DNA from: Dehalococcoidia bacterium
GTDB taxonomy: Bacteria > Chloroflexota > Dehalococcoidia > Bin125
Direction of reading: 5' to 3'
NCBI GenBank assembly: GCA_022825855.1
Contig: JAJDWB010000019.1
Location: 1 to 64,000, forward strand
DNA length: 64,000 nt
Under the pieces are notes generated by a model. It was not told the DNA's origin, did not search any database, and saw only the letters and a program-made list of their open reading frames with translations. The position numbers and the translations under genes were made by a program. Of the stretch, positions 1 through 64,000 are shown in pieces (the first letter of the stretch is position 1; each line of letters starts with the position of its first letter).

Positions 1-289
1 GAGCCGCCCGCCCGTCGCGCCGCCCGGCCGCCGCCGCCGCCGCGACACCCCATCCGCTCACCCAACCGCCGGACCGGCAAGTCGCGTCGTCGCGCCCCAC
101 ACCCGCGCCGCCCACCAAACCACACTTACGCGCAGGTCTCCCGAGGGAGAGGGTGAGAGCCTGCCCCCGCGAAGGCGGGGGGTGAGGGCCTCTCCTGTGT
201 TACCGACAACACTCGACCATCTGTCCCAAAGAACCCATGTACGAGTACCATGGCCTCTAGCAAGCTCATTCACCAGGAAAGCACTCCCG

Positions 290-460
290 ATGCCCGCTCA
301 CCAACGACCAATCCACACCCGCACAGCACCGCACACGCCCGCTCAAATCCCGTCCAAAATCGCTCAGAATCGCACAAAATCGAACAGAATCGAACAAAAC
401 CGAACAAGATCGGCGTCCGCCGCAAGTGCCGAGCGCCTGAAAGAGCCTGAAGAAACCTGA
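290..460 (+). CDS. Possible 56-residue peptide inside composite element copy 1
   Basis: An ATG at 290 follows AGGAAAG (275-281) at a 9-base spacing and opens a frame that ends at the TGA inside the second decamer array. The peptide begins MP and ends EPEET; the middle is rich in Asn, Arg, Ser and Gln because it is written by the 10-bp repeats. The second element copy has an SD-led ATG at the equivalent place and its frame also begins MP and ends PEET. That agreement is the only support for coding; the repeat itself could produce it by chance. No domain is recognised. Confidence 0.3.
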   Translation: MPAHQRPIHTRTAPHTPAQIPSKIAQNRTKSNRIEQNRTRSASAASAERLKEPEET

Positions 461-525
461 AAAAACCTGAAAGTCCTGAGGCGCGATCTCCAGCAAAACA
501 CTGGAGATCGTCCCCCGGGACCCCT

Positions 526-559
526 GAAGAAGAAAAATCCGCCGAAACCTGAAAGGCGG
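526..559 (-). terminator. Leftward Rho-independent-like terminator
   Basis: On the minus strand CCGCC (559-555) pairs with GGCGG (543-539) around an 11-base loop and is followed by ATTTTTCTTCTT. It lies 24 bases after the stop codon of the small leftward gene at 583-819 and is built from the right end of the composite repeat. Confidence 0.55.
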
Positions 560-582
560 TGAAGCGGCAGACCCAACCGGCC

Positions 583-819
583 CTAATTGCCCGAACGCTG
601 CTTGTGCATCGGCAACTGCGTCGCCATTCGGTACTCGGCCGACTTGTAGTGCGCCTCGAGTTGCGAGCGCAAGTCGTCCTCGTCCGCCGACGTGAACGAC
701 ACGTTCATCACGTCGCACCAGACCGTGACCTCGTCTGCATCGGGACCCGCCTCGCGGAATGCGTCCCGCGCCGTCCGCCGCGCCAGTTGTTCATGCAGCC
801 GATTCTTGAATCCCGCCAT
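583..819 (-). CDS. Hypothetical 78-residue protein
   Basis: I do not recognise a family. The 78-residue product is soluble-looking, charged, with one Cys and no membrane segment or signal peptide. The ATG at 819 has GAAGG at a 7-base spacing. The gene is divergent from the carboxyltransferase that starts at 884, so both promoters must lie in the 64 bases between them. Its 3' end runs directly into a terminator-like hairpin formed by the composite repeat, which supports real leftward transcription. Confidence 0.6.
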   Translation of the reverse strand: MAGFKNRLHEQLARRTARDAFREAGPDADEVTVWCDVMNVSFTSADEDDLRSQLEAHYKSAEYRMATQLPMHKQRSGN

Positions 820-883
820 GACCCGACCTTCGCAGTGTCCAACCTAGACTCAGCCCAGCGTAGGTCAAGGACTGGAGTTGAGC

Positions 884-2461
884 ATGGTCTGGGAACCGGA
901 AGTTGACGAACTGCGGCGCCGACTGGCGCTCTCCGCCCGGGGCGGGACCCCGGATCGGATCGAACGCCAGCATCGGCTGGGCCGCCTGACCGTTCGCGAG
1001 CGCATCCACGAGCTGCTCGACGACGGCTCCTTCCACGAGGTCGGCGCGCTCGCCGGACTGGGCGAGTACGAGGACGGCGAACTGGTCGATTTCTCGCCCG
1101 CCTCCTACGTCATGGGCATCGGCAAGATCGACGGTCGGACGGTCGCCGTCGGCGGCGAGGACTTCACCATCCAGGGCGGCTCCGCCCTCTACCCCATGCA
1201 GCGCTCGAAGGGCGGGCTGGGCGGTTTCTGCGAGGAACTGGCGCTCGAGTACCGCATCCCCATGATCCTGCTGATCGACGGCGCCGGCGCCAACGTCGCC
1301 GCAACCAGGAAGATGGGCACGACCTACCTGCCCAACGGCGCCGGCACCGGCCGCTCTTTTGTCACCTCGATCGAGGCGATGCAGAACGTGCCAGTCCTGG
1401 GCGCGGTCCTCGGCGCGATCGCCGGCGGACCCTCGGGCCGCGCCATGATGGTCCACTGGAGCGTGATGACCAGAGGCCGCTCAGCGATGTTTGCCGCCGG
1501 TCCCCCCGTCGTCAAGCGCGGCATCGGACACGACGTGACCAACGAATCGCTGGGCGGCTCCCAGGTCCACGTCCACACCTCCGGCTGCATCGACAACGAG
1601 GCCGAAGACGAGCAGGACGCCTTCCGTCAGATCCGCGCCATGCTCTCCTATCTGCCCGACAACGTGAATGAGCTGCCTCCGTCCGCCCCGATCGTCGACG
1701 CGCCCGAGGGCGCGGGCGAAGCCCTGATCGACCTCGTCCCCCGCAACACGCGCCGCCCGTACTCGATGCACAAGCTGATCTGCTCGGTTGTGGACGGCGG
1801 CGACTTCTTCGAGGTCAAGCCCCACTGGGGCACCGCCGTGATCACCGGCTTCGCCCGCGTCGACGGCTTGCCGATCGGCATCGTCGCCAACAACCCGCGC
1901 AAGAACGGCGGCGCGCTCGACCGCGACGGCTCGGATAAGCAGACTCATTTCCTCGAGCTCTGCAACTACTTCCACATTCCCATCGTCTACCTCGTCGACG
2001 TGCCCGGCTTCATGATCGGCGAACAGGCCGAACGCGAGGGCACGCTGCGCGCCGGCATGCGCGCCATCTGGGTCGGGCTGCAGGCGACCGTGCCGCAACT
2101 CACCATCGTGATCCGCAAGTGCTACGGCATGGCCGGCATGGCCACCGGCAATCCGACCCGGCTCAACTACCGGCTCGGCTGGCCCTCCGGCGAGTGGGGC
2201 TCGATCCCGATCGAGGGCGGCGTCGACGCCGCCTACCGCCGCGAGATCGCCGAGGCCGACGATCCCGGGGCCAGGCGCGAGGAGATCGAGGCCGAGCTGC
2301 GCCAGCTCCGCAGCGTCTTCCGCACCGCCGAGACCTTCGGCATCGAAGAGATCATCGACCCCCGCGAGACCCGCAACTACCTCCAACAGTTCGTCGAACG
2401 CGCCTACAAGGTCCTCCCCTTCGAGCTGGATCGCAAACCGCTCTACGGCGTCCGCCCCTAG
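884..2461 (+). CDS. Acyl-CoA carboxylase carboxyltransferase (beta) subunit
   Basis: The 525-residue product is a PccB/MmdA-type biotin-dependent carboxyltransferase. It moves the carboxyl group from carboxybiotin to an acyl-CoA such as propionyl- or acetyl-CoA. The length matches the family. Two crotonase-fold halves are visible: the N-terminal half carries the GPPVVKRGIGHDVTNESLGG block typical of the family, and the C-terminal half carries VDVPGFMIGEQAEREGTLR and the glycine-rich YGMAGMATG stretch. I start at ATG 884, six bases after GGAG, rather than the TTG at 878 which abuts that ribosome site. No biotin partner is adjacent; a biotin carrier and biotin carboxylase at 51154-52769 are the likely partners. 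The acyl substrate cannot be read from sequence. Confidence 0.93.
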   Translation: MVWEPEVDELRRRLALSARGGTPDRIERQHRLGRLTVRERIHELLDDGSFHEVGALAGLGEYEDGELVDFSPASYVMGIGKIDGRTVAVGGEDFTIQGGSALYPMQRSKGGLGGFCEELALEYRIPMILLIDGAGANVAATRKMGTTYLPNGAGTGRSFVTSIEAMQNVPVLGAVLGAIAGGPSGRAMMVHWSVMTRGRSAMFAAGPPVVKRGIGHDVTNESLGGSQVHVHTSGCIDNEAEDEQDAFRQIRAMLSYLPDNVNELPPSAPIVDAPEGAGEALIDLVPRNTRRPYSMHKLICSVVDGGDFFEVKPHWGTAVITGFARVDGLPIGIVANNPRKNGGALDRDGSDKQTHFLELCNYFHIPIVYLVDVPGFMIGEQAEREGTLRAGMRAIWVGLQATVPQLTIVIRKCYGMAGMATGNPTRLNYRLGWPSGEWGSIPIEGGVDAAYRREIAEADDPGARREEIEAELRQLRSVFRTAETFGIEEIIDPRETRNYLQQFVERAYKVLPFELDRKPLYGVRP

Positions 2462-3273
2462 GCGCCGGCGGCTCTGGCAATCAGGACAGCCGCCCCGGCC
2501 GCCAGACAGTAAACCGCGAAGGGAGTCAGACTGCGGCCCCGAACCAGCCACAGCAGCCCTCGAATCGCGAGCAACGCCGTCGCGAACGACACGACCGCGC
2601 CGATCACCAGTGGGCCTGCATCCACGTCGCCACTCTCATCAATCAGCGAGGCAACCGCCAGCACCCCCGCCCCCGCCAGTGCCGGCATCGACAGCCAGAA
2701 CGCCCAGCGCGCCGCCGCCTCTCGCGACTGCCCCACCGCCATCCCCGCCACCATGCACATCCCCGAGCGCGACACCCCGGGCAGCACCGCCAGGCACTGC
2801 GCCAGTCCGATGGCCAGCGACCTCCGCCCGTTCAGCCGGGCCAGCGCCGCAGGATCGCTCACCCGCCGTGTGCGCCACTCCGCTCCGGCGATCAGCACGC
2901 CGGTCATCAGCAGGAACGCCCCGGCCGTCGTCGCATCGCGCAACTCGTCCTGCAACGACTCGTAGAACAACCCCCCTACGACCACGATCGGAATCGTCCC
3001 CAGCGCGCCGAGCAGGATCAGCCGTCTCGGATTCAGTCCCTCAACCGCGCCCTCGTCCCGGCCCAGACCCGACAGCACGCCCCAAACCTCCCGTCGGAAC
3101 GCCACCAGGATCGCCGCCAGCGTGCCGATGTGCACCGCCACGTCGAAGTCCAGTCCCGGATCGTCCCAGCCGAACAACCAGCGCGCCAGCACCAGGTGCC
3201 CGCTCGACGAAATCGGCAGGAACTCCGACAGTCCCTGGACCATGGCGAGAACGATGGCTTCAACGATGCTCAC
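2458..3273 (-). CDS. uppP: Undecaprenyl-diphosphatase
   Basis: This integral membrane phosphatase (UppP/BacA) converts undecaprenyl diphosphate to the monophosphate for recycling of the cell-wall lipid carrier. The 271 residues match the family. The signature QGLSEFLPISSSGHL is at about residues 13-27 and the PGVSRSG motif is in the second half; multiple hydrophobic segments cover the rest. The start is GTG. The gene is convergent with the upstream carboxyltransferase and the two stop codons share the four bases CTAG at 2458-2461. It is divergent from the nitroreductase, with only 35 bases between the starts. Confidence 0.95.
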   Translation of the reverse strand: MSIVEAIVLAMVQGLSEFLPISSSGHLVLARWLFGWDDPGLDFDVAVHIGTLAAILVAFRREVWGVLSGLGRDEGAVEGLNPRRLILLGALGTIPIVVVGGLFYESLQDELRDATTAGAFLLMTGVLIAGAEWRTRRVSDPAALARLNGRRSLAIGLAQCLAVLPGVSRSGMCMVAGMAVGQSREAAARWAFWLSMPALAGAGVLAVASLIDESGDVDAGPLVIGAVVSFATALLAIRGLLWLVRGRSLTPFAVYCLAAGAAVLIARAAGA

Positions 3274-3308
3274 GTAGAATTGGCTCCACAGTCACTCTAG
3301 GAGCCGAC

Positions 3309-3974
3309 ATGGACATCTCCGAGGTCATCCGCACAACGTTCGCGGCCAGGCAGTTCACCGACGATCCGGTTCCCGACGACGTCATCGAGCGCATGCTCGA
3401 GCACGCCCGCTTCGCCCCCTCGGGCGGCAACCGCCAGGGCTGGCACGTGATCGTCGTGCGCGACCCCGAGATTCGCGCCGCGATCGCCCAGGCCGCCGAG
3501 CGTCCGGCCAAGCGCTACGTCGCCATGCAGCAGGCCGGCGAGGGTCCCTGGAATGCCGCCTTCCCCTCGACTGTCACCGACGAGTCCGCCGCCAGCATTC
3601 CCATGCCGAGACGGCTGATGGACCCCTACATCGAGGCCCCGGTGCTGCTCGCCGTCTGCGTCGACCTCGGCGTCGTCGCCTCCGTCGACAAGGAACTCGA
3701 CCGCGTGGGTGTCATCTCCGGCGGCTCGATCTACCCATTCGTCTGGAGCCTCCTGCTGATGGCCCGCGACCAGGGCTTTGGCGGCACCCTGACCACCATC
3801 CCAATCGCCAACGAGCCGGAGCTGAAACCGATCCTCGGTCTGCCTGACCACTACGCCATCGCCGCCTTCCTCCCGATCGGCAAGCCCGTCAAGCAGTTGA
3901 CCAGGCTCAAGCGCAGTCCGGTCGAGGAGTTCACGACCATCGACAGGTTCGACGGCGACGTCTTCGGCGCTTGA
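3309..3974 (+). CDS. Nitroreductase family oxidoreductase
   Basis: The 221-residue product is an FMN-dependent nitroreductase-fold enzyme using NAD(P)H. Family features include the N-terminal FAARQFTDDPVPDDVIERML helix region, ARFAPSGGNRQGWHVIVV (the FMN-phosphate-contact region) and the C-terminal PIGKPV block. ATG 3309 is preceded by AGGAG at 5 bases; the much longer open frame upstream is antisense to uppP and is not part of the gene. The physiological substrate is unknown. The following thioredoxin-like gene starts 17 bases downstream, so the two may be co-transcribed. Confidence 0.88.
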   Translation: MDISEVIRTTFAARQFTDDPVPDDVIERMLEHARFAPSGGNRQGWHVIVVRDPEIRAAIAQAAERPAKRYVAMQQAGEGPWNAAFPSTVTDESAASIPMPRRLMDPYIEAPVLLAVCVDLGVVASVDKELDRVGVISGGSIYPFVWSLLLMARDQGFGGTLTTIPIANEPELKPILGLPDHYAIAAFLPIGKPVKQLTRLKRSPVEEFTTIDRFDGDVFGA

Positions 3975-3991
3975 ACCGCGGGAGCCGGGCG

Positions 3992-4969
3992 ATGACACGG
4001 GCGAGCCTGTTGGCGCTGTTGGCCATCCTGACGGCAACACTGGGCGCAGCAGCGCTCTCCGGCATCGGCGCAGCAGCCGATCCAGTACCCAGCTTCTCGC
4101 TCGATGTCCAGGCGCGCCTGCACGCCAGCGGCCGAATCGAATTCGGCGTGCGCACTGAGCAGGGCGTCCGCTTTCCCCGCGCCCGATTCCTGCGAGCCGT
4201 GATCGAACATGATCGATGGATCGTCAGTTCGCCGATCGACGTCCACGGCTACGCCACTCGCGTCATCGCCCGCCGGCTGGATGACGGGCGAACCCAATTC
4301 GCCCTGCGTCTGGAAGGGGTCAACGTCCGGCCGGGACGCTCGATCCTGCCGGCAGCCGCGTTGCCGGACCGCTGGTACCGCTCCCAGGACGTCGTCGTTG
4401 AGACGTTGACGGATCCCGACTCGGCCACCGAACGCCGACTGCTGGCTCGCGCAGCCGCGATCCGCGCCGAAGCCACCACGCCTGACCTGACCGGACTGGT
4501 CGGCTGGCTTAACGGCAAGCCGACCTCCATCGCCCGCGAACTTGCCAGGGGCAACGTGGTCCTGATCGATTTCTGGACCTTCGGTTGCTACAACTGTCAG
4601 AACACGCTGCCGTATCTCACGGCCTGGGACGCCAGATACCGCGAGCACGGGCTCGTCATCCTCGGAGTGCATCGACCCGAGTTCGCGTACGAGGAGGACC
4701 CCGATCGGATTCGCGACGCCATCGCCCGTTACGGCATTGAGTACTCGGTACCGCTGGACAACGACGCGCGCACCTGGCGCGCCTATCGCAACCGCTGGTG
4801 GCCGGCCAAGTACCTGATCGGTCCGACCGACGACGCGGCAATGGGTCTGCGCTACCGCCGCATCGGCGAGGGCGGCTACCTGCGCACGGAACGCGAGATT
4901 CGCGCCGCACTGCAAGCCGTCGGCCGTGATCTCAGCGGCGTTCCCATCGGCGTCAATGTCGGCAGCTGA
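3992..4969 (+). CDS. Exported thioredoxin-like (TlpA/DipZ C-terminal type) protein
   Basis: The 325-residue product starts with a short charged region and a hydrophobic segment (about residues 4-28), consistent with a signal peptide. A middle region of unknown fold (about 35-165) is followed by a thioredoxin fold with FWTFGCYNCQNTLPYL, giving the redox pair C-Y-N-C; the following GLVILGVHRPEFAYEED is typical of the DipZ-like TlpA group. It probably acts outside the membrane in disulfide exchange. ATG 3992 has GGAG 7 bases upstream and is preferred to TTG 3971, which overlaps the previous gene. The middle region resembles the thioredoxin-associated domain often seen in DipZ proteins, but I cannot confirm that. 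Confidence 0.8.
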   Translation: MTRASLLALLAILTATLGAAALSGIGAAADPVPSFSLDVQARLHASGRIEFGVRTEQGVRFPRARFLRAVIEHDRWIVSSPIDVHGYATRVIARRLDDGRTQFALRLEGVNVRPGRSILPAAALPDRWYRSQDVVVETLTDPDSATERRLLARAAAIRAEATTPDLTGLVGWLNGKPTSIARELARGNVVLIDFWTFGCYNCQNTLPYLTAWDARYREHGLVILGVHRPEFAYEEDPDRIRDAIARYGIEYSVPLDNDARTWRAYRNRWWPAKYLIGPTDDAAMGLRYRRIGEGGYLRTEREIRAALQAVGRDLSGVPIGVNVGS

Positions 4970-4974
4970 CTGCC

Positions 4975-6144
4975 TCAGCCGGCCGCGGATTCCTGCGCAG
5001 CGATGATCTCATCCAGCTCCTGCTTGAGCCTCGGCAGGATCTCGTCGTAGGGGAAGTGTCCCAGCGACTCCTCGCCCCGCTTCAGGTTGACCGCGAGCGG
5101 TCCGCACCAGAGACCCAGGTCGGCGTCGTCGGTCTCTCCCGGGCCGTTGACCCGGCAGCCCATCACCGCGATCGTGATGTCGTACTCCGAGGCGTATCCG
5201 GACATCTCCTTGACGTCCTGGGCCAGGTCGACGAACTTCTCATTCTCGACCCGCGAACAGGACGGGCAGGAGATGATGTTCAGACCCTCGTCGAACTTCG
5301 GCGGTACGGAGCGGAAACGGCCGGCCGCGATGTCGGCCAGGATGTCTCTGGCAACCGTGATCTCCATGCCCTTGTCGTCGAACGGCACCGTCAGCGAGAC
5401 GCGGACCGTGTCGCCGATGCCCTGCGAGACGAGTTGCTCAAAGGCGACCCGCGTCTTGATCACGCCCTCTGGCGGCATCCCCGCTTCGGTGACGCCCAGG
5501 TGGAGCGGCACGTCCGGTCGTTCGGCCGCAAACTTCTCGTTGACCTCAACGACCTGCTTCCAGTCGGAATCCTTGAGCGAGACGACGTAGCGATCGAATC
5601 CAAATTCATCCAGCAACCCGCAATGCTCGGTCGCGGAGGCGACGATGGCCGAGACGTGGTCGTCGGGATAGCGCTCCAGCATCCGCGGATCGATCGAGCC
5701 GCAGTTGACGCCCACCCGGATGGCGCAGTCGTGCTCCGCCGCGGTCGCAGCGATGAAGGCGACCTTGTCGCGCACCGACTTCGACTTCTCGTGATGATGC
5801 AAGTGCCCTGGGTTGTAGCGAATCTTGTCGACATGCGTCGCGACCTGCGTGCAGAGCCGGTAGTTCTCCTGCAAGTCGACGGACAGCGGCGCTTCGGTCT
5901 GTTCGCGCACGGCCGCCAGCGCCTCGACGTCCTTCCGCGAGTCCACCGCGACGCGGACCAGGTCCGCTCCCGCAGCCTCAAGCAGTTTGACCTGCCGGAC
6001 CGTGGCCTCGATGTCCTGCGTCCGGGTCGCGGCCATCGACTGCACCACCACCGGACTGCCGCCGCCAATCGTCACGTCGCCCACGCGGACGGCCCGCGTC
6101 GGATTACGGCGCAAGTCGCCGGTCAGTTGAATCGTCTCCGCCAT
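4975..6144 (-). CDS. ispG: 4-hydroxy-3-methylbut-2-en-1-yl diphosphate synthase
   Basis: IspG (GcpE) reductively converts methylerythritol cyclodiphosphate to HMBPP in the MEP isoprenoid pathway, using a [4Fe-4S] cluster. The 389-residue protein has the N-terminal TIM-barrel region ([11 protein letters not shown]) and the C-terminal cluster-binding part, with SCPSCSR and the later [10 protein letters not shown], giving the expected three cysteines. I start at ATG 6144, which has GGGAGGA about 9 bases upstream; the ATG 33 bases further out has no ribosome site. The gene is divergent from the small membrane protein at 6192 and convergent with the thioredoxin-like gene, 5 bases apart. Confidence 0.95.
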
Positions 6145-6191
6145 GGTGTTCGTCCTCCCACCACTGGACACCTGCATCGTACCGTTGATGC

Positions 6192-6503
6192 GTGCTCTTC
6201 AATGCGATCTTCCTGATCCTCTTCGTCGCAACCTGGCTGTTGATCTCAACCCTGAGCTGGATCGCGTTGAGTCTGCCCCGCCGAGCCCGGGGATCGCTCT
6301 GGTCTGCGCCTTTCGCCGCCGTGGGCGGCGTCGGCGCCGCGGTCCTGGTGCCGCTCGCCGGGCTGGACAACTCGCTCGGCATCGGCGTCTCAATGCTGGC
6401 GGCGCTGGTCGGCTCCGCGCTGGCCTGTTGGCTGGCGTTCGTCTGCTGGGACCGCTTCGCGCTGGGTCGGCGCTTCCGACGGCTGGGCCGGCGCGAGCGC
6501 TGA
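6192..6503 (+). CDS. Small membrane protein, unknown function
   Basis: The 103-residue product has three hydrophobic stretches (about residues 4-28, 38-57 and 64-86) and a very basic tail ([12 protein letters not shown]), suggesting a three-segment inner-membrane protein with the C-terminus in the cytoplasm. The start is GTG with no clear ribosome site. It lies between the divergent ispG and proS, 41 bases before proS. I recognise no family. Confidence 0.55.
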
Positions 6504-6544
6504 TATCGTCGCTGCAGTGAGATCAACACATAAGGCTCGTTGAC

Positions 6545-8254
6545 ATGCCCGTGACCCGTATGTCCCGGCTCTTCGGACGCACGCTGCGCGAGGCGCCGGC
6601 CGACGCCGACTCGGCCAATCACCAATTGCTGCTCCGCAGCGGCCTGATCGTGCAGCTCGCCGCCGGTGTCTACTCGTTTCTGCCGCCGGCCTGGCGCACG
6701 CTGCGCAAGATCGAGCAGATCGTCCGTGAGGAAATGGAGGCGGCCGGCTCGCAGGAAATGCGGATGCCGGCAATCCAGCCCCGCGAGCTCTGGGAAGAAT
6801 CGGGCCGCGCCGACTCCTACGGTCCGGTGCTATTCAACCTCAAGGACCGGCGCGAGCGCACGATGGTGCTGGCTCCCACGCATGAGGAGTCGGTGACCGA
6901 CCTCTTCCGCAAGGTCGTGCAGTCCTACCGCGACCTGCCCCAGAGCGTGTTTCAGATGCAGACCAAGTTCCGCGACGAGCCGCGCCCGCGCGGTGGACTG
7001 GTGCGGGTCCGCGAGTTCATCATGAAGGACGCCTACACCTTCGACGCCGATGACGAGGCGTTTCAGCTCAACTACGACGCGATGCGGCAGGCCTACTACA
7101 ACATCTACCGGCGCTGCGGCGTGCCGGTCGTCGCCGTGCAGGCCGACTCCGGCGCGATCGGCGGCAAGCAGTCGGAAGAGTTCATCTTCCTCACCGATAT
7201 CGGCGAGGACAACATCATCCTCTGTCAGGACTGCGGATACGCTGCCAACCAGGAGCGGGCCGAGTTCGACCGCGGCGAGTCGACCGGAAGCGACGGCGAA
7301 CTCACCGAAGTCGCAACTCCCGGGATCACCACGATCGAGGCCCTGGCCGACTTTCTCGGCATCCCCCAACAGGCGACGGCCAAGGCCGCCTTCTTCCTGG
7401 TCGACGGCGAACCGACATTCGCCGTGGTCCGCGGCGACCTGGAGGTCAACGAACTGAAGCTGATGAACGCGCTCGATGCCCGGGATGCGCGCCCACTGCA
7501 GCCCGAGGAAGTAGCCGAAGCCGGCTGGGTCGCGGGATACGCGTCGCCGATCGGCGTCGATCCAGCACGGGTCATTGCCGATCTGAGTGTCGTTGACGCT
7601 GGTGGCCTGGTCGCCGGGGCAAACCGGGAGGGGATGCATCTCCACAACGTGACCTACGGCCGCGACTGGTCGGCCGCGACGGTGGCCGACATCGCTACGG
7701 CCAGCGAGGGCGATAGCTGCGCGCAGTGCGACTCGAACCTGCAAATGCAGCGCGGGATCGAGCTGGGCCACATCTTCAAGCTCGGTACGCGCTACGCCGA
7801 CCCGATGGAGGCGACCTTCCTCGACGCCGACGGTGAGCGCAAGACGCCGATCATGGGCTGCTACGGCATCGGCATCGAGCGCTTGATGGCCGCCGTCGTG
7901 CAGGCCAATCACGACGAGCTGGGCATCGTCTGGCCCCGTTCGGTCGCGCCGTTTGATATCCATATCGTCCCGCTGGGCGGCGGCGACGAGGTCGCCGAGG
8001 CGGTCGGGCAGGTCGAGTCGGAGCTGTCGGATGCCGGTTGGCAGGTCCTGACCGATGATCGCGACGAGCGAGCCGGGGTCAAGTTCAACGACGCCGACCT
8101 GCTCGGCGCCCCGCTGCGTGTCACAATCGGCTCACGCGGCCTGAAGCAAGGTCAGATCGAACTCAAGCTGCGCAGCGAACCCGAGCCCTCCCCGGCGCCG
8201 CTGTCCGGCGCCCTGACAGCCGTCCGAGCGGCAATGGATTCGCTCGCCGGCTGA
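6545..8254 (+). CDS. proS: Prolyl-tRNA synthetase
   Basis: ProS charges tRNA-Pro with proline in an ATP-dependent reaction. The 569 residues match the bacterial form, which includes a YbaK-like editing insertion between class II motifs 2 and 3. Motifs visible are the PTHEE loop, FRDEPRPRGGLVRVREFIMKD, the editing region (roughly 220-390), then the C-terminal anticodon-binding domain. It leads a rightward translation block. In many bacteria rimP lies between proS and nusA; here nusA follows after a 146-base gap. Confidence 0.97.
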   Translation: MPVTRMSRLFGRTLREAPADADSANHQLLLRSGLIVQLAAGVYSFLPPAWRTLRKIEQIVREEMEAAGSQEMRMPAIQPRELWEESGRADSYGPVLFNLKDRRERTMVLAPTHEESVTDLFRKVVQSYRDLPQSVFQMQTKFRDEPRPRGGLVRVREFIMKDAYTFDADDEAFQLNYDAMRQAYYNIYRRCGVPVVAVQADSGAIGGKQSEEFIFLTDIGEDNIILCQDCGYAANQERAEFDRGESTGSDGELTEVATPGITTIEALADFLGIPQQATAKAAFFLVDGEPTFAVVRGDLEVNELKLMNALDARDARPLQPEEVAEAGWVAGYASPIGVDPARVIADLSVVDAGGLVAGANREGMHLHNVTYGRDWSAATVADIATASEGDSCAQCDSNLQMQRGIELGHIFKLGTRYADPMEATFLDADGERKTPIMGCYGIGIERLMAAVVQANHDELGIVWPRSVAPFDIHIVPLGGGDEVAEAVGQVESELSDAGWQVLTDDRDERAGVKFNDADLLGAPLRVTIGSRGLKQGQIELKLRSEPEPSPAPLSGALTAVRAAMDSLAG

Positions 8255-8400
8255 CTACCGCTTGATAGATCGAGTCCTCGACGGCGCGCCTGCGTGTATA
8301 GTCAAAGGGTGCGGATGACGGGTGTGGGTCGGGCTGCCCTGTCTGATCCTGCGCCCCTCGCATGGATCATCGAGCGCAACGATCAGCAGGCTCCCCAGAC

Positions 8401-9858
8401 ATGAAAACCGACTTTCTGCTGGCCATCAAGCAACTGCATTCGGACAAGAACCTCGACGACGAGGTGATTTTCAATGCGGTCGAGCGCGGCATGGCCGCAG
8501 CCGTCAAGCGGCGCTACGAGCTGCCCGGCAACGTAATCGTCAGCATCGACCGCTACGACGGCAGCATGGCCGTCTCCTCCGAGCGCGAAGTGGTGGAGAT
8601 CGAAGAAGACATCGAGGACCCCGATCTGCAGATCGAACTCGATCGCGCCCGCGAGATCGATCCGGCCGCGAGCATCGGATCGACGCTGCGGCAGGAGCAC
8701 GATGTCGAGAGCGTCGGCGGCCGGATCGAAGCGCAGACGGCCAAGCAGGTCGTGCTCCAGGCGCTGCGCGAAGCCGAGCGCGAGGCGGTCTTTGCCAAGT
8801 ACTCAGGGGAAGAGGGAGGCATCATCAGCGGCGACGTTCAGCGCGTCGAGCCGCATCAGGTGATCGTCGAACTCGCCGACCATACTGAAACGGTGATGCC
8901 GGCCCAGGAACAGGTGCGCATGGAACGCTACCGCTCGGGCCAGCGGGTCAAGGCGATCATGGTCGAGGTGCTGCGCGCCAACAAGGGGCCGCAGATCGTC
9001 ATCTCGCGATCGCGCCCCGAGTTTGTGCGCCGGTTGTTCGAGCTTGAGGTTCCGGAAATCATGCGCGGCGTCGTCGAGATCCGCGGCGTGGCGCGGGAGC
9101 CGGGGCATCGCACCAAGATCGCCGTCTGGTCGCGCCAGTCCGGGGTCGACCCGGTGGGCAGTTGCATCGGCATGCGCGCGATGCGTATCCAGAACATCGT
9201 TAACGAGCTGCACGGCGAACGCGTCGACGTGATCCAGTGGGATCGCGATCCGCGCCGTTTTGTCGAGCACGCCCTCAGTCCCGCCCAGATTCTTGCCGTC
9301 CGCATCGATCGCGAAACGAACACGGCCGAATGCGCCGTGCCCGACATGCAGCTCAGCCTGGCCATCGGCCGCGAAGGCCAGAACGCTCGCCTCGCGGCCC
9401 GCTTGACCGGTTTCCGCATTGACATCAAGCCTCAGACCGTGGCCGAGCGGATGATGCAGGAAGGCCGCGGTCCCTTTGCGCCGCAGGACGAGATCGCCAT
9501 CGAACCCGAGCCGCTGCCCGAGCCCGAGCCGGTGCGCGCGGCGCCCCAGCCTGAGCGCCCCGCTGCCGAGGCGCCCGTGCCCGCGCCGATCGAGATCCCC
9601 ACTCCCGCGACCCCCAGCGAGAAGCCCGAAGTGGTCGAGGAAGAACCGGAACTCGAACCGGTCCTGCAGGCCACCGAGATCGCCCCGGCCGCGCGCGACG
9701 ATGGACAGATTCGTTTCGGCGAGGAACTGCTCCGCCGCGAGGAAGAGCAGCAGTCGCAGCGCGACCGCCGCAGGCGTCGGCCTCGCTACCACGAAGTCGA
9801 CGAAGGCCTCGAAGAGGATCCCTACGCCGAGTACATGGAATTCGAGGAGGAGTTCTAG
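8401..9858 (+). CDS. nusA: Transcription termination/antitermination factor NusA
   Basis: NusA binds RNA polymerase and modulates pausing, termination and antitermination. The 485-residue protein has the N-terminal polymerase-binding domain (1-130), an S1 domain (about 135-200) and two KH domains (to about 355); GSCIGMRAMRIQNIVNELHGERVDVI and SLAIGREGQNARLAARLTG are typical KH stretches. After about residue 360 comes an extension rich in Pro and Glu and then a highly charged end; it is not conserved in sequence with NusA proteins I know. ATG 8401 is chosen because the MKTDFLLAIKQL start matches family N-termini. Confidence 0.96.
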   Translation: MKTDFLLAIKQLHSDKNLDDEVIFNAVERGMAAAVKRRYELPGNVIVSIDRYDGSMAVSSEREVVEIEEDIEDPDLQIELDRAREIDPAASIGSTLRQEHDVESVGGRIEAQTAKQVVLQALREAEREAVFAKYSGEEGGIISGDVQRVEPHQVIVELADHTETVMPAQEQVRMERYRSGQRVKAIMVEVLRANKGPQIVISRSRPEFVRRLFELEVPEIMRGVVEIRGVAREPGHRTKIAVWSRQSGVDPVGSCIGMRAMRIQNIVNELHGERVDVIQWDRDPRRFVEHALSPAQILAVRIDRETNTAECAVPDMQLSLAIGREGQNARLAARLTGFRIDIKPQTVAERMMQEGRGPFAPQDEIAIEPEPLPEPEPVRAAPQPERPAAEAPVPAPIEIPTPATPSEKPEVVEEEPELEPVLQATEIAPAARDDGQIRFGEELLRREEEQQSQRDRRRRRPRYHEVDEGLEEDPYAEYMEFEEEF

Positions 9859-9932
9859 GCGCCCGAGCCGTAGCCTCTTCGACCGTCTGACGACGACGCG
9901 GGTTCCAGCCCCGCGCAGCACGAAGGATTCCG

Positions 9933-10229
9933 ATGTCCGCCAGCCGCTCAGCACACCGCTCTGCACCAGACGACGCGCGCTCGTCCAGCCGGCGCTGCGT
10001 CAGTTGCCGTGAGACCGCGCCGAGGGCCGAGCTGATCCGAATCGTGCGCCGACCCAGCGGCGAGTTGGTCGTCGATTCCCCGTCCGAAGGCCGCGGCGCC
10101 TATCTCCACCGAGGCTCGCAGTGCATCGCCGCCGCATCCTCGGGACCGAAGTTGCTCGCGCGCGCGCTGCGCGGCTCTGTACCCGAACCAACGCTCAGTG
10201 AGATCGCCGAACTGACCCGCCTACCCTGA
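9933..10229 (+). CDS. ylxR: YlxR family (DUF448) RNA-binding protein
   Basis: The 98-residue protein belongs to the YlxR family, which lies between nusA and infB in many bacteria and has an RNA-binding fold; a role as an RNase P modulator (RnpM) has been proposed in Firmicutes. The conserved RRCVSCRETAPRAELIRIVR block begins at about residue 20, and GRGAYLH is near residue 53. The first 18 residues are Ser/Arg-rich. An AAGGA precedes ATG 9933. Confidence 0.9.
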   Translation: MSASRSAHRSAPDDARSSSRRCVSCRETAPRAELIRIVRRPSGELVVDSPSEGRGAYLHRGSQCIAAASSGPKLLARALRGSVPEPTLSEIAELTRLP

Positions 10230-10245
10230 TACTGCGGAGAACGCC

Positions 10246-12135
10246 ATGACCACACAACAGACGATTCGACAGCCCCAGCCCTTGTCTGGCCAGCCGACCC
10301 AGCCCGCCCAGACCCAGGCGGCCGAGGGTGCGACCGTCCTGATTCCGCGCACGCTCACGGTCCGCGAACTCGCCGATCTGCTCGGCGACACGCCCGTGTC
10401 GATCATCAAGACCCTGATGACCAACGGGGTCATGGCCGATGTCTCGAAGACGCTGGACTACGGCACGGCAGCCATCGTCGCCATGGATCGCGGCTTCGAC
10501 CCGGAGGAAGCGGGCGATGTCGTCGAGGAAGAAGAAGCGCCGAGCACGATCGACATCCTGGGCATGGTGGAAGAGGACGACGATCCGGCTGACCTGCGCG
10601 ACCGTGCGCCGGTGATCGCCGTGCTCGGGCACGTCGATCACGGCAAAACCTCGCTGCTCGACTACATCCGCGACGCCAGCGTCGCCGATGGAGAGGCCGG
10701 CGGCATCACCCAGCGGGTCGGCGCCTACCAGACCACCGCGAACAATCGCCTGATCACCTTCATCGACACACCCGGCCACGCAGCCTTCACCGAGATGCGC
10801 GCGCGCGGTGCCCAGGCCACCGATATCGCCATCCTCGTCGTGGCCGCCAACGACGGCGTGATGCCGCAGACGCGCGAAGCGATCAACCACATCATCGCGG
10901 CCGGCGTGCCCTTCATCGTCGCGCTCAACAAGATGGACCTGGACAACATCAACCCCGACCGGGTGAAGGCGGCGCTCGCCGACGCCGGCGTGCAGGTCGA
11001 GGAGTACGGCGGCGACGTGCCGCTCGTGCCGGTCTCGGCGACCCAGGGAGACGGCGTGTCGGACCTGCTCGACACGATCCTGCTGGTCGCCGATATCGCG
11101 GAGCTGACCGCCAATCCCAGCCGCGCCGCCTCCGGTGTCGTGCTCGAGGCGGAACTCGATCGCCGCCAGGGTCCGCGCACCACCCTGCTGGTCCAGCGCG
11201 GCACGCTGCGCCAGGGCGATGCAGTCCTGGTCGGCCAGACCTGGGGCCGGATCAAGGCGATGACCGACTTCGCCGGCAACCGAATCTCCGAAGCCGGTCC
11301 GTCCATGCCGGTCGTGGTCCTCGGTCTGCAGGAAGTCGCCGAAGCCGGAGACCCGTTCCGCGCCGTCGAAAGCGGCCGCGAGGCGAAGCGGATCTACGAG
11401 GAAGCTCGCCGCGAGCGCGAGGCGCGCGAGGCGCACATTCAGCATTCAGCCACGCTCGACGCCCTCTTCGGCGAGATCTCACGCGGCGATGTGTCCGCAC
11501 TCAACCTGATTGTCAAGACCGATGTGGTCGGTTCCTACGAGGCGTTGCGCGACGAACTGGAGCGGATGTCCAACGAGGAAGTGGCGGTCAAGGTGATCCA
11601 CGCCGCCGCCGGTGCCGTCACGGTGGCGGATGTCAACCTGGCGCTCGCCTCGGAAGGACTGGTGATCGCATTCAGCACCCCGGTCGAGCCCGGTGCCGAA
11701 CGGCTGGCTGAGCAGGAAGGCGTCGAGATTCGCCGCTACTCAATCATCTACGAGGTGATCGAACAGGTCGAAGCCGCGATCAGCGGATTGCTCGAACCGG
11801 TCCAGATGCAGGTGGTCGACGGCCACGCCGAGGTGCTGCAGGTTTTCCCCATTCGCGGGCTGGGCAACATCGCCGGCTGCCGTTCGCTGGACGGCAACAT
11901 CCGCAGCGACGCGCAGGTCCACGTCTACCGCAACGGAGAGCAAATCGCCGAGTCGCCAATCTCCAGCCTGCGCCGCTTCCAGGACACGGTCCAGGAAGTC
12001 GACGCCGGACAGGAGTTCGGCGTCGCGCTGGCTCACTTCGACACCTTTGAAGCCGGTGACCAACTGGAGTTCTTCCACATCGAGACGCAGTCGCGGATCG
12101 TCGAGGGCGGCGAGATCCGCAACGTGGCTCGATAA
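10246..12135 (+). CDS. infB: Translation initiation factor IF-2 (short form)
   Basis: IF-2 is the GTPase that delivers initiator fMet-tRNA to the 30S subunit and promotes subunit joining. GHVDHGKTSLLD (about residue 128), DTPGHAAFTEMRARGA and NKMD are the GTP-binding motifs; domains II, III and IV follow. At 629 residues it has a very short N-terminal extension (about 125 residues), which contains one IF2-N domain (LTVRELADLLG...SIIKTLMTNGVM). The distance to ylxR is 16 bases and to rbfA 14 bases, consistent with one operon. Confidence 0.97.
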   Translation: MTTQQTIRQPQPLSGQPTQPAQTQAAEGATVLIPRTLTVRELADLLGDTPVSIIKTLMTNGVMADVSKTLDYGTAAIVAMDRGFDPEEAGDVVEEEEAPSTIDILGMVEEDDDPADLRDRAPVIAVLGHVDHGKTSLLDYIRDASVADGEAGGITQRVGAYQTTANNRLITFIDTPGHAAFTEMRARGAQATDIAILVVAANDGVMPQTREAINHIIAAGVPFIVALNKMDLDNINPDRVKAALADAGVQVEEYGGDVPLVPVSATQGDGVSDLLDTILLVADIAELTANPSRAASGVVLEAELDRRQGPRTTLLVQRGTLRQGDAVLVGQTWGRIKAMTDFAGNRISEAGPSMPVVVLGLQEVAEAGDPFRAVESGREAKRIYEEARREREAREAHIQHSATLDALFGEISRGDVSALNLIVKTDVVGSYEALRDELERMSNEEVAVKVIHAAAGAVTVADVNLALASEGLVIAFSTPVEPGAERLAEQEGVEIRRYSIIYEVIEQVEAAISGLLEPVQMQVVDGHAEVLQVFPIRGLGNIAGCRSLDGNIRSDAQVHVYRNGEQIAESPISSLRRFQDTVQEVDAGQEFGVALAHFDTFEAGDQLEFFHIETQSRIVEGGEIRNVAR

Positions 12136-12149
12136 AGGCGGCCGCTTTC

Positions 12150-12584
12150 ATGACCAGATCCGTACGCGGCGGCAGAAGCGGGCGTCCGTTCGCCGCGCCG
12201 CGAGACAGCGGCGGCGTCGACCGGATGCAAAAGGTCAACGACCTGCTGCGCGACACGATTGCCGAGGTGGTCGCCCGGGAGCTCAAGGATCCGAGACTCG
12301 AGATCGCACTGCTCAGCGTGACCGAAGTCCGCGCCTCTCGCGATCTGAGCAAGGCCACCGTGCTGATCTCAGCAATGAGCGATCCCGGTCTGAGCGAGGC
12401 GGAACAGTCGCAGGCCGCGTCCGGCGCGATCGATGCCCTGACCCATGCGGCGCCGTTCATCCATCGCACTATTCGGCGACAACTCCACCTCAAGCGTGTG
12501 CCCTGGCCCAGCTTCGAACTGGATCCGCGCATCGCCGGGTCGGCGGAGGTCCAGGAGCGTCTCCGCGCGTTGGGCGCATCGTGA
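12150..12584 (+). CDS. rbfA: 30S ribosome-binding factor A
   Basis: RbfA binds the 30S subunit and assists late 16S rRNA maturation. The 144-residue product has a basic N-terminus of about 24 residues and then the KH-type core beginning RMQKVNDLLRDTIAEVVARELKDPRL; the conserved RDLSKATVLIS stretch follows. The stop TGA overlaps the GTG start of truB (GTGA), so the two genes are translationally coupled. Confidence 0.94.
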   Translation: MTRSVRGGRSGRPFAAPRDSGGVDRMQKVNDLLRDTIAEVVARELKDPRLEIALLSVTEVRASRDLSKATVLISAMSDPGLSEAEQSQAASGAIDALTHAAPFIHRTIRRQLHLKRVPWPSFELDPRIAGSAEVQERLRALGAS

Positions 12585-13498
12585 GCCGCCGACGCCGCGA
12601 ACCCTTCCATCCCGGCGCCGTTTTCCTGGTCGACAAGCCCAGCGGTCCCACGTCGCACGACGTCGTGCGCGACATCCGCCGCTGGACCGGCTTGCGCCGA
12701 GTCGGACACGGCGGCACGCTCGATCCGCTGGCCAGCGGTCTGCTGCCGATCTTCGTCGGCGCAGCGACGCGCCTGAACGAGTACCTCGCGCCCTATCGCA
12801 AGTGCTACGAGGCGACGATCCTGCTCGGCCAGACGACCGACACCGACGACAGCGAAGGCGACATCATCGCATCCGCCCCTGTACCCGACCTGACGCTGGA
12901 CGAGATCGACCTCGCGCTGGAACAGTTTCGAGGAGCGATCGAGCAGGTCCCGCCTCAGTACAGCGCAGTCAAGCGCGACGGCGTCGCCGCCTACCGCTCG
13001 GCGCGTGCCGGCGAACAGGTGGAGATCGACGCTCGCGACGTGACCGTCCACGAGCTCGAGGCCGTGGAACTCTCCTCGGACCGCGTCACGCTCACGATGT
13101 CGGTCAGCACCGGCACCTACGTCCGCGCCATCGCGCGGGACTTGGGAGCCGCCCTGGGCTGCGGCGCTCACGTCATCAAAATGCGCCGGACGAGAATCGG
13201 CCGTACCGAGGCGTCCGACGGACACAGTCTGGACGCACTGCAGGCGGCAGCCGAGGCCGGTGAGATCTGGTCGCTCGCGATCCCGCCCGCCGATCTGTTT
13301 CCCGATTGGCCTCACTTCCTGCTCCAGGGCGATCAACTCCAGCGAATCAAGCGCGGACAGAAGATTCGTCACGCTCCGGTCGACGGTTGGGACAAGGCGT
13401 TGGCAGTGACAACGGACCAACACGTGGCCGCAGTCCTGCGGCGCGACGAACTGAGCGCCGCCACTTGGCAGCCAGAGAAGGTCCTGGCCGTGGGCTAG
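12581..13498 (+). CDS. truB: tRNA pseudouridine-55 synthase
   Basis: TruB isomerises U55 in the T loop of tRNAs. The 305-residue protein has VDKPSGPTSHDVV near the N-terminus and GHGGTLDPLASGLL, whose Asp is the catalytic nucleophile; KCYEATILLGQTTDTDDSEG and TGTYVRAIARDLG are also conserved. I start at GTG 12581, overlapping the rbfA stop; the long upstream open frame is a shadow of infB and rbfA. It ends the translation block and is convergent with the fatty-acid cluster, 15 bases from the cupin-like gene. Confidence 0.95.
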   Translation: MSRRRREPFHPGAVFLVDKPSGPTSHDVVRDIRRWTGLRRVGHGGTLDPLASGLLPIFVGAATRLNEYLAPYRKCYEATILLGQTTDTDDSEGDIIASAPVPDLTLDEIDLALEQFRGAIEQVPPQYSAVKRDGVAAYRSARAGEQVEIDARDVTVHELEAVELSSDRVTLTMSVSTGTYVRAIARDLGAALGCGAHVIKMRRTRIGRTEASDGHSLDALQAAAEAGEIWSLAIPPADLFPDWPHFLLQGDQLQRIKRGQKIRHAPVDGWDKALAVTTDQHVAAVLRRDELSAATWQPEKVLAVG

Positions 13499-13513
13499 CT
13501 GACTTGACCAGGG

Positions 13514-13828
13514 TCACGGAACAGCCGCGCCGCCCTTGACATCGGGTACCGAGAACAGCAGCGTCAGGGAATCGCTCTCGGCGATCAGGGAATAGGGCGC
13601 GTCTGCTTCGAGCAGCACACCCTCTCCAACTCCGAGCGTGGCGTCGTCGTCAAGTGTGCCCACCGCGACGGCGCCCTCGGCCACGATCAATGCCGTCGGT
13701 CCCGTGGTCTTGCGATTCAGGGCGCTGCGCCCCGCCGCCAGGCGGACAGCCTCGGAGGCAAGCCTGCTGGCGCTGGGACTGATGGCGCCGCTCGCGCTGG
13801 CGGTGATCCGGCGCAGCGGCATGGTCAA
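13514..13828 (-). CDS. Small cupin-like protein of unknown function
   Basis: The product is 104 residues if the TTG at 13828 is used (TTGA overlap with the acpP stop) or 102 from the ATG at 13822. The C-terminal half, from ALIVAEGAVAVG to LTLLFSVP, reads like one set of cupin beta strands (a G-x-G-V-L-L turn followed by A-D-A-P), but the usual metal-binding histidines are absent. It is the last gene of the leftward fatty-acid cluster. Function unknown; the cupin assignment is tentative. Confidence 0.6.
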   Translation of the reverse strand: MTMPLRRITASASGAISPSASRLASEAVRLAAGRSALNRKTTGPTALIVAEGAVAVGTLDDDATLGVGEGVLLEADAPYSLIAESDSLTLLFSVPDVKGGAAVP

Positions 13829-14088
13829 TCGATTCCGGCGTTGGTCAAGTAGTCGATCAGATCCTGCACCGTGCGAATCTCGGCGGCGTCTTCTTCGGGA
13901 ATCTCGAGTTGGATGTCGTCGGTTGAGAACTCTTCCTCGACCGCGATAGTCAGATCGACGATGTCGAGCGAGTCGGCGTCGAGGTCGTCGATTAAGTGCG
14001 CGTCGGCGGTGACCTTGTCGAGCGGCTGACGCAATTGGTCGGCTACAAGCTGTGAGACACGGGTGAGCAGGCTCTGGTCGTCGGACAT
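13825..14088 (-). CDS. acpP: Acyl carrier protein
   Basis: AcpP carries growing acyl chains on a phosphopantetheine arm. The 87-residue acidic protein has the DLDADSLDIVDL motif with the modified Ser at about residue 41. AGGAG lies 7 bases upstream of ATG 14088. It follows two ketosynthase genes by 59 bases; its distal position differs from the common fabD-fabG-acpP-fabF order. Confidence 0.96.
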   Translation of the reverse strand: MSDDQSLLTRVSQLVADQLRQPLDKVTADAHLIDDLDADSLDIVDLTIAVEEEFSTDDIQLEIPEEDAAEIRTVQDLIDYLTNAGID

Positions 14089-14147
14089 GTGGCGGCTCCT
14101 GCCTGGGCGGTCAGATGTCTAGCGATGTTATGGCTGAGGGTAAGAGG

Positions 14148-15422
14148 TCAGTGATCAACCCGCGAGAGCGCCACGACACCGTTCTGTCCTCCGAAGCCGA
14201 AGCCGTTCACCAGCGCGGCCTGCAGACTGCAGTCGCGAGCCTCATTCGGGACATAATCCAGGTCGCAGGCCGGGTCGGGGGTCTCCTGGTTGATCGTCGG
14301 TGGCAACACGCCGTGATAGAGCGCCAGCGCCGTCGCCGCGCCTGAGAGCGCGCCCGCTGCACCCATCAGATGCCCCGACATCGACTTGACCGAGGAGACC
14401 GCCAAACGGTCGGCGTGATCGCCGAACACAGAGCGGATGGCCCGGGTCTCAATCGCGTCATTGAGCGGCGTCGAGGTGCCGTGCGCGCAGATGTAGCCGA
14501 TCTCATCGGGATTCAACCCCGAGTTGCGCAGCGCGGCAGACATGGCGCGCGCCGCGCCGTCGCCGGCAGGATCGGGAGCGGTGATGTGATAGGCGTCGGC
14601 GGTTCGACCGCCGCCGAGCACCTCGGCATAGATGCGCGCCCCTCGTTCGAGGGCGCTGGCCAGCGACTCGGTCACGCAGACGACTGCCCCCTCACCGAAA
14701 ACGAAGCCGTCGCGGTCGGCGTCGAACGGGCGCGACGCCGCTTCGGGATCTTCATTGCGGCGCGAGAGTGCCTGCATGTTGGCAAGTCCGGATATGCCCA
14801 GGGCCGAGACGTTGGATTCGGTCCCACCGCACAAGGCCAGATCGGCCTCGCCGCCGAGCAGCATCTGGCGGCTGTCGATAAAGGCGTAAATGCTGGCCGC
14901 GCAGGCGGCCAACGAGGTCAACGCCGGCCCCCGCAGGCCAAGTTCGATCGAGACCTGGCAGGAGGCCATGTTGCCGGCCATCATCGGAACGAACATCGCC
15001 GAAACCCGGCCCGGGCCCCGGCTGTTCAGCACCTCGGTCTGCTGCGAGATCGTGGTCACCCCGCCGCCGCCGGTGTTGATCACGGCGGCGACCCGCTCCG
15101 GGTCGTACGCGTCGAGATCGAGTCCCGCGTCTTCGACGGCCAGACGCGACGCCGCCACGCCGAGTTGGGCGAAGCGGGCCATGCGCCGAGCGGCCTTGGG
15201 GTCCATGTAGTCGGCCGGATCGAACTCGGGGATGTCGGCCGCGATCTGCACCTTGAGGCCCGCGTCGATCAGTTCCGGGACCTGGCGGGCTCCGGAGCGG
15301 CCATTCGTGAGCGAGTCCCAGAACGCCTCAACGCCCACTCCGATCGGGGTCACGGGGCCGATTCCCGTGATCACGATCCGCTCTTCGGGCGGGCGGTGGG
15401 ATGATCGGATCGGGTCGCTCAC
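14148..15422 (-). CDS. fabF: Beta-ketoacyl-ACP synthase II (downstream paralog)
   Basis: This 424-residue condensing enzyme elongates acyl-ACP with malonyl-ACP. Catalytic residues are present: Cys in [13 protein letters not shown], His in [12 protein letters not shown] and His in [14 protein letters not shown]. The ATG overlaps the stop of the upstream paralog (15419-15422). The sequence around the catalytic Cys (AACAAS) departs from the usual ACATG form, so it may have a different chain-length or primer preference; this is inference. Confidence 0.92.
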
Positions 15423-16690
15423 TCGTCGAAACGCTTCAACAGCACGGCGGCGTTGTGTCCGCCCAGCCCAACCGAAAAGGAAAGCGCCGACTCGACCTTC
15501 AACTCGCGTGCCTCGTTGGGGATCACGTCAATGTCGAGCTCCGGATCTGGTGTCTCGTAGTTCAGTGTCGGCGGAGCGACGCCCTCCTTGATCACCATCG
15601 CCGAGACAATCACTTCGAGCGCACCGGAGGCGCCCATCATGTGGCCGGTCGCGGGCTTGATTGAGGACAAGGCGAGGTCGTCGGCGTGCGAGCCGAACAT
15701 GCGCCTCAGGGCCGTCACTTCGACCTGATCTCCCAGCCTGGTGGCCGTTCCATGGGTTGAAACATATCCGATGCTCGCCGGATCGATCTGCGACTCATCA
15801 ACGGCCTGCTGCACGCTCACCATCAGTCCGCGACCGTGCGGCTCAGGCTGGGCAATGTCATGGCCGTCGTTGGCCGACCCGCCGCCGACGACTTCGGCAT
15901 AGATCGGCGCGCCGCGGGCCAGCGCGTGATCGAGGTCTTCGATCATCATCGCCGCTGCGCCCTCGCCGGGGACAAAGCCGTTGCGGTGCAGGTCATAGGG
16001 CGCGCAGGAAGCGCTCAGGGGCTCGGCCGGCGTCGCCAGCACCCCCATCCGCTCGAAGCAGATATGAAACAGCGGCAGGATGATCGCCTCTGAGCCGCCG
16101 ACCAGCAGGGCGTCGGCCCGTCCCGATCGGATGTGCAGTAACCCGTCGGCGACGGCATTGGCGCCGGTCGCGCAGGCCGAGGTCGGGGAGTAATTCGGTC
16201 CCGTCGCTCCGGTAGCGATCGAGAGGTGGCCAGAGGCCGCGTCGGCGATCAGATTGGGCATCGCGAACGGCGAGACTCGCCGCGCGCCGCGGCTGACCAG
16301 CGTGTCCTGCCAGCGGGTGACCAGCTCCATCCCGCCGCCGCCCGAACCAAAAATGATGCCGATCCGGTGCTGGTTGTCTTCGGTGATCTGTAGTTCCGAG
16401 TCGTTCAGCGCCTCGAGCCCGGCGACCATCCCATACTGCGTGTTCAGGTCCATGTGGCGCAACGCCTTGGCATCGGGCAGCAGCGGCTCGGGATTCCATT
16501 CCTTAACCTCGGCCGCAATCGGGATCTTGACGCCCCACTCCTCAGGGTCGAAGCGCTGGATCCGCCCCACGCCGCTCTGTCCGTCGACCAGGTTCCGCCA
16601 AGTCGTCGGCATATCGTTGCCGACAGGTGTAACGGCTCCCACGCCGGTAATCACGACGCGGCGGTCGGTGGAGGCGCTGCGGGAGGCCAC
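15419..16690 (-). CDS. fabF: Beta-ketoacyl-ACP synthase II (upstream paralog)
   Basis: The 423-residue ketosynthase carries the standard triad: Cys in SPTSACATGANA, His in VSTHGTATRLGD and His in KPATGHMMGASGA. I use GTG 16690, which overlaps the fabD stop (TAGTG) and gives a length equal to its neighbour; the open frame upstream is antisense-like read-through of fabD. FabD, both FabF proteins and AcpP are therefore tightly coupled in one leftward operon. Confidence 0.93.
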   Translation of the reverse strand: MASRSASTDRRVVITGVGAVTPVGNDMPTTWRNLVDGQSGVGRIQRFDPEEWGVKIPIAAEVKEWNPEPLLPDAKALRHMDLNTQYGMVAGLEALNDSELQITEDNQHRIGIIFGSGGGGMELVTRWQDTLVSRGARRVSPFAMPNLIADAASGHLSIATGATGPNYSPTSACATGANAVADGLLHIRSGRADALLVGGSEAIILPLFHICFERMGVLATPAEPLSASCAPYDLHRNGFVPGEGAAAMMIEDLDHALARGAPIYAEVVGGGSANDGHDIAQPEPHGRGLMVSVQQAVDESQIDPASIGYVSTHGTATRLGDQVEVTALRRMFGSHADDLALSSIKPATGHMMGASGALEVIVSAMVIKEGVAPPTLNYETPDPELDIDVIPNEARELKVESALSFSVGLGGHNAAVLLKRFDE

Positions 16691-17730
16691 TACTTGGGGA
16701 TCCCGTCGCTCTTGTCGGGGTAGTCGCGAGTCGAGAGCCCGGTGTCGTCGTCCGACAGGGGGAAGGTCCAGGAAGTCCGCGAGATGCGGCGCACCAGCTT
16801 CGACAACACATCGCCAGGCCCAGCTTCGACAAACAGCGTCGATCCCTGGGCCGCCATCGTCTTGACCGCGTGCTGCCACTGCACGGGCGCGGTCAACGCT
16901 TCGGACAACTCGCTCGTGAGCTGATCCTTGGTGTGCATCAGGCCGCCGGAAATGTTGCTCACCACCGGCACCACGGGGTCGCGCCAGGAAATCGTGTGCA
17001 CGGCCTCGCTGAAGTGCGCCTGCGCGCCGGCCATCAGCGGCGAGTGGGAGGCGATCGAAATCGGCAATCGGACCACGCGGCGCGCGCCGTGCTCATCGGC
17101 CAGACGCATGATCTTCCGCAACGGCGCCTCGTCGCCCGAGACGACCGTCTGTCCGGGGCAGTTGTCGTTAGCGACGACCAGCGTGCCCTCGTCCGCCGCT
17201 TCGCCGACCAGCTTGCTCAGGACCCGATCCCGCAGGCCGATGATCGACGCCATCCCGCCGGGACGCAGCGAGTCGGCCGCGTGCATGACCTCGGCCCGCC
17301 TGCGCACCAATTGCAGCGCCTCGTCGAAGTCGACTGCCCGCGACGCGAACATCGCCGTGATCTGGCCCATGCTGTGCCCAGAGACCACCTTGGGCGCCAG
17401 CGTCCGTCCGGCTTGCGCCCAGGTCTCCCGCAGCGCTTCCAACCAGGCAACTGAGGCGACGAAAATCGCCGGTTGCGAGTGCGTAGTCTCGTTGAGTTGG
17501 TCCTCGGGGCCGTGCTCGATCAGGTGCAGCAGGTCGTAGTCCAGCACCTCGTTGGCGCGGGTGAACCACTGCTCAGCATTGGGGTAGACGCGCAGCACCT
17601 TGCCGGCCATGCCGACCGACTGCGAACCCTGCCCCGGAAAGAGCAGCGCATACTCGTCGTCACTGAGCGCTGGGTGCTCACCCGATGGTGGTTCGTCTAC
17701 CGACTCGTCGCTAAGCGTGAGCGTGTCCAT
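16690..17730 (-). CDS. fabD: Malonyl-CoA-ACP transacylase
   Basis: FabD loads malonyl from CoA to AcpP. The 346-residue protein has the LLFPGQGSQSVGMA motif, the nucleophile elbow VVSGHSMGQITA and a His in the SHSPLM stretch. About 25 extra residues precede the conserved core. AGGAG lies 5 bases before ATG 17730. It heads the fabD-fabF-fabF-acpP operon; overlapping palindromes in the upstream gap (17801-17818) are a possible operator. Confidence 0.95.
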   Translation of the reverse strand: MDTLTLSDESVDEPPSGEHPALSDDEYALLFPGQGSQSVGMAGKVLRVYPNAEQWFTRANEVLDYDLLHLIEHGPEDQLNETTHSQPAIFVASVAWLEALRETWAQAGRTLAPKVVSGHSMGQITAMFASRAVDFDEALQLVRRRAEVMHAADSLRPGGMASIIGLRDRVLSKLVGEAADEGTLVVANDNCPGQTVVSGDEAPLRKIMRLADEHGARRVVRLPISIASHSPLMAGAQAHFSEAVHTISWRDPVVPVVSNISGGLMHTKDQLTSELSEALTAPVQWQHAVKTMAAQGSTLFVEAGPGDVLSKLVRRISRTSWTFPLSDDDTGLSTRDYPDKSDGIPK

Positions 17731-17800
17731 CTCGGCTCCTGCTCTCCGGCGTGATCGGCGATCAGGTGCCGCGCCGGAGGTTAGTCATCAATTCTATCGG

Positions 17801-17836
17801 CTCCGAATCGGAGATTCGCCGTAAACCGTCTGTCAA
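17801..17836 (-). promoter_or_regulatory. Candidate promoter and operator for the fabD operon
   Basis: On the minus strand a perfect TTGACA (17836-17831) lies upstream of fabD. Just downstream, in the expected -10 zone, are two overlapping perfect inverted repeats: CTCCGA-A-TCGGAG (17801-17813) and CGAATC-GGA-GATTCG (17804-17818). No good -10 hexamer is visible at the right distance, so the promoter call is tentative; the palindromes are seen directly. Confidence 0.4.
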
Positions 17837-17877
17837 GTGCGGATTGGCGAACAGTACGTCCGCTGGAACCAACTCAA

Positions 17878-18642
17878 TCAGCCCATCACCATGCCGCCGT
17901 CCACGTGAATCACCTGTCCCGTGATGTACGCGCCGCCCGGACCGGCCAGGAAGGCGACCAGCGGGGCCACGTCGGCCGGATCGCCGAGGCGTTCCAGGGG
18001 AATCCGCTGCATCACGTTGCTGATTACGTCTTCCGACAGGTCGGCCGTGATGTCGGTCTGGATGAAGCCCGGCGAGACGAGGTTGACCGTGATCCCGCGC
18101 GAGCCCAATTCATGGGCGAGCGAGCGGGTCATGCCGGCCAGTCCCGCCTTGGCCGCCGCATAGTTGGCCTGACCGGCGTTGCCGACCGTGCCAATCACCG
18201 ACCCAATCGTGATGATCCGTCCCCTGCGCGCGCGCAGCATGCCGCGCAGCACCGACTGCGTGGTCAGGAACGATCCGGTCAGATTCGTACCTACCACGGC
18301 GTCCCAATCGGCCGACTTCATCCGCATCGCCAGCATGTCGCGGGTGATCCCCGCGTTGTTGACCAGGATTGTCGGCGCGCCCAGCTCGTCCGTCACGGCC
18401 TTGGACATCGCGCTGACGGCGTCGCCGACGGAGATGTCCGCCTGCACGACGCAGGCCCGTCGGCCTTGCGCTTCAATCTGCTCGCCCACTTCCTGCGCGG
18501 CGTCGGCCGAGGACGTGTAGTTCACGCCCACGTCCGCGCCCTGCGCTGCCAGTTCCAGGGCAATCGCGCGTCCGATTCCACGCGACGCGCCGGTGACCAG
18601 CGCCACGTCACCCGCCAACGGCAGTGCGTCGGAGTCAATCAT
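17878..18642 (-). CDS. fabG: 3-oxoacyl-ACP reductase
   Basis: This 254-residue short-chain dehydrogenase reduces 3-oxoacyl-ACP with NADPH. TGASRGIGRAIA is the cofactor loop, NNAG is present, and catalytic Ser (ITIGSVIGTVGNAG) and Tyr-Lys (NYAAAK) are in place. FabG assignment rests on the neighbouring fabD-fabF-acpP genes and on the FabG-like GSVIGTVGN and VNLVSPGFIQTDIT stretches. It is separated from fabD by 147 bases that hold the candidate operator, so it may be transcribed separately. Confidence 0.92.
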   Translation of the reverse strand: MIDSDALPLAGDVALVTGASRGIGRAIALELAAQGADVGVNYTSSADAAQEVGEQIEAQGRRACVVQADISVGDAVSAMSKAVTDELGAPTILVNNAGITRDMLAMRMKSADWDAVVGTNLTGSFLTTQSVLRGMLRARRGRIITIGSVIGTVGNAGQANYAAAKAGLAGMTRSLAHELGSRGITVNLVSPGFIQTDITADLSEDVISNVMQRIPLERLGDPADVAPLVAFLAGPGGAYITGQVIHVDGGMVMG

Positions 18643-18793
18643 GAGGCGAGGCTACCACCGATCAGGCGGCCAAATTCATACGTTCGTAACCGCAGTGTTC
18701 CCCGCTTGCATGACACTGCCCTCACTGGTTCTGCGGATGGCGCGGCTGATCGTACCTGCGGGCAGGTCGGCCACGCCGCGAGGGGAGACGCCC

Positions 18794-20116
18794 ATGTTGG
18801 AAGTCGGTGAAGCCGGGAATAATGCCTGGCTCCTAACCTCTGCCGCGCTCGTGCTGCTGATGACGCCGGGCCTGGCCTTTTTCTACTCCGGACTGGTGCG
18901 GACCAAGTCGGCCGCGGCGACGATCATGCAGTCGTTCGTCATGGCCGGCGTGGCCACGATCGTCTGGATCCTCTGGGGCTACTCGCTCGCCTTCGGCACC
19001 GATATCGGCGGGTTCGTCGGCAACCTGACGAACTTCGGCCTGCGCGGCCTGGAGCCGACTGCCGACGGACTGGCCTTCATGGTCTTCCAGATGATGTTCG
19101 CCATCATCACCCCGGCGCTGATCACCGGCGCGTTCGTTGAACGAATCTCGTTCAAGGCGCTGCTCGTCTTCACCGTGCTCTGGATTACCTTCGTCTATGC
19201 GCCGATCTGTCACTGGGTCTGGCACGGCGACGGCTGGCTGTTCCAGCTCGACGCGCTCGACTTCGCCGGCGGCACCGTGGTCCACATCAACGCCGGAGCG
19301 GCCGCCCTGGCCGGAGCGCTCTTCGTCGGACGCCGGCGCGACTCCGTCGCCGAGACGCGCCCGCACGACGTGTCCAAGGTCGTGATCGGCGCCGGCCTGC
19401 TCTGGTTCGGCTGGTTCGGCTTCAACGCCGGTTCAGCCCTGGAAGCAAACTCGTCGGCAATCAATGCCTTCGTCCAGACCCAGATCTCCGCCGCCGGCGG
19501 ACTGGTCGCCTGGACGCTGCTTTCGTGGCGCTACACGGGTCATCCCTCGATCATTGGCGCCGCGACCGGCGCCGTTGCCGGGTTGGTCGCGATCACTCCC
19601 GCAGCCGGCTCTGTCGGACTCTGGCCCGCGACGGACGGGTATCTCAACTTCTTCCCGGCGCTCTGCATTGGGTCCGTCGCCTCGATCCTGGGCTTCTACG
19701 CCATTCGCTTGCTGCACCGCTGGCGCGACATGGACGACACCCTCGACGTGTTCGCGGTGCATGGCGTCGGCGGCATCTGGGGCGCGCTCGCGATCGGCAT
19801 CTTCGCCGTCTCCGAAGTCACCGGCGGAGCGAACGGATTCATCGGTGGTAGCGCCGACCTGATCTGGCGCCAGTTCGTCGGCGTGATCGCCGCGCTGGGC
19901 TGGTCGCTGGTCGTGTCTTCGATCCTGTTCATCGTCGTGCAGAGGCTGATGCCGCTGCGGGTCAACGAGACCGAGGAGATGATCGGACTCGACCGCAGCA
20001 CGCACAACGAACCGGCCTACGAGTACGACGAAATCGGCTTCGGCTGGGACGCGAGCGATACGATTGACGAACCGATTCCCAGTGGAGCCGAAGCGCTGAA
20101 GAGGTTGCTGTCATGA
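18794..20116 (+). CDS. amtB: Ammonium transporter
   Basis: The 440-residue integral membrane protein is an Amt-family ammonium channel. The first segments (NAWLLTSAALVLLMTPGLAFFYSGLVRTKS) and DFAGGTVVHINAGAAALAGAL, containing one of the pore histidines, are typical; about 11 hydrophobic segments are visible. ATG 18794 follows GGGGAG by 6 bases; the longer open frame upstream crosses the divergent fabG promoter and is rejected. Its last four bases overlap the start of the PII gene, a common coupling in which PII blocks the channel when nitrogen is plentiful. Confidence 0.95.
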   Translation: MLEVGEAGNNAWLLTSAALVLLMTPGLAFFYSGLVRTKSAAATIMQSFVMAGVATIVWILWGYSLAFGTDIGGFVGNLTNFGLRGLEPTADGLAFMVFQMMFAIITPALITGAFVERISFKALLVFTVLWITFVYAPICHWVWHGDGWLFQLDALDFAGGTVVHINAGAAALAGALFVGRRRDSVAETRPHDVSKVVIGAGLLWFGWFGFNAGSALEANSSAINAFVQTQISAAGGLVAWTLLSWRYTGHPSIIGAATGAVAGLVAITPAAGSVGLWPATDGYLNFFPALCIGSVASILGFYAIRLLHRWRDMDDTLDVFAVHGVGGIWGALAIGIFAVSEVTGGANGFIGGSADLIWRQFVGVIAALGWSLVVSSILFIVVQRLMPLRVNETEEMIGLDRSTHNEPAYEYDEIGFGWDASDTIDEPIPSGAEALKRLLS

Positions 20117-20454
20117 AAAAGATCGAAGCAATCATCCGGCCCGAGTCGCTGGAACCGGTCAAGCGCAGGCTGATCGAAGCGGGCATCACCGGACTGCATG
20201 TCGAGCGGGTCGCCGGGCACGGCTACCAGGGCGGCGTTGTGCAGGCCGGACGCGGCGGACAGTTCTACACCGTCGACATGATCCCCAAGGTCAAGATCAT
20301 CACGGTGATCTCCGACTTCAACGTGGAGCCGGCGATCGAAGCGATCATCGCCGGCGCCCGCTCCGACCGCACCGGCGACGGCAAAATCTTCGTCATGGAC
20401 GTCGAGGAAGCCGTCCGCGTCCGCACCGGAGAACGCGGCCGCGAGGTTCTCTGA
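20113..20454 (+). CDS. glnB: Nitrogen regulatory protein PII
   Basis: The 113-residue trimeric signal protein senses ATP/ADP and 2-oxoglutarate and binds AmtB. The MKKIEAIIRPESLEPVKRRL start and the C-terminal TGDGKIFVMDVEEAVRVRTGE signature are clear. The T-loop (residues 35-55) is unusual: the usual Arg38 and Lys40 are Tyr and Gly, Tyr46 is Gly, and there is one extra residue before the VD pair, so the modified-Tyr position is read as FY at 51-52. Linkage to amtB makes GlnK-like function likely. Confidence 0.94.
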   Translation: MKKIEAIIRPESLEPVKRRLIEAGITGLHVERVAGHGYQGGVVQAGRGGQFYTVDMIPKVKIITVISDFNVEPAIEAIIAGARSDRTGDGKIFVMDVEEAVRVRTGERGREVL

Positions 20455-20470
20455 ACGGCTTGCTCGTCCG

Positions 20471-20508
20471 TCAACCCGATCGCGGCTAGAACATCGCGAT
20501 CGGGTTGA
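20471..20508. terminator. Bidirectional hairpin between convergent glnB and cyclase gene
   Basis: A 14-bp perfect stem (20471-20484 with 20495-20508) encloses a 10-base loop GCTAGAACAT that contains the stop codon of the leftward cyclase gene. No T-run follows on either side, so it may be a transcript-end stabiliser rather than an intrinsic terminator. Confidence 0.6.
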
Positions 20509-21421
20509 TCGGCGACGCCGTCCCGCCGACCAGGCGCAACGGTGCGATCGTCAACAGAAACTCCCAACGACGGCGTCCGGCGCAGGCCTCGCCCAGCGGG
20601 CCGAGCCGGGCGTTGTCGATCAGGTGCACGCCCATGTAGGTGATGATGATGTGATGGATCGGTAGGGGCGAACCCTCAACATTCGAGGGAATCACGTCCG
20701 AGACGCCGTCGCAGCCCAGAATCGCCACCTCGCGCTCGCGGATCCAGGGCAGCGTCTCCATCAGCAGCCCGGCCATGCCGGCAAACGGTGGCGTGGCGCC
20801 TTCTGCTTCACGCCGATTGTCACGGCCCGTGCGAATCAGCAGGATGTCGCCTGAGCGAACGCTGATTCCCTGCGCCGCCTCGGCAGCCTCCAGGTCGTCC
20901 ACGCTGATGCCGTAGCCCGGTTCCAGCCAGTCCTCGCCTCTCAGGCGGGCGATGTCGAGCAGTACGCCGCGCGTGGAGACGCCCTGTTCGAGCGCCATGA
21001 TCGAGTTCTTGGCCGCACCGGTCGAGAGCACCTCGGAGGCCGGGTAACCGTTGTACATCTTGCCCTGGTCGAGAATGTGGCAGAGCGCGTCGATGTGGGT
21101 GTTGGCCATCCCGTGGGGCGAGATCACGAAGCCGTCGCCGGTCGCCTCCAGCCCGCGCACGCCGCCCAGTCCGCTGACGTCGCCCGCGCCGGTCATGAAG
21201 TGCGTCACCGGGGTTGGGTTGTCGGCCGCCGGCGTCTTGGCCAGCTCGAGCGCGCAGCTCACCGTGACCCCTTCCGAGACCAGCGCCGCGGCTGCGGCCG
21301 AGACCCCGGGTGTGACGTAGTTCAGTGTGCCGCGCTCGTCATCCGGCCCCCAGCGTCCCCAGTTGGAGAGTTGCTGCGCCATCGCATCGACATCCGCGCG
21401 TGTTCCGCTCTGAGTAGCCAT
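20486..21421 (-). CDS. Cyclase family protein (kynurenine formamidase-like)
   Basis: The 311-residue product belongs to the cyclase/KynB metal-dependent hydrolase family (PF04199). The metal-site region GMANTHIDALCHILDQG corresponds to the family HxGTHxDxxxH motif, and DILLIRTGRD and CDGVSDVIPS are also conserved. I start at ATG 21421 with AAAGGA about 9 bases upstream; nearly 80 further upstream codons have no family similarity. The final codons form one arm of a hairpin shared with the convergent glnB end. The substrate is unknown. Confidence 0.85.
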   Translation of the reverse strand: MATQSGTRADVDAMAQQLSNWGRWGPDDERGTLNYVTPGVSAAAAALVSEGVTVSCALELAKTPAADNPTPVTHFMTGAGDVSGLGGVRGLEATGDGFVISPHGMANTHIDALCHILDQGKMYNGYPASEVLSTGAAKNSIMALEQGVSTRGVLLDIARLRGEDWLEPGYGISVDDLEAAEAAQGISVRSGDILLIRTGRDNRREAEGATPPFAGMAGLLMETLPWIREREVAILGCDGVSDVIPSNVEGSPLPIHHIIITYMGVHLIDNARLGPLGEACAGRRRWEFLLTIAPLRLVGGTASPINPIAMF

Positions 21422-21623
21422 GTTCAGGGTCCTTTCCAGGCAGCGCTGGCTGCGTGCGTTCGAGAAGCGTGATCGGCTGGTGCGATCGGCAGGCAGTATG
21501 CCAGAGCGCAGACCCAGAGGCGCGTCGGCGATAGAGTGACATCTGGTCACCTGTTCCGATCTGATACGACCGCGCGCCGGTCGGCTGGAGGCGGGCATAG
21601 GGGCTTGAAGAGGAATGGCCTGA

Positions 21624-23039
21624 GTGCTGCCCGCACTGTTCGGATCAAACCGCAACATCTTCTACGGCTGGTACATCGTCGGCGCCGGAATCATCATCAA
21701 CATGTTGATGGGCGGGCTGATCATGCACGCCTTCCACTTCTATGTCGCTGAACTCAAGGCCGAGTTTCTCTGGCCCGCCACGATCTTCGGGCTTGCCTTC
21801 ATGATTACCCGGATCGAGTCCGGCGTCCTGGGGCCGATTCAGGGCTGGCTGATCGATCGCTTCGGCCCACAAACCATGATGCGGATCGGCATCGCCTCAA
21901 CCACGATCGGCCTGCTCGCATTCTCGCAACTCTGGAGCCAGGGCACGTTCATCGCCTTCTACTTCATCGTCGCAATCGGCGCGTCGGTCGGCGGCTTTAT
22001 GACCGTCTCTGTCGCGGTCGTGACCTGGTTTGAGAAGAAACGCTCGCGCGCGCTTGGCTACATGTCGACCGGCTTTGCCTTCGGCGGATTCATGGCTACG
22101 CCGATTGGATACATGATCCAGGAGATCGGCTGGCGAAACGCCGCGCTGCTCTCCGCAATTGTGCTTTTCACTGTCGGTCAAGTGCTGGCAACGCTGTTTG
22201 TCCGCCGGCCTGAGGATCGCGGACTGGTGAAGGATGGAGCAGCCGACTCCGCCGCCGCCGCATCCGTTGACCGGCAAGGCGCCCAGACCGGGGCAAGCGC
22301 ATTTCGGCACCGTGACTTCACGGCGCGCGAGGCGATGCGCACGAGAGCCTTCTGGGGTCTGGCGCTCGCCCATGGGGCTCCCCTGCTGGTGGTGTCGGGC
22401 GTCTTCGTCCACTTCACCCTGCTGGTCACCGAGGTCGAGGGGTTAACCGCGTTCCATGCCGGCATCGCCTACACGATCATGAATGTCGCCCAGCTCGTGG
22501 GACAGCTTGGCATGGGCTATCTCGGCGATCGGATGTCCAAGCGACTGCTGCTGGTGCCGCCGATGTTCGGCCACTGCATTGCGGCAATCATGCTGGCGTT
22601 TGCGACGTCCTACGAGATGATCCTGTTCGCCGCGATCATCAACGGACTGTCCTGGGGGTCGCGCGCGCCGCTGCTGACCGCGCTGCGGGCCGACTACTTC
22701 GGCGCTTCCAACTTCGGTCAAATCATGGGTTGGTCCTCGATCGTGATGTCGACCTTCATGACGGTCGGCGGGTTCCTCTCTTCGGTCCTCTTCGACGCCA
22801 CCGGCAGCTACGCAATTCCCTTCACCGTGCTCGGGCTGGGCGCCCTGACCGGCGCGATCTGGGTGCTGATGGCCGGCCGCCCGCGATTGCCGGGCGTCCG
22901 CGTGGTGACGGCGACCGGAGCGCTGCGAGCGGCGCAGCCGATTGCCATGTTCAGGCCCAACCGCCGCGTCGTCGGCGCGGCCGCGCGTGCGGCCCCGCAA
23001 CGAACCGCGCTCGACCGCAAGCAGACCGCCGATTCCTGA
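21624..23039 (+). CDS. MFS transporter (first of tandem pair)
   Basis: The 471-residue product has 12 likely membrane segments of the major facilitator superfamily, with the loop motif between segments 2 and 3 seen as GWLIDRFGPQ and a second at GYLGDRMSKR. The arrangement resembles oxalate/formate or monocarboxylate-type permeases. GTG 21624 follows AGAGGAA. The protein is closely similar to the next gene over its whole length, so the two arose by tandem duplication. The substrate is unknown. Confidence 0.88.
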   Translation: MLPALFGSNRNIFYGWYIVGAGIIINMLMGGLIMHAFHFYVAELKAEFLWPATIFGLAFMITRIESGVLGPIQGWLIDRFGPQTMMRIGIASTTIGLLAFSQLWSQGTFIAFYFIVAIGASVGGFMTVSVAVVTWFEKKRSRALGYMSTGFAFGGFMATPIGYMIQEIGWRNAALLSAIVLFTVGQVLATLFVRRPEDRGLVKDGAADSAAAASVDRQGAQTGASAFRHRDFTAREAMRTRAFWGLALAHGAPLLVVSGVFVHFTLLVTEVEGLTAFHAGIAYTIMNVAQLVGQLGMGYLGDRMSKRLLLVPPMFGHCIAAIMLAFATSYEMILFAAIINGLSWGSRAPLLTALRADYFGASNFGQIMGWSSIVMSTFMTVGGFLSSVLFDATGSYAIPFTVLGLGALTGAIWVLMAGRPRLPGVRVVTATGALRAAQPIAMFRPNRRVVGAAARAAPQRTALDRKQTADS

Positions 23040-23058
23040 CATCCCCCATACTGGGCGT

Positions 23059-24411
23059 ATGCGCTCGCGCCTGGTTCGCCGGAACATCTTCTTCGGCTGG
23101 TACATTGTCGCCGCCGGGATGATCATCAACATGCTCATCGGCGGGTTGGTGATGCACTCCTTCAGCTTCTACGTGGCTGAGCTGAAGGCCGAGTACCTGT
23201 GGTCGGCCTCGCTGTTCGCATTCGCGTTCACGCTGACCCGCGTTGAAAGCGGCGTCCTGGGTCCGATCCAGGGCTGGCTGATTGACCGCTTCAGCCCCAG
23301 AACGATGATCCGCTGGGGGATCGCGTCAACGGCCCTGGGCATGTTCGCCTTCAGCCGGTTGTGGGACGAAGGCAGTTTCATTGGCTTCTACTTCCTGATC
23401 TCGATCGGGGCGTCGGTCGGCGGCTTCATGACGATCTCGGTCGTCACCGTGACCTGGTTCGAGCGGCTGCGATCGCGGGCGCTGGGATTCATGGCGATGG
23501 GCTTCGGCCTGGGCGGATTCCTGCCGCCGGTCGTGGGCACGCTGATCGAGGCGGTCGGCTGGCGCTGGACGGCGATGCTCTCCGCCGCCGTGCTGCTGGT
23601 CGTGGGCATGGCGCTGTCCTCGCTGTTTGTCCGCGATCCGCGGGAGAAGGGCATGGAGCCCGACGGCGGAGCGAGAACCCCGGCATCGGCCGGTACCGGC
23701 GGCAGATTTACGCCGGCGGACGCGAACCGCGCCTACCGCCATCGCGACTTCACGGCGAGAGAGGCGCTGCGCACGCGGGCGTTCTGGGCGCTGGCGCTGG
23801 CCCACGGCACGCCGCTGATGGTGATCTCGGGGATGATGGTCTACTTCGCCACCCGGGTGCAGGAGATCGAGGGTCTGACCGCCGCCGAGGCGGGCGCGGC
23901 CTGGTCGGTGATGTCGGCGTTTCAACTGGTCGGGCAGTTCACGATGGGCTACCTGGGCGACGTGATTTCGAAGCGCCTGATCCTGCTTTTCTGCATGGTC
24001 GGCCACGGCGCAGCGGCGATCATCTTCGGCATCGCCGACAGCTACTGGATGGTGATGCTCTGCTCGGTGGTCAACGGGCTCGCCTGGGGTGCTCGGGGTC
24101 CGCTGATCACGGCGCTGCGGGCGGATTACTTCGGCGCTTCGAGTTTCGGACAGATCATGGGCTGGTCGTCGACCGTGATGATGCTGTTCATGGTCGCCGG
24201 ATCGCTGGTCGTGGGCACGCTGCGCGACGCGACCGGGGATTTCACGCTGGGATTCACGGTCGTCGGCATCGGCGCGGCGACGGGCCTGCTCTGGGTCATG
24301 ATCGCCAGTCGGCCGCGGCTGTCGCAGGTGGTCGCGGCGGCGCGGAAGCTGTCGCCGCTCTCCGCCGAACTGATTGCCGTGTCGCGGCCCAACCGGTCCG
24401 GCGGTAGCTGA
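23059..24411 (+). CDS. MFS transporter (second of tandem pair)
   Basis: The 450-residue paralog of the preceding transporter starts 19 bases after its stop. Shared stretches include NIFFGWYIV, YVAELKAEYLW, ESGVLGPIQGWLIDRF and LTALRADYFGAS (here ITALRADYFGAS). ATG 23059 was chosen because MRSRLVRRNIFFGWYIV aligns with the first paralog; a longer frame overlaps the previous gene. Together with the following GMC oxidoreductase this suggests uptake and oxidation of an organic substrate, which is inference. Confidence 0.88.
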   Translation: MRSRLVRRNIFFGWYIVAAGMIINMLIGGLVMHSFSFYVAELKAEYLWSASLFAFAFTLTRVESGVLGPIQGWLIDRFSPRTMIRWGIASTALGMFAFSRLWDEGSFIGFYFLISIGASVGGFMTISVVTVTWFERLRSRALGFMAMGFGLGGFLPPVVGTLIEAVGWRWTAMLSAAVLLVVGMALSSLFVRDPREKGMEPDGGARTPASAGTGGRFTPADANRAYRHRDFTAREALRTRAFWALALAHGTPLMVISGMMVYFATRVQEIEGLTAAEAGAAWSVMSAFQLVGQFTMGYLGDVISKRLILLFCMVGHGAAAIIFGIADSYWMVMLCSVVNGLAWGARGPLITALRADYFGASSFGQIMGWSSTVMMLFMVAGSLVVGTLRDATGDFTLGFTVVGIGAATGLLWVMIASRPRLSQVVAAARKLSPLSAELIAVSRPNRSGGS

Positions 24412-24498
24412 TCGCGGGCGAGGCCAGGGCGGCGATGCCGTACCCTCAGCGTCGCATTAGAAGCAAACCAGTGCAGCGAACGAGCGAGGAGGAGCCGG

Positions 24499-26064
24499 AT
24501 GGAATACGACGTGATCATCGTGGGCGGCGGATCGTCGGGCGCGGTCATGGCGACGCGGCTGTCGGAGGACCGCTCGCGATCGGTCCTGCTGCTCGACGCG
24601 GGACCCGACTACCGCACGCTGGGCGAACTGCCGAGCGACGTCAACAGCATCCACGAGCCGTCGGTCCAGCGGCACGACTGGGGCTTCAACGCGACGTTCG
24701 TGCCCGGGCGCGATGCGCCGTTGCCGCGCGGCAAGCTGGTCGGCGGATCGTCGGCGATCAACACCGGCGTCGCGATTCGCGGCGCGCCGGGCGACTACGA
24801 CGTCTGGGCCGAGATGACCGGCGACGATCGCTGGGCCTGGTCGGAGTGTCTGCCCTACTTCCGCGGGATCGAGGACGACAAGGACGAGGGCGGCGACTTC
24901 CACGGTCAGGGCGGCCCGATTCCCGTGCGGCGCTGGACGTTCGATGAGATGGAGGCGGTGCAGCGCGGGTTCTACGACGCCTGCGTGGCGCACGGTTTCG
25001 AGCAGACCAACGACCAGAATGACCCCGAGTCGACCGGGATCTCGCCGCTGGCGATGAACCGCGACGGCCCCGAGCGGATGACCCGCTGGTCGGCCAACCT
25101 GGGCTTCCTCTCGCAGGCGCGCAACCGGCTCAACCTGACCGTGCGCGGACACTGCCTGGTCGACCGGGTGCTGTTCGAGGACGGCCGCGCGGTCGGTCTC
25201 GCGGTCGAGTGCGAGGGCGAGCTGCAGGAGGTGCGCGGCAAGCAGATCGTGCTCTCGGCGGGCGCGATCATGAGTCCGGCGATCCTGCTGCGCAGCGGAA
25301 TCGGCCCGGCCTCGGAGCTGGCCGAGCTCGGCATCCCGTCGGTCGTCGACTTGCCGGGCGTCGGCAAGCACCTGATGGACCACCCGATGACGCCGATGCT
25401 GTTCTGGCCCACGCCGGGCACGGTCGATCCCGACCGTCCGCTGGCGCAAACACTGCTGCGCTACACCTCGGCCACCGGCGAGTTCAACGACATGCAGGTC
25501 TACCTGCTGGGCCACATCCTGATCGGTCGCGAGGCTCGCTTCGGCGCCTGGGTCGGCGAGGACGAGGAGGCGCCGGACTCGGACTGGGTCTGGGGCATCG
25601 CGCCGGGCGTGCAACTGCCGAACTCGTTCGGCTCGGTCACGCTGGAGAGCGCCGACTACACGCAGCATCCGAAGATCGACCTGAAGTTTGACGAGCACGA
25701 GGGCGACCGGGTCCGCCTGCGCGAGGGCGCGCGGCTGGCCTGGAACCTGGCGCAGTCGGACGAGCTCAAGCCGTATCACCGGGGCGCAATCGACATCGAC
25801 CAGGAGACTGTCGACGACGACGAGAAGCTGGACGAGTGGATCCACGCCACGGCGACCAGCATGGCCCACCCGACCTGCACCTGCCCGATGGGTCCCGACC
25901 CGTCCGAGGGCGCGGTCGTCGACAGCGAGGGCCGCGTCTACGGCGTCGACAACCTGCGCGTGGTCGACGGCTCGATCATGCCCACCCTGGTCCGCGCCAA
26001 CACCAACTTCACCTGCATGATGATGGGCGAGCGCGTCGCCGAGTGGATGTCGGCGGAGTCGTAA
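24499..26064 (+). CDS. GMC family FAD-dependent oxidoreductase
   Basis: The 521-residue flavoprotein is of the glucose-methanol-choline family, oxidising an alcohol. The FAD dinucleotide fold DVIIVGGGSSGAVMA opens the protein; KLVGGSSAINTGVAIRG is the second FAD signature; the C-terminal HPTCTCPMG and VDGSIMPTLVRANTNFT regions hold the active-site end. AGGAGGAG precedes ATG 24499 at 7 bases. The substrate is not evident. Confidence 0.93.
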   Translation: MEYDVIIVGGGSSGAVMATRLSEDRSRSVLLLDAGPDYRTLGELPSDVNSIHEPSVQRHDWGFNATFVPGRDAPLPRGKLVGGSSAINTGVAIRGAPGDYDVWAEMTGDDRWAWSECLPYFRGIEDDKDEGGDFHGQGGPIPVRRWTFDEMEAVQRGFYDACVAHGFEQTNDQNDPESTGISPLAMNRDGPERMTRWSANLGFLSQARNRLNLTVRGHCLVDRVLFEDGRAVGLAVECEGELQEVRGKQIVLSAGAIMSPAILLRSGIGPASELAELGIPSVVDLPGVGKHLMDHPMTPMLFWPTPGTVDPDRPLAQTLLRYTSATGEFNDMQVYLLGHILIGREARFGAWVGEDEEAPDSDWVWGIAPGVQLPNSFGSVTLESADYTQHPKIDLKFDEHEGDRVRLREGARLAWNLAQSDELKPYHRGAIDIDQETVDDDEKLDEWIHATATSMAHPTCTCPMGPDPSEGAVVDSEGRVYGVDNLRVVDGSIMPTLVRANTNFTCMMMGERVAEWMSAES

Positions 26065-26069
26065 CTCCG

Positions 26070-26090
26070 AAAATTCGCGGGCAGCGCCCG
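26070..26090 (-). terminator. Leftward terminator-like hairpin
   Basis: On the minus strand CGGGC-GCT-GCCCG (26090-26078) is followed by CGAATTTT. The stem is only 5 bp and the T-run short. It would end a leftward transcript coming from the toxin-antitoxin genes through the decamer array. Confidence 0.35.
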
Positions 26091-26180
26091 GAAACGGGGC
26101 AGATGAGCGCCGGTTCCGACCGATCTGCGCGAATTCCTTGCTGTGGGCTGGCGACCGGCGTCGGGGGATGTCAGATTTGG

Positions 26181-26285
26181 TCAGATCCGGTCAGATCTTG
26201 TCGGGATCAGGTCAGATCGGGGTAGAAATCGTCGCCCTGCGGGTGGGTCATGTCGGATGATGTCGGATGGATCGGTGGGGTTCAT
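26181..26285 (-). CDS. Possible 34-residue peptide over the third decamer array
   Basis: ATG 26285 has GGGAG six bases upstream on the minus strand and opens a 34-residue frame beginning MNPTDPSD and ending PTRSDRI, with its stop inside a decamer. The composition (Arg, Asp, Pro, Ser) and the NRSERI/TRSDRI similarity to the peptide at 43595-43702 come from related repeats. It lies downstream of the vapC-like gene on the same strand. Coding is unproven. Confidence 0.25.
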   Translation of the reverse strand: MNPTDPSDIIRHDPPAGRRFLPRSDLIPTRSDRI

Positions 26286-26426
26286 GATGCGCTCCCGGGT
26301 CGCTGACGGTGGTTCGGCCTCTCGCCATTGTATGAGAACGCACGTGCGATGGAGCGGTCATGGTGTGTCGCGGGCGACGGTCGTGACGCGCGGTGATTGC
26401 TTCGCCGCGTGGAAGTCGGAGAACAG

Positions 26427-26846
26427 CTAGGCGACGCCCGACTCAGCCAATGGAACCCGTCGCGGTCGTCCACGGAGATGACTCTTGTAGACGAACGGTC
26501 GGGAGTCCTGGTTGATCTGCCTCAGCCAAGCCAAGCGTCGGATGATGAACGACAAGACGTCATAGTTGACCGCATCGCCGGGTCGGAGGATCACTACGCC
26601 CACTTTGTTGGCGACGATGCCTTCGCGTTCGGATGTTCGTTCGATGAGGCGCCGGTCCTGAGTCAGCACCAACCAGCGCTCGCGGCCGGCGTCGCGCATC
26701 CACGTCTCGTCTGGAATCTCCAGCCCATGAGTCGGGGTGCCGCGATAGTGCTCAGTGAGCGCGATGCAACTCAAATCGGGAGCGTTGACCAGCTCCAGCA
26801 CCCGAGCAACACGCACCCCCATCGTGGCGTCAAAGAACAGGGTCAG
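26427..26846 (-). CDS. PIN-like toxin (VapC45 type)
   Basis: The family is a small PIN-like ribonuclease toxin with the stretch RERWLVLTQDRRLIERTSEREGIVANKVGVVIL. The first ATG (26822, giving 131 residues) would remove the typical N-terminal strand. Reading upstream in frame gives LTLFFDATMGVRVARVLELV, where the FFDA aspartate is the expected first catalytic acid. I therefore extend the gene to CTG 26846, which overlaps the antitoxin stop (CTGA); a non-ATG start coupled to the antitoxin is inferred. A basic tail (LRGRPRRVP) ends the protein. Confidence 0.72.
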   Translation of the reverse strand: MTLFFDATMGVRVARVLELVNAPDLSCIALTEHYRGTPTHGLEIPDETWMRDAGRERWLVLTQDRRLIERTSEREGIVANKVGVVILRPGDAVNYDVLSFIIRRLAWLRQINQDSRPFVYKSHLRGRPRRVPLAESGVA

Positions 26847-27541
26847 GCTGCTTGATTGAATCCGGCCACCGCTTCCACTAACTCGCCGGGGAGCCGCAGA
26901 TCATCAACGATGTCGCTTGTCGAATAGCCGCTGTTGAGCCTTGCGAACACCGCTTCAGCTCGAATGTTGGTGCCCGCGACCGTGAGCCGCCCGCTGCCGA
27001 AGCGGGGATCGATGACCAGTGGAATCGCTCTGCCGTAGGGATGAAATCGGTGGGCCCAGGAGTAATCGGAGTCGTCCTGGTACTCGAATCGCTCCATCGC
27101 GGTCCTGTAGTAGAACGGCAGCACCCGTTGTCCAGCCTGGATATCGAAGTCGACCAGCACATCTTCCTTCCGGCGGCTTGGAGCGTGCTCCTCGAACTCA
27201 AACAAGATTCGACCGCCGGCGAGCTTGAACTGCTCCGTGGCAAGCGGATACTCGCAGCGGATTCGTCGTCGCGTGAACTCTCGTGCAGTTCTCAAGCGCG
27301 ACATGGTTGCCCCGTGTGTTCGGAGCAGAGCCGCGACAATCGTCTCGCTGACTTCCAGGAATGACAGTCGAATCTCCTGGTCACGCGCGCGACGACGATC
27401 GTCGAATAGAGGTGTCTGCGCCGAGCCCTCGCGGCCCCGGAACCAGTTGCTAATCGTCTGTCCGGACACGCCGGCCAACGCCGCCGCTTCGGCCAGGGTG
27501 TAGGTGGCGTCAGTGAGCTCTGAATTCGGTACCGGCGACAT
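26843..27541 (-). CDS. VapB45-like antitoxin (helix-turn-helix plus DUF433)
   Basis: The 232-residue product has a MerR-like helix-turn-helix near the N-terminus (TYTLAEAAALAGVSGQTISNWFRG, residues 13-36) and a C-terminal DUF433 domain (DPRFGSGRLTVAGTNIRAEAVFARLNSGYSTSDIVDDLRLP). This is the architecture of antitoxins paired with PIN-like VapC45 toxins, and the toxin follows at once. ATG 27541 has AGAGGAGAG about 9 bases upstream; the longer open frame is antisense to the CoA-transferase gene region and is rejected. The antitoxin probably represses its own operon. Confidence 0.82.
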   Translation of the reverse strand: MSPVPNSELTDATYTLAEAAALAGVSGQTISNWFRGREGSAQTPLFDDRRRARDQEIRLSFLEVSETIVAALLRTHGATMSRLRTAREFTRRRIRCEYPLATEQFKLAGGRILFEFEEHAPSRRKEDVLVDFDIQAGQRVLPFYYRTAMERFEYQDDSDYSWAHRFHPYGRAIPLVIDPRFGSGRLTVAGTNIRAEAVFARLNSGYSTSDIVDDLRLPGELVEAVAGFNQAA

Positions 27542-27594
27542 CGTCGTGCACTCTCCTCTCAAACACATCGTATGCCTCAGGCAGTCGAGTCGCT

Positions 27595-28815
27595 CTAGCT
27601 CAAGGCGCCGGAGGCTGCCAGGTTCTCGATTTCGGTGTCGGTGAGGCTGAGGACGTCCTTGAGGATTTGCTCGTTGTGCTCGCCGTACTGGGGTGCGGGG
27701 CGGGCGGGGTTGGCGGGGGTGTCGGAGAGGATGTAGCGCGAGGCCTCGACGACCGTCTCGCCGTGCAGGGCGTGGGGCAGGCGGCGGAAGTGGTTGCGGT
27801 GCGCGAGCTGGGGATCGTTGGCGGCGTCCTCGGTGGTTGCCAGACGGTGGGCGGAGATGCCGAGGGTCTGCAGAACGGTCTCGACCTCGCGGGCGTCGCG
27901 GCGGCTGGTCCAGGCGGCGAGCTGCTCGTCGATCTCTTGCTGGCGTTGCCGGCGCTCGTCCAGCGAGAGCGTGCCGTCTGCGCGGATGAGCGGCGCGAGG
28001 CGAGTCCACTGGTCGTCCGAGGCCACGGCAATGGCGACCCATGACTCGGCCCGGCCCTGGGGCGGGGCGCAGGGGTAGACGCCGTGAGGCGACATCTGCG
28101 GGTCGTCGTTGCCGCGCCGCTCGAGGGCGGGTCCGCCGTTCTTGACGTCGATCAGGGCCGGGGCGAGCAGTTGCAGCGTGCCCTCAGCCTGTGCCTGGTC
28201 AATGAACACACCCTGGCCGGTGCGATTTCGATGGTCGAGCGCCGCCAGCAGCGCCGTCAGCGCGAAGCGCGGCGCGGGATAGTCGGTGTACGGCCCGAAG
28301 GGACCGGCCGGGGCGCGGTCGGGCCATCCGGCGAGGTCCTGGATGCCGGCCATGCCCGCGCCCTGGCTGCCGAATCCGCTGACCTGGTTGTACGGGCCGT
28401 CCTGGCCGAGCAGCGTGCTGCTGAGCATGATCAGGTCGGGCTTGAGCGCGCGCAGGTGTTGGTCATCGAGTTGCCAGCGGGCGAGGACGCCGGCCGTGAA
28501 CGACTCGCAGACGATGTCGGCCCAGACGGCCAGGCGGCGGAAGATGTTCTGCGCCTCGGGCACGCGCAGGTCGAGCGTCAACCCCCACTTGCCGGCGTTG
28601 ACGTTGCCGTAGAGGCCGGAGTTCTCCACGCCGGCCTCGTCGCCGTGGAACGGTCCGACGACGCGCGCCGTGTCGACTCGCGACGGCGATTCCACGCGGA
28701 TCACGGTCGCGCCATAGTCTGCCATCGCGCGTCCGACGGTCGGACCGGCGACGATCCAGCTCAGGTCGAGGACCTTGACGCCGGCGAGCGGCCCGGAGCC
28801 TGCGGGCAGGGTCAT
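27595..28815 (-). CDS. CaiB/BaiF family CoA-transferase (1)
   Basis: The 406-residue class III CoA-transferase moves CoA between carboxylic acids. The N-terminal Rossmann region LAGVKVLDLSWIVAGPTVGRAMADYGATVIRVESP is diagnostic, and the YTDYPAPRFALTALLAAL stretch carries the candidate catalytic Asp. Its ATG overlaps the stop of the second family member (28812-28815), so they may form a heteromer. The acyl substrate is unknown. Confidence 0.92.
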   Translation of the reverse strand: MTLPAGSGPLAGVKVLDLSWIVAGPTVGRAMADYGATVIRVESPSRVDTARVVGPFHGDEAGVENSGLYGNVNAGKWGLTLDLRVPEAQNIFRRLAVWADIVCESFTAGVLARWQLDDQHLRALKPDLIMLSSTLLGQDGPYNQVSGFGSQGAGMAGIQDLAGWPDRAPAGPFGPYTDYPAPRFALTALLAALDHRNRTGQGVFIDQAQAEGTLQLLAPALIDVKNGGPALERRGNDDPQMSPHGVYPCAPPQGRAESWVAIAVASDDQWTRLAPLIRADGTLSLDERRQRQQEIDEQLAAWTSRRDAREVETVLQTLGISAHRLATTEDAANDPQLAHRNHFRRLPHALHGETVVEASRYILSDTPANPARPAPQYGEHNEQILKDVLSLTDTEIENLAASGALS

Positions 28816-30050
28816 ATCACGCCCTCCGACCGCAGCTCCTCGATCTCGGCGGCGGACATTCCGAGTTCTGAGTAGATCTCCGCGTTGTGCTGTCCCAGTT
28901 CCGGCGGCGGACGGCGGCTGATACCGAGCGGGTCGCCGTCGACCATGATGTTGAGCGGCGGACCCGGGTAGACCACGCGGCGACCGTCTTCGTGCTCAAT
29001 CTCCTGCCAGAAGCCTCGGTGCTCAAGCTGCGGGCTGTCGGCGATATCCGCGACGGTGAGCACGGGGACGAGGAGCAGGTCGTACTCGATCGAGATCTCA
29101 AGCATCTCCTGCTTGGTCCGCGCGGCGACGGCCTCGCGCATGATCTCCTGAATGCGCGGGAACAGCGCGGGATCGGCCTGGCCGGTGGCGACGCGGTCGG
29201 CGTAGGTGACGAAGTTCTCGTCCAGCAGCTCCGGCTCGGCGGCGCCGATGTCGACCAGCCACTTGACGGCGTGATTGGCGAAGTGTCCGACGGCCGGTCC
29301 GGGACCCATCAGCAGCACGATGTATCCGTCGGCGACATCGGCCGTGCCGCGGATCGCCTGGCCGCGAATCTTGATCCCGCCGCCGTAGCGCTCCGGCTCG
29401 ACCGCGCCGAGTTGATGGGCCAGCACCTGCGCCAGCGTCGCCTGCGCCGCCGAGACCTGTGCCGAGATGTCCACGTGCTGTCCGCGCCCGCTCTCGTGTC
29501 GCGCATGCAGCGCCAGCATGGCTCCGCCCGCGGCGTCGCCGGCGGCGTGGCCCCAGGACTGCGGCTGCGAAACGCGGACGGGCGGGCGGTCGTCGTCGCC
29601 GGTCATCAGCAACGGCGTGCCGGCGGCCCAGATGGCGAGGTCGGAGCCGACGTAGTGCGCCTTGGGTCCGGTTTGCCCGAAGGCGGAGATCGATGTGTAG
29701 ATCAGGTACGGGAAGCGTTCATGCAGCGCCTCATAGCCGAGTCCAAATTCGGCCATGCGGCCGATGTCGGCGGACTCGAAGAGGAAATCGGCAGATTCGA
29801 GCAGGCGCAGGAAGAGGTCGCGGCCGCGCTGGTCCTCGAGATTGCAGGTGACGCCGCGCTTGCCGCGGGTGTAGGCGGCCCAGTAGATCGAGTCGTCGGG
29901 GCAGTCGGCGAAGAAGGGCGCAACGGCGCGGCCGCTGGAGCCGCCGGGCGGCTCGACCTGGATCACGTCTGCGCCGAGGTCGGCGAGCATCTGTCCGGCG
30001 AGGACGCCGCGCTCGTCGGTGAGGTCGATGACTCGGTAGGGGGAGAGCAT
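28812..30050 (-). CDS. CaiB/BaiF family CoA-transferase (2)
   Basis: The 412-residue protein opens LSPYRVIDLTDERGVLAGQMLADLGADVIQVEPP, the family N-terminus, and closes with RRPPPELGQHNAEIYSELGMSAAEIEELRSEGVI, similar to the end of its neighbour. Where a family member normally shows D-x-x-A/G near the middle this one reads QPQSWGHAAGDAAGGAML, so the usual catalytic Asp may be displaced or absent; this subunit could be the non-catalytic partner. That point is inference. Confidence 0.9.
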   Translation of the reverse strand: MLSPYRVIDLTDERGVLAGQMLADLGADVIQVEPPGGSSGRAVAPFFADCPDDSIYWAAYTRGKRGVTCNLEDQRGRDLFLRLLESADFLFESADIGRMAEFGLGYEALHERFPYLIYTSISAFGQTGPKAHYVGSDLAIWAAGTPLLMTGDDDRPPVRVSQPQSWGHAAGDAAGGAMLALHARHESGRGQHVDISAQVSAAQATLAQVLAHQLGAVEPERYGGGIKIRGQAIRGTADVADGYIVLLMGPGPAVGHFANHAVKWLVDIGAAEPELLDENFVTYADRVATGQADPALFPRIQEIMREAVAARTKQEMLEISIEYDLLLVPVLTVADIADSPQLEHRGFWQEIEHEDGRRVVYPGPPLNIMVDGDPLGISRRPPPELGQHNAEIYSELGMSAAEIEELRSEGVI

Positions 30051-30076
30051 GAGCGGCAGGGTAACCGTCTGCCTGC

Positions 30077-30859
30077 TTAGCGGCGCTGCGGCGCGCGGCC
30101 CTCGCCCGGCGGTCCGGCGAAGGCCTGGGCGACCTGGAGGAACTCTTCAGCCGCGCCGGCGGTGTAGCTGAGGCCGGTGTCCCGGTAGTGAATGCGCTGG
30201 GTCGCGACGCGGCAGAAGTCGACGGCCGTGCCGGAAACGACGTTTGCCGTGTCCTCGTCGCCGCGCGCCCAGGCTGCGCCGGATGGCAGCGTCAACTCCA
30301 CCCGCAAGGGGTCGGTGTTCGGTTCCAGGCCGCGGGTCTGGTAGGCGAAGCTGCGTGTGATGAAGCCGAGATGCGCGATGTGCTGCAGGCGATCCGAGTG
30401 GAGCGGCTCGACACCCGCGCCGTCGAGCGCGTCGAGTCCGTGCGACCAGCACTCCATCAGCCGGGCGGTGGCGAACGAGCGCGCGCTCATCGGCGGTCCA
30501 GCCCAGGGCAGGCGGGTGCGGGCATCGAGCGGGCGCAGCGCGTCCTGGAGGCGTTGCCGAGCGGCGCGCCACCAGTCGACGAGTTGCAGGCGGGTCATGT
30601 GACGCGAGCTGTCCTGCAAGGCGGAGCGCAGGCCGTCGGCCGAGCGCTCGCCGCCTTCCAGCCGCTCGGCCGCTCCCGAGGCGACGGCGGCCGCGCCGTC
30701 GTCGACCTCGGCCAGGTGGGCGATCACGTCGCGCACCAGCCAGCCGCGGCAGGGCGTGTCGTGTTCCCAGGTCTCGTCCGGCAGGCCGGTCAGCCGAGCG
30801 TCGAGATACCCCTGCTCGGCGGCGAGATCGTCGAGGAGTTGCTGGTAGGGATCCGGCAT
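30077..30859 (-). CDS. DinB-fold / maleylpyruvate-isomerase-like protein (TIGR03084 type)
   Basis: The 260-residue product has the mycothiol-dependent maleylpyruvate isomerase N-terminal four-helix fold: DETWEHDTPCRGWLVRDVIAHLAEVDDGAA and MECWSHGLD supply the metal-binding histidines. The family is common in Actinobacteria and Chloroflexota, usually without known substrate. It lies between CoA-transferase and LLM genes, all leftward with gaps of 26 and 18 bases, suggesting a catabolic operon. Confidence 0.82.
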   Translation of the reverse strand: MPDPYQQLLDDLAAEQGYLDARLTGLPDETWEHDTPCRGWLVRDVIAHLAEVDDGAAAVASGAAERLEGGERSADGLRSALQDSSRHMTRLQLVDWWRAARQRLQDALRPLDARTRLPWAGPPMSARSFATARLMECWSHGLDALDGAGVEPLHSDRLQHIAHLGFITRSFAYQTRGLEPNTDPLRVELTLPSGAAWARGDEDTANVVSGTAVDFCRVATQRIHYRDTGLSYTAGAAEEFLQVAQAFAGPPGEGRAPQRR

Positions 30860-30877
30860 GGCGCGGTTGGGCGACGC

Positions 30878-31978
30878 CTAATCCGCTGACGGGTTGGCGC
30901 CCAGCGGCCTGAGTTCGTCCATCAGCCAGGTCAGGCGTTCCTCGGTGAGGCTGGGGGCACTGGACTCGCCGCGCCTCTGACCGGGGTAGCCGAAGCTGCT
31001 GCCGCCTTCGTCCCGCTGGCGGGTGTACTGGCCCAGCGAGATGCGGCTGGCGTAGCCCAGGTTCTGCCGCACGTAGCGGGGCAGGTCGTCCCAGGTGGTG
31101 GCGTGCGCCATCTCGGCTGCGACCTCGAAGTTGACCGCATCGGCCATCTTGTCCCACTCGCCCTTGAGCGAGAGCTCGTGCAGTTGCATGCCCAGCGACT
31201 CGAACCCGTGCGCCTCGAAGATGTGGTGGTACGACCGAGTCGAGCCGTAGAAGGAGATTGCCCGGCGCAGGCCGTCGATCGATTGCTCGACCTCCGAGTC
31301 GGTCTCGCCGAAGGCCATGAATCCACCAACGCCAAGGTCGATGTCGTCGAGGCTGCGGCCTGCCCGCTTGGCGCCCTTTTCGACGTTGGGAATCACGGTC
31401 TCCATCATTACCTTGTGGGTCATGAAACCATGCGGCCGGAGGCCGTCGGCGCAGGCGCCGGCGACCTGAGCCATCAGCGGGCCGACATTGGCCAGTGAGA
31501 TCTTGGGCGGGTCGAACGGGATCGGCCCCGGATCGAACATCGGCGTCATCAGCGTGTAGGTGTAGTTGTCGGAGATGAACTCGGGACGCTCGCCGGTCTG
31601 CCAGGAGTGCCAGACGGCGCGCATCATGTTGATGTAGTCCTCCATCCGCTTGGCGGGCGGCGACCAGGTGCCGCCGAAGCGGCGGACATTGTGTCCCTTG
31701 ACCTGGCTGCCCAGGCCCAGGTTGATCCGGCCTCCGGAGAGTTCCTGCAGGTCCCAGGCCGCCTGCGCCATGATCATCGGCGTGCGCGGGAAGGCGATCG
31801 TGACCGAGGATGAGATCTCGACCCGCTCGGTGTGCTCGGCCGCCAGGGCCATCTGGAAGAGCGAGTTGTGCTTGGTCTCGGGCACGACGATGGAGTCGAA
31901 GCCGCGAGCCTCCAGCGTCTTGACCTGCTCGGCGATGCCGCCCAGCCAGCCGCCGCCGAATCCTGTTTCGATTTTCAT
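30878..31978 (-). CDS. LLM class F420/flavin-dependent oxidoreductase (TIGR03617-like)
   Basis: The 366-residue protein is a luciferase-like monooxygenase-fold enzyme. The RGFDSIVVPETKHNSLFQMALAAEHTERVEISSSVTIAFPRTP stretch and LQELSGGRINLGLGSQVKGHNVRRFG are typical of F420-dependent members. GAGGAAAGG precedes ATG 31978. The substrate is unknown; gene order with CoA-transferases and a carboxylesterase suggests breakdown of an organic acid or ester. Confidence 0.88.
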   Translation of the reverse strand: MKIETGFGGGWLGGIAEQVKTLEARGFDSIVVPETKHNSLFQMALAAEHTERVEISSSVTIAFPRTPMIMAQAAWDLQELSGGRINLGLGSQVKGHNVRRFGGTWSPPAKRMEDYINMMRAVWHSWQTGERPEFISDNYTYTLMTPMFDPGPIPFDPPKISLANVGPLMAQVAGACADGLRPHGFMTHKVMMETVIPNVEKGAKRAGRSLDDIDLGVGGFMAFGETDSEVEQSIDGLRRAISFYGSTRSYHHIFEAHGFESLGMQLHELSLKGEWDKMADAVNFEVAAEMAHATTWDDLPRYVRQNLGYASRISLGQYTRQRDEGGSSFGYPGQRRGESSAPSLTEERLTWLMDELRPLGANPSAD

Positions 31979-32007
31979 GTCCGGGCCTTTCCTCTGTTGG
32001 ATTCAGT

Positions 32008-33540
32008 CTATCCGCCGACCCGCGACAGTTCCCTTGGCGCCAGCGAGGCCCAGAAGTCGCGCTCTTCGTCGGCGGGGGCGTTGACGATTTCGCTGTCGTG
32101 ATTGAGCGTCATCACCGCGCGATCCTCAACGCCATACGCCGGCCAGTCCGGCAGATGCTCGTTGTTCGGGTCGCCGCTCCTGGCGAAGGCGAGATAGGTC
32201 TGCATCATCGTTCTCGACAACGACTCCAGCTCGGGCGATGCGTCGCCGCAGAAGCGCTTCATGTTCTCGGCCTCGTAGGTGCCCCAGATGAAGGGGATGT
32301 CGAGCGAGTGGCAACTGCCCAGCCGGCCCTCGTAGGCGGGCGACGGGTAGTCGAATCGATAGCTCCAGACTTCCGGCGTGTGACGACTTTGCGCCTCGGC
32401 CGTCTTGACGGCCGGGATGCGGAACATCGAGTCGGTCATGATCGCGTTCCAGACCGAGAGGTTGTCGGTCGGCTCGCCGCGAGCGTCGCGCGCCCGCTGG
32501 TAGCGGTCGACGCCTTCGGCGGCGCGCATGCCGCCGAAGGGCGCGGTGGCCGCGGCGAGCAGATCGTTGTCCGACATCTGGTCGGCGCCTACGCGGGTCG
32601 CAGTGAAGAGGTTGAACTCGTCCTTCGTGTGACCGATCAGCAGCGGCATGCCTTTGGTCTGGATGCCCGCGCCGATCCGCCGTTCGGCGTCGAGTCCCAG
32701 CGAGTAGCCGTCGGCCACGGGACCGAAGCGGGCGCCGCCGAATCCGCCGCCGGTCAACTCCACCTGGTAATCGAGCAGGTCGCCGGCGTCGACGCGGCGC
32801 ATCCGCTCGGGATCGTCCCAGCCGCCGAAGCGCATCAGAAAGCGCTCCGCCACTGCGCGCGCCTCGACCTTGGTGATCGTGTCGATCAGCGAGCCGCTCA
32901 TGGGGATCGCCTTGTCGAACGCGCCGGTCGCGGCCGGCATCGCCATCAGGTGGGCGATGTCGAATCCGCCCGCCGACTGTCCGAACACGGTGACGTTGTT
33001 TGGATCGCCGCCGAACGCCTCGATCTCGCGGCGGACCCAGAACAGGGCCGCCGTCTGATCGAGCAGGCCCTCGTTGCCGTATGCGCCGAGGATCGGGGCA
33101 TGCAGCCAGCCGAACACGCCCAGCCGATAGTTCAGGGTCACCACGACCACGTCGCCGGTCATGGCCAGCGCCCGCCCGTCGATGCGCGGTTGCGTGCCCG
33201 AACCGACCGTGTTGCCGCCGCCGTGGATCCAGACCATCACCGGACGCTTGCCCTCGTCGCAGGCTGGCGTCCAGATGTTGAGGTAGAGGCAGTCTTCCGA
33301 TTGCGTCTGCGCCGGAATGCCGATCAGATCGCCGACATCGCCGGGCAACTGGCGCTGCATCGCCGAGGCGGAGAACTCGGTCGCGTCGCGGACGCCGTCC
33401 CAGGACGGCATCGGCTCCGGCGGACGCCAGCGCAGGTCGCCGACCGGAGGCGAGGCAAATGGCACGCCGCGGAAGACGGCGCAGCAGTCGTCCTCCGCGC
33501 CCTGGAGTGTGCCGAGAGAGGTGCTGACTTGAGGTGGCAT
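32008..33540 (-). CDS. Carboxylesterase type B
   Basis: The 510-residue alpha/beta hydrolase has the family signatures SEDCLYLNIWTP (about 81-92), the oxyanion stretch WIHGGGN (104-110) and the nucleophile elbow FGQSAGG with Ser189. The catalytic His is likely in GSCHSLDIPFIWGT. No signal peptide is visible, so it is probably cytoplasmic. ATG 33540 was preferred because the conserved core follows within 20 residues; the upstream codons antisense to the next gene gap are rejected. Confidence 0.92.
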   Translation of the reverse strand: MPPQVSTSLGTLQGAEDDCCAVFRGVPFASPPVGDLRWRPPEPMPSWDGVRDATEFSASAMQRQLPGDVGDLIGIPAQTQSEDCLYLNIWTPACDEGKRPVMVWIHGGGNTVGSGTQPRIDGRALAMTGDVVVVTLNYRLGVFGWLHAPILGAYGNEGLLDQTAALFWVRREIEAFGGDPNNVTVFGQSAGGFDIAHLMAMPAATGAFDKAIPMSGSLIDTITKVEARAVAERFLMRFGGWDDPERMRRVDAGDLLDYQVELTGGGFGGARFGPVADGYSLGLDAERRIGAGIQTKGMPLLIGHTKDEFNLFTATRVGADQMSDNDLLAAATAPFGGMRAAEGVDRYQRARDARGEPTDNLSVWNAIMTDSMFRIPAVKTAEAQSRHTPEVWSYRFDYPSPAYEGRLGSCHSLDIPFIWGTYEAENMKRFCGDASPELESLSRTMMQTYLAFARSGDPNNEHLPDWPAYGVEDRAVMTLNHDSEIVNAPADEERDFWASLAPRELSRVGG

Positions 33541-33589
33541 GGTCGTGACTCGTCGTAGCTGACCGGGATTGGCTCGATGGTAGCGTCGC

Positions 33590-34210
33590 TCAGCGGCCGC
33601 AGCCGACGCAGAGGATCGTGCGCTCGTTGCGGTCCTGCAACGGACGCGCATTGGGGCCGCCGCACAACGCCTGCAGCTGCTCGACCTGGCGCTGCGACGC
33701 GGTGCGCACCGAGCGGCCTACGTACCAGAGGACGGGTTCGCTGAACGGCGCCGCAGTGAGCGAACCGACGTAGTGGTAGAAGCCGTCGGAATCGGGAGGG
33801 TGGTCGGCCGCGGACAGGGACGGGACTTCGTCCGCAGTGTCAGCCGGCGGCAGCGAGTCGATGATCTGTTGCAGACCCTCGTCCGCTTCTCCGAGGCGGT
33901 AGACAGTTCCCACGACAAGCAGCTCGTCCTGCGCATTGACGTGGACGAAGTGGACCTCGGCGGCGAACTCATCGCCGTCGATCGTGTGCTCGGCGGGCGT
34001 GTGCCAGTGGAGCTGAAGCAGCCGGTAGCGATCCTCACCCAGCGTCAGTTCGCTGCCCGAATCGAAGTGGATCATGACGAAGCCCGGCGTCCGCTCGACG
34101 CGCGCCGCGTCGCTGTCGTAGCCAAGGATGGGCTCGGGCTCGTCGGACGCAACCCAGCCGCTGACGTCGATCGGCGACTGGCCGTTACCTAGGTGGCTGG
34201 CTGGGGTCAT
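33590..34210 (-). CDS. Short alpha-type carbonic anhydrase
   Basis: The 206-residue product has the alpha-carbonic-anhydrase zinc site: HWH (His68 and His70), Glu74-His75 in AEHTIDG and His87 in AEVHFVHV; the NGQSPIDV box lies at residues 9-16. The enzyme hydrates CO2. It is unusual: it starts only 8 residues before that box, without the usual N-terminal HWxY segment or a signal peptide. The substrate-pocket LTTPP is LTAAP, and the tail ends CVGCGR. ATG 34210 has CGGAG 9 bases upstream. Confidence 0.83.
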   Translation of the reverse strand: MTPASHLGNGQSPIDVSGWVASDEPEPILGYDSDAARVERTPGFVMIHFDSGSELTLGEDRYRLLQLHWHTPAEHTIDGDEFAAEVHFVHVNAQDELLVVGTVYRLGEADEGLQQIIDSLPPADTADEVPSLSAADHPPDSDGFYHYVGSLTAAPFSEPVLWYVGRSVRTASQRQVEQLQALCGGPNARPLQDRNERTILCVGCGR

Positions 34211-34318
34211 CGCGCTGGACTCCGTCTGACGCTTGCGCTTAGAGCGGTAGATTATCGTGCGCACATCGATGCCCGCCGCTACGGCGGACACAGCATCCGA
34301 CGGGACGGAGACGCGACG

Positions 34319-35194
34319 ATGAGCGAGCCACAGTACGAGACCTACGACCCGGCGGTACATAACCGCGCGACGCCGCAGGAGGTCTTTGGGCCGGTCGTCA
34401 AGGTCGACAAGCTCGAGGACGGCGGCGTCTACCTGATCACGCTCAATCGCCCGCACCGCTTGAACGCGATCGGCGACGGACTGAGCGACGCGCTCTACGA
34501 CGCGTTCGAGGAATACCGCGACGACCCCAAGGCCCGCTGCGCCGTGCTGACCGGCGCGGGCCGCGCTTTCTGCGCCGGGGCCGACCTGATCAACACCGCC
34601 GAAACCCGCGAAGCCGAGCGCGAGGGCCGCGAGTCGGGCGCCGCGCCGATCATCTCGCGCCGCAAGAATCCGGTGCCGCTCTCGGAATCGCTGGGCCTGT
34701 GGAAGCCGACGATCGCCGCAATCAACGGCTGGGCCGTCGCCGGCGGCTTCATGTACGCGATGCAGTGCGACATCCGGATCATGTCGGAGGAGGCCAGGAT
34801 CGGTATCGCCGAGACGCGCTGGAACATGGGCGGCGCCGGCTGGATGACCCCGCTGACGCGGCAGATCGGCCTCGGCTCGGCGCTCGAACTCGCGCTCTGG
34901 GGCGACACCCAGTACGGGGCCGAGCGCTGCCATCAACTGGGCTGGGTCCAGCGTGTGGTGCCGCAGGAGCTGTTGCTCGAGACGGCGCTTCAGTACGCGC
35001 GGCGGATGCTCTATCTCGCGCCGCGCGAGGTGCGCAACATCAAGCAGGCGCTCTACCGCGGTTACTACATGGAACCGATCATGGCCCAGCAGTTCGGCGC
35101 GGCGATCGAGCAGAACCTGCAGGGCATGAACGATTCAATTGAAGGCCCCAAGGCCTTCTCCGAGAAGCGCCTGCCCAACTTCACGGACACCTAA
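34319..35194 (+). CDS. Enoyl-CoA hydratase/isomerase family protein (1)
   Basis: The 291-residue crotonase-fold protein has LITLNRPHRLNAI, GRAFCAGADL and NGWAVAGGFMYAMQCDIRIMSEEARIGIAET, the last with the oxyanion-hole glycines and candidate acidic residues. It likely hydrates or isomerises an acyl-CoA. GGACGGAGA precedes ATG 34319. It is divergent from the carbonic anhydrase with about 108 bases between. Confidence 0.9.
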   Translation: MSEPQYETYDPAVHNRATPQEVFGPVVKVDKLEDGGVYLITLNRPHRLNAIGDGLSDALYDAFEEYRDDPKARCAVLTGAGRAFCAGADLINTAETREAEREGRESGAAPIISRRKNPVPLSESLGLWKPTIAAINGWAVAGGFMYAMQCDIRIMSEEARIGIAETRWNMGGAGWMTPLTRQIGLGSALELALWGDTQYGAERCHQLGWVQRVVPQELLLETALQYARRMLYLAPREVRNIKQALYRGYYMEPIMAQQFGAAIEQNLQGMNDSIEGPKAFSEKRLPNFTDT

Positions 35195-35225
35195 GTCCGC
35201 ACCCTAGAGCGATTGGGCTGTTGCA

Positions 35226-36119
35226 ATGGAACTTTGGGAGTTCGAAGCCCTAGCTTGGGTGGTCATCTGGATTCTTCCGATCTTGCTCGGCGGAGTCATC
35301 GGTGCCGTCATCGCCCAAAGCAAGGGATTCGCGCCATACGAGGGAGCGGCCGTAGTCATCGGGCTAGACCTCCTTATGCGCGGTGTTGGCTGGCTCGTCC
35401 AAGAGGTCGGCGCGCCTGTTGCGGGATTCGCCGTATTCATCTGTGGGGCACTATTGGGCATTTTCATCCTGTCTCTAATGCCACGTCGTCCCGCTGGTCC
35501 ACAAACGGCCGAAGCTGCGAGAGCAGCATCGTCATCAATCAACCACCGACAACAAACAGGCGTGGATCATCAGACAGACGACGAACATACACATGCACAG
35601 CAGCGATGGAGACAGGCGAGAATTGCACGCCTGAGATCACCCTCAAAGGCTCATGCAGAACACCTCCAGCGAGAGCGTCTACGTGTGCAGATGCTGCGCG
35701 AAGGCCGGTCGCCAACAGAGGTCTTCTTGAATGCCGTTCCCGAGACGGAGGGCACTGCCCCTCAACCTACTCCGCCAGTCCGCGGCGACAATCCGGTCAA
35801 GCATATGCTCGATACTCCCTCGAAGGATCGACGTGTCGAAGCGCCCGATCCTGCGCAGGGAGCGATTCTGCGTGAGGCTGAACTTCACCGTCTCGAACTG
35901 GAGTCGGAACTCTACGATGTCCGCCAACAGCGTTTGGATGCTGAAGAAGAGCTTGAGCGTTTCCAAACACTAAAGGATCTCATTGACGAACGCGTGCGGC
36001 TAAGTCAAGTTCAAAGTGAACTCGATCAGCTGCGCAAGGAGTATGACGCCTTCACTTCGTCGCAATCGACTACAGGGTCAACGCCTAGTGCCAGTCGACA
36101 GGATGCAAACCATGAGTGA
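35226..36119 (+). CDS. Membrane-anchored coiled-coil protein of unknown function
   Basis: The 297-residue product has hydrophobic segments at about residues 7-30 and 40-85, then a hydrophilic, Gln/Arg-rich linker and a charged C-terminal region (about 205-275, REAELHRLELESELYDVRQQ onward) that reads as a coiled coil. Base use is visibly more AT-rich than the neighbours and third positions are less GC-biased, suggesting recent acquisition. I recognise no family. It overlaps the next gene by 8 bases. Confidence 0.7.
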   Translation: MELWEFEALAWVVIWILPILLGGVIGAVIAQSKGFAPYEGAAVVIGLDLLMRGVGWLVQEVGAPVAGFAVFICGALLGIFILSLMPRRPAGPQTAEAARAASSSINHRQQTGVDHQTDDEHTHAQQRWRQARIARLRSPSKAHAEHLQRERLRVQMLREGRSPTEVFLNAVPETEGTAPQPTPPVRGDNPVKHMLDTPSKDRRVEAPDPAQGAILREAELHRLELESELYDVRQQRLDAEEELERFQTLKDLIDERVRLSQVQSELDQLRKEYDAFTSSQSTTGSTPSASRQDANHE

Positions 36120-36423
36120 GCTTCGCATCGTCTGGCATCTGCAGACCTCCGACTTCGGCGAGCCGATGACCTGGTTCGGTTCGTGGCTGATCGGCGAGGG
36201 CGAGGCTGAGGGAGACTGGTTTCACTCGGGGCGCGGCGCGGCCGAGACCTCGCACGAGGTCCCGGACGGCGCGGTCGGCGTGCGGCTGCGTTTCTGGCCG
36301 TCGGAAGGGCTGGATCCCGAGTACATCGACCTGCCGCTGCCCGAGAGCGGCGTGATCGAAACGATCGCGCTGGACTACGACCACCCCGGTCCATTCTCAC
36401 GATTGGATCTGTCGCAGGTCTGA
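36112..36423 (+). CDS. Hypothetical 103-residue protein
   Basis: The product is acidic and hydrophilic, with no signal or membrane segment; it reads MSELRIVWHLQTSDFGEPMTW at the start and may be a single beta-rich domain. Codon use is high-GC like the chromosome, unlike the AT-richer gene it overlaps by 8 bases. A CCCTCTCCC palindromic repeat lies 8 bases after its stop. Function unknown. Confidence 0.6.
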   Translation: MSELRIVWHLQTSDFGEPMTWFGSWLIGEGEAEGDWFHSGRGAAETSHEVPDGAVGVRLRFWPSEGLDPEYIDLPLPESGVIETIALDYDHPGPFSRLDLSQV

Positions 36424-36431
36424 CTCAGGTC

Positions 36432-36452
36432 CCCTCTCCCCGAGGGAGAGGG
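36432..36452. repeat. CCCTCTCCC palindromic repeat, copy 2
   Basis: A 9-bp perfect stem CCCTCTCCC/GGGAGAGGG with loop CGA, followed by CTAGGGTGAGGGCCT. It lies between the hypothetical gene and the amidohydrolase. Other copies are at 137-150 (6-bp version), 42613-42633 and 43414-43434, all in the same orientation. Confidence 0.85.
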
Positions 36453-36547
36453 CTAGGGTGAGGGCCTCGCGGTCACCCACTGGCTCGGTTAGACTTTGAC
36501 CAGCTATCGAACGACGGCAGGCTGGGCCTGCCGGGAAGGAATTGCGC

Positions 36548-37768
36548 ATGGTTACCGCCGAACGAGCCTCGGCAGACCCCGTTGGCTATGAGATTCCGGA
36601 ACACCGCACACGGACGCCCGGCATCGAGGGCTGGACCCGCACCGCGCGGCCGGACGACCCGAACAAGTACTTCATGGTCTCCGCCGACTGCCACGTGCAC
36701 GAGCCGGTCGACCTCTGGGAGCGCCGCGTCGACGAGCAGTTCCGGCACCGCCTGCCGCGCATCGAAGTCGACGAGGACGGCGTCCGCTGGCAGGTGACCG
36801 AGGGTCACCGCCCGACCAAGATCCGAGACCTGAAGCTGGCCGGCGAAGACCTGCTGCGCGACAAGCACGGCAACGCTTTCCCCGAAGAGCGCGTCAAGGA
36901 CATGGACCGCGACGGCGTCGACGCCGAGATCATCTTCCCTAACAAGGGTCTCTCGATGTGGGCGACCTCCGACCCGGTCTTCGCCAACGCTATGTGCAGC
37001 GCCTGGAACGACTGGGCCTGGGAGACCTTCGGCGAAACCTACGACCGCTCGTCGCCGCTGGCCTGCGTCGCGACCGGCGACATCCCCGGCGCGATCGCCG
37101 AGATCCAGCGCTCTGCCGAGCGCGGCTTCCGCGGCTTCTCCTTCCCGGCCAAGCCGGTCTGGGGACCGACGGGCGAGGACTCGCGCAACTACAACCTGCC
37201 CGAGTTCGACCCGCTCTGGGCGGCGGTCGAGGAGACCGGTCTGCCGATCACGTTCCACGTCTCGACCGGACGCGACCCGCGCGGCGCGCGCGGCAACGGC
37301 GGCGCCGTGACCAACTACGTCTTCCACTCGCTGGCGATGACAATGGAGCCGATCATCAACATGTGCGCCTCGGGCGTGTTCCAGCGCTTCCCCGATCTGC
37401 GCGCCGGGACGATCGAGGCCGGCATCGGCTGGATTCCCTGGGCGATGACGGCGATGGACGAGGCCTACCACAAGCACCACATGTGGGCCTTCCCCAAGCT
37501 CGAGGGCCTGCCCTCGGACTACTACCGCGCGCACTGCTTCGGTTCCTTCCAGGACGACGGCCCGGGCATCGACCTGGCCCGCAAGTACGACCTGATCGAC
37601 AACCTGCTCTGGGCCAACGACTACCCGCACCACGAGGGCTCGTGGCCGCACTCGGCCGCCGCAATCGAGCGCACGATGGGTGAGTTGAGCGACGAGGAGC
37701 GGGCCAAGATCCTCGGTCTCAACGCGGCCCGGCTGTTCCACTTCGAGGTTCCCGAGTCGAAGCGCTAG
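36548..37768 (+). CDS. Amidohydrolase family 2 metal-dependent hydrolase
   Basis: The 406-residue TIM-barrel hydrolase or decarboxylase (PF04909) has the metal motif SADCHVHEP near residue 44, FHVSTGRD in the middle and ANDYPHHEGSWPHS near the C-terminus. Related enzymes are ACMSD-like decarboxylases and hydrolases of aromatic ring-cleavage products. GGGAAGGA lies 7 bases before ATG 36548. It may take part in the catabolism suggested by nearby CoA-transferases and hydratases; that is inference. Confidence 0.9.
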   Translation: MVTAERASADPVGYEIPEHRTRTPGIEGWTRTARPDDPNKYFMVSADCHVHEPVDLWERRVDEQFRHRLPRIEVDEDGVRWQVTEGHRPTKIRDLKLAGEDLLRDKHGNAFPEERVKDMDRDGVDAEIIFPNKGLSMWATSDPVFANAMCSAWNDWAWETFGETYDRSSPLACVATGDIPGAIAEIQRSAERGFRGFSFPAKPVWGPTGEDSRNYNLPEFDPLWAAVEETGLPITFHVSTGRDPRGARGNGGAVTNYVFHSLAMTMEPIINMCASGVFQRFPDLRAGTIEAGIGWIPWAMTAMDEAYHKHHMWAFPKLEGLPSDYYRAHCFGSFQDDGPGIDLARKYDLIDNLLWANDYPHHEGSWPHSAAAIERTMGELSDEERAKILGLNAARLFHFEVPESKR

Positions 37769-37793
37769 TCGGACGATCAGATAGGTGAAGGTG

Positions 37794-37822
37794 TCACACT
37801 GTGTGAATTCAGTGTGTATACT
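37794..37822 (+). promoter_or_regulatory. Promoter with palindromic operator for the amino-acid ABC operon
   Basis: A good -10 hexamer TATACT lies at 37817-37822. A perfect palindrome TCACAC-T-GTGTGA (37794-37806) covers the position of the -35 element, and CACTG/CAGTG arms (37797-37801 and 37810-37814) add a second dyad. A repressor bound there would block the polymerase. The regulator is unknown. Confidence 0.5.
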
Positions 37823-37887
37823 CCGCACGTGAGCGAGAGGGTCGGGCTTCCGTCCGGAGCCGCCCAATTCAAGGAAGGGGATCGCCA

Positions 37888-39075
37888 ATGAGATTGCCGA
37901 GTTTGCAGGGGCGACGGCTCGTCAGCGCTCTGCTCTTTGCAGGGGCGGCGCTGGTCGCCGGCGCCGTGATCGGCGCCTGTACGTCGGATGAAGATCAGCA
38001 GCAGGCGCAGGCGGTTGAACAGCAGACCCAACAGGATCAGGACCAGCCGGCCGCCCAGGTTTCGGGTGAGCCGCGCGGCAACACGATTCAGCTCATCCAG
38101 GATCGCGGCACGCTGCTGTGCGGCGTGAAGCAGACCCAGCCGCTGTTCGGTAACCGCGACGAAGACGGCAACGTGACCGGCTTCGACATCGAGTTCTGCA
38201 AGGCCATCGCGGCCGCCGTGCTCAAGGATGCGAACGCCGTTGAGTACGTGGACGCGTCCGACGCATCGACTCGATTCGAGCTGCTCGCCGACGGTCAGAT
38301 CGACATCCTGATCCGCACCACGACGATCACCAGCTCGCGTGACATGGAACTCGACGTCGACTTCGCCCAGACCACCTTCTACACCGGTCAGGGCTTCGCC
38401 GTCCGCAAGGACTCCGGCATCGACTCGACCAGCGACATGGCCAACGCCAGCATCTGCGTGCAGACCGGTACGACCACCGAGCAGAACGTGGCCGACCACT
38501 TCACCGACATCGGACTCGACTACGAGCCGACCGGTGGTCTGAGCCAGGATGTCGCCGCCGCCTTCTTCGAGGGCCGCTGTGACGTGCTGACCGCCGACGC
38601 CTCCGACCTCGCCTCCCGCATCGTCGTCCGCGATAACGCCGACGACTACAAGATCCTCCCGCAGATCATCTCCAAGGAGCCGCTGGCTCCCGGCGTGCGC
38701 GACTACGACAGCGACTGGAAAGACGTCGTCAACTGGGTCGTCCACGGTCTGATCCGCGCCGAGGAAATCGGCCTCACCCAGGCCAACGTCGCGGCGATGG
38801 CCTCCAACCCGCCGAACACCGAGGTCGCCCGATTGCTCGGCGTGCCGTTCGAGGGCGGTTCGGTCTCGACGCTCGGCTTCGAGGTCGTGGACGCGCAGTT
38901 CATTCAGCGCGCCATTGCCGCCGTTGGCAACTACGGCGAGATCTACGACCGAGAAATCGGCGACGCGATCCCGCGTGACTGCACCCTCAACGCGCTGGCG
39001 CGGCCGCTGCCCAGCGAAGCCGTCGACTGTGGTCCCGGCGAGGGCGGCATCATGTACGCACTGCCGTACCGCTAA
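37888..39075 (+). CDS. Amino-acid ABC transporter substrate-binding lipoprotein (AapJ-like)
   Basis: The 395-residue protein has a basic N-terminus, a hydrophobic segment and a lipobox ending GAC at about residue 31, so it is a lipoprotein. A 30-residue spacer rich in Gln, Asp and Glu follows, then the bilobed binding fold (RGTLLCGVKQTQPLFG; GFDIEFCKAIAAAV; SICVQTGTTTEQNVADHF). This matches the general L-amino-acid receptor group. AAGGGG precedes ATG 37888. A strong hairpin after the gene separates it from the permease genes, which usually gives excess receptor. Confidence 0.93.
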   Translation: MRLPSLQGRRLVSALLFAGAALVAGAVIGACTSDEDQQQAQAVEQQTQQDQDQPAAQVSGEPRGNTIQLIQDRGTLLCGVKQTQPLFGNRDEDGNVTGFDIEFCKAIAAAVLKDANAVEYVDASDASTRFELLADGQIDILIRTTTITSSRDMELDVDFAQTTFYTGQGFAVRKDSGIDSTSDMANASICVQTGTTTEQNVADHFTDIGLDYEPTGGLSQDVAAAFFEGRCDVLTADASDLASRIVVRDNADDYKILPQIISKEPLAPGVRDYDSDWKDVVNWVVHGLIRAEEIGLTQANVAAMASNPPNTEVARLLGVPFEGGSVSTLGFEVVDAQFIQRAIAAVGNYGEIYDREIGDAIPRDCTLNALARPLPSEAVDCGPGEGGIMYALPYR

Positions 39076-39099
39076 ACCGAGCCCACTCGGTTCGACACC

Positions 39100-39130
39100 C
39101 AGAGGGGCCGCCCACCGGGCGGCCCCTCTG
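39100..39130 (+). terminator. Strong intercistronic hairpin after the receptor gene
   Basis: A 14-bp perfect stem (39100-39113 with 39117-39130) with an ACC loop lies 25 bases after the receptor gene. It is not followed by a T-run, so it may act as a partial terminator or as an mRNA 3' stabiliser that raises receptor levels over permease levels. Confidence 0.6.
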
Positions 39131-39237
39131 CCGTTCCTCCGGCCTGCCGCTTCGTTCGTCCGCCGTCCAACTGAGACGGTCTCTCCGTTAGCATTTGGCG
39201 AAGTGCCGCCCGCGAACCGGACCGCGAACGGATTCCA

Positions 39238-40461
39238 ATGTCGACACAAGCTCCCGCGCCGCCCTCGCCTGCACCAGGCGGACCTGCGCCGGCCGGGGAT
39301 GTGCCGCTCTTCTATCGACGCGGATTCCGACGCCTACTGCAGCAGGGCCTCTACGTTGCCGCCACCGCGCTGCTCTTCTGGTACATCTACGACGCCCTGA
39401 ACCTGCGCGAGTTCGGCTTCGGCTTCCTCAACGATCCGGCCGCCTTCAAAGTCGCCAACCAATGGCTGATCGACGTCGACGGCGTGACCAGCTCTCGAAT
39501 CGAGATGTACCTCGTCGGCGTCTGGGCATCGCTGCGCGTGGTCTTCGTCGCCATCCTGCTCTCCACGGTCGTCGGCATCGTGGTCGGCGTCTCGCGGCTC
39601 TCGTCCAACTGGCTGGTCGCGCGGATGGCGATGCTCTACGTCGAGGTCTTCCGCAACACGCCGTTGCTGGTCCAGGTCGTCCTGGTCTACGCGATCTTCC
39701 TGGTCGGCGCGCCGATCATCCAGGAAGTGCTCAACATCGGCGACTTCGCCTTTCTCTCGAACCGCGGCCTGGCGATTCCCTGGCCGGTACCCGACGCCGG
39801 CTGGTGGGGCGCTCCCGACTGGTTCGTCGGCGTCTGGGTCGCGCTGCTGATCGCCATCGGCGCGGTGGCCATGACCGTCCGCCGTCAACGCCAGGTGCGC
39901 GAGCGCGAGACCGGTCAACCGCACTACGCCAACCGCTGGGCCTTCGGCATCTTCGCCGTCGGCGCGCTGGTCACGTTCATCGTGCTGGGCCTGCCGGTCA
40001 GCATCGACCGCCCCTACGTCGAGGGCACCCGCTACCTCGAAGGCATGGTCATCCGCCCCGAGTTCGCCGCTCTGACGATCGGCCTCACGCTCTACACCGG
40101 CGCGTTCAACGCCGAGATCGTCCGCGGCAGTATCCAGGCCCTGCCCCGCGGTCAGACCGAAGCGGCCAACGCCGTCGGACTCTCCGCCTACCAGCGCATG
40201 ACCCTGGTCATCCTGCCCCAGGCGCTGCGACAGATGATCCCCTCGATCACCAACCAGTACCTCAACGTGAACAAGAACTCCTCGCTCGCCTACGCGGTGC
40301 TCTACGACGATCTCTTCCGCGTCGCCGGGATCATCCAGAACAAGGCGGGCCACGCGCTGGAGATGTTCTTCGTCATCATCGTCACCTACATGCTGATCTC
40401 GCTTGTGATTTCCGCCCTGATGAACTTCATCAACGCCCGCGTCACGCGGGTCGGCGTGTAA
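39238..40461 (+). CDS. Amino-acid ABC transporter permease (AapQ-like)
   Basis: The 407-residue inner-membrane protein is longer than typical His/Glu permeases because of a periplasmic and membrane insertion between the first three and the later segments, as in AapQ/BztB. The EAA-type loop contacting the ATPase is RGSIQALPRGQTEAANAVGLS. The first 25 residues are Pro/Ala-rich. It pairs with the next permease, 14 bases downstream. Confidence 0.92.
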   Translation: MSTQAPAPPSPAPGGPAPAGDVPLFYRRGFRRLLQQGLYVAATALLFWYIYDALNLREFGFGFLNDPAAFKVANQWLIDVDGVTSSRIEMYLVGVWASLRVVFVAILLSTVVGIVVGVSRLSSNWLVARMAMLYVEVFRNTPLLVQVVLVYAIFLVGAPIIQEVLNIGDFAFLSNRGLAIPWPVPDAGWWGAPDWFVGVWVALLIAIGAVAMTVRRQRQVRERETGQPHYANRWAFGIFAVGALVTFIVLGLPVSIDRPYVEGTRYLEGMVIRPEFAALTIGLTLYTGAFNAEIVRGSIQALPRGQTEAANAVGLSAYQRMTLVILPQALRQMIPSITNQYLNVNKNSSLAYAVLYDDLFRVAGIIQNKAGHALEMFFVIIVTYMLISLVISALMNFINARVTRVGV

Positions 40462-40474
40462 GGAGGGATGCGCA

Positions 40475-41710
40475 ATGGCCAACATGCCCGCAGCCCCTCG
40501 TGAACGAATCGTGCTGCCGCCCCATCGCCAGCGCGCGCGGCGGCCGCGCTCCGTTCGCGCCCGCGAGTGGGTGCGCAAGAACCTCTTCCCCTCCTGGCGC
40601 GGCACGCTGCTCACCGCCCTCGCCGCGGGCGTGCTCGGCGCGGTCGTCGTCGGCCTGATCGCCTTCGTCTTCTTCGGCGCCAACTGGGAAGTGATCACCC
40701 ACAACCGCTGGCTGCTCTTCGCCGGCGGATTCCCGCGCGAAGAGGCCTGGCGGCTCTGGTTCAGCATCGCTCTGGTCTTCGCCCTGATCGGACTCGCCTA
40801 CGGCACCTGGTCATCCCTGGGCCGCCGCGATCACCTGTTCGTGCTGCTCGTCGGCGGATTCGTAATCTTCCTCATGGCCCACGGCGGCGCGGCGGTCTGG
40901 TCCAGCATCTACTTCCTGATCGCCGTGGGCTGCATGTACATCGGCTACCTGCTCACCTACCGGCTGCCGCGCGCCACGTCGTCGATGCGCACTCTGCAGG
41001 TGCGGCTCGTCGGCGCACTGCTCATCCTCGCTCTCCCCATCGTGCTGGTCGTGCTCCTGGCCGGCGGCAACGTCGGCATCCGCGACCTCGACGGGTTCGT
41101 GCTCAACCTGATCCTCGCCCCGGTCGGCATTGTCGGCGGCATCCTGATCGGCATTCCCCTGGCATTGGGCCGCGCGTCCAGTCTCAAGTCCATCGCCTGG
41201 ACCTGCACCGCCTACATCGAGATCGTGCGCGGCGCACCGCTGCTGGGCTGGCTCTTCGTGGCGCTGTTCATCCTCGACGACATCATCGGCGGCGACCTGA
41301 TTATCCGCGCCATGGTCGTCATGGCCGTCTTCACCGGCGCCTACATGGCCGAGTACATCCGCGGCGCTCTCCAGGCCCTGCCCCGGGGACAGTACGAAGC
41401 CGGCCAGGCGGTCGGACTCAGCCAGTACCAGCGCATGCGCCTGATCATCATGCCCCAGGCGCTGCGCATCTCGATCCCGCCCATGGTCGGTCAGGCCATC
41501 TCGATCTGGAAAGACACCACGCTGGTCACCGTGATCCTGCCCCTGCGGGAGCTGAAGGGCAACGCCGACTCGGCCATCTCGCAGTTCGAATTCACGCCCG
41601 ACCGGATCGAGGCCTACGTCTTCGTCGCGGTGATCTTCTGGATCGTCGCCTTCATGATGTCCCGCGTATCGCAACGCGTCGAGCGAGCCCAGGGCGTCGG
41701 CGAACGCTAG
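40475..41710 (+). CDS. Amino-acid ABC transporter permease (AapM-like)
   Basis: The 411-residue membrane protein is the second permease half. It has a basic cytoplasmic N-terminus of about 45 residues, multiple membrane segments, the EIVRGAPLLGWLFV stretch and the ATPase-contact loop RGALQALPRGQYEAGQAVGLS. AAGGAGGG lies 8 bases before ATG 40475. It resembles AapM/BztC in length and layout. Confidence 0.92.
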   Translation: MANMPAAPRERIVLPPHRQRARRPRSVRAREWVRKNLFPSWRGTLLTALAAGVLGAVVVGLIAFVFFGANWEVITHNRWLLFAGGFPREEAWRLWFSIALVFALIGLAYGTWSSLGRRDHLFVLLVGGFVIFLMAHGGAAVWSSIYFLIAVGCMYIGYLLTYRLPRATSSMRTLQVRLVGALLILALPIVLVVLLAGGNVGIRDLDGFVLNLILAPVGIVGGILIGIPLALGRASSLKSIAWTCTAYIEIVRGAPLLGWLFVALFILDDIIGGDLIIRAMVVMAVFTGAYMAEYIRGALQALPRGQYEAGQAVGLSQYQRMRLIIMPQALRISIPPMVGQAISIWKDTTLVTVILPLRELKGNADSAISQFEFTPDRIEAYVFVAVIFWIVAFMMSRVSQRVERAQGVGER

Positions 41711-41742
41711 CCTGATTCCAGAAGCGGTACGAGGAGCGAGAG

Positions 41743-42594
<852 letters not shown>

Positions 42595-42612
42595 TCCCCT
42601 CTCCCTCCGGTC

Positions 42613-42633
42613 CCCTCTCCCCCTGGGAGAGGG
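42613..42633. repeat. CCCTCTCCC palindromic repeat, copy 3
   Basis: A 9-bp perfect stem with loop CCT, followed by TGAGGGTGAAGG. A partial extra arm (CCCCTCTCCCTCCGG) stands just before it at 42597-42611. It sits between the ABC ATPase gene and the HAD gene. Confidence 0.85.
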
Positions 42634-42682
42634 TGAGGGTGAAGGTTCCTCCCTCGATGGGGACGCGAGCGTAAGAACTCCA

Positions 42683-43402
42683 ATGACCAACGACCTCAGC
42701 AACGTCCGCGCGCTTACCTTCGATGTCTTCGGCACCGTCGTCGACTGGCGATCCTCCGTCTCCGCCGAAGTCGCTGCGTTCCTGGGCCGCCACGGCGTTG
42801 ACGCCGACTCCGGTATGTTCACCGATCGCTGGCGGCGCGAAGGCTACGCCGGCGGCATGCGTCTCGTCCGCGACGGCGAACTGCCCTTCCAGACCGCCGA
42901 TCAGCTCCACCTGCGCATGCTCAAGATCCTGCTCGACGAACTCGGCATCAAGGCCGACGACGCGGAAGTCGAGGAGCTCAACCGCGCCTGGCATCGGCTG
43001 CATCCCTGGATCGACTCCCCCGGCGGACTTCAGCGCCTGCGCACCCGCTTCGTCGTCTCCACGCTCTCCAACGGCAACGTCGACCTGCTCGTCAACATGG
43101 CCAAATTCGGCAACCTGCCCTGGGACTGCATCCTCTCCGCTCAGATCACCGGAGCCTTCAAGCCCGAGCCGCACTGCTACCAGCGCGCCGCCGAGCTGCT
43201 CGGCTGCCGCTCCGACGAGGTGATGATGGTCGCCGCCCACCAGGGCGACCTGCTCGCCGCCGCCCGCACCGGCATGCGCACCGCCTTCGTCCCCCGACCC
43301 CACGAAGCCGGCCCCAACTTCCCCGCCGACCTCACCCCCGACCCCTCCTTCGACATCGTCGCCACCGACTTCCACAACCTCGCTGCCCAACTCGATTGCT
43401 AG
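42683..43402 (+). CDS. HAD family hydrolase (haloacid dehalogenase type II-like)
   Basis: The 239-residue HAD-superfamily protein has the nucleophile motif LTFDVFGTVVDWR (first Asp), the motif II stretch VVSTLSNGN, motif III Lys in GAFKPEPHCYQ and a motif IV region VMMVAAHQGDL. This order and the cap size resemble L-2-haloacid dehalogenases, but phosphatase activity is equally possible. The gene lies between direct copies of the CCCTCTCCC palindrome (42613 and 43414). Confidence 0.88.
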   Translation: MTNDLSNVRALTFDVFGTVVDWRSSVSAEVAAFLGRHGVDADSGMFTDRWRREGYAGGMRLVRDGELPFQTADQLHLRMLKILLDELGIKADDAEVEELNRAWHRLHPWIDSPGGLQRLRTRFVVSTLSNGNVDLLVNMAKFGNLPWDCILSAQITGAFKPEPHCYQRAAELLGCRSDEVMMVAAHQGDLLAAARTGMRTAFVPRPHEAGPNFPADLTPDPSFDIVATDFHNLAAQLDC

Positions 43403-43594
43403 CCCCTCCGGTCCCCTCTCCCCGAGGGAGAGGGTTAGAGCCTGCCCCCGCGTAGGCGGGGGGTGAGGGCCCTCCGTGCACTTGATGCTGCGGTGAGGGC
43501 CTCCCCCCTCCGTCAACTTCGACACACCCACAGAACGCATGTCCGCATACCATCAACCCACAACCACCACGCCGCCATCCGCAGAGGAGAGACC

Positions 43595-43702
43595 ATGCCC
43601 GTTCTTCGACACCCGAATGCCGCAACCGCCACCCCGACTGCGCCGAACCGATCCGAACGGATCCGAACAAACCCGAACGCCCACAGACCTGAAGAAACCT
43701 GA
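43595..43702 (+). CDS. Possible 35-residue peptide inside composite element copy 2
   Basis: ATG 43595 follows a strong ribosome site (AGAGGAGAG, 43583-43591). The frame begins MPVLRHPN, contains PNRSERIRTNPN written by the decamers, and stops at TGA in the second array with RPEET, matching the MP start and PEET end of the frame in copy 1. No family recognised; coding is unproven. Confidence 0.35.
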   Translation: MPVLRHPNAATATPTAPNRSERIRTNPNAHRPEET

Positions 43703-43791
43703 AAAAACCTGAAAAAAGCTGAAAGCCCCGAATTCACGATCTCCAGTAAAACACTGGAAATCACGCACGATCTTCCTCCGTTTCCACCAGG

Positions 43792-43811
43792 AAAAAAAGT
43801 TTCGCCGAAAC
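43792..43811 (-). terminator. Leftward terminator-like hairpin in copy 2
   Basis: On the minus strand GTTTC-GGC-GAAAC is followed by seven T. The stem is short and AT-rich, so strength is doubtful. It lies at the position of the leftward terminator of copy 1, although no leftward gene ends here. Confidence 0.35.
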
Positions 43812-43893
43812 CTGAAAACAGTGCTCCAGCGGCCAAAATCGCCCGACCCCGAACGGTAGCCTGTTCGAGTCCGAACAACACAGGGAGACCCCA

Positions 43894-44691
43894 ATGACCC
43901 TCAACCCCGACGCCTACACCACCATCGACATCGACAAGCGCTCCGACGGCGTCACCGTCGCCACGCTCAACCGCCCGGAGAAGCTCAACGCCGTCAACTC
44001 GGCCATGCACCGCGAGCTCGCCTCGCTCTCCGTAGACGCCAACAAGGACCCCGACGTGCGCGTCCTCGTCCTCACCGGCGCCGGACGCGCCTTCTGCGCC
44101 GGCGGCGACTTTTCCGGCAGCCGCGACGAGCCCATGGGCGGGCGCTACCTCAACCGCCTCAACGAGGCCCGGCTGATCGTCGACAACTGGCTCGACTGCG
44201 AGAAGCCCACCATCTGCGCCGTCAACGGCTACGCGCTGGGTCTCGGCGCCACCGTCGCGCTGCTCTCCGACGTCGTCTACATCGGTCGCTCCGGCGTGCT
44301 CGGCGACACCCACGTCAACATGGGCATCGGCGCCGGAGACGGCGGCGGCGTGATCTGGCCCATGCTGGTCGGCCCGGCCCGCGCCAAGTACTTCCTCATG
44401 ACCGGCGAGCACATCCGCGCCGAGCAGGCCAGGGAGCTGGGCCTCGTGCAGGACGTCTGCGAGGACGACGAGTTGATGCCGACCGCCCTGGCCCTGGCCG
44501 AGCGCTTGAGCAACGGTCCCCTGGCCGCCATCTCCGCCTCCAAGGTGCCGATCAACAAGTGGATCAAGCACGTCAGCAACATGGTCTTGCCCGTCTCCCT
44601 GGCCATGGAGCAGATCACGATGGACGGCGCCGACGCCGCCGAAGCGCAGGCCGCCTTCCGCGAGAAACGCCAGCCCGTCTATCGCCGCTAA
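43894..44691 (+). CDS. Enoyl-CoA hydratase/isomerase family protein (2)
   Basis: The 265-residue crotonase-fold enzyme has VATLNRPEKLNAVN, GRAFCAGGDFSGS and the NGYALGLGATVALLSDVVYIG stretch with the oxyanion glycines. It likely acts on an unsaturated acyl-CoA; the specific reaction is not clear. Its promoter must lie in or next to the composite repeat that fills the upstream gap. ATG 43894 follows CAGGGAG at 7 bases. Confidence 0.9.
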   Translation: MTLNPDAYTTIDIDKRSDGVTVATLNRPEKLNAVNSAMHRELASLSVDANKDPDVRVLVLTGAGRAFCAGGDFSGSRDEPMGGRYLNRLNEARLIVDNWLDCEKPTICAVNGYALGLGATVALLSDVVYIGRSGVLGDTHVNMGIGAGDGGGVIWPMLVGPARAKYFLMTGEHIRAEQARELGLVQDVCEDDELMPTALALAERLSNGPLAAISASKVPINKWIKHVSNMVLPVSLAMEQITMDGADAAEAQAAFREKRQPVYRR

Positions 44692-44798
44692 CGCCAAACG
44701 CCCGATCACCGGTACGCTGACACACAATGCGGGGCGCCGTGTCCGATGGGCAGTGACGCGGCGGGGCAGTCGTTTCATTGATTGGCAGGGATTGCTCC

Positions 44799-46412
44799 AT
44801 GGCATTGCGTCCGGCGCTGTCTTGTCGCAATTGGTTATCGTTCCCCATTCTTCTCGTCACCATCAGCCTGGTCCTGGCAGCCTGCTCCGACGCCGCCGAC
44901 CAGGACCAGCAGCAGGACGCTCAGCCTCAGCAGACCGACCCCGCCGCGCAGCAGGCGGCGCAGGACCAGCAGGCCGACGCCGAGGTTGCCTCGGAATCGC
45001 AACAGACGGCTGAGCAATCCCAGCCGGACGACGCGCAATCGCAGGACCAGTCGGACAGCCCCTCCGCCGCTCAGTCGATGACCAGCGCGCAGCCCCAGCC
45101 GCAGCAGGGCTACGGCGACGATCCCTACGCGAGCGGCGACTCGCAGCCGGACCAGGAATCCATCGCGCCCGTGCCGCCGATTCGCACCTGGCTGGCCGAA
45201 GGCGTCTCGCTCACGCCCAGCCTGCCGGCCGAGTTCGACGAATACGGCTGGTCCACCGTGATCGAGGGAGACGTGCTCGCGGTCAGCGCGCCCTACCACG
45301 ACGTCCTCGGCGAGGACACCGGCGCGGTCTTCATTTTCGAGCGCATCGACGACGCCTGGGTCGAGACCGCCTACTTGCTGCCCCCCTTCGCCGATCCGCT
45401 CGGCTGGTTCGGCCGCTGGCTCGCCCTCGACGCCGGCCGTCTCGTGATCGGCGCGCCGTACGAGGACGTGCTGACCGAAGACGGCAGCTTCATCGAGGAC
45501 GCAGGCGTCGCCTACGTCTACGAGAAGATCAACGGAGAGTGGATGCGAACCGGCACGCTGCTGCCGGCCGTGCCCAACGCCGGCGCCTCCTTCGGCTGGA
45601 GCCTGGCGATCTCCGGCGATCGGATCGCGGTGGCGGCCTGGGAGGATCAGGTCGAGGGAGTCGGCGCCGGCTCGGTCACCGTCTACCGCCAGCACAAGGG
45701 ACTCTGGCGAGCGGAAGCCGTGCTCACCCCTGCCGAGCCCAGCGAGCGCCAGATGTTCGGCCGCGACATCGCCCTCGACGACAACGTGCTGGTCGTCGGC
45801 GCACCCGGCGACGACACCATCGCCGAGGACGCCGGCGCGGTCTTCGTCTGGCACTACTACAACGACGTCTGGAACTTCGCCGGCAAGCTGCTCGCCTCCG
45901 ACGGTTTCGAGCTGGACCGACTCGGCTCGCAGGTCGCGCTGGACGGCAACTGGCTCGCCTCCGGCGGCTACGACCACGACGATCCGCTCTGGAGCATGGG
46001 CGCCGTCTACGTCTGGAAGCTCGACAACCTCTGGCACTTCCACTCCAAGCTGACTGCCTCCGACGCCCAGCCCGGCGACTGGTTCGGCTACGCCGCGGCG
46101 ATCGAGGGCGATCGGATGGTCATCGGCGCGCCGCACCGAGCCCATCCCGAGTCGCAGACCTACCGCAGCGGCGCGGCCTACGCCTTCGAGTTGCGCGACG
46201 ACACCTGGGTCGAAGTCGGCGTGTTCGGGCCCGTCGACGCCGTGCTCGCCGGCGAACGCGCCGAGTTCGGCTGGGCCACGGATATCTCAGGCCACACCGT
46301 CGTGGTCGGCGCATGGCTCGCCGACACCGCCGCCGGAGAAGACGCCGGCGACGCCGCCGTCTACGAGATCCCGACCGGGGAACCGGACGAAGCTGAAGCT
46401 GACGACCAGTAA
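44799..46412 (+). CDS. FG-GAP repeat lipoprotein
   Basis: The 537-residue product has a signal segment and lipobox ending LAAC at about residue 28, then an 80-residue spacer rich in Gln, Asp, Ala and Ser. From about residue 125 there are six or seven repeats of the form FGW-x-[LI]AI-x-G-DR-[IM]-x-[IV]-G-A-P with VYV or AYV at the end, typical of FG-GAP/beta-propeller proteins. It is probably anchored outside the membrane and may bind a ligand or matrix. ATG 44799 is preferred to TTG 44778. Confidence 0.85.
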   Translation: MALRPALSCRNWLSFPILLVTISLVLAACSDAADQDQQQDAQPQQTDPAAQQAAQDQQADAEVASESQQTAEQSQPDDAQSQDQSDSPSAAQSMTSAQPQPQQGYGDDPYASGDSQPDQESIAPVPPIRTWLAEGVSLTPSLPAEFDEYGWSTVIEGDVLAVSAPYHDVLGEDTGAVFIFERIDDAWVETAYLLPPFADPLGWFGRWLALDAGRLVIGAPYEDVLTEDGSFIEDAGVAYVYEKINGEWMRTGTLLPAVPNAGASFGWSLAISGDRIAVAAWEDQVEGVGAGSVTVYRQHKGLWRAEAVLTPAEPSERQMFGRDIALDDNVLVVGAPGDDTIAEDAGAVFVWHYYNDVWNFAGKLLASDGFELDRLGSQVALDGNWLASGGYDHDDPLWSMGAVYVWKLDNLWHFHSKLTASDAQPGDWFGYAAAIEGDRMVIGAPHRAHPESQTYRSGAAYAFELRDDTWVEVGVFGPVDAVLAGERAEFGWATDISGHTVVVGAWLADTAAGEDAGDAAVYEIPTGEPDEAEADDQ

Positions 46413-46420
46413 GGGCGGCC

Positions 46421-47200
46421 CTACCGATCCGGCCCGCGCACGGTGACGCCGCCGTCGATCGGCAGAATCACCCCGGTCACGTACTTGGCCTCGTCGCTGG
46501 CCAGGTAGACCGCCGCCCAGGCGATGTCCCAGGGCTGGCCCTCCTGCCTCAGCAGGCTGGCGTTCTTGCGCCGCTCGCGCAGCTCGTCCGACATCCCGCC
46601 CGAGTAGACCATCGGCGTGTAGACCGGCCCCGGCATGATGCAGTTCGCCCGGATCCGGTCGCGTCCGTGATCGACGGCCAGCGCTTGCGTCAGGGTCGCC
46701 ACCGCCGCCTTGCTCACGCTGTAGGCGGTCAGTCCCCGAGGCCGCAACGCCGCAATCGACGACACGTTCGTAATCGCCCCGCCGCCGCTCTCGCGCAGCG
46801 CCGGGACGGCATGCTTGCAGGTCAGCATCATCGAGGTCACGTTGACCCGCTGGACGTGGTCCCACTCGGCCTCGGAAATCTCCTCCACCGTGCCCCGCCC
46901 GCCGATGCCGACGTTGTTGTGCAGCACGTCGAGCTTGCCGTAGCGGCTCACCGCATCGGCGACGATCCGCGCGCAATCCTCGGTCGAGGTCACGTCCGCG
47001 ACCGCAATCGCCGCGTCGTGGCCCTCGGCCCGGATCATGTCCAGCGTCGCCTGCACCGCCGCTTCGTCGCGATCGACGAGCAGCAGGTCCGCGCCCTCGC
47101 GCGCGAACAGGATTGCCGTCGCGCGGCCGTTGCCAATCCCTTCCGCGCGGGACCCCGCGCCGGTCACAATCGCCGCTTTGCCGGCAAGTCGGTCGGGCAT
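46421..47200 (-). CDS. Short-chain dehydrogenase/reductase
   Basis: The 259-residue SDR has a cofactor loop TGAGSRAEGIGNGRA (longer than the usual TGxxxGIG), the NNVG motif, and catalytic Ser-Tyr-Lys in NVSSIAALRPRGLTAYSVSK. It ends with YVTGVILPIDGGVTVRG. NAD(P)-dependent oxidation or reduction of an unknown alcohol or ketone. It is convergent with the FG-GAP gene, 8 bases apart. Confidence 0.9.
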   Translation of the reverse strand: MPDRLAGKAAIVTGAGSRAEGIGNGRATAILFAREGADLLLVDRDEAAVQATLDMIRAEGHDAAIAVADVTSTEDCARIVADAVSRYGKLDVLHNNVGIGGRGTVEEISEAEWDHVQRVNVTSMMLTCKHAVPALRESGGGAITNVSSIAALRPRGLTAYSVSKAAVATLTQALAVDHGRDRIRANCIMPGPVYTPMVYSGGMSDELRERRKNASLLRQEGQPWDIAWAAVYLASDEAKYVTGVILPIDGGVTVRGPDR

Positions 47201-47223
47201 GATCCAGACTCCTTCCTGGGTAT

Positions 47224-48558
47224 TCAGTCGAGGTCGACGGATGTGACGGCGGGAGCGGCCGGGCGCTGCGGCTTCCAGATCACTTCACGCAGGATCTGGG
47301 GGATGACCGCCGGCAGCGGCAGCCGCCGACCTTCGCTGCGATCGGCGCGGACCCAGAGGATCATCACGATCACCAGCAATGGTCCGTAGAACGCGGCAAT
47401 GCCGTGGAACACCGTCGTGAGCGGATAGGCGTCCACGACCTCGCCGAAGATCGGCAGGAAGGGCAGCATGATCAGTGCCCAGCCCATGTGATTGAGCGAG
47501 AGCGCCGTAGCCCGCAGCCGGGAAGGCACGCGCCGGTTGAGGTAGCCCTCCATCAGCGGCATCTGCGCGCCGCGCGCGAGCCCGAGGATGACGAACAGCG
47601 CGATCGCGCCCAGGTGATTGATCAGTCCGACGCCGACGTAGACCAGCACCACCCAGAACGGCATCGAGGCCAGCGTGCGCACGATCCCGAAACGCATCGC
47701 CAGCCAGAACGCCAGCGCCGCCGCGAACACGGTCGCCACCCGCGCCGGCGCTTGCAGCGCGGAGAACAGCCAACCCACTTCCACGCCCTGCTCCTTGAGG
47801 AACGGCTGCAGCAGGTAGAACTCGGGCACCATCGACGCGATCAGCAGCGCGCTGAAGATCAGCGAATAGCGGATCGTCGGCGTCCGTCCGGCCAGTCGAA
47901 GCGTCTCCTTCAGCAGCTCCATGTACGTCGGTCCGCGAGTCTCCTGCTCGCTCTCGTGCCTGGGCGGTTCGCGGAACAGGAGTGAGATCAACAGCGCCAG
48001 CCCGGTCGCGGCCGTCCCGCACAGCAGCGCGCCCTGGCCGCCGATCTCACCCGCGATCACGCCGCCGGTGAATGTCGCCAGCACCAGCGCCAGCGACCTC
48101 ACCGCAAACGCGCGCCCGGCCTGGCGCTCGAACTCGCGCTCGCGTCCCAGCGCCTGCAGGGTGTCGTGCAGAAACGCGCTGTCGGTGCCGGTGATCGCGA
48201 CCATCGCCAGTCCCCACAGCGACCAGGCGACCGCCGCCATCCAGAACGCGTCCGAGAACGCGAACCAGGCCGTAAAGACCATGAAGATGATCAGCGATGC
48301 GCGGATCGTGCGCACCCGGCCGAAGCGGTCGGCCAGCGCCCCGGCCAGCGGCTGACCGAACGAGGTGATCACATAGAAGGCGGGGCCAATCGCCCCGAGC
48401 TGGGCAAAGGTCAGCCCGACCTCGTCGGTGGCGAAGATGATCCAGACCGGCATCCAAAAGTGCAGGTCGTGGAAGAAGTAGAAGAGCGGATAGAGCCGCA
48501 GATTGCGCCGCCAGGCCGGACGCCGGTCGATGCCGTTGAGGCTGGGTCGCACACTCAC
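47224..48558 (-). CDS. MFS transporter
   Basis: The 444-residue protein has 12 likely membrane segments and the MFS loop motif as GALADRFGRVRTIR. The ending HMGWALIMLPFLPIFGEVVDAYPL is typical of drug or sugar-type MFS proteins. The start is GTG. It lies 23 bases upstream of the SDR gene on the same strand. The substrate is unknown; it is not closely similar to the tandem transporters at 21624-24411. Confidence 0.86.
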   Translation of the reverse strand: MSVRPSLNGIDRRPAWRRNLRLYPLFYFFHDLHFWMPVWIIFATDEVGLTFAQLGAIGPAFYVITSFGQPLAGALADRFGRVRTIRASLIIFMVFTAWFAFSDAFWMAAVAWSLWGLAMVAITGTDSAFLHDTLQALGREREFERQAGRAFAVRSLALVLATFTGGVIAGEIGGQGALLCGTAATGLALLISLLFREPPRHESEQETRGPTYMELLKETLRLAGRTPTIRYSLIFSALLIASMVPEFYLLQPFLKEQGVEVGWLFSALQAPARVATVFAAALAFWLAMRFGIVRTLASMPFWVVLVYVGVGLINHLGAIALFVILGLARGAQMPLMEGYLNRRVPSRLRATALSLNHMGWALIMLPFLPIFGEVVDAYPLTTVFHGIAAFYGPLLVIVMILWVRADRSEGRRLPLPAVIPQILREVIWKPQRPAAPAVTSVDLD

Positions 48559-48587
48559 GTTCGCAGGGTAAGGCGTTGAGGGAGCCG

Positions 48588-49127
48588 TCAGTCGATCGGG
48601 ACTGCGCGGTACAGCCGCACCGGATCGGGAATGCCCTTCATGATCACGGGACCAAGTTCCTCGAACTGCGCGACCAGTCCGTCGCTCAGTTCCGCCAGCG
48701 TCGCTTCCGAGATCAACAGTTCGGTTGCGCCGGCCTCATTGGCGATCCGGGCGGCAAGATTGACGTCGTGCCCGATCAGGTCGGCCCGCCGGCGCGTCTG
48801 GCGGCCCCAATGGATGCCCATCCGCACCCACAGCGGCTGCAACGTGTCGAGCGAGTGCTGCTCGAACCGACGCATCAGGCGCAGACAGGTGTCGAGCGCC
48901 GAGTCGGCATCGGGAAACCAGAGCATCAGCCCGTCGCCGAGTTCCTTGATCAGCCAGGATCCAGCGGGCAAGAGCTGGTTGACGATCTGTTCCTGCACAC
49001 TGAGCAGCTCATTCGCCGCCTCGTCGCCTTCGACGGCGTTGAACTCGGTGAAGCTGACGATGTCGGTGAAGACCACGGCGCCCTCGATCGAGTTGGGCGG
49101 AGCGGCGTTCACGGTCGTTGCTGGCAT
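48588..49127 (-). CDS. Class III nucleotidyl (adenylate) cyclase, catalytic domain only
   Basis: The 179-residue product is a single class III cyclase domain. Metal-binding aspartates are in VVFTDIVSFTEFN and ELGDGLMLWF, the transition-state Asn-Arg pair is in HDVNLAARI, and a Lys precedes ELGDG. There is no membrane segment or receptor domain, so activity may depend on dimerisation or a partner. ATG 49127 is chosen because the domain begins 17 residues later; no good ribosome site is visible and a longer start is possible. Confidence 0.85.
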   Translation of the reverse strand: MPATTVNAAPPNSIEGAVVFTDIVSFTEFNAVEGDEAANELLSVQEQIVNQLLPAGSWLIKELGDGLMLWFPDADSALDTCLRLMRRFEQHSLDTLQPLWVRMGIHWGRQTRRRADLIGHDVNLAARIANEAGATELLISEATLAELSDGLVAQFEELGPVIMKGIPDPVRLYRAVPID

Positions 49128-49198
49128 GGGAGGCTGGCCGAAGGCTGGTCTGCGGGAGTCTGCGACTTCTGCATCGCTATAGGGAGAGTCTTCCGGAG

Positions 49199-49915
49199 TC
49201 AGTGTGTGCCTACCTTGATCGCGCCCGATACGGTGGCCACCGTGATCTTCAGGTCGTTGCCTTCCAGGCAATCCACGTCAAGACTGCCAGACTTGCGATG
49301 ACACTTGATCTCGGGGGCTCGGTCCTTGGGGATTCGGACCTTAATCGCGCCGGAGACCGTCGCCGCGCTGATATCGCCGGCGCCATCTGAGGCAATCTCG
49401 ATCTTGCCGCTGACGCTCATTGCTTCGGCTGAGCCGATGATTTGCTTCATCTTGATCTTGCCGCTCACTGAGGCCGCGCGCGCGCTGCGCGCCTGCTCGA
49501 CCTCGATTGCCCCCGAAATCGTCCCGGCCGATACGCGGCCATGCGTACGCGAGACCTTGATCTTGCCGTCGCGCGTCTTCACTTCAGCGGAGCGGGCGCT
49601 GTCGACACTGATCTTGCTGCTGCCGCTCTTCAACTTCACATCACCGAAGTCGCCGCGCAGCTCGACGCTGCCCGAGTCGCTGCCGGCCAGGATGTTGGTG
49701 GCCGGCGGGCACTTGACCGTGAGCGCGTTACTGCCGCGGCCCGAGCGGATGTGCAACCGCCCCTTCTCGCGCCAGATCTGCCTGCGCTTGGCCTGCTCGT
49801 CCAGGCCGTCTACCTCGACATCGACACGCCCGTCCTCGGCGATGACCACGAGCGAGCCGGAGCGAGTCGTGATCTCCAGGCCGTCGGCGTTGCGCAATTC
49901 GATAGTGCGATTCAT
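49199..49915 (-). CDS. DUF4097-type repetitive beta protein
   Basis: The 238-residue product is composed of repeated short strands: SGAIEVEQA, SGKIKMKQI, SGKIEIASD, SGAIKVRIP and SGAIKVG at about 20-residue spacing, typical of DUF4097/DUF4098 right-handed beta-helix-like proteins. No signal peptide is seen, so it is probably cytoplasmic. The cyclase gene follows after 71 bases. Function unknown. Confidence 0.78.
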   Translation of the reverse strand: MNRTIELRNADGLEITTRSGSLVVIAEDGRVDVEVDGLDEQAKRRQIWREKGRLHIRSGRGSNALTVKCPPATNILAGSDSGSVELRGDFGDVKLKSGSSKISVDSARSAEVKTRDGKIKVSRTHGRVSAGTISGAIEVEQARSARAASVSGKIKMKQIIGSAEAMSVSGKIEIASDGAGDISAATVSGAIKVRIPKDRAPEIKCHRKSGSLDVDCLEGNDLKITVATVSGAIKVGTH

Positions 49916-50028
49916 ACAGCCGAGGCTAGAGATGTCGGCAGGGGCTCGTCGACAGGCCCGGCCGTTGATGTTTCGTGGGACATATAGACTTGGCACAGCA
50001 GAGTACAAAGCGGGAGTTGCAACAGCAG

Positions 50029-50820
50029 ATGGCATACGAACAGATCCTGACCGAAACCATCGGCCGCGTCGGCGTGATCCGGCTCAACCGGCCGGAAAAG
50101 CTGAACGCCTGGACCGACCAGATGTCGTCGGAGATGGCCGACCAGATTCAGTCCTGGAATGCCGACGACGGCATCGGCGCGATCGTGATCGCCGGCGAGG
50201 GCCGGGCCTTCTGCGCCGGCGCCGACTTGCAGGGCTTCAACCAGCGACTGGCCGACGACCCCGACGCGAAGAACCGCGATCGCGGCATGCGGGTCGGTAC
50301 GAACTGGACCCGGCTGATCCGCGAGTCGAAGCCCGTGATCGCCGCGATCCACGGCTACGCCGTCGGCGTCGGGCTGACGATGGCCCTGCCCTGCGACGTG
50401 CGCTACGCGGCCGAGGACACCAGGCTCTCGATCCGCTTCGTCAAGGTCGGCCTGGTGCCGGAACTCGGTTCGACGAGATTGCTGGCGCAACTGGTCGGCC
50501 TGGGACACGCCACCGACATCTGCCTCTCCGGCCGCATGGTGCCGGCCGACGAGGCCTACCGGATCGGGCTGGTTTCGGCAGTTGTGCCCAAGGAGGAGTT
50601 GTTCTCAACGGCCCTGGCCAAGGCCGAGGAGTACGCCAACAATCCAACCGCGGTGGTACGCAAGATCAAGACGCTGCTCAACGACAATGCGACCGAACCG
50701 GACCTCGATCGCGTGATGGAACGCGAAGGCGCGCGCGACCGGGAGTCCCGTCGCCTGCCCTCTCACGAGGAAGCCGTGACCGCATTCCTCGAAAAGCGCG
50801 AACCGGTCTTCAACCGCTAG
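50029..50820 (+). CDS. Enoyl-CoA hydratase/isomerase family protein (3)
   Basis: The 263-residue crotonase-fold enzyme has GVIRLNRPEKLNAW, GRAFCAGADLQGF and HGYAVGVGLTMALPCDVRYAAEDTRL. ATG 50029 was chosen with GGGAG upstream, because the conserved YEQILTE start follows. It is divergent from the DUF4097 gene, and convergent with the Trm112-like gene 5 bases away. Confidence 0.9.
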   Translation: MAYEQILTETIGRVGVIRLNRPEKLNAWTDQMSSEMADQIQSWNADDGIGAIVIAGEGRAFCAGADLQGFNQRLADDPDAKNRDRGMRVGTNWTRLIRESKPVIAAIHGYAVGVGLTMALPCDVRYAAEDTRLSIRFVKVGLVPELGSTRLLAQLVGLGHATDICLSGRMVPADEAYRIGLVSAVVPKEELFSTALAKAEEYANNPTAVVRKIKTLLNDNATEPDLDRVMEREGARDRESRRLPSHEEAVTAFLEKREPVFNR

Positions 50821-50825
50821 CAGGC

Positions 50826-51029
50826 TCAGACGGGCTCGTCCGCTCGCCGTTGCAGGTCGGGAGGGAGCAGGTTGGGAATGCCGTCCTCGATCGGGTAACG
50901 GAAGTTGATCCGTTCCGAGACCAGGGCGCCCTCGATCACGTCGCCGTGCTCGTCCTCGCTCACCACTTCGAGCTTGAGCGGCTCTCGCGTCACGGGGCAG
51001 ACCAGCAGTTCCACCAGTTCACGTCGCAT
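50826..51029 (-). CDS. Trm112-like / UPF0434 family protein
   Basis: The 67-residue protein has the family pattern RRELVELLVCPVTREPLKL and RYPIEDGIPNLLP. Bacterial members are small proteins of unclear role; eukaryotic and archaeal Trm112 activates methyltransferases. Only one Cys is present, so a zinc site is not expected. ATG 51029 begins the conserved core. Confidence 0.8.
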   Translation of the reverse strand: MRRELVELLVCPVTREPLKLEVVSEDEHGDVIEGALVSERINFRYPIEDGIPNLLPPDLQRRADEPV

Positions 51030-51153
51030 GGCACACCGCGCGTTCACAGCTACTGCGCATAGGGAGCGCTGACCGGATACTGCAATACTGTACGCCAACC
51101 CGAGTCGTTACCCCTGAATCTGACGCCACGAACAGGAAGCGGAGCAGCACAGC

Positions 51154-51369
51154 ATGGCCGATGTGAATTCGCCGATGGCCGGCACCATTTTCGAGTTGAT
51201 CGCCGCCGTCGGCGACGCCGTTGAAGAAGGCGACGAGCTGGTCATCCTTGAATCGATGAAGATGGAGATCCCCGTCGAAGCGCCCAACAACGGCACCGTT
51301 GCCGAGATCCACATTGCCCAGGGCGACCAGGTCCAGGAGGGCGACCTGCTGGTCTCGCTCAGCGACTGA
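51154..51369 (+). CDS. Single-domain biotin carboxyl carrier protein
   Basis: The 71-residue product is a biotinyl domain with the modified Lys in LESMKMEIPVEAP (residues 33-45). It shuttles CO2 between biotin carboxylase and carboxyltransferase. Unlike AccB it has no N-terminal Ala-Pro linker region. The biotin carboxylase follows after 38 bases. Confidence 0.93.
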   Translation: MADVNSPMAGTIFELIAAVGDAVEEGDELVILESMKMEIPVEAPNNGTVAEIHIAQGDQVQEGDLLVSLSD

Positions 51370-51407
51370 CCGCAGCCCCCGGCACGACTGCAATCGCACC
51401 ACTGCTC

Positions 51408-52769
51408 ATGTTCCAGCGCGTCCTGATCGCCAATCGCGGAGAGATTGCCGCCCGGGTCTCCCGCACCTGTCGCCGGCTGGGAATTGAATCGCACGCGGTC
51501 TACTCCGTTGCCGACGCCGACGCCCTGCATGTGCGCGAAGCCGACGGCGCGACGCACATCGGCGCAGCGCCGGTGGCCGAGTCCTACATCAATGTCGACG
51601 CGGTGCTCGACGCCGCGATCGAGGCCGGCTGCGACGCGGTTCATCCCGGCTACGGCCTGCTCTCCGAGAACAGCCATTTCGCCCAGGCCTGCGACGAACG
51701 CGGCATCACCTTCATCGGACCCGATGCGGCGCACATGGAGCTGATGGGCAACAAGAACCAGGCCCGCGCCACGATGCGCGACCTGGGCATGCCCGTCATC
51801 CCCGGATCCCCCGCCACGGTCGGCGATGAAGACGCCGAACCCGCCGCCGAATCGGTGGGTTACCCGCTGTTGATCAAGGCGTCCTACGGCGGCGGCGGGA
51901 TCGGCATGGCGACCGTTCGGCGGCAGAATCAGTTCAGTCGCATGCTGCGCCGGGCGCGATCGTCCGCGCAGCGAGCCTTCGGCTCGGGCGAGGTCTACCT
52001 GGAGCGGCTCCTGGTCGAGCCGCATCACATCGAGCTGCAGGTCTTCGGCGACGGGCAGGGTAATGCGACCATCCTCGGAGACCGCGAGTGCAGCGTGCAG
52101 CGGCGTCACCAGAAGGTGATCGAAGAAGCGCCGGCGCCGGCGCCGCAGTTCACGTCCGAGCGGCGCGAGCGCCTCTACGAACAGGTCCGAGCCGCCGTCG
52201 GCGGCCTCAACTACCGCAACGCGGGCACCGTCGAGTGCCTGCTTGACGCGTCCGGCGAGATCTACTTCCTGGAGATGAACACCCGCCTACAGGTCGAACA
52301 TCCTGTCACCGAGATGGTCACCGGTCTCGACCTGGTCGAGTGGCAACTGCGGATCGCCGCCGGCGAACCCTTGACCGCGCTGCCCGGCTACGGCGATCCG
52401 CCGCCGGTCTCGGGACACGCGATTGAGACGCGCATCTACGCCGAGGATCCCGACACGCTGCTGCCCAGTCCGGGCTCGATCGATCTGCTCGAAGTGCCCA
52501 ACGAGCCCTGGCTGCGGCTGGACGCCGGCGTTGCGTCGGGCGACGAGGTCTCGCACTTCTACGACCCGCTGATGGCCAAGCTGATCGTCCACGGCGACGA
52601 CCGCGCGGAAGCCCTAAGCCGGCTGAGGTCGGCCCTGTCCGACTCGCGGATCGAGGGGCTGAAGCACAACATTCCCTTCCTCCGGCGAGTGATCGAGACG
52701 CAGCCGTTCATCGACGGCGACTATGATGTCACGCTCGCCGACGCGCTGATCAAGAGTGAGGAGCGCTGA
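51408..52769 (+). CDS. accC: Biotin carboxylase
   Basis: The 453-residue ATP-grasp enzyme carboxylates biotin using bicarbonate and ATP. The N-terminal FQRVLIANRGEIAARV, the ATP-loop SYGGGGIGM (usually GGGGRGM), the HQKVIEEAPAP stretch and the active-site EMNTRLQVEHPVTEMVTG are all visible. It probably works with the adjacent biotin carrier and with the carboxyltransferase at 884-2461. The LLM gene begins right after its stop. Confidence 0.95.
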   Translation: MFQRVLIANRGEIAARVSRTCRRLGIESHAVYSVADADALHVREADGATHIGAAPVAESYINVDAVLDAAIEAGCDAVHPGYGLLSENSHFAQACDERGITFIGPDAAHMELMGNKNQARATMRDLGMPVIPGSPATVGDEDAEPAAESVGYPLLIKASYGGGGIGMATVRRQNQFSRMLRRARSSAQRAFGSGEVYLERLLVEPHHIELQVFGDGQGNATILGDRECSVQRRHQKVIEEAPAPAPQFTSERRERLYEQVRAAVGGLNYRNAGTVECLLDASGEIYFLEMNTRLQVEHPVTEMVTGLDLVEWQLRIAAGEPLTALPGYGDPPPVSGHAIETRIYAEDPDTLLPSPGSIDLLEVPNEPWLRLDAGVASGDEVSHFYDPLMAKLIVHGDDRAEALSRLRSALSDSRIEGLKHNIPFLRRVIETQPFIDGDYDVTLADALIKSEER

Positions 52770-52770
52770 G

Positions 52771-53604
52771 ATGAAGTTCGGCATCTTTGGATTGGGATCC
52801 GGCGTCGCCGACCCGGACATCCTGCGCAGCGTCGCCCAGGCCGCCGACGAGGCCGGTCTGGAATCGCTCTGGTGCGGCGAGCACGTCGTCCTGCCCAAGC
52901 CCCGCGTCGCCCCTTCGCCGGCCGATCCCGACCTCGAGTTTCTGCACCCGTCCGTGGTGCTGACCTATCTCGCAGCCTGCACCGAGCGGGTCAAGCTGGG
53001 CACCGGCATCGTCCTGATCGCCCAGCGCAACCCGGTCGTCCTGGCCAAGGAGTTCGCGTCGGCCGACGTGCTCTCCAGGGGGAGGATGATCCTCGGCATC
53101 GGAGCGGGATACCTCGAGCCGGAGTTCGACGCGATCGGCGCGCCCTTCCGCGAGCGCGGCCGGCGCACCGACGAAGCGATCGACGCCATGCGCGCGCTCT
53201 GGAATGAGGAAGATCCGACTTTCGACGGCGACTTCTGGCAGTTCACGGGGATCGACGCACACCCGCGTCCGGTGACCGCCGGAGGCGTGCCGATCCATGT
53301 CGGCGGCCACTCCGAGGCCGCGTTGCGCCGAGCCGCCGAACGTGGCCAGGGCTGGTACGGCTGGATGCAGGATCCCGACCAGACCGCGGCGTATGTCGAG
53401 CGTCTCAACCAACTCTGCGAAGAGGTCGAGCGTCCGGCCGAACTCGGGCCGCTGGAGATCACGATCACGCCTCCGGCGCGTCTGACCGAGGAGGCCGTCG
53501 AGCAGTACGCCGACGCCGGCGCGCACCGGCTCGTCTCACTCTCGGCCCGCGCCGAGCGCAGCCTGCTCCGCGCGGTCGAGCACTTGACGTCGCTGGACGG
53601 CTGA
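52771..53604 (+). CDS. LLM class F420-dependent oxidoreductase (TIGR03619-like)
   Basis: The 277-residue luciferase-fold enzyme has EAGLESLWCGEHVVLPK, RVKLGTGIVLIAQRNPVVLAKEFASADVLSRGRMILGIGAGYLEPEF, typical of F420-dependent members. ATG 52771 follows the biotin carboxylase stop by one base, with GAGGAG about 9 bases upstream, so the genes are co-translated. Substrate unknown. Confidence 0.9.
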   Translation: MKFGIFGLGSGVADPDILRSVAQAADEAGLESLWCGEHVVLPKPRVAPSPADPDLEFLHPSVVLTYLAACTERVKLGTGIVLIAQRNPVVLAKEFASADVLSRGRMILGIGAGYLEPEFDAIGAPFRERGRRTDEAIDAMRALWNEEDPTFDGDFWQFTGIDAHPRPVTAGGVPIHVGGHSEAALRRAAERGQGWYGWMQDPDQTAAYVERLNQLCEEVERPAELGPLEITITPPARLTEEAVEQYADAGAHRLVSLSARAERSLLRAVEHLTSLDG

Positions 53605-53612
53605 CTCCGAGG

Positions 53613-54548
53613 TCACTCGCCCAGGTACATCAGCGCGCTCTCCGAGACCCGCTCCACGTCCGACCACGAGTACCAGGGCGGCGAGTCGCCGATCTCGGAC
53701 CAGATCCGGTGAATCACCGCCAGCTTGTACATCTGGTGCAGCATCCAGTAGCGCAAGTCCTCGACCGGCCGTTCCGAGCGAGCGAACGCGGGCGCGGCCA
53801 GGGGATGAACCTCCGGCGGCGCGTTGAGGCCCTTGAGCGAAGCCAGCGCCGTGATCAAGCCCCAGTCGGAAAGCGGATCGCCAAGCTGCGCCTGTTCCCA
53901 GTCGACCACGCCGGCGATCGACCCGTCTTCGTCGACCAGGTAGTTGAACACGTTGATGTCGCCGTGACAGAGTCGCGGCGCCGGGCTATCGGGCAGATGT
54001 TGATTCAGAATCGCGCCGATCTCGGCGATCAGGTGGTCCCGGTCGCAGCGGAAATGCACGGCTCGGGCGCGCACGGCGTCGAGATCTCGCAACGCTGCTT
54101 CGTGTCCGGCGGGCGGTGGGTCGAGGAAGTCCAGACCCAGCGCGCGCCAGTCGAGCGCATGGATCGTCTCCACCATCGAGCGGTAGCGATCAACGACGGT
54201 CGGCGTCATCGGCGTCAGGCCCATGTGCGGATAGGCGAGCCAGGAGAGCACGACGAACGGCGCGCCCAGCGGCGAATCCTCGCCCGCCTCGCCGAGCACC
54301 TGCGGCACCGGAATCTCCGAGTCGGCCAGGCAGCGCAGGACGCGCGCCTCGCGGCGCACGTCGTAGGGCTGGAAGATGCCCAGCTTGCGCTCCAGCCGCA
54401 GCACGACCGGCGTGTCGGCGTCGCGCTGCACGAGCCAGGTCAGATTGGAGACGCCGCCGTCCAGTCGCTCGGCCGCGACCGCCGTACCGCCGACGCCGCA
54501 GGACCGCAGCGCTTCGGTCGCCAGCGCCGGCGTCAGCTCGAGTTCCAT
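53613..54548 (-). CDS. Aminoglycoside-phosphotransferase-like kinase (1)
   Basis: The 311-residue product has the APH/ChoK kinase fold: the catalytic loop is LCHGDINVFNYLV, and the metal-binding Asp is in GVVDWEQAQLGDPLSDWG. The substrate need not be an antibiotic; many family members, including ACAD11-like ones, sit near acyl-CoA genes. A second, similar kinase gene lies at 54988-55956, with a thioesterase gene between. The ATG is 4 bases after the thioesterase stop. Confidence 0.85.
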   Translation of the reverse strand: MELELTPALATEALRSCGVGGTAVAAERLDGGVSNLTWLVQRDADTPVVLRLERKLGIFQPYDVRREARVLRCLADSEIPVPQVLGEAGEDSPLGAPFVVLSWLAYPHMGLTPMTPTVVDRYRSMVETIHALDWRALGLDFLDPPPAGHEAALRDLDAVRARAVHFRCDRDHLIAEIGAILNQHLPDSPAPRLCHGDINVFNYLVDEDGSIAGVVDWEQAQLGDPLSDWGLITALASLKGLNAPPEVHPLAAPAFARSERPVEDLRYWMLHQMYKLAVIHRIWSEIGDSPPWYSWSDVERVSESALMYLGE

Positions 54549-54552
54549 GGTT

Positions 54553-54978
54553 TCATCCCGTCTGCGTGATGGAGTAGGTCACGCGCGCCTTGGCGATCAG
54601 CTTGCCCTGATCGCTGAGCAAGTCCACGTCGCCCACGGCGAGCGAACGGCCCTTCTTGATCACGGTCGATTCGACCCGCACCTTCGATCCGACGGCCGGG
54701 CGCAGGTAGGAGATGTTCAACTCCGATGTGCCCTGCATCTGCTCGCCGACACGGCAGGTCGAGAGCACGGCCGCGACGACGCCGATATCGGCCAGCGATG
54801 CCAGCACGCCGCCATGGACCCCGCCCCGCGCGCCGCCTGCCGTATGCCGCGTGATCGGCATCTCCAGGACCGTGCGGCCGCGTGTGATCTCGGTGAACTG
54901 CTCGCCGAACAGCGAGTTGGTCCCATAGCGGTTCTCGATCTCGGGCAGCGGCACCAGGTAGTCAATCTGTTCAGCCAT
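54553..54978 (-). CDS. PaaI-type hotdog thioesterase
   Basis: The 141-residue hotdog-fold protein has the family motif GGVHGGVLASLADIGVVAAV around residues 52-71. It likely hydrolyses an acyl- or aryl-CoA. It lies between the two kinase genes with gaps of 9 and 4 bases, so the three are one operon. Confidence 0.88.
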   Translation of the reverse strand: MAEQIDYLVPLPEIENRYGTNSLFGEQFTEITRGRTVLEMPITRHTAGGARGGVHGGVLASLADIGVVAAVLSTCRVGEQMQGTSELNISYLRPAVGSKVRVESTVIKKGRSLAVGDVDLLSDQGKLIAKARVTYSITQTG

Positions 54979-54987
54979 GCCGAGAGT

Positions 54988-55956
54988 CTAAGGGCAGAAC
55001 CCGATTGCGCCGTCTGCGGACAGGAGCCGATCCGTCGGCTCGGCGTACATGGCGGCGATCTGCTCGAAGTCCCAACCGCGCAGGACTGTCAGGGCTGCGG
55101 TGGCGGAGGCGTGCTTGTAGAGCTGGTGCAACGTCCAGTAATGGAGGTCGTCGTCGCTGCGGCCGTAGGCGGATTGGGCGTCCTGCATGACCACGCGGGC
55201 ATCGGCGCTGAGGTCGAGATTGCCGAGCAGGTCCTCCGCTGCCAGCCGGCCCCAGTCCGAGAGCGGGTCGCCCAGGTGAGCCTGTTCCCAGTCGAGCACG
55301 GCGGCGACGCGCGGCGGGGAGTCGGGGCTCAGGATGACGTTGCCGAAGTTCACGTCTCCGTGGACCAGCATGGGCGGTTGGTCGCTGGGCGCGCGGTCTG
55401 CCAGTGCACGCTGCAGGCGAAGAATGTGCGGCGCATCGTCGACGCCGAAGGACCGCAGCCGGGTCATGATCTCCTCGCGCTCGCGGACGGCTGGACCGGC
55501 GCTCGATGGCAGCGGTAGGCAGTCGATGCCGGCGGCGCGCCAATCGAGGGTGTGGATGGCGAGCAACGTCTCGCAGTAGGCGCGCGCGGCGTCGGCCTCT
55601 ATCCGGCCGCGAATCAGCACCCGGCCCTCGACCCATTCGAGCGTGATGCAACCGCGGCCGCTGTCGGAGGCCAGGTCGAGGTCCGCGCAGACGCCGAGCA
55701 CTTGCGGGACGGGAATGCCGGCTCGGCGAAGTTGCCGCAGCAGGCGAGCCTCGGCGGGCAGATCGTAAGGGGGCAGGATGCCGTGTTGGGGCTCGATCCT
55801 GACCATGACTGGCGGGCCGCCTGCGCGTTCAACGCGCCAACTGATGTGGGACTGTCCCTTGAGCCGCTCAACGGCGGTGACGCGGCCGCCCACTCCACAG
55901 GCCGTCAACGCTGCCTGGGCGCGTTGGAGCTCGTCAGCCACCGCAGCCACCGCCAC
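54988..55956 (-). CDS. Aminoglycoside-phosphotransferase-like kinase (2)
   Basis: The protein (322 residues from the chosen start) parallels kinase 1: ACGVGG near the N-terminus, catalytic loop LVHGDVNFGNVIL, metal Asp in AVLDWEQAHLGDPLSDWG and LHYWTLHQLYK near the end. The start is uncertain among GTG 55956, 55950 and 55941; the longer frame overlaps rpmJ and is rejected. Confidence 0.82.
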   Translation of the reverse strand: MAVAAVADELQRAQAALTACGVGGRVTAVERLKGQSHISWRVERAGGPPVMVRIEPQHGILPPYDLPAEARLLRQLRRAGIPVPQVLGVCADLDLASDSGRGCITLEWVEGRVLIRGRIEADAARAYCETLLAIHTLDWRAAGIDCLPLPSSAGPAVREREEIMTRLRSFGVDDAPHILRLQRALADRAPSDQPPMLVHGDVNFGNVILSPDSPPRVAAVLDWEQAHLGDPLSDWGRLAAEDLLGNLDLSADARVVMQDAQSAYGRSDDDLHYWTLHQLYKHASATAALTVLRGWDFEQIAAMYAEPTDRLLSADGAIGFCP

Positions 55957-55979
55957 CGAGCTCAGCCGCGTCCGGCCGC

Positions 55980-56096
55980 CTAACCCTGGCGCTGCTTGTT
56001 GCGCGGGTTCTTCTTGTTGATGATGTAGACGCGGCCCTTGCGACGCACGATCTGGTCGTCGCGGGAGCGCTTCTTGACCGAGGCTCTGACCTTCAT
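55980..56096 (-). CDS. rpmJ: Ribosomal protein L36, cysteine-free form
   Basis: The 38-residue protein starts [20 protein letters not shown] and ends RNKQRQG, the L36 pattern. None of the usual zinc-binding Cys/His residues are present, so this is the C-minus form that does without zinc. ATG 56096 has GGAG 5 bases upstream. It is isolated from other ribosomal genes, next to kinase and RNase D genes. Confidence 0.93.
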
Positions 56097-56237
56097 GAGG
56101 GCTCCGATATCTGCTCTTGTCAAGGATCGTAACATGCGGCGGGTTCGATTCCGGGGCGTGCAGGATCGTGTGTAACTGTCGTGTCATCGTCGCGGCGGCT
56201 ATCCTGTGAGCGAGGGTCCGAGAGGCTTCATTTGCGT

Positions 56238-57515
56238 ATGCCCTTGAGCAACGCCACGGCCACGCCGCCAGGCACGCACATCGCCGCTTCCATTGCCACT
56301 TCCGCCGACAAGTCCGCCGGACAGTTGCTCGACCGCCACGAGGATGTCGTGGCGCTCGCAGAGCGGATTCGCTCCGACGGCGTGATGGGGCTCGACACCG
56401 AGTTCATCTCCGAGCGCACCTACCGGCCGCAGCTCGCCCTACTGCAGGTGGCGACGCTGGACGGCATCTACCTGATCGACCCGCTGGCCGAGCACATCCA
56501 GCAAGCGCCCGACCAGCCGATCTGGGATGCGATGTCCGACCCGTCGGTGCGGACGATCGTCCACGCCCACGACCAGGAGGCGCGCTTCTGCCTGGAGCGA
56601 ACCGGCCGCGCGCCGGGCGACCTCTTCGACGTGCAGCTCGCCGCGGCGTTCAACGGGCACTACTACCCCATCGCCTACGACCGGCTGGTGGGCCGTGAAC
56701 TGCGTCGTTCGGTCGGACCGTCGCAGTCGCGCACCGACTGGATGCGCCGTCCGCTGACCGAGGCCCAGCGCCGCTACGCCGCCGACGATGTGCGCTGGCT
56801 GCTGCGCCTGCATGACCGCTTCGTCGAGCGCATGGCCGAGCGTGACGGCGGGCGGCGCGAGGGCTGGTTGCAACAGGAGACGGCGCAGCGGCTCGACCGT
56901 CTGGGCGACCGCGAGGCCGACCGCTGGCGGCGGCTGCGCGGCGCGAACAAGCTCTCCTCCCGCTCGCTGGCCGCGCTGCGCGAGCTCTCGGCCTGGCGCG
57001 AGTCCGTCGCGGGCAGCCGCAACACGCCGCTGCGCCGGATCGTGGCGGACGAACTGATCGTCGCAATCGCGGCGTCGCTGCCGGAGTCGACGGCCGAGCT
57101 GACCAGCGTGCGGGGAAACCAGCGGCTGGACGCGTCCTACCGCGGCGAGGTGCTGGACGCGGTCTCGGCGGCCCTGGCGCTGCCCGAGTCGGAGCTGCCG
57201 CCGCGCGCCACGTCGCAGCGCGGCGCGAAGCCGTCGCGCATGGTCGTGCTATTCCTCGAGTCGGTACTGGCCGCGGCCTGCGCCGACCACCAGATCGATC
57301 CGGACCTGGTCGGCAGCAGCTCGCAGATCAAGTCGCTCGTCGCCTGGAACGAGCACGGCCGCTCGGACGATCGCCGGCCGGCGCTGCTGCGCGGCTGGCG
57401 CGGCGAGGTCTGCGGCGACGCCCTGCTGCAGGCGCTGGAGGGCCGGGTCAGCCTGCGCATTTCCGACCCGCTCTCGGCCAATCCCCTGGCGGTCGGCAGT
57501 CTCGGCGCCGAGTGA
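56238..57515 (+). CDS. rnd: Ribonuclease D-like 3'-5' exonuclease with HRDC domain
   Basis: The 425-residue DEDDy exonuclease trims tRNA and other RNA 3' ends. The acidic residues are in MGLDTEFISE (DxE), IVHAHDQEARFC and RYAADDVRWLL (Tyr-x3-Asp). A C-terminal HRDC-like region begins at about residue 240. Its location just upstream of tRNA-Asn suits tRNA processing. The ATG at 56238 is the best internal start; the frame is open to 56181. Confidence 0.9.
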   Translation: MPLSNATATPPGTHIAASIATSADKSAGQLLDRHEDVVALAERIRSDGVMGLDTEFISERTYRPQLALLQVATLDGIYLIDPLAEHIQQAPDQPIWDAMSDPSVRTIVHAHDQEARFCLERTGRAPGDLFDVQLAAAFNGHYYPIAYDRLVGRELRRSVGPSQSRTDWMRRPLTEAQRRYAADDVRWLLRLHDRFVERMAERDGGRREGWLQQETAQRLDRLGDREADRWRRLRGANKLSSRSLAALRELSAWRESVAGSRNTPLRRIVADELIVAIAASLPESTAELTSVRGNQRLDASYRGEVLDAVSAALALPESELPPRATSQRGAKPSRMVVLFLESVLAAACADHQIDPDLVGSSSQIKSLVAWNEHGRSDDRRPALLRGWRGEVCGDALLQALEGRVSLRISDPLSANPLAVGSLGAE

Positions 57516-57518
57516 CGC

Positions 57519-57536
57519 CCCCGCGTCAATGCGGGG
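57519..57536 (+). terminator. Hairpin after rnd
   Basis: CCCCGC-GTCAAT-GCGGGG forms a 6-bp stem 4 bases after the rnd stop. No T-run follows. A second hairpin GCCCG-GTT-CGGGC is at 57547-57559, followed at once by TAAGAT (57560-57565), a fair -10 element for the tRNA 11 bases further on. Confidence 0.4.
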
Positions 57537-57576
57537 ATGATCGCCGGCCCGGTTCGGGCTAAGATGTCGGTGGCGT

Positions 57577-57652
57577 TGCCCGGTAGCTCAATTGGTAGAG
57601 CGGGCGGCTGTTAACCGCTAGGTTGCGGGTTCAAGTCCTGCCCGGGCAGCCA
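57577..57652 (+). tRNA. tRNA-Asn (GTT)
   Basis: The cloverleaf is complete: 7-bp acceptor TGCCCGG/CCGGGCA, anticodon loop CTGTTAA with anticodon GTT at 57610-57612, T-loop TTCAAGT and encoded CCA (57650-57652). AT-richer DNA begins directly after it. Confidence 0.97.
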
Positions 57653-57758
57653 TTCTTGCCATTCTGTTCAGAATCCAGTCACCGAAAGCCAGTCGCGAAT
57701 CAGACCCGCTACCATCTGTTAGCCGAGTAGGCGACCAGTTCGACGGACTTGCACCCAA

Positions 57759-58925
57759 ATGACATCTCTCCGGGTCCAGGTCAGTGGCTCAGTCCTGGAA
57801 GGAGCCATCCGCAGGTCGGGGCAGACTGTGGATCAGCTGGCGGAAAAGAACGGACTAAGGAAGCTTCCCGAGTGGATTGACGAATCGCTCAAGCCCACTT
57901 TGCGCCAACTGGAGACACTAGCACAAGCCACCATCACTCCCCTTGGATACCTCCTGCTGGATACCCAAATCGAAGATCCACTCCCGATTCCACACTTTCG
58001 CATAAGAGACCCGATCACTCCCGCGTCAACAGATCCCGATCTATTGGAGACCGTTCAGACCCTCGAAAAGAGGCAGGACTGGTTGCGGGACTACCTGATC
58101 GACAAAGGCCAAGATCCGATACGTGCTGTGGGTTCTGCCTCGCTCTCAGACACTCCACTGGCAGTGGCCGCGCTCTTGCACGAGTTTCTCGGAACACGTC
58201 CAGGTTGGACAAGCGCTCAGCCTTCCTGGGAGAAGTCGCTGTCTACTTTCAAGGAGGCTATCGAGCACGGAGGTGTGTACCTCGTAGTCAACGGCGTGGT
58301 CGGCAACAATAGCCGTCGAAGCCTCGAAGGGAAACCATTCAGTGGCTTCAGCCTCATTGACGAATACGCGCCATTCATTTTTCTCAACAACACCGAAGCT
58401 AAAACTGCGCAGATGTTCACCTTGGCTCACGAGATGGCACACATATTGTACGGCTCTAGTGCTGCATGTGACTTCGAACAACTCTACGCTGCTGACCACC
58501 ATGTTGAGAGGGCTTGTGATCGAACCGCCGCCGAGTATCTCCTGCCATCGGACACTCTGGCAAGCGCTTGGCCCAGCGAAGGTACGATAAACGACAGCAC
58601 GCTCGAACTTGCACGTCGGTACAAGGTGAGTCAGATTGTGGTTGCGCGTCGGGCTCGCGATTTGCGCTTGGTCGATGAAGACGCATACGCGGAGTTCTAC
58701 AGTGAATACCGAAGGTACGCTCGACCTGCCAGCTCTAGCGATGATGGTGGCGGCAACTACTACTACAATCAGAATTCTCGGGTAGGGCAGGCATTTGCCA
58801 GGCACGTTGTCGCAGCCGTAGAGAGTGGTGAACTTCTGTATAGAGATGCGTATTCCCTGACTGATATGTACGGTTCTACTTTTGATAACTACGCAAACTA
58901 CGTGAAAGGTCTAGGATTGCCATGA
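57759..58925 (+). CDS. ImmA/IrrE family zinc peptidase with N-terminal HTH-like region
   Basis: The 388-residue product has a helical XRE-like N-terminus (about 1-66) and a metallopeptidase motif LAHEMAHILYG (HExxH at 224-228) as in ImmA/IrrE proteins, which cleave repressors in mobile elements. Tyr/Asn-rich sequence (GGGNYYYNQNSRVG) precedes the tail. Base use is clearly AT-richer than the chromosome. The PIN gene overlaps by 4 bases. It probably acts as antitoxin or regulator for that gene; this pairing is known from other genomes. Confidence 0.85.
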   Translation: MTSLRVQVSGSVLEGAIRRSGQTVDQLAEKNGLRKLPEWIDESLKPTLRQLETLAQATITPLGYLLLDTQIEDPLPIPHFRIRDPITPASTDPDLLETVQTLEKRQDWLRDYLIDKGQDPIRAVGSASLSDTPLAVAALLHEFLGTRPGWTSAQPSWEKSLSTFKEAIEHGGVYLVVNGVVGNNSRRSLEGKPFSGFSLIDEYAPFIFLNNTEAKTAQMFTLAHEMAHILYGSSAACDFEQLYAADHHVERACDRTAAEYLLPSDTLASAWPSEGTINDSTLELARRYKVSQIVVARRARDLRLVDEDAYAEFYSEYRRYARPASSSDDGGGNYYYNQNSRVGQAFARHVVAAVESGELLYRDAYSLTDMYGSTFDNYANYVKGLGLP

Positions 58926-59428
58926 CGGCGACAGGAATATTCCTGCTAGACGCGAATGTCTTCATCGAGTCAGCCAAGAGGTACTACGCGTTTGATGTTG
59001 TGCCTTCATTCTGGACCACTCTCGTTGACCATGCTCAAGAGGGACGAGTTCAGAGCCTTGATAGAGTGAAGGACGAGATAGATCGTCAGAAGGATGAGCT
59101 GCAGCGATGGTCAGATGAGAACTTCAAGGAGTTTTATCAGCCATCTGCTCGACAAGATGTGGTTACCAATCTCAAGGACATTGTTGTGTGGGGTCATTCG
59201 AGCACACACTATAGACCAGCGGCGAAGCGGCAACTTGCCGAAGCAAAGCGGGCCGATGGATGGTTGGTCGCGTACGCGATGGCAGAGCCGGGCGTAGTCG
59301 TTGTCACTACGGAGCTTGATGACCCTTCGCAGCGGAAAAAGGTCCCCATACCGGCGATCTGCACGGCGTTTGGAGTCCCGTGGATTGACCCTTTCAATAT
59401 GCTACGCCAACTGGGCGTGGCATTCTGA
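58922..59428 (+). CDS. PIN-domain protein (DUF4411)
   Basis: The 168-residue product is a PIN-fold candidate ribonuclease: LLDANVFIES holds the first Asp, KDEIDR a Glu, ADGWLVAYAM the next Asp and TTELDDP the last acidic region. DUF4411 proteins pair with ImmA-type or XRE-type partners as toxin-antitoxin modules. The ATG overlaps the upstream stop (ATGA). AT-richer codon use. Confidence 0.83.
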   Translation: MTATGIFLLDANVFIESAKRYYAFDVVPSFWTTLVDHAQEGRVQSLDRVKDEIDRQKDELQRWSDENFKEFYQPSARQDVVTNLKDIVVWGHSSTHYRPAAKRQLAEAKRADGWLVAYAMAEPGVVVVTTELDDPSQRKKVPIPAICTAFGVPWIDPFNMLRQLGVAF

Positions 59429-59527
59429 GTCACCAAAGGGTCCTGGAAGGGTCGGCCAAGCCGGGAGAGCAGGCGGCTGAGGGTGGTTTTCTCGGGAGCA
59501 GGAATGTTGGGCTAGGGTGCTGGAATA

Positions 59528-60784
59528 TCAATGATTCAGCTGCAGCTTCGTGCGTAGGTACTCCATGCCTCGGTCTCCCTTGACGCGGTTGCAATTGCCG
59601 CAGAGCAACTGCAAATTGCTCAGATGATCTGTACCACCTTTCGACTGGGCAATGATGTGATCAACTTCCAGGTTGCGCAACTCAAAGTGGGTTGCGCAGC
59701 CTGCGCAGTATCCTGCTTGTTGCCCATAAAGCGCCTCGCGATTCTCGCGGGAATTGGGACGAGGAAGGCTTCCTATATCTGTGCGCTGGGGTACATCGTC
59801 GCGCAGCACAATGTCAGTGCGGCGGATTGCACCGGTACCAGCCGCCAGTCGGTGCATGACCAGTTCGCCCGCCTTTGGCGAAAGGTCAATACCGACCCAA
59901 TCGCGGCCAAGGTTCTCAGCGGCCACGCAGGTGGTCGCACAACCGCAGAAGGGGTCGAGCACCATGTCTCCCGGCTTGCTGCTTACAGAAACGACTCGTT
60001 CCAACAGTTCGATTGGCTTTTGCGTGAGGAAACCAGTGTTGTCTCTGGCGGAGTTGTTTAGCTTATCGATGTCCCACACGTCATCAAGGGGCACACCATA
60101 TTTCATCGCTTCGTCGAGATAGCGTCGAACACGCTTACCTCCTCCGCCATCAGAAAGAACATATTGCCGCCCGTCGTCATCCGTTCGAACCTTCTGCTTT
60201 CGTACCTTGACGTACTCATCGACTCCCTTCCACGGCCGCACCGGGTAGTTAAACGTTGGTCGCTTTCCGAAGGAATAGAACAACAGTGAGTCATGCCGCT
60301 TCTCCATATGGCCCTTCAGCCGTTTGTTCCATCCCGAATATGACCAAATGATTTCATTGCGAAAGTGCTGTCGGCCGAAAATCGCGTCCATCACTATCTT
60401 AAGATAATGGCTCATTGTTGTGTCACAATGGAGATATATCGAGCTATTCGGCTTGAGCAGGCGCGGCATCTCCAGGAGCCTAGCAGCCATGTAGACAAGG
60501 TATGACTTGTCAGAATCTGACGAGGCAGCGAGCAAGATATGTTCAAGTGCGGGGTGCTTCTCCGCGATCAGGTTGATCCACTCCACGTCGACGTCCTCAA
60601 GAGACCAAACATCCTTGAACTCAGCACCGTACGCAGGTGTTCCAATTGGGGCAGCGTAGTTTGCGTTCGAGTTGAATGGTGGATCCAGGTAGATCAGGTC
60701 AATGGTCGCAGAGTTCATCCCGCGCATGACTTCGATGCAATCACCTGTCCAAACAGTGCGCGGTGCCCAATTGCGTTCTGCCAT
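59528..60784 (-). CDS. DNA methyltransferase fused to HNH nuclease domain
   Basis: The 418-residue protein is a beta-class amino-methyltransferase: motif IV LIYLDPPFNSN (residues 31-40) comes first, and the AdoMet-binding DPFCGCATT (about 277) comes late, so the target recognition domain lies between. DPPF suggests N6-adenine. The last 60 residues form a zinc-type HNH domain: CAGC (360-363), VDHIIAQSKGG (374-384), CGNC (395-398). AGAGGAG precedes ATG 60784. A single protein with modification and a possible cutting domain, AT-rich and next to tRNA-Gln. A nuclease could instead be inactive or target modified DNA. Confidence 0.87.
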   Translation of the reverse strand: MAERNWAPRTVWTGDCIEVMRGMNSATIDLIYLDPPFNSNANYAAPIGTPAYGAEFKDVWSLEDVDVEWINLIAEKHPALEHILLAASSDSDKSYLVYMAARLLEMPRLLKPNSSIYLHCDTTMSHYLKIVMDAIFGRQHFRNEIIWSYSGWNKRLKGHMEKRHDSLLFYSFGKRPTFNYPVRPWKGVDEYVKVRKQKVRTDDDGRQYVLSDGGGGKRVRRYLDEAMKYGVPLDDVWDIDKLNNSARDNTGFLTQKPIELLERVVSVSSKPGDMVLDPFCGCATTCVAAENLGRDWVGIDLSPKAGELVMHRLAAGTGAIRRTDIVLRDDVPQRTDIGSLPRPNSRENREALYGQQAGYCAGCATHFELRNLEVDHIIAQSKGGTDHLSNLQLLCGNCNRVKGDRGMEYLRTKLQLNH

Positions 60785-60818
60785 GATGCTCCTCTGCAAC
60801 TGTGATGATCTTCTGGTT

Positions 60819-60892
60819 TGGCTGCCGAGCCAGGATTCGAACCTGAACTGAGGGATCCAAAGTCCCTAGTGCTACCGTTACACTACTCGGCA
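60819..60892 (-). tRNA. tRNA-Gln (TTG)
   Basis: Minus-strand cloverleaf with acceptor TGCCGAG/CTCGGCA, anticodon loop CTTTGGA with anticodon TTG (60860-60858), T-loop TTCGAAT and encoded CCA (60821-60819). Confidence 0.96.
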
Positions 60893-60899
60893 AGCGGGC

Positions 60900-60986
60900 T
60901 GGTACCGAGGGCCGGACTCGAACCGGCACGGGCGTTACGCCCAATGGTTTTTGAGACCATCGCGTCTACCATTCCGCCACCTCGGC
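60900..60986 (-). tRNA. tRNA-Leu (CAA)
   Basis: An 87-base class II tRNA. The 5' acceptor GCCGAGG pairs with CCTCGGT. The anticodon loop is CTCAAAA (anticodon CAA, 60953-60951). The variable arm is TTGGGCGTAACGCCCG, the T-loop TTCGAGT, and CCA is encoded. It lies 7 bases from tRNA-Gln, so both are probably on one transcript. Confidence 0.95.
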
Positions 60987-61010
60987 ACTCGATTCAGGGT
61001 AACAGGACGC

Positions 61011-62294
61011 TCAGTCGCTGTCGTAGGCGCCGGACTCGTCCTGCGTCGCGGGCAACTGGCGGAAGCGGACCAGGCGGATGCGGCGGTTGTCCGACTCGGC
61101 CACCGTCCAGCGGTAGCCGTGGAGCTCGATCGACTCCTCCGCCTGGGGGATGCGGTGGAAGCGCTGCAGGAGCATGCCGGCGACGGTTTCCGCTTCCTCG
61201 TCGGAGAAGTCGGCTTCGAGCTCAGCGCCGAGGTCGGTGAGCCCGCGGCGGCCTTCGACGAATTGCTCGCCCGCGATCCGCACCGGGACCGGCTCGGAGC
61301 CGGCGCGGGTTTCGCTGCGGATGTTGCCCACGACCAGCTCAAGGATGTCTTCCAGCGTGACCAGTCCGGTCGCGCCGCCGAATTCGTCGATCAGCAGCAT
61401 CATGTGATGGCCGGTGGTCTGCATCTGGGTGAGCACGCGCTGGACCGAGGCGCGCTCGGACTCGAAGACGGGCTCGCGCATCACCTCGCGTACGACCCGT
61501 TCGCCGCGTCCGTGACCGAGCTCGGCCAGCACGTCGGAGCCGTGCAGGTAGCCGATGTACTCGTCGGCGGTGCCCGATCGCACGGGCAGGCGCAGGAATC
61601 CCGCCGCAGCGAACGCGCGGCCCGCTTCCTCGAGCGTGGCCGAGGAATCGATCGACGCGATCTGCGGCCGTCCGGTCATGATCCGCCGCACCTGGGTCTC
61701 GCCCAGGCGCAACGCGCCGAGCAGCACCGAGGTGTCCGCGCCGGCCAGCTCGCCCTTGTCGCGGGACTGCACGATGGCGGTGCGCAGCTCGCCCAGCGAG
61801 AGCGCCGTGCTCGCCTCCTCCGCGCCGCCGACAATCCGCAGCCAGATGCGCGAGAGCCAGTCCAGCGCAACCACCGCCGGCGCAATCAGCCGCGACCACC
61901 AGGTCAGGGGCAGTGAGTAGAGCCGCGCGAGCGTCAGGTTGTGGTGCAGCGCGACCGACTTGGGGCCGATCTCGCCAAAGATCACCAGCAGCACGGTGAC
62001 CGCGACGGTTGCCACGACGATGCTCAGTCCGCCGCTGCCGCCGATCAGGTCCTGCGCGATCACCGCGCCCACGGTCGCGGCCCCGGTGTTGACCAGGTTG
62101 TTGCCGACCAGGATCGACGCGAGCAGCCGGCGCGGCTCCGCCAGCAGGCCGGCCGTGCGGTCGGCGCCCGGCAGCTTGCGATGCCGTTCATGTTCAAGCC
62201 GCACGCTCTCGATCGACAGGTACGCGGTTTCGGAACTGGAGAAAAACGCAGACAGCGCCAGCAGCACCGCCAGCAGGACGAAGTACTCGATCAC
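61011..62294 (-). CDS. CNNM/HlyC-CorC family membrane protein with CBS domains
   Basis: The 427-residue product has a DUF21 (CNNM) membrane domain, FFSSSETAYLSIESVRLEHER, then a CBS pair (MTGRPQIASIDSSATLEEAG and the REPVFESERASVQRVLTQMQ region) and a C-terminal CorC/HlyC domain. Family members act in Mg2+/Co2+ efflux or its control. GTG 62294 has GGGAG at 7 bases and is preferred to GTG 62321. Confidence 0.88.
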   Translation of the reverse strand: MIEYFVLLAVLLALSAFFSSSETAYLSIESVRLEHERHRKLPGADRTAGLLAEPRRLLASILVGNNLVNTGAATVGAVIAQDLIGGSGGLSIVVATVAVTVLLVIFGEIGPKSVALHHNLTLARLYSLPLTWWSRLIAPAVVALDWLSRIWLRIVGGAEEASTALSLGELRTAIVQSRDKGELAGADTSVLLGALRLGETQVRRIMTGRPQIASIDSSATLEEAGRAFAAAGFLRLPVRSGTADEYIGYLHGSDVLAELGHGRGERVVREVMREPVFESERASVQRVLTQMQTTGHHMMLLIDEFGGATGLVTLEDILELVVGNIRSETRAGSEPVPVRIAGEQFVEGRRGLTDLGAELEADFSDEEAETVAGMLLQRFHRIPQAEESIELHGYRWTVAESDNRRIRLVRFRQLPATQDESGAYDSD

Positions 62295-62363
62295 GGAATG
62301 GCTCCCTGCGCTCTCCGTCACACAACGGACAGCGACTCTCGATCCCTACGCTACCCTGCGAAC

Positions 62364-62501
62364 ATGGCTACACCGACCGACACGACAGAAGCGCTGAGTC
62401 TGACCGCCGCGGCCGAGGTCCTGGATGTTGAGCGCGATGCGCTACTCGAGGAAATCCGCAACGCCGCCGCCGCCGCCGAGCGCCCGACGGCCCGCGATTG
62501 A
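62364..62501 (+). CDS. Short hypothetical protein (45 residues)
   Basis: The frame starts at ATG 62364, 69 bases from the divergent CorC-type gene, and reads MATPTDTTEALSLTAAAEVL with helix-forming Ala/Glu-rich sequence ending in AERPTARD. The LTAAAEVLDVERDALLEEI stretch has a helix-turn-helix look but is too short to assign. No strong ribosome site. Could be real; unproven. Confidence 0.4.
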   Translation: MATPTDTTEALSLTAAAEVLDVERDALLEEIRNAAAAAERPTARD

Positions 62502-62605
62502 ACGATTCCCGGACCGGCGCTCAGTGTGAGCGTCTTCATTAGCGGCACGCTGGCGGTCTGCGAGCGGGATCAACCCGGTTCCGACGACTGGCGCGTCCGG
62601 CTGCC

Positions 62606-63277
62606 ATGACGTCCCCAAACGGCGCTAGGTCGCGTTATCGCTCGGTGATCTTCGATCTGGACGGCACATTGGCCGACACCGAGCCGCTGGTGCTGGGCTG
62701 CATGCTGGAGACGATCAACGCCCACGGCCACGCGGTCGACCGGGAGCGTCTGCTCCAGTTCATCGGTCCCCCCTTGCCGGTGATGCTGTTCAACATGCTC
62801 GGCCTGAGCGCCGAGCAGGCGCAGCCGATCTACATGGACTACCTGCGCCGCTACGAAGAGTCGTACATGCCCCGGACCACGCCGCTCGCCGGCGCGGAGG
62901 CCTTGCTCAACGAGCTGGCCGCCGCGGGCGTGCCGCTGGCGGTGGTGACCAACAAGCGTGAGGACGCAGGGCGCAAGACCGTCGAGCTACTCGGTTGGAC
63001 TGAGCGCTTCCGGACGATCATCGGCGCCGACACGGCCAGCGATCCGAAGCCGCACCCCGCCCCGCTGCTGCACGCGCTCGACATCCTCGGCGGCGCGCCG
63101 GACGCGGCCGCAATGGTCGGCGACACCGAGTCGGACATGGGCGCGGGACGAAACGCGAACTTCGCCGGCGTGATCGGCATCGTCGGACTGCGCGGCGCGG
63201 ACTTCCTGATTCGCGAAGGCGCGACGGGGGTCGCGGACGATCTGCCCGGCGTTGGAGAGCTGCTGTTCGACTCCTGA
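62606..63277 (+). CDS. HAD family phosphatase (phosphoglycolate phosphatase-like)
   Basis: The 223-residue HAD protein has VIFDLDGTLADTEPL, AVVTNKRE, the Lys in SDPKPHPAPLLHAL and MVGDTESDMGAGRNA. It matches Gph/PpaX-type phosphatases acting on small phosphate esters. The ATG overlaps the stop (ATGA) of a 27-codon upstream frame. pyrR follows after a 246-base leader. Confidence 0.9.
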   Translation: MTSPNGARSRYRSVIFDLDGTLADTEPLVLGCMLETINAHGHAVDRERLLQFIGPPLPVMLFNMLGLSAEQAQPIYMDYLRRYEESYMPRTTPLAGAEALLNELAAAGVPLAVVTNKREDAGRKTVELLGWTERFRTIIGADTASDPKPHPAPLLHALDILGGAPDAAAMVGDTESDMGAGRNANFAGVIGIVGLRGADFLIREGATGVADDLPGVGELLFDS

Positions 63278-63348
63278 CCGCGGCCGACTCGGTATCGCGG
63301 GTGACAGTCGAGGACGCGCGCCACGCTGTAGGCTCTACGGAACACCCA

Positions 63349-63472
63349 GTTGAACTTTAATCCGGTCCTGTGAGGCCGGGAAGGTCAACCAGATGACGCT
63401 GACGCTTCTGCCCCCCTCCGGCATATCCGTGTATCGGACGCCCAACCAGCGCCTGGCGCTGGTTTTTTCTTG
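63349..63472 (+). promoter_or_regulatory. PyrR-type transcription attenuator
   Basis: A PyrR-binding hairpin is visible: outer arms GTTGA (63349-63353) and TCAAC (63385-63389), inner CCGG/CCGG, and the conserved GGTCCTGTGAGGCCGGGAAGG core. A terminator with a 9-bp stem AACCAGCGC/GCGCTGGTT and T-run is at 63444-63472. AACCAG (63387-63392), within and just after the PyrR hairpin, can instead pair with CTGGTT (63459-63464) as an antiterminator. With UMP, PyrR would hold the first hairpin, leaving the terminator to form. Confidence 0.85.
63444..63472 (+). terminator. Intrinsic terminator of the pyrR attenuator
   Basis: A 9-bp perfect stem with loop CTG followed by a run of six T (63463-63468). 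It ends 52 bases before the pyrR start codon. Confidence 0.88.
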
Positions 63473-63523
63473 CCCGCCGCAAGGCAATGCCGCGAATCAC
63501 TGCGCCGGCTCGAGGATCGGCCG

Positions 63524-64000
63524 ATGATGAACTCCATGGACGCCGCCGCGATGGGTCGCGCGATCGTCCGGATCGCGCACGAAGTCGTCGAGCGCCACCC
63601 CGATCCGGTGCCGCTGATGCTGGTCGGCATGCGCACGCGCGGCGTGCCCCTGGCCGAGCGGTTGGCCGTCCGGATCGAGGGTATCGACGGCCGCCGCGTG
63701 CCCGTCGGCGCGCTGGACATCTCGCTCTACCGCGACGACCTGGATCGGCGTCCACACGCGCGGATGCATCCGTCGCGGATTCCCGAAGACATCGACGGCG
63801 CGACCATCGTGCTGGTCGACGACGTGCTCTTCACCGGCCGCTCGATCCGGGCCGCGCTGGACGCCCTGGTCCATTACGGCCGACCGGCCGCGATCGAGCT
63901 GGCCGTCCTGATCGATCGCGGTCACCGCGAACTGCCGATTCGGGCCGACTACGTGGGCAAGAACATGCCCACCCAGCGCGGCGACGACGTGCGCGTCTCG
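63524..64000 (+). CDS. pyrR: Bifunctional pyrimidine operon regulator / uracil phosphoribosyltransferase (partial)
   Basis: The gene runs off the window (159 codons seen). PyrR binds attenuator RNA of pyr genes and has UPRTase activity. Visible motifs are [43 protein letters not shown], the PRPP loop [17 protein letters not shown] and [28 protein letters not shown] 63524 has GAGGA 7 bases upstream. The attenuator before it indicates autoregulation; the rest of the pyr operon presumably lies beyond 64000. Confidence 0.95.

Follow-up and report, generated by a model that had tools for sequence, protein, structure and literature searches.

A single gene in the 64,000-nt stretch of Dehalococcoidia DNA analyzed here (the window) probably encodes a complete restriction-modification (RM) enzyme, as judged from its sequence and from comparison with its relatives. 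In the mechanism we propose, a beta-class DNA methyltransferase (MTase) would bind a specific site through its internal target-recognition segment (TRD) and methylate it, probably at N6-adenine, and a C-terminal HNH domain, positioned by the same TRD, would cut or nick DNA that lacks the methyl group at that site. The family is mobile, with many relatives riding on IS1595-type transposons; its specificity would be changed through TRD exchange, as seen in tandem paralogues, and slippage in poly-G/C tracts, which are seen in relatives together with frameshifts, may turn the gene on and off. The window copy is an intact member of this family, located in a tRNA-bounded accessory spot without transposase, terminal repeats, or tract. 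It is possible, at a little under even chances, that such proteins form a distinct and widespread class of one-gene RM enzymes built from a beta-class MTase and an HNH domain, which spreads between phyla on IS1595-type transposons, exchanges its TRD, and is subject to poly-G/C contingency switching that in some members affects only the nuclease.

Gene, domains, and genomic setting

As listed in Table 1, the reading frame is on the minus strand, a detail absent from the earlier note, and its N-terminus can be aligned with those of relatives. By its motif order (IV-TRD-I), the predicted MTase is of class beta, and Pfam N6_N4_Mtase covers aa 28-305 of the protein (E 5e-42). Because DPPF occupies motif IV, N6-adenine is the probable methylation target, judging from MTase families. 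The HNH domain (Pfam HNH, aa 360-405, E 2e-13; HNH_5, 2e-11) contains C360, C363, D375, H376, N390, C395, C398, N399, and K402, with CxxC pairs at aa 360/363 and 395/398 and the DH pair at 375/376. The earlier note had described a beta-class MTase with DPPF, TRD, and DPFCG in this order, followed in the same chain by an HNH domain with both CxxC pairs; all of these elements were located, and its numbering of His376 is correct. Its statement that no separate restriction gene adjoins the fusion also holds, the island neighbors being an ImmA/IrrE peptidase gene and a DUF4411 gene.

Table 1. Positions in the window of the fusion gene, its parts, and the features around it
Feature	Position	Strand	Remarks
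tRNA-Asn(gtt), left border of the island	57577..57652	+
Low-GC island between tRNA-Asn and tRNA-Gln, 3.2 kb	57653..60818		GC 0.54 vs ~0.68 around
ImmA/IrrE (Peptidase_M78) gene	57759..58925	+	Pfam PF06114 1e-15; same island, separate from the enzyme
DUF4411 gene	58922..59428	+	Pfam PF14367 9e-50; separate from the enzyme
MTase-HNH fusion gene, 418 aa	59528..60784	-	ATG at 60784, TGA ending at 59528
Predicted HNH nuclease domain, aa 356-404	59573..59719	-	Pfam, residue conservation, fold
MTase motif I DPFCG, aa 277-281	59942..59956	-	Alignment of relatives
Target-recognition segment (TRD), ~aa 150-238	60071..60337	-	Hypervariable among relatives
MTase motif IV DPPF, aa 34-37	60674..60685	-	Invariant in A1 and A2
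Shine-Dalgarno-like AGAGGAG, 5' of the MTase-HNH ATG	60789..60795	-	Direct sequence reading
tRNA-Gln(ttg), right border of the island	60819..60892	-

The whole protein was modeled by AlphaFold2 from an alignment of 58 relatives with a mean pLDDT of 90.9, and the MTase part of the model matches the beta-class MTases M.BceJIV, CcrM, MboIIA, and RsrI with Z-scores of 24-27. The HNH part, modeled separately (pLDDT 89.5), aligns with HNH nucleases, among them Cas9-HNH, Gme HNH, and McrA, at predicted-fold Z-scores of 6.5-8.7, which are modest alone and are strengthened by Pfam and profile matches at E 5e-12. The residues DH...N...N and the two CxxC pairs lie on this HNH fold, as in HNH nucleases of the beta-beta-alpha-Me, Cys4 zinc type.

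The gene lies in an island (57.6-60.8 kb) in which the GC content drops from ~0.68 to 0.50-0.57 and whose right flank is formed by tRNA-Gln/tRNA-Leu. Because the ATG is located 34 bp beyond the 3' end of tRNA-Gln and both share a strand, co-transcription with the tRNAs is possible. The ImmA/IrrE and DUF4411 genes (57759-59428) overlap each other by 4 bp on the strand opposite to the fusion gene, and they look like a toxin-antitoxin-type pair. Among relatives within the genus, the tRNA-Asn/tRNA-Gln spacer is empty and 47 bp long in G309 and measures ~0.2 kb in G301 and G302; elsewhere in the genus, it reaches 0.9-2.0 kb and carries differing ORFs. Since both its length and its cargo vary across the genus, the tRNA-Asn/tRNA-Gln interval is an accessory spot. 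Some of the ORFs in these spacers (L073-L085) are HicA/HicB-like or DUF3800-like, as judged by eye. Direct repeats of tRNA-Asn were also searched for as att sites flanking the window insert, and none were found; partial copies of the tRNA-Asn 3' part do occur within the spacer inserts of L073, L076, and L077.

The possibility that the window copy is itself a transposon was rejected, as its genome contains no IS1595 transposase at E 1e-25. We detected no TIR-like sequence or inverted repeat surrounding the gene, and the window copy thus shows none of the features of an IS1595 passenger (transposase, terminal inverted repeats (TIRs), and 8-bp target duplication (TSD)). Neither the reading frame nor the sequence preceding it contains a simple repeat tract, and the gene has no G/C run of 9 or more. 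Mobility and phase variation are therefore properties of the relatives.

Distribution, transposons, and G/C tracts of the relatives

Matches at 1e-30 or better are present in 13 of 15 genomes of the genus, several of which have more than one, and 28 of 301 genomes in the phylum sample match at 1e-40. A scan of species genomes yielded at least 565 candidate relatives, and the best 80 of these come from Chloroflexota, Poribacteria, Proteobacteria, Bacteroidia, Cyanobacteria, Planctomycetes, Nitrospirales, Rickettsiales, and others; by their isolate names, many of these 80 look as if they derive from sponge MAG sets. The phylum counts on the MTase tree suggest horizontal transfer, with the proviso that MAG bins can be contaminated. 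More than 100 fused MTase-HNH homologues were compared. In the neighborhoods of the 100 relative loci examined, the only recurrent genes are the IS1595 transposase and chromosomal neighbors, and a recurrent partner gene was accordingly rejected; several apparent recurrent neighbor clusters proved to be antisense ORFs of the MTase gene. No gene for a type III Res subunit was found in the window island, and none recurs in the 100 relative loci.

A DDE_Tnp_IS1595 transposase gene adjoins the MTase gene in more than 20 loci. Nine units have TIRs together with exact 8-bp TSDs (L091, L094, L112, L115, L116, L121, L130, L164, and L180), and the TIRs of MTase-HNH units are 19-32 bp long, mostly GGGGATTATA...; a tenth unit with TIRs and an 8-bp TSD (L281) contains an ORF that lacks the MTase N-terminus. 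The 2,567-bp element of G304 (L094) is missing at the corresponding site in each of the other 14 genus genomes, including that of the window, where its flanks are joined without an insert. In L121 (5869-7407), the MTase-HNH gene is the sole gene between inverted repeats of 29 bp, next to an 8-bp TSD. With no transposase inside, this unit would be a mobile cassette that needs a transposase in trans. At the other loci whose unit lacks a transposase, candidate TIRs were rejected, as the matches lack a TSD and are little more frequent than in the mismatched-flank control. Elements of the same type in the genus, with TIRs and an 8-bp TSD, also carry complete two-gene type II RM systems as passengers, namely an N6_N4 MTase with a BglII-type endonuclease (L288:3929-6804) and a C5-MTase with GIY-YIG (L284:3782-6899). 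A KilA-N domain protein is the passenger of a further IS1595-type element (L289:2245-5188). The majority of members, including the window copy, are located outside recognizable elements. Passenger-bearing IS1595 elements are known as transporter ISs (Siguier et al. 2009, as cited in PMC3129680 and PMC5704250). The elements of the relatives share with them the DDE_Tnp_IS1595 transposase, TIRs, 8-bp target duplications, and the carriage of passenger genes; the passenger in these elements is an MTase-HNH gene.

G/C runs of 9 or more occur 10 times in the 159.6 kb of MTase-HNH genes (114 related genes) and 7 times in 1,006 kb of flanks, so that the genes are about nine times denser in such runs (conditional p about 2e-5). 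Six copies are frameshifted at a G/C run (L010 G9, L037 G12, L091 C8, L094 G9, L180 G9, and L020 C9), with the main caveat that many of the genomes are MAGs, which are prone to short-read indel errors in long G runs. In other relatives, the frame is intact and the run lies within the TRD or close to the start. From these tracts, we infer that slippage switches the gene on and off in relatives. The run is situated between the MTase and an out-of-frame HNH part in L020 (C9 near 1418) and L180 (G9 near 6915), and slippage there would therefore switch the nuclease only, with the MTase staying on. Phase variation through SSR tracts is known from a type IIG system of Campylobacter (PMC6321876).

Nuclease conservation, TRD exchange, and alternative explanations

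Conservation was counted in 113 unique fused HNH stretches, which were selected by profile without a motif filter. C360 is kept in all 113, H376 in 110, N390 in 112, N399 in 108, and K402 in 112, and degenerate HNH active sites were found in four homologues (L129, L174, L178, and L185). If close homologues had lost their HNH catalytic residues, this would have counted against an enzyme of this kind, as named beforehand, but H376, N390, and N399 do not show such a pattern. A conserved nuclease active site alone is silent on whether cleavage would be site-specific or methylation-sensitive.

The nearest MTases without HNH carry a C-terminal Mrr_cat or PD-(D/E)XK-like domain (Pfam) in the HNH position. 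On a tree of the MTase part with the TRD left out, HNH and non-HNH types are split by one branch with a support of 100; as there is one such split and not several, recurrent exchange between HNH and Mrr domains was rejected. These MTase-Mrr_cat fusions, both phage and bacterial (PHROG 67 type; L018, L039, and L042), have a closely related MTase module and the same TRD position, and they too end in a nuclease-type domain, but this domain is Mrr-like PD-(D/E)XK rather than HNH, and they form a separate clade. Some Mrr_cat domains of the L018, L039, and L042 type have atypical active-site letters (SVK for QVK/EVK). Phages also carry related MTases, which are common among Streptomyces phages and mycobacteriophages.

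In 103 aligned sequences, the mean pairwise identity is 17% in the TRD versus 56-70% elsewhere. Tandem paralogues show the same contrast within single loci (three genes each in L166 and L147 and two in L170), where the N, C, and HNH parts are 90-100% identical and the TRDs only 21-35%. With a separate cutting enzyme, an altered TRD in the MTase would uncouple protection from cleavage, which a nuclease in the same chain would avoid. A single TRD thus probably guides methylation and cleavage alike, and we take the exchange of TRDs on a constant MTase-HNH frame as the main argument for a coupled RM enzyme.

The fusion could instead be a solitary epigenetic MTase whose methylation protects or regulates, with the HNH part serving only for DNA binding, as had been offered before as an alternative to cleavage, or as a structural zinc module. 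The gene does stand alone, with no recurrent partner except the IS1595 transposase, and TRD variation also occurs in solitary phage MTases. We consider this explanation unlikely, because the catalytic His and Asn are almost unchanged across highly diverged members of the 113 fused stretches, which would be needless for binding only; the sister clade, in which another nuclease-type domain takes the HNH position, also argues against it. The chance that the protein is a modification-dependent (type IV-like) nuclease, whose MTase part reads or makes the cleavage signal, is very small. The similarity of the HNH fold to McrA, among others, would fit such an enzyme, but the Pfam scan of the window protein found no reader domain (SRA, EVE, wH, or similar), and an intact MTase active site coupled to the cutting of methylated DNA would be fatal to the host. 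Between the options raised in the earlier note, the comparison therefore favors a compact RM enzyme, on the basis of HNH conservation, TRD exchange, the Mrr_cat sister clade, and the RM systems found in the passenger slot of the transposons, and it leaves the modification-dependent option unsupported.

The enzyme may also serve chiefly to maintain the transposon, either by killing cells that lose the element, as in RM-type addiction, or by influencing transposition, with phage defense being secondary. RM systems are established post-segregational killers, and both the repeated carriage in IS1595-type elements with TIRs and TSDs and the presence of other RM systems in the same element type are consistent with this role. 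Most members, including the window copy, are outside recognizable elements, however, and phase-variable off states would undo addiction, so that we regard transposon maintenance as improbable. It is a claim about benefit and is compatible with the RM mechanism.

If the RM reading is correct, a gene of ~1.3 kb is a complete, mobile, and re-targetable RM system, and this would explain the spread and turnover of RM specificity in host-associated communities. It would also represent a compact enzyme type in which the swap of one segment alters methylation and cutting jointly, and the tracts that switch the nuclease only, as opposed to the whole gene, would bear on how such an enzyme spares its host.

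Comparison with known systems

No experimental description of MTase-HNH fusions appeared in the literature covered, although this absence is weak evidence, since most subscription journals and REBASE lie outside that coverage. The solitary or type II MTases CcrM, M.BceJIV, MboIIA, and RsrI share the MTase fold (Z 24-27) and the motif order with the window protein, but their chains contain no nuclease domain. The Mod subunits of type III systems are known to undergo both TRD exchange and phase variation. EcoP15I Mod and Mbo45V Mod also have in common with the window protein a beta-class MTase and an internal TRD (fold matches 4zcf and 7dsu), whereas the MTase-HNH protein is much shorter, has the HNH domain in the same chain, and is not accompanied by a Res helicase-nuclease subunit.

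In type IIC and IIG RM enzymes, the MTase and the endonuclease are contained in one polypeptide (review, PMC12707154). The window protein resembles them in that it joins MTase, TRD, and predicted nuclease in one chain, with Pfam N6_N4_Mtase and HNH matches in a single high-confidence model and no separate endonuclease gene. In classical IIG enzymes, the MTase is of the gamma class and a PD-(D/E)XK domain lies at the N-terminus, and the window protein departs from this layout with its beta-class MTase (IV-TRD-I) and C-terminal HNH domain. Because its proposed working is IIC-like and its layout differs from that of classical IIG enzymes, we file the MTase-HNH protein as a putative variant of type IIC rather than as a classical IIG enzyme.
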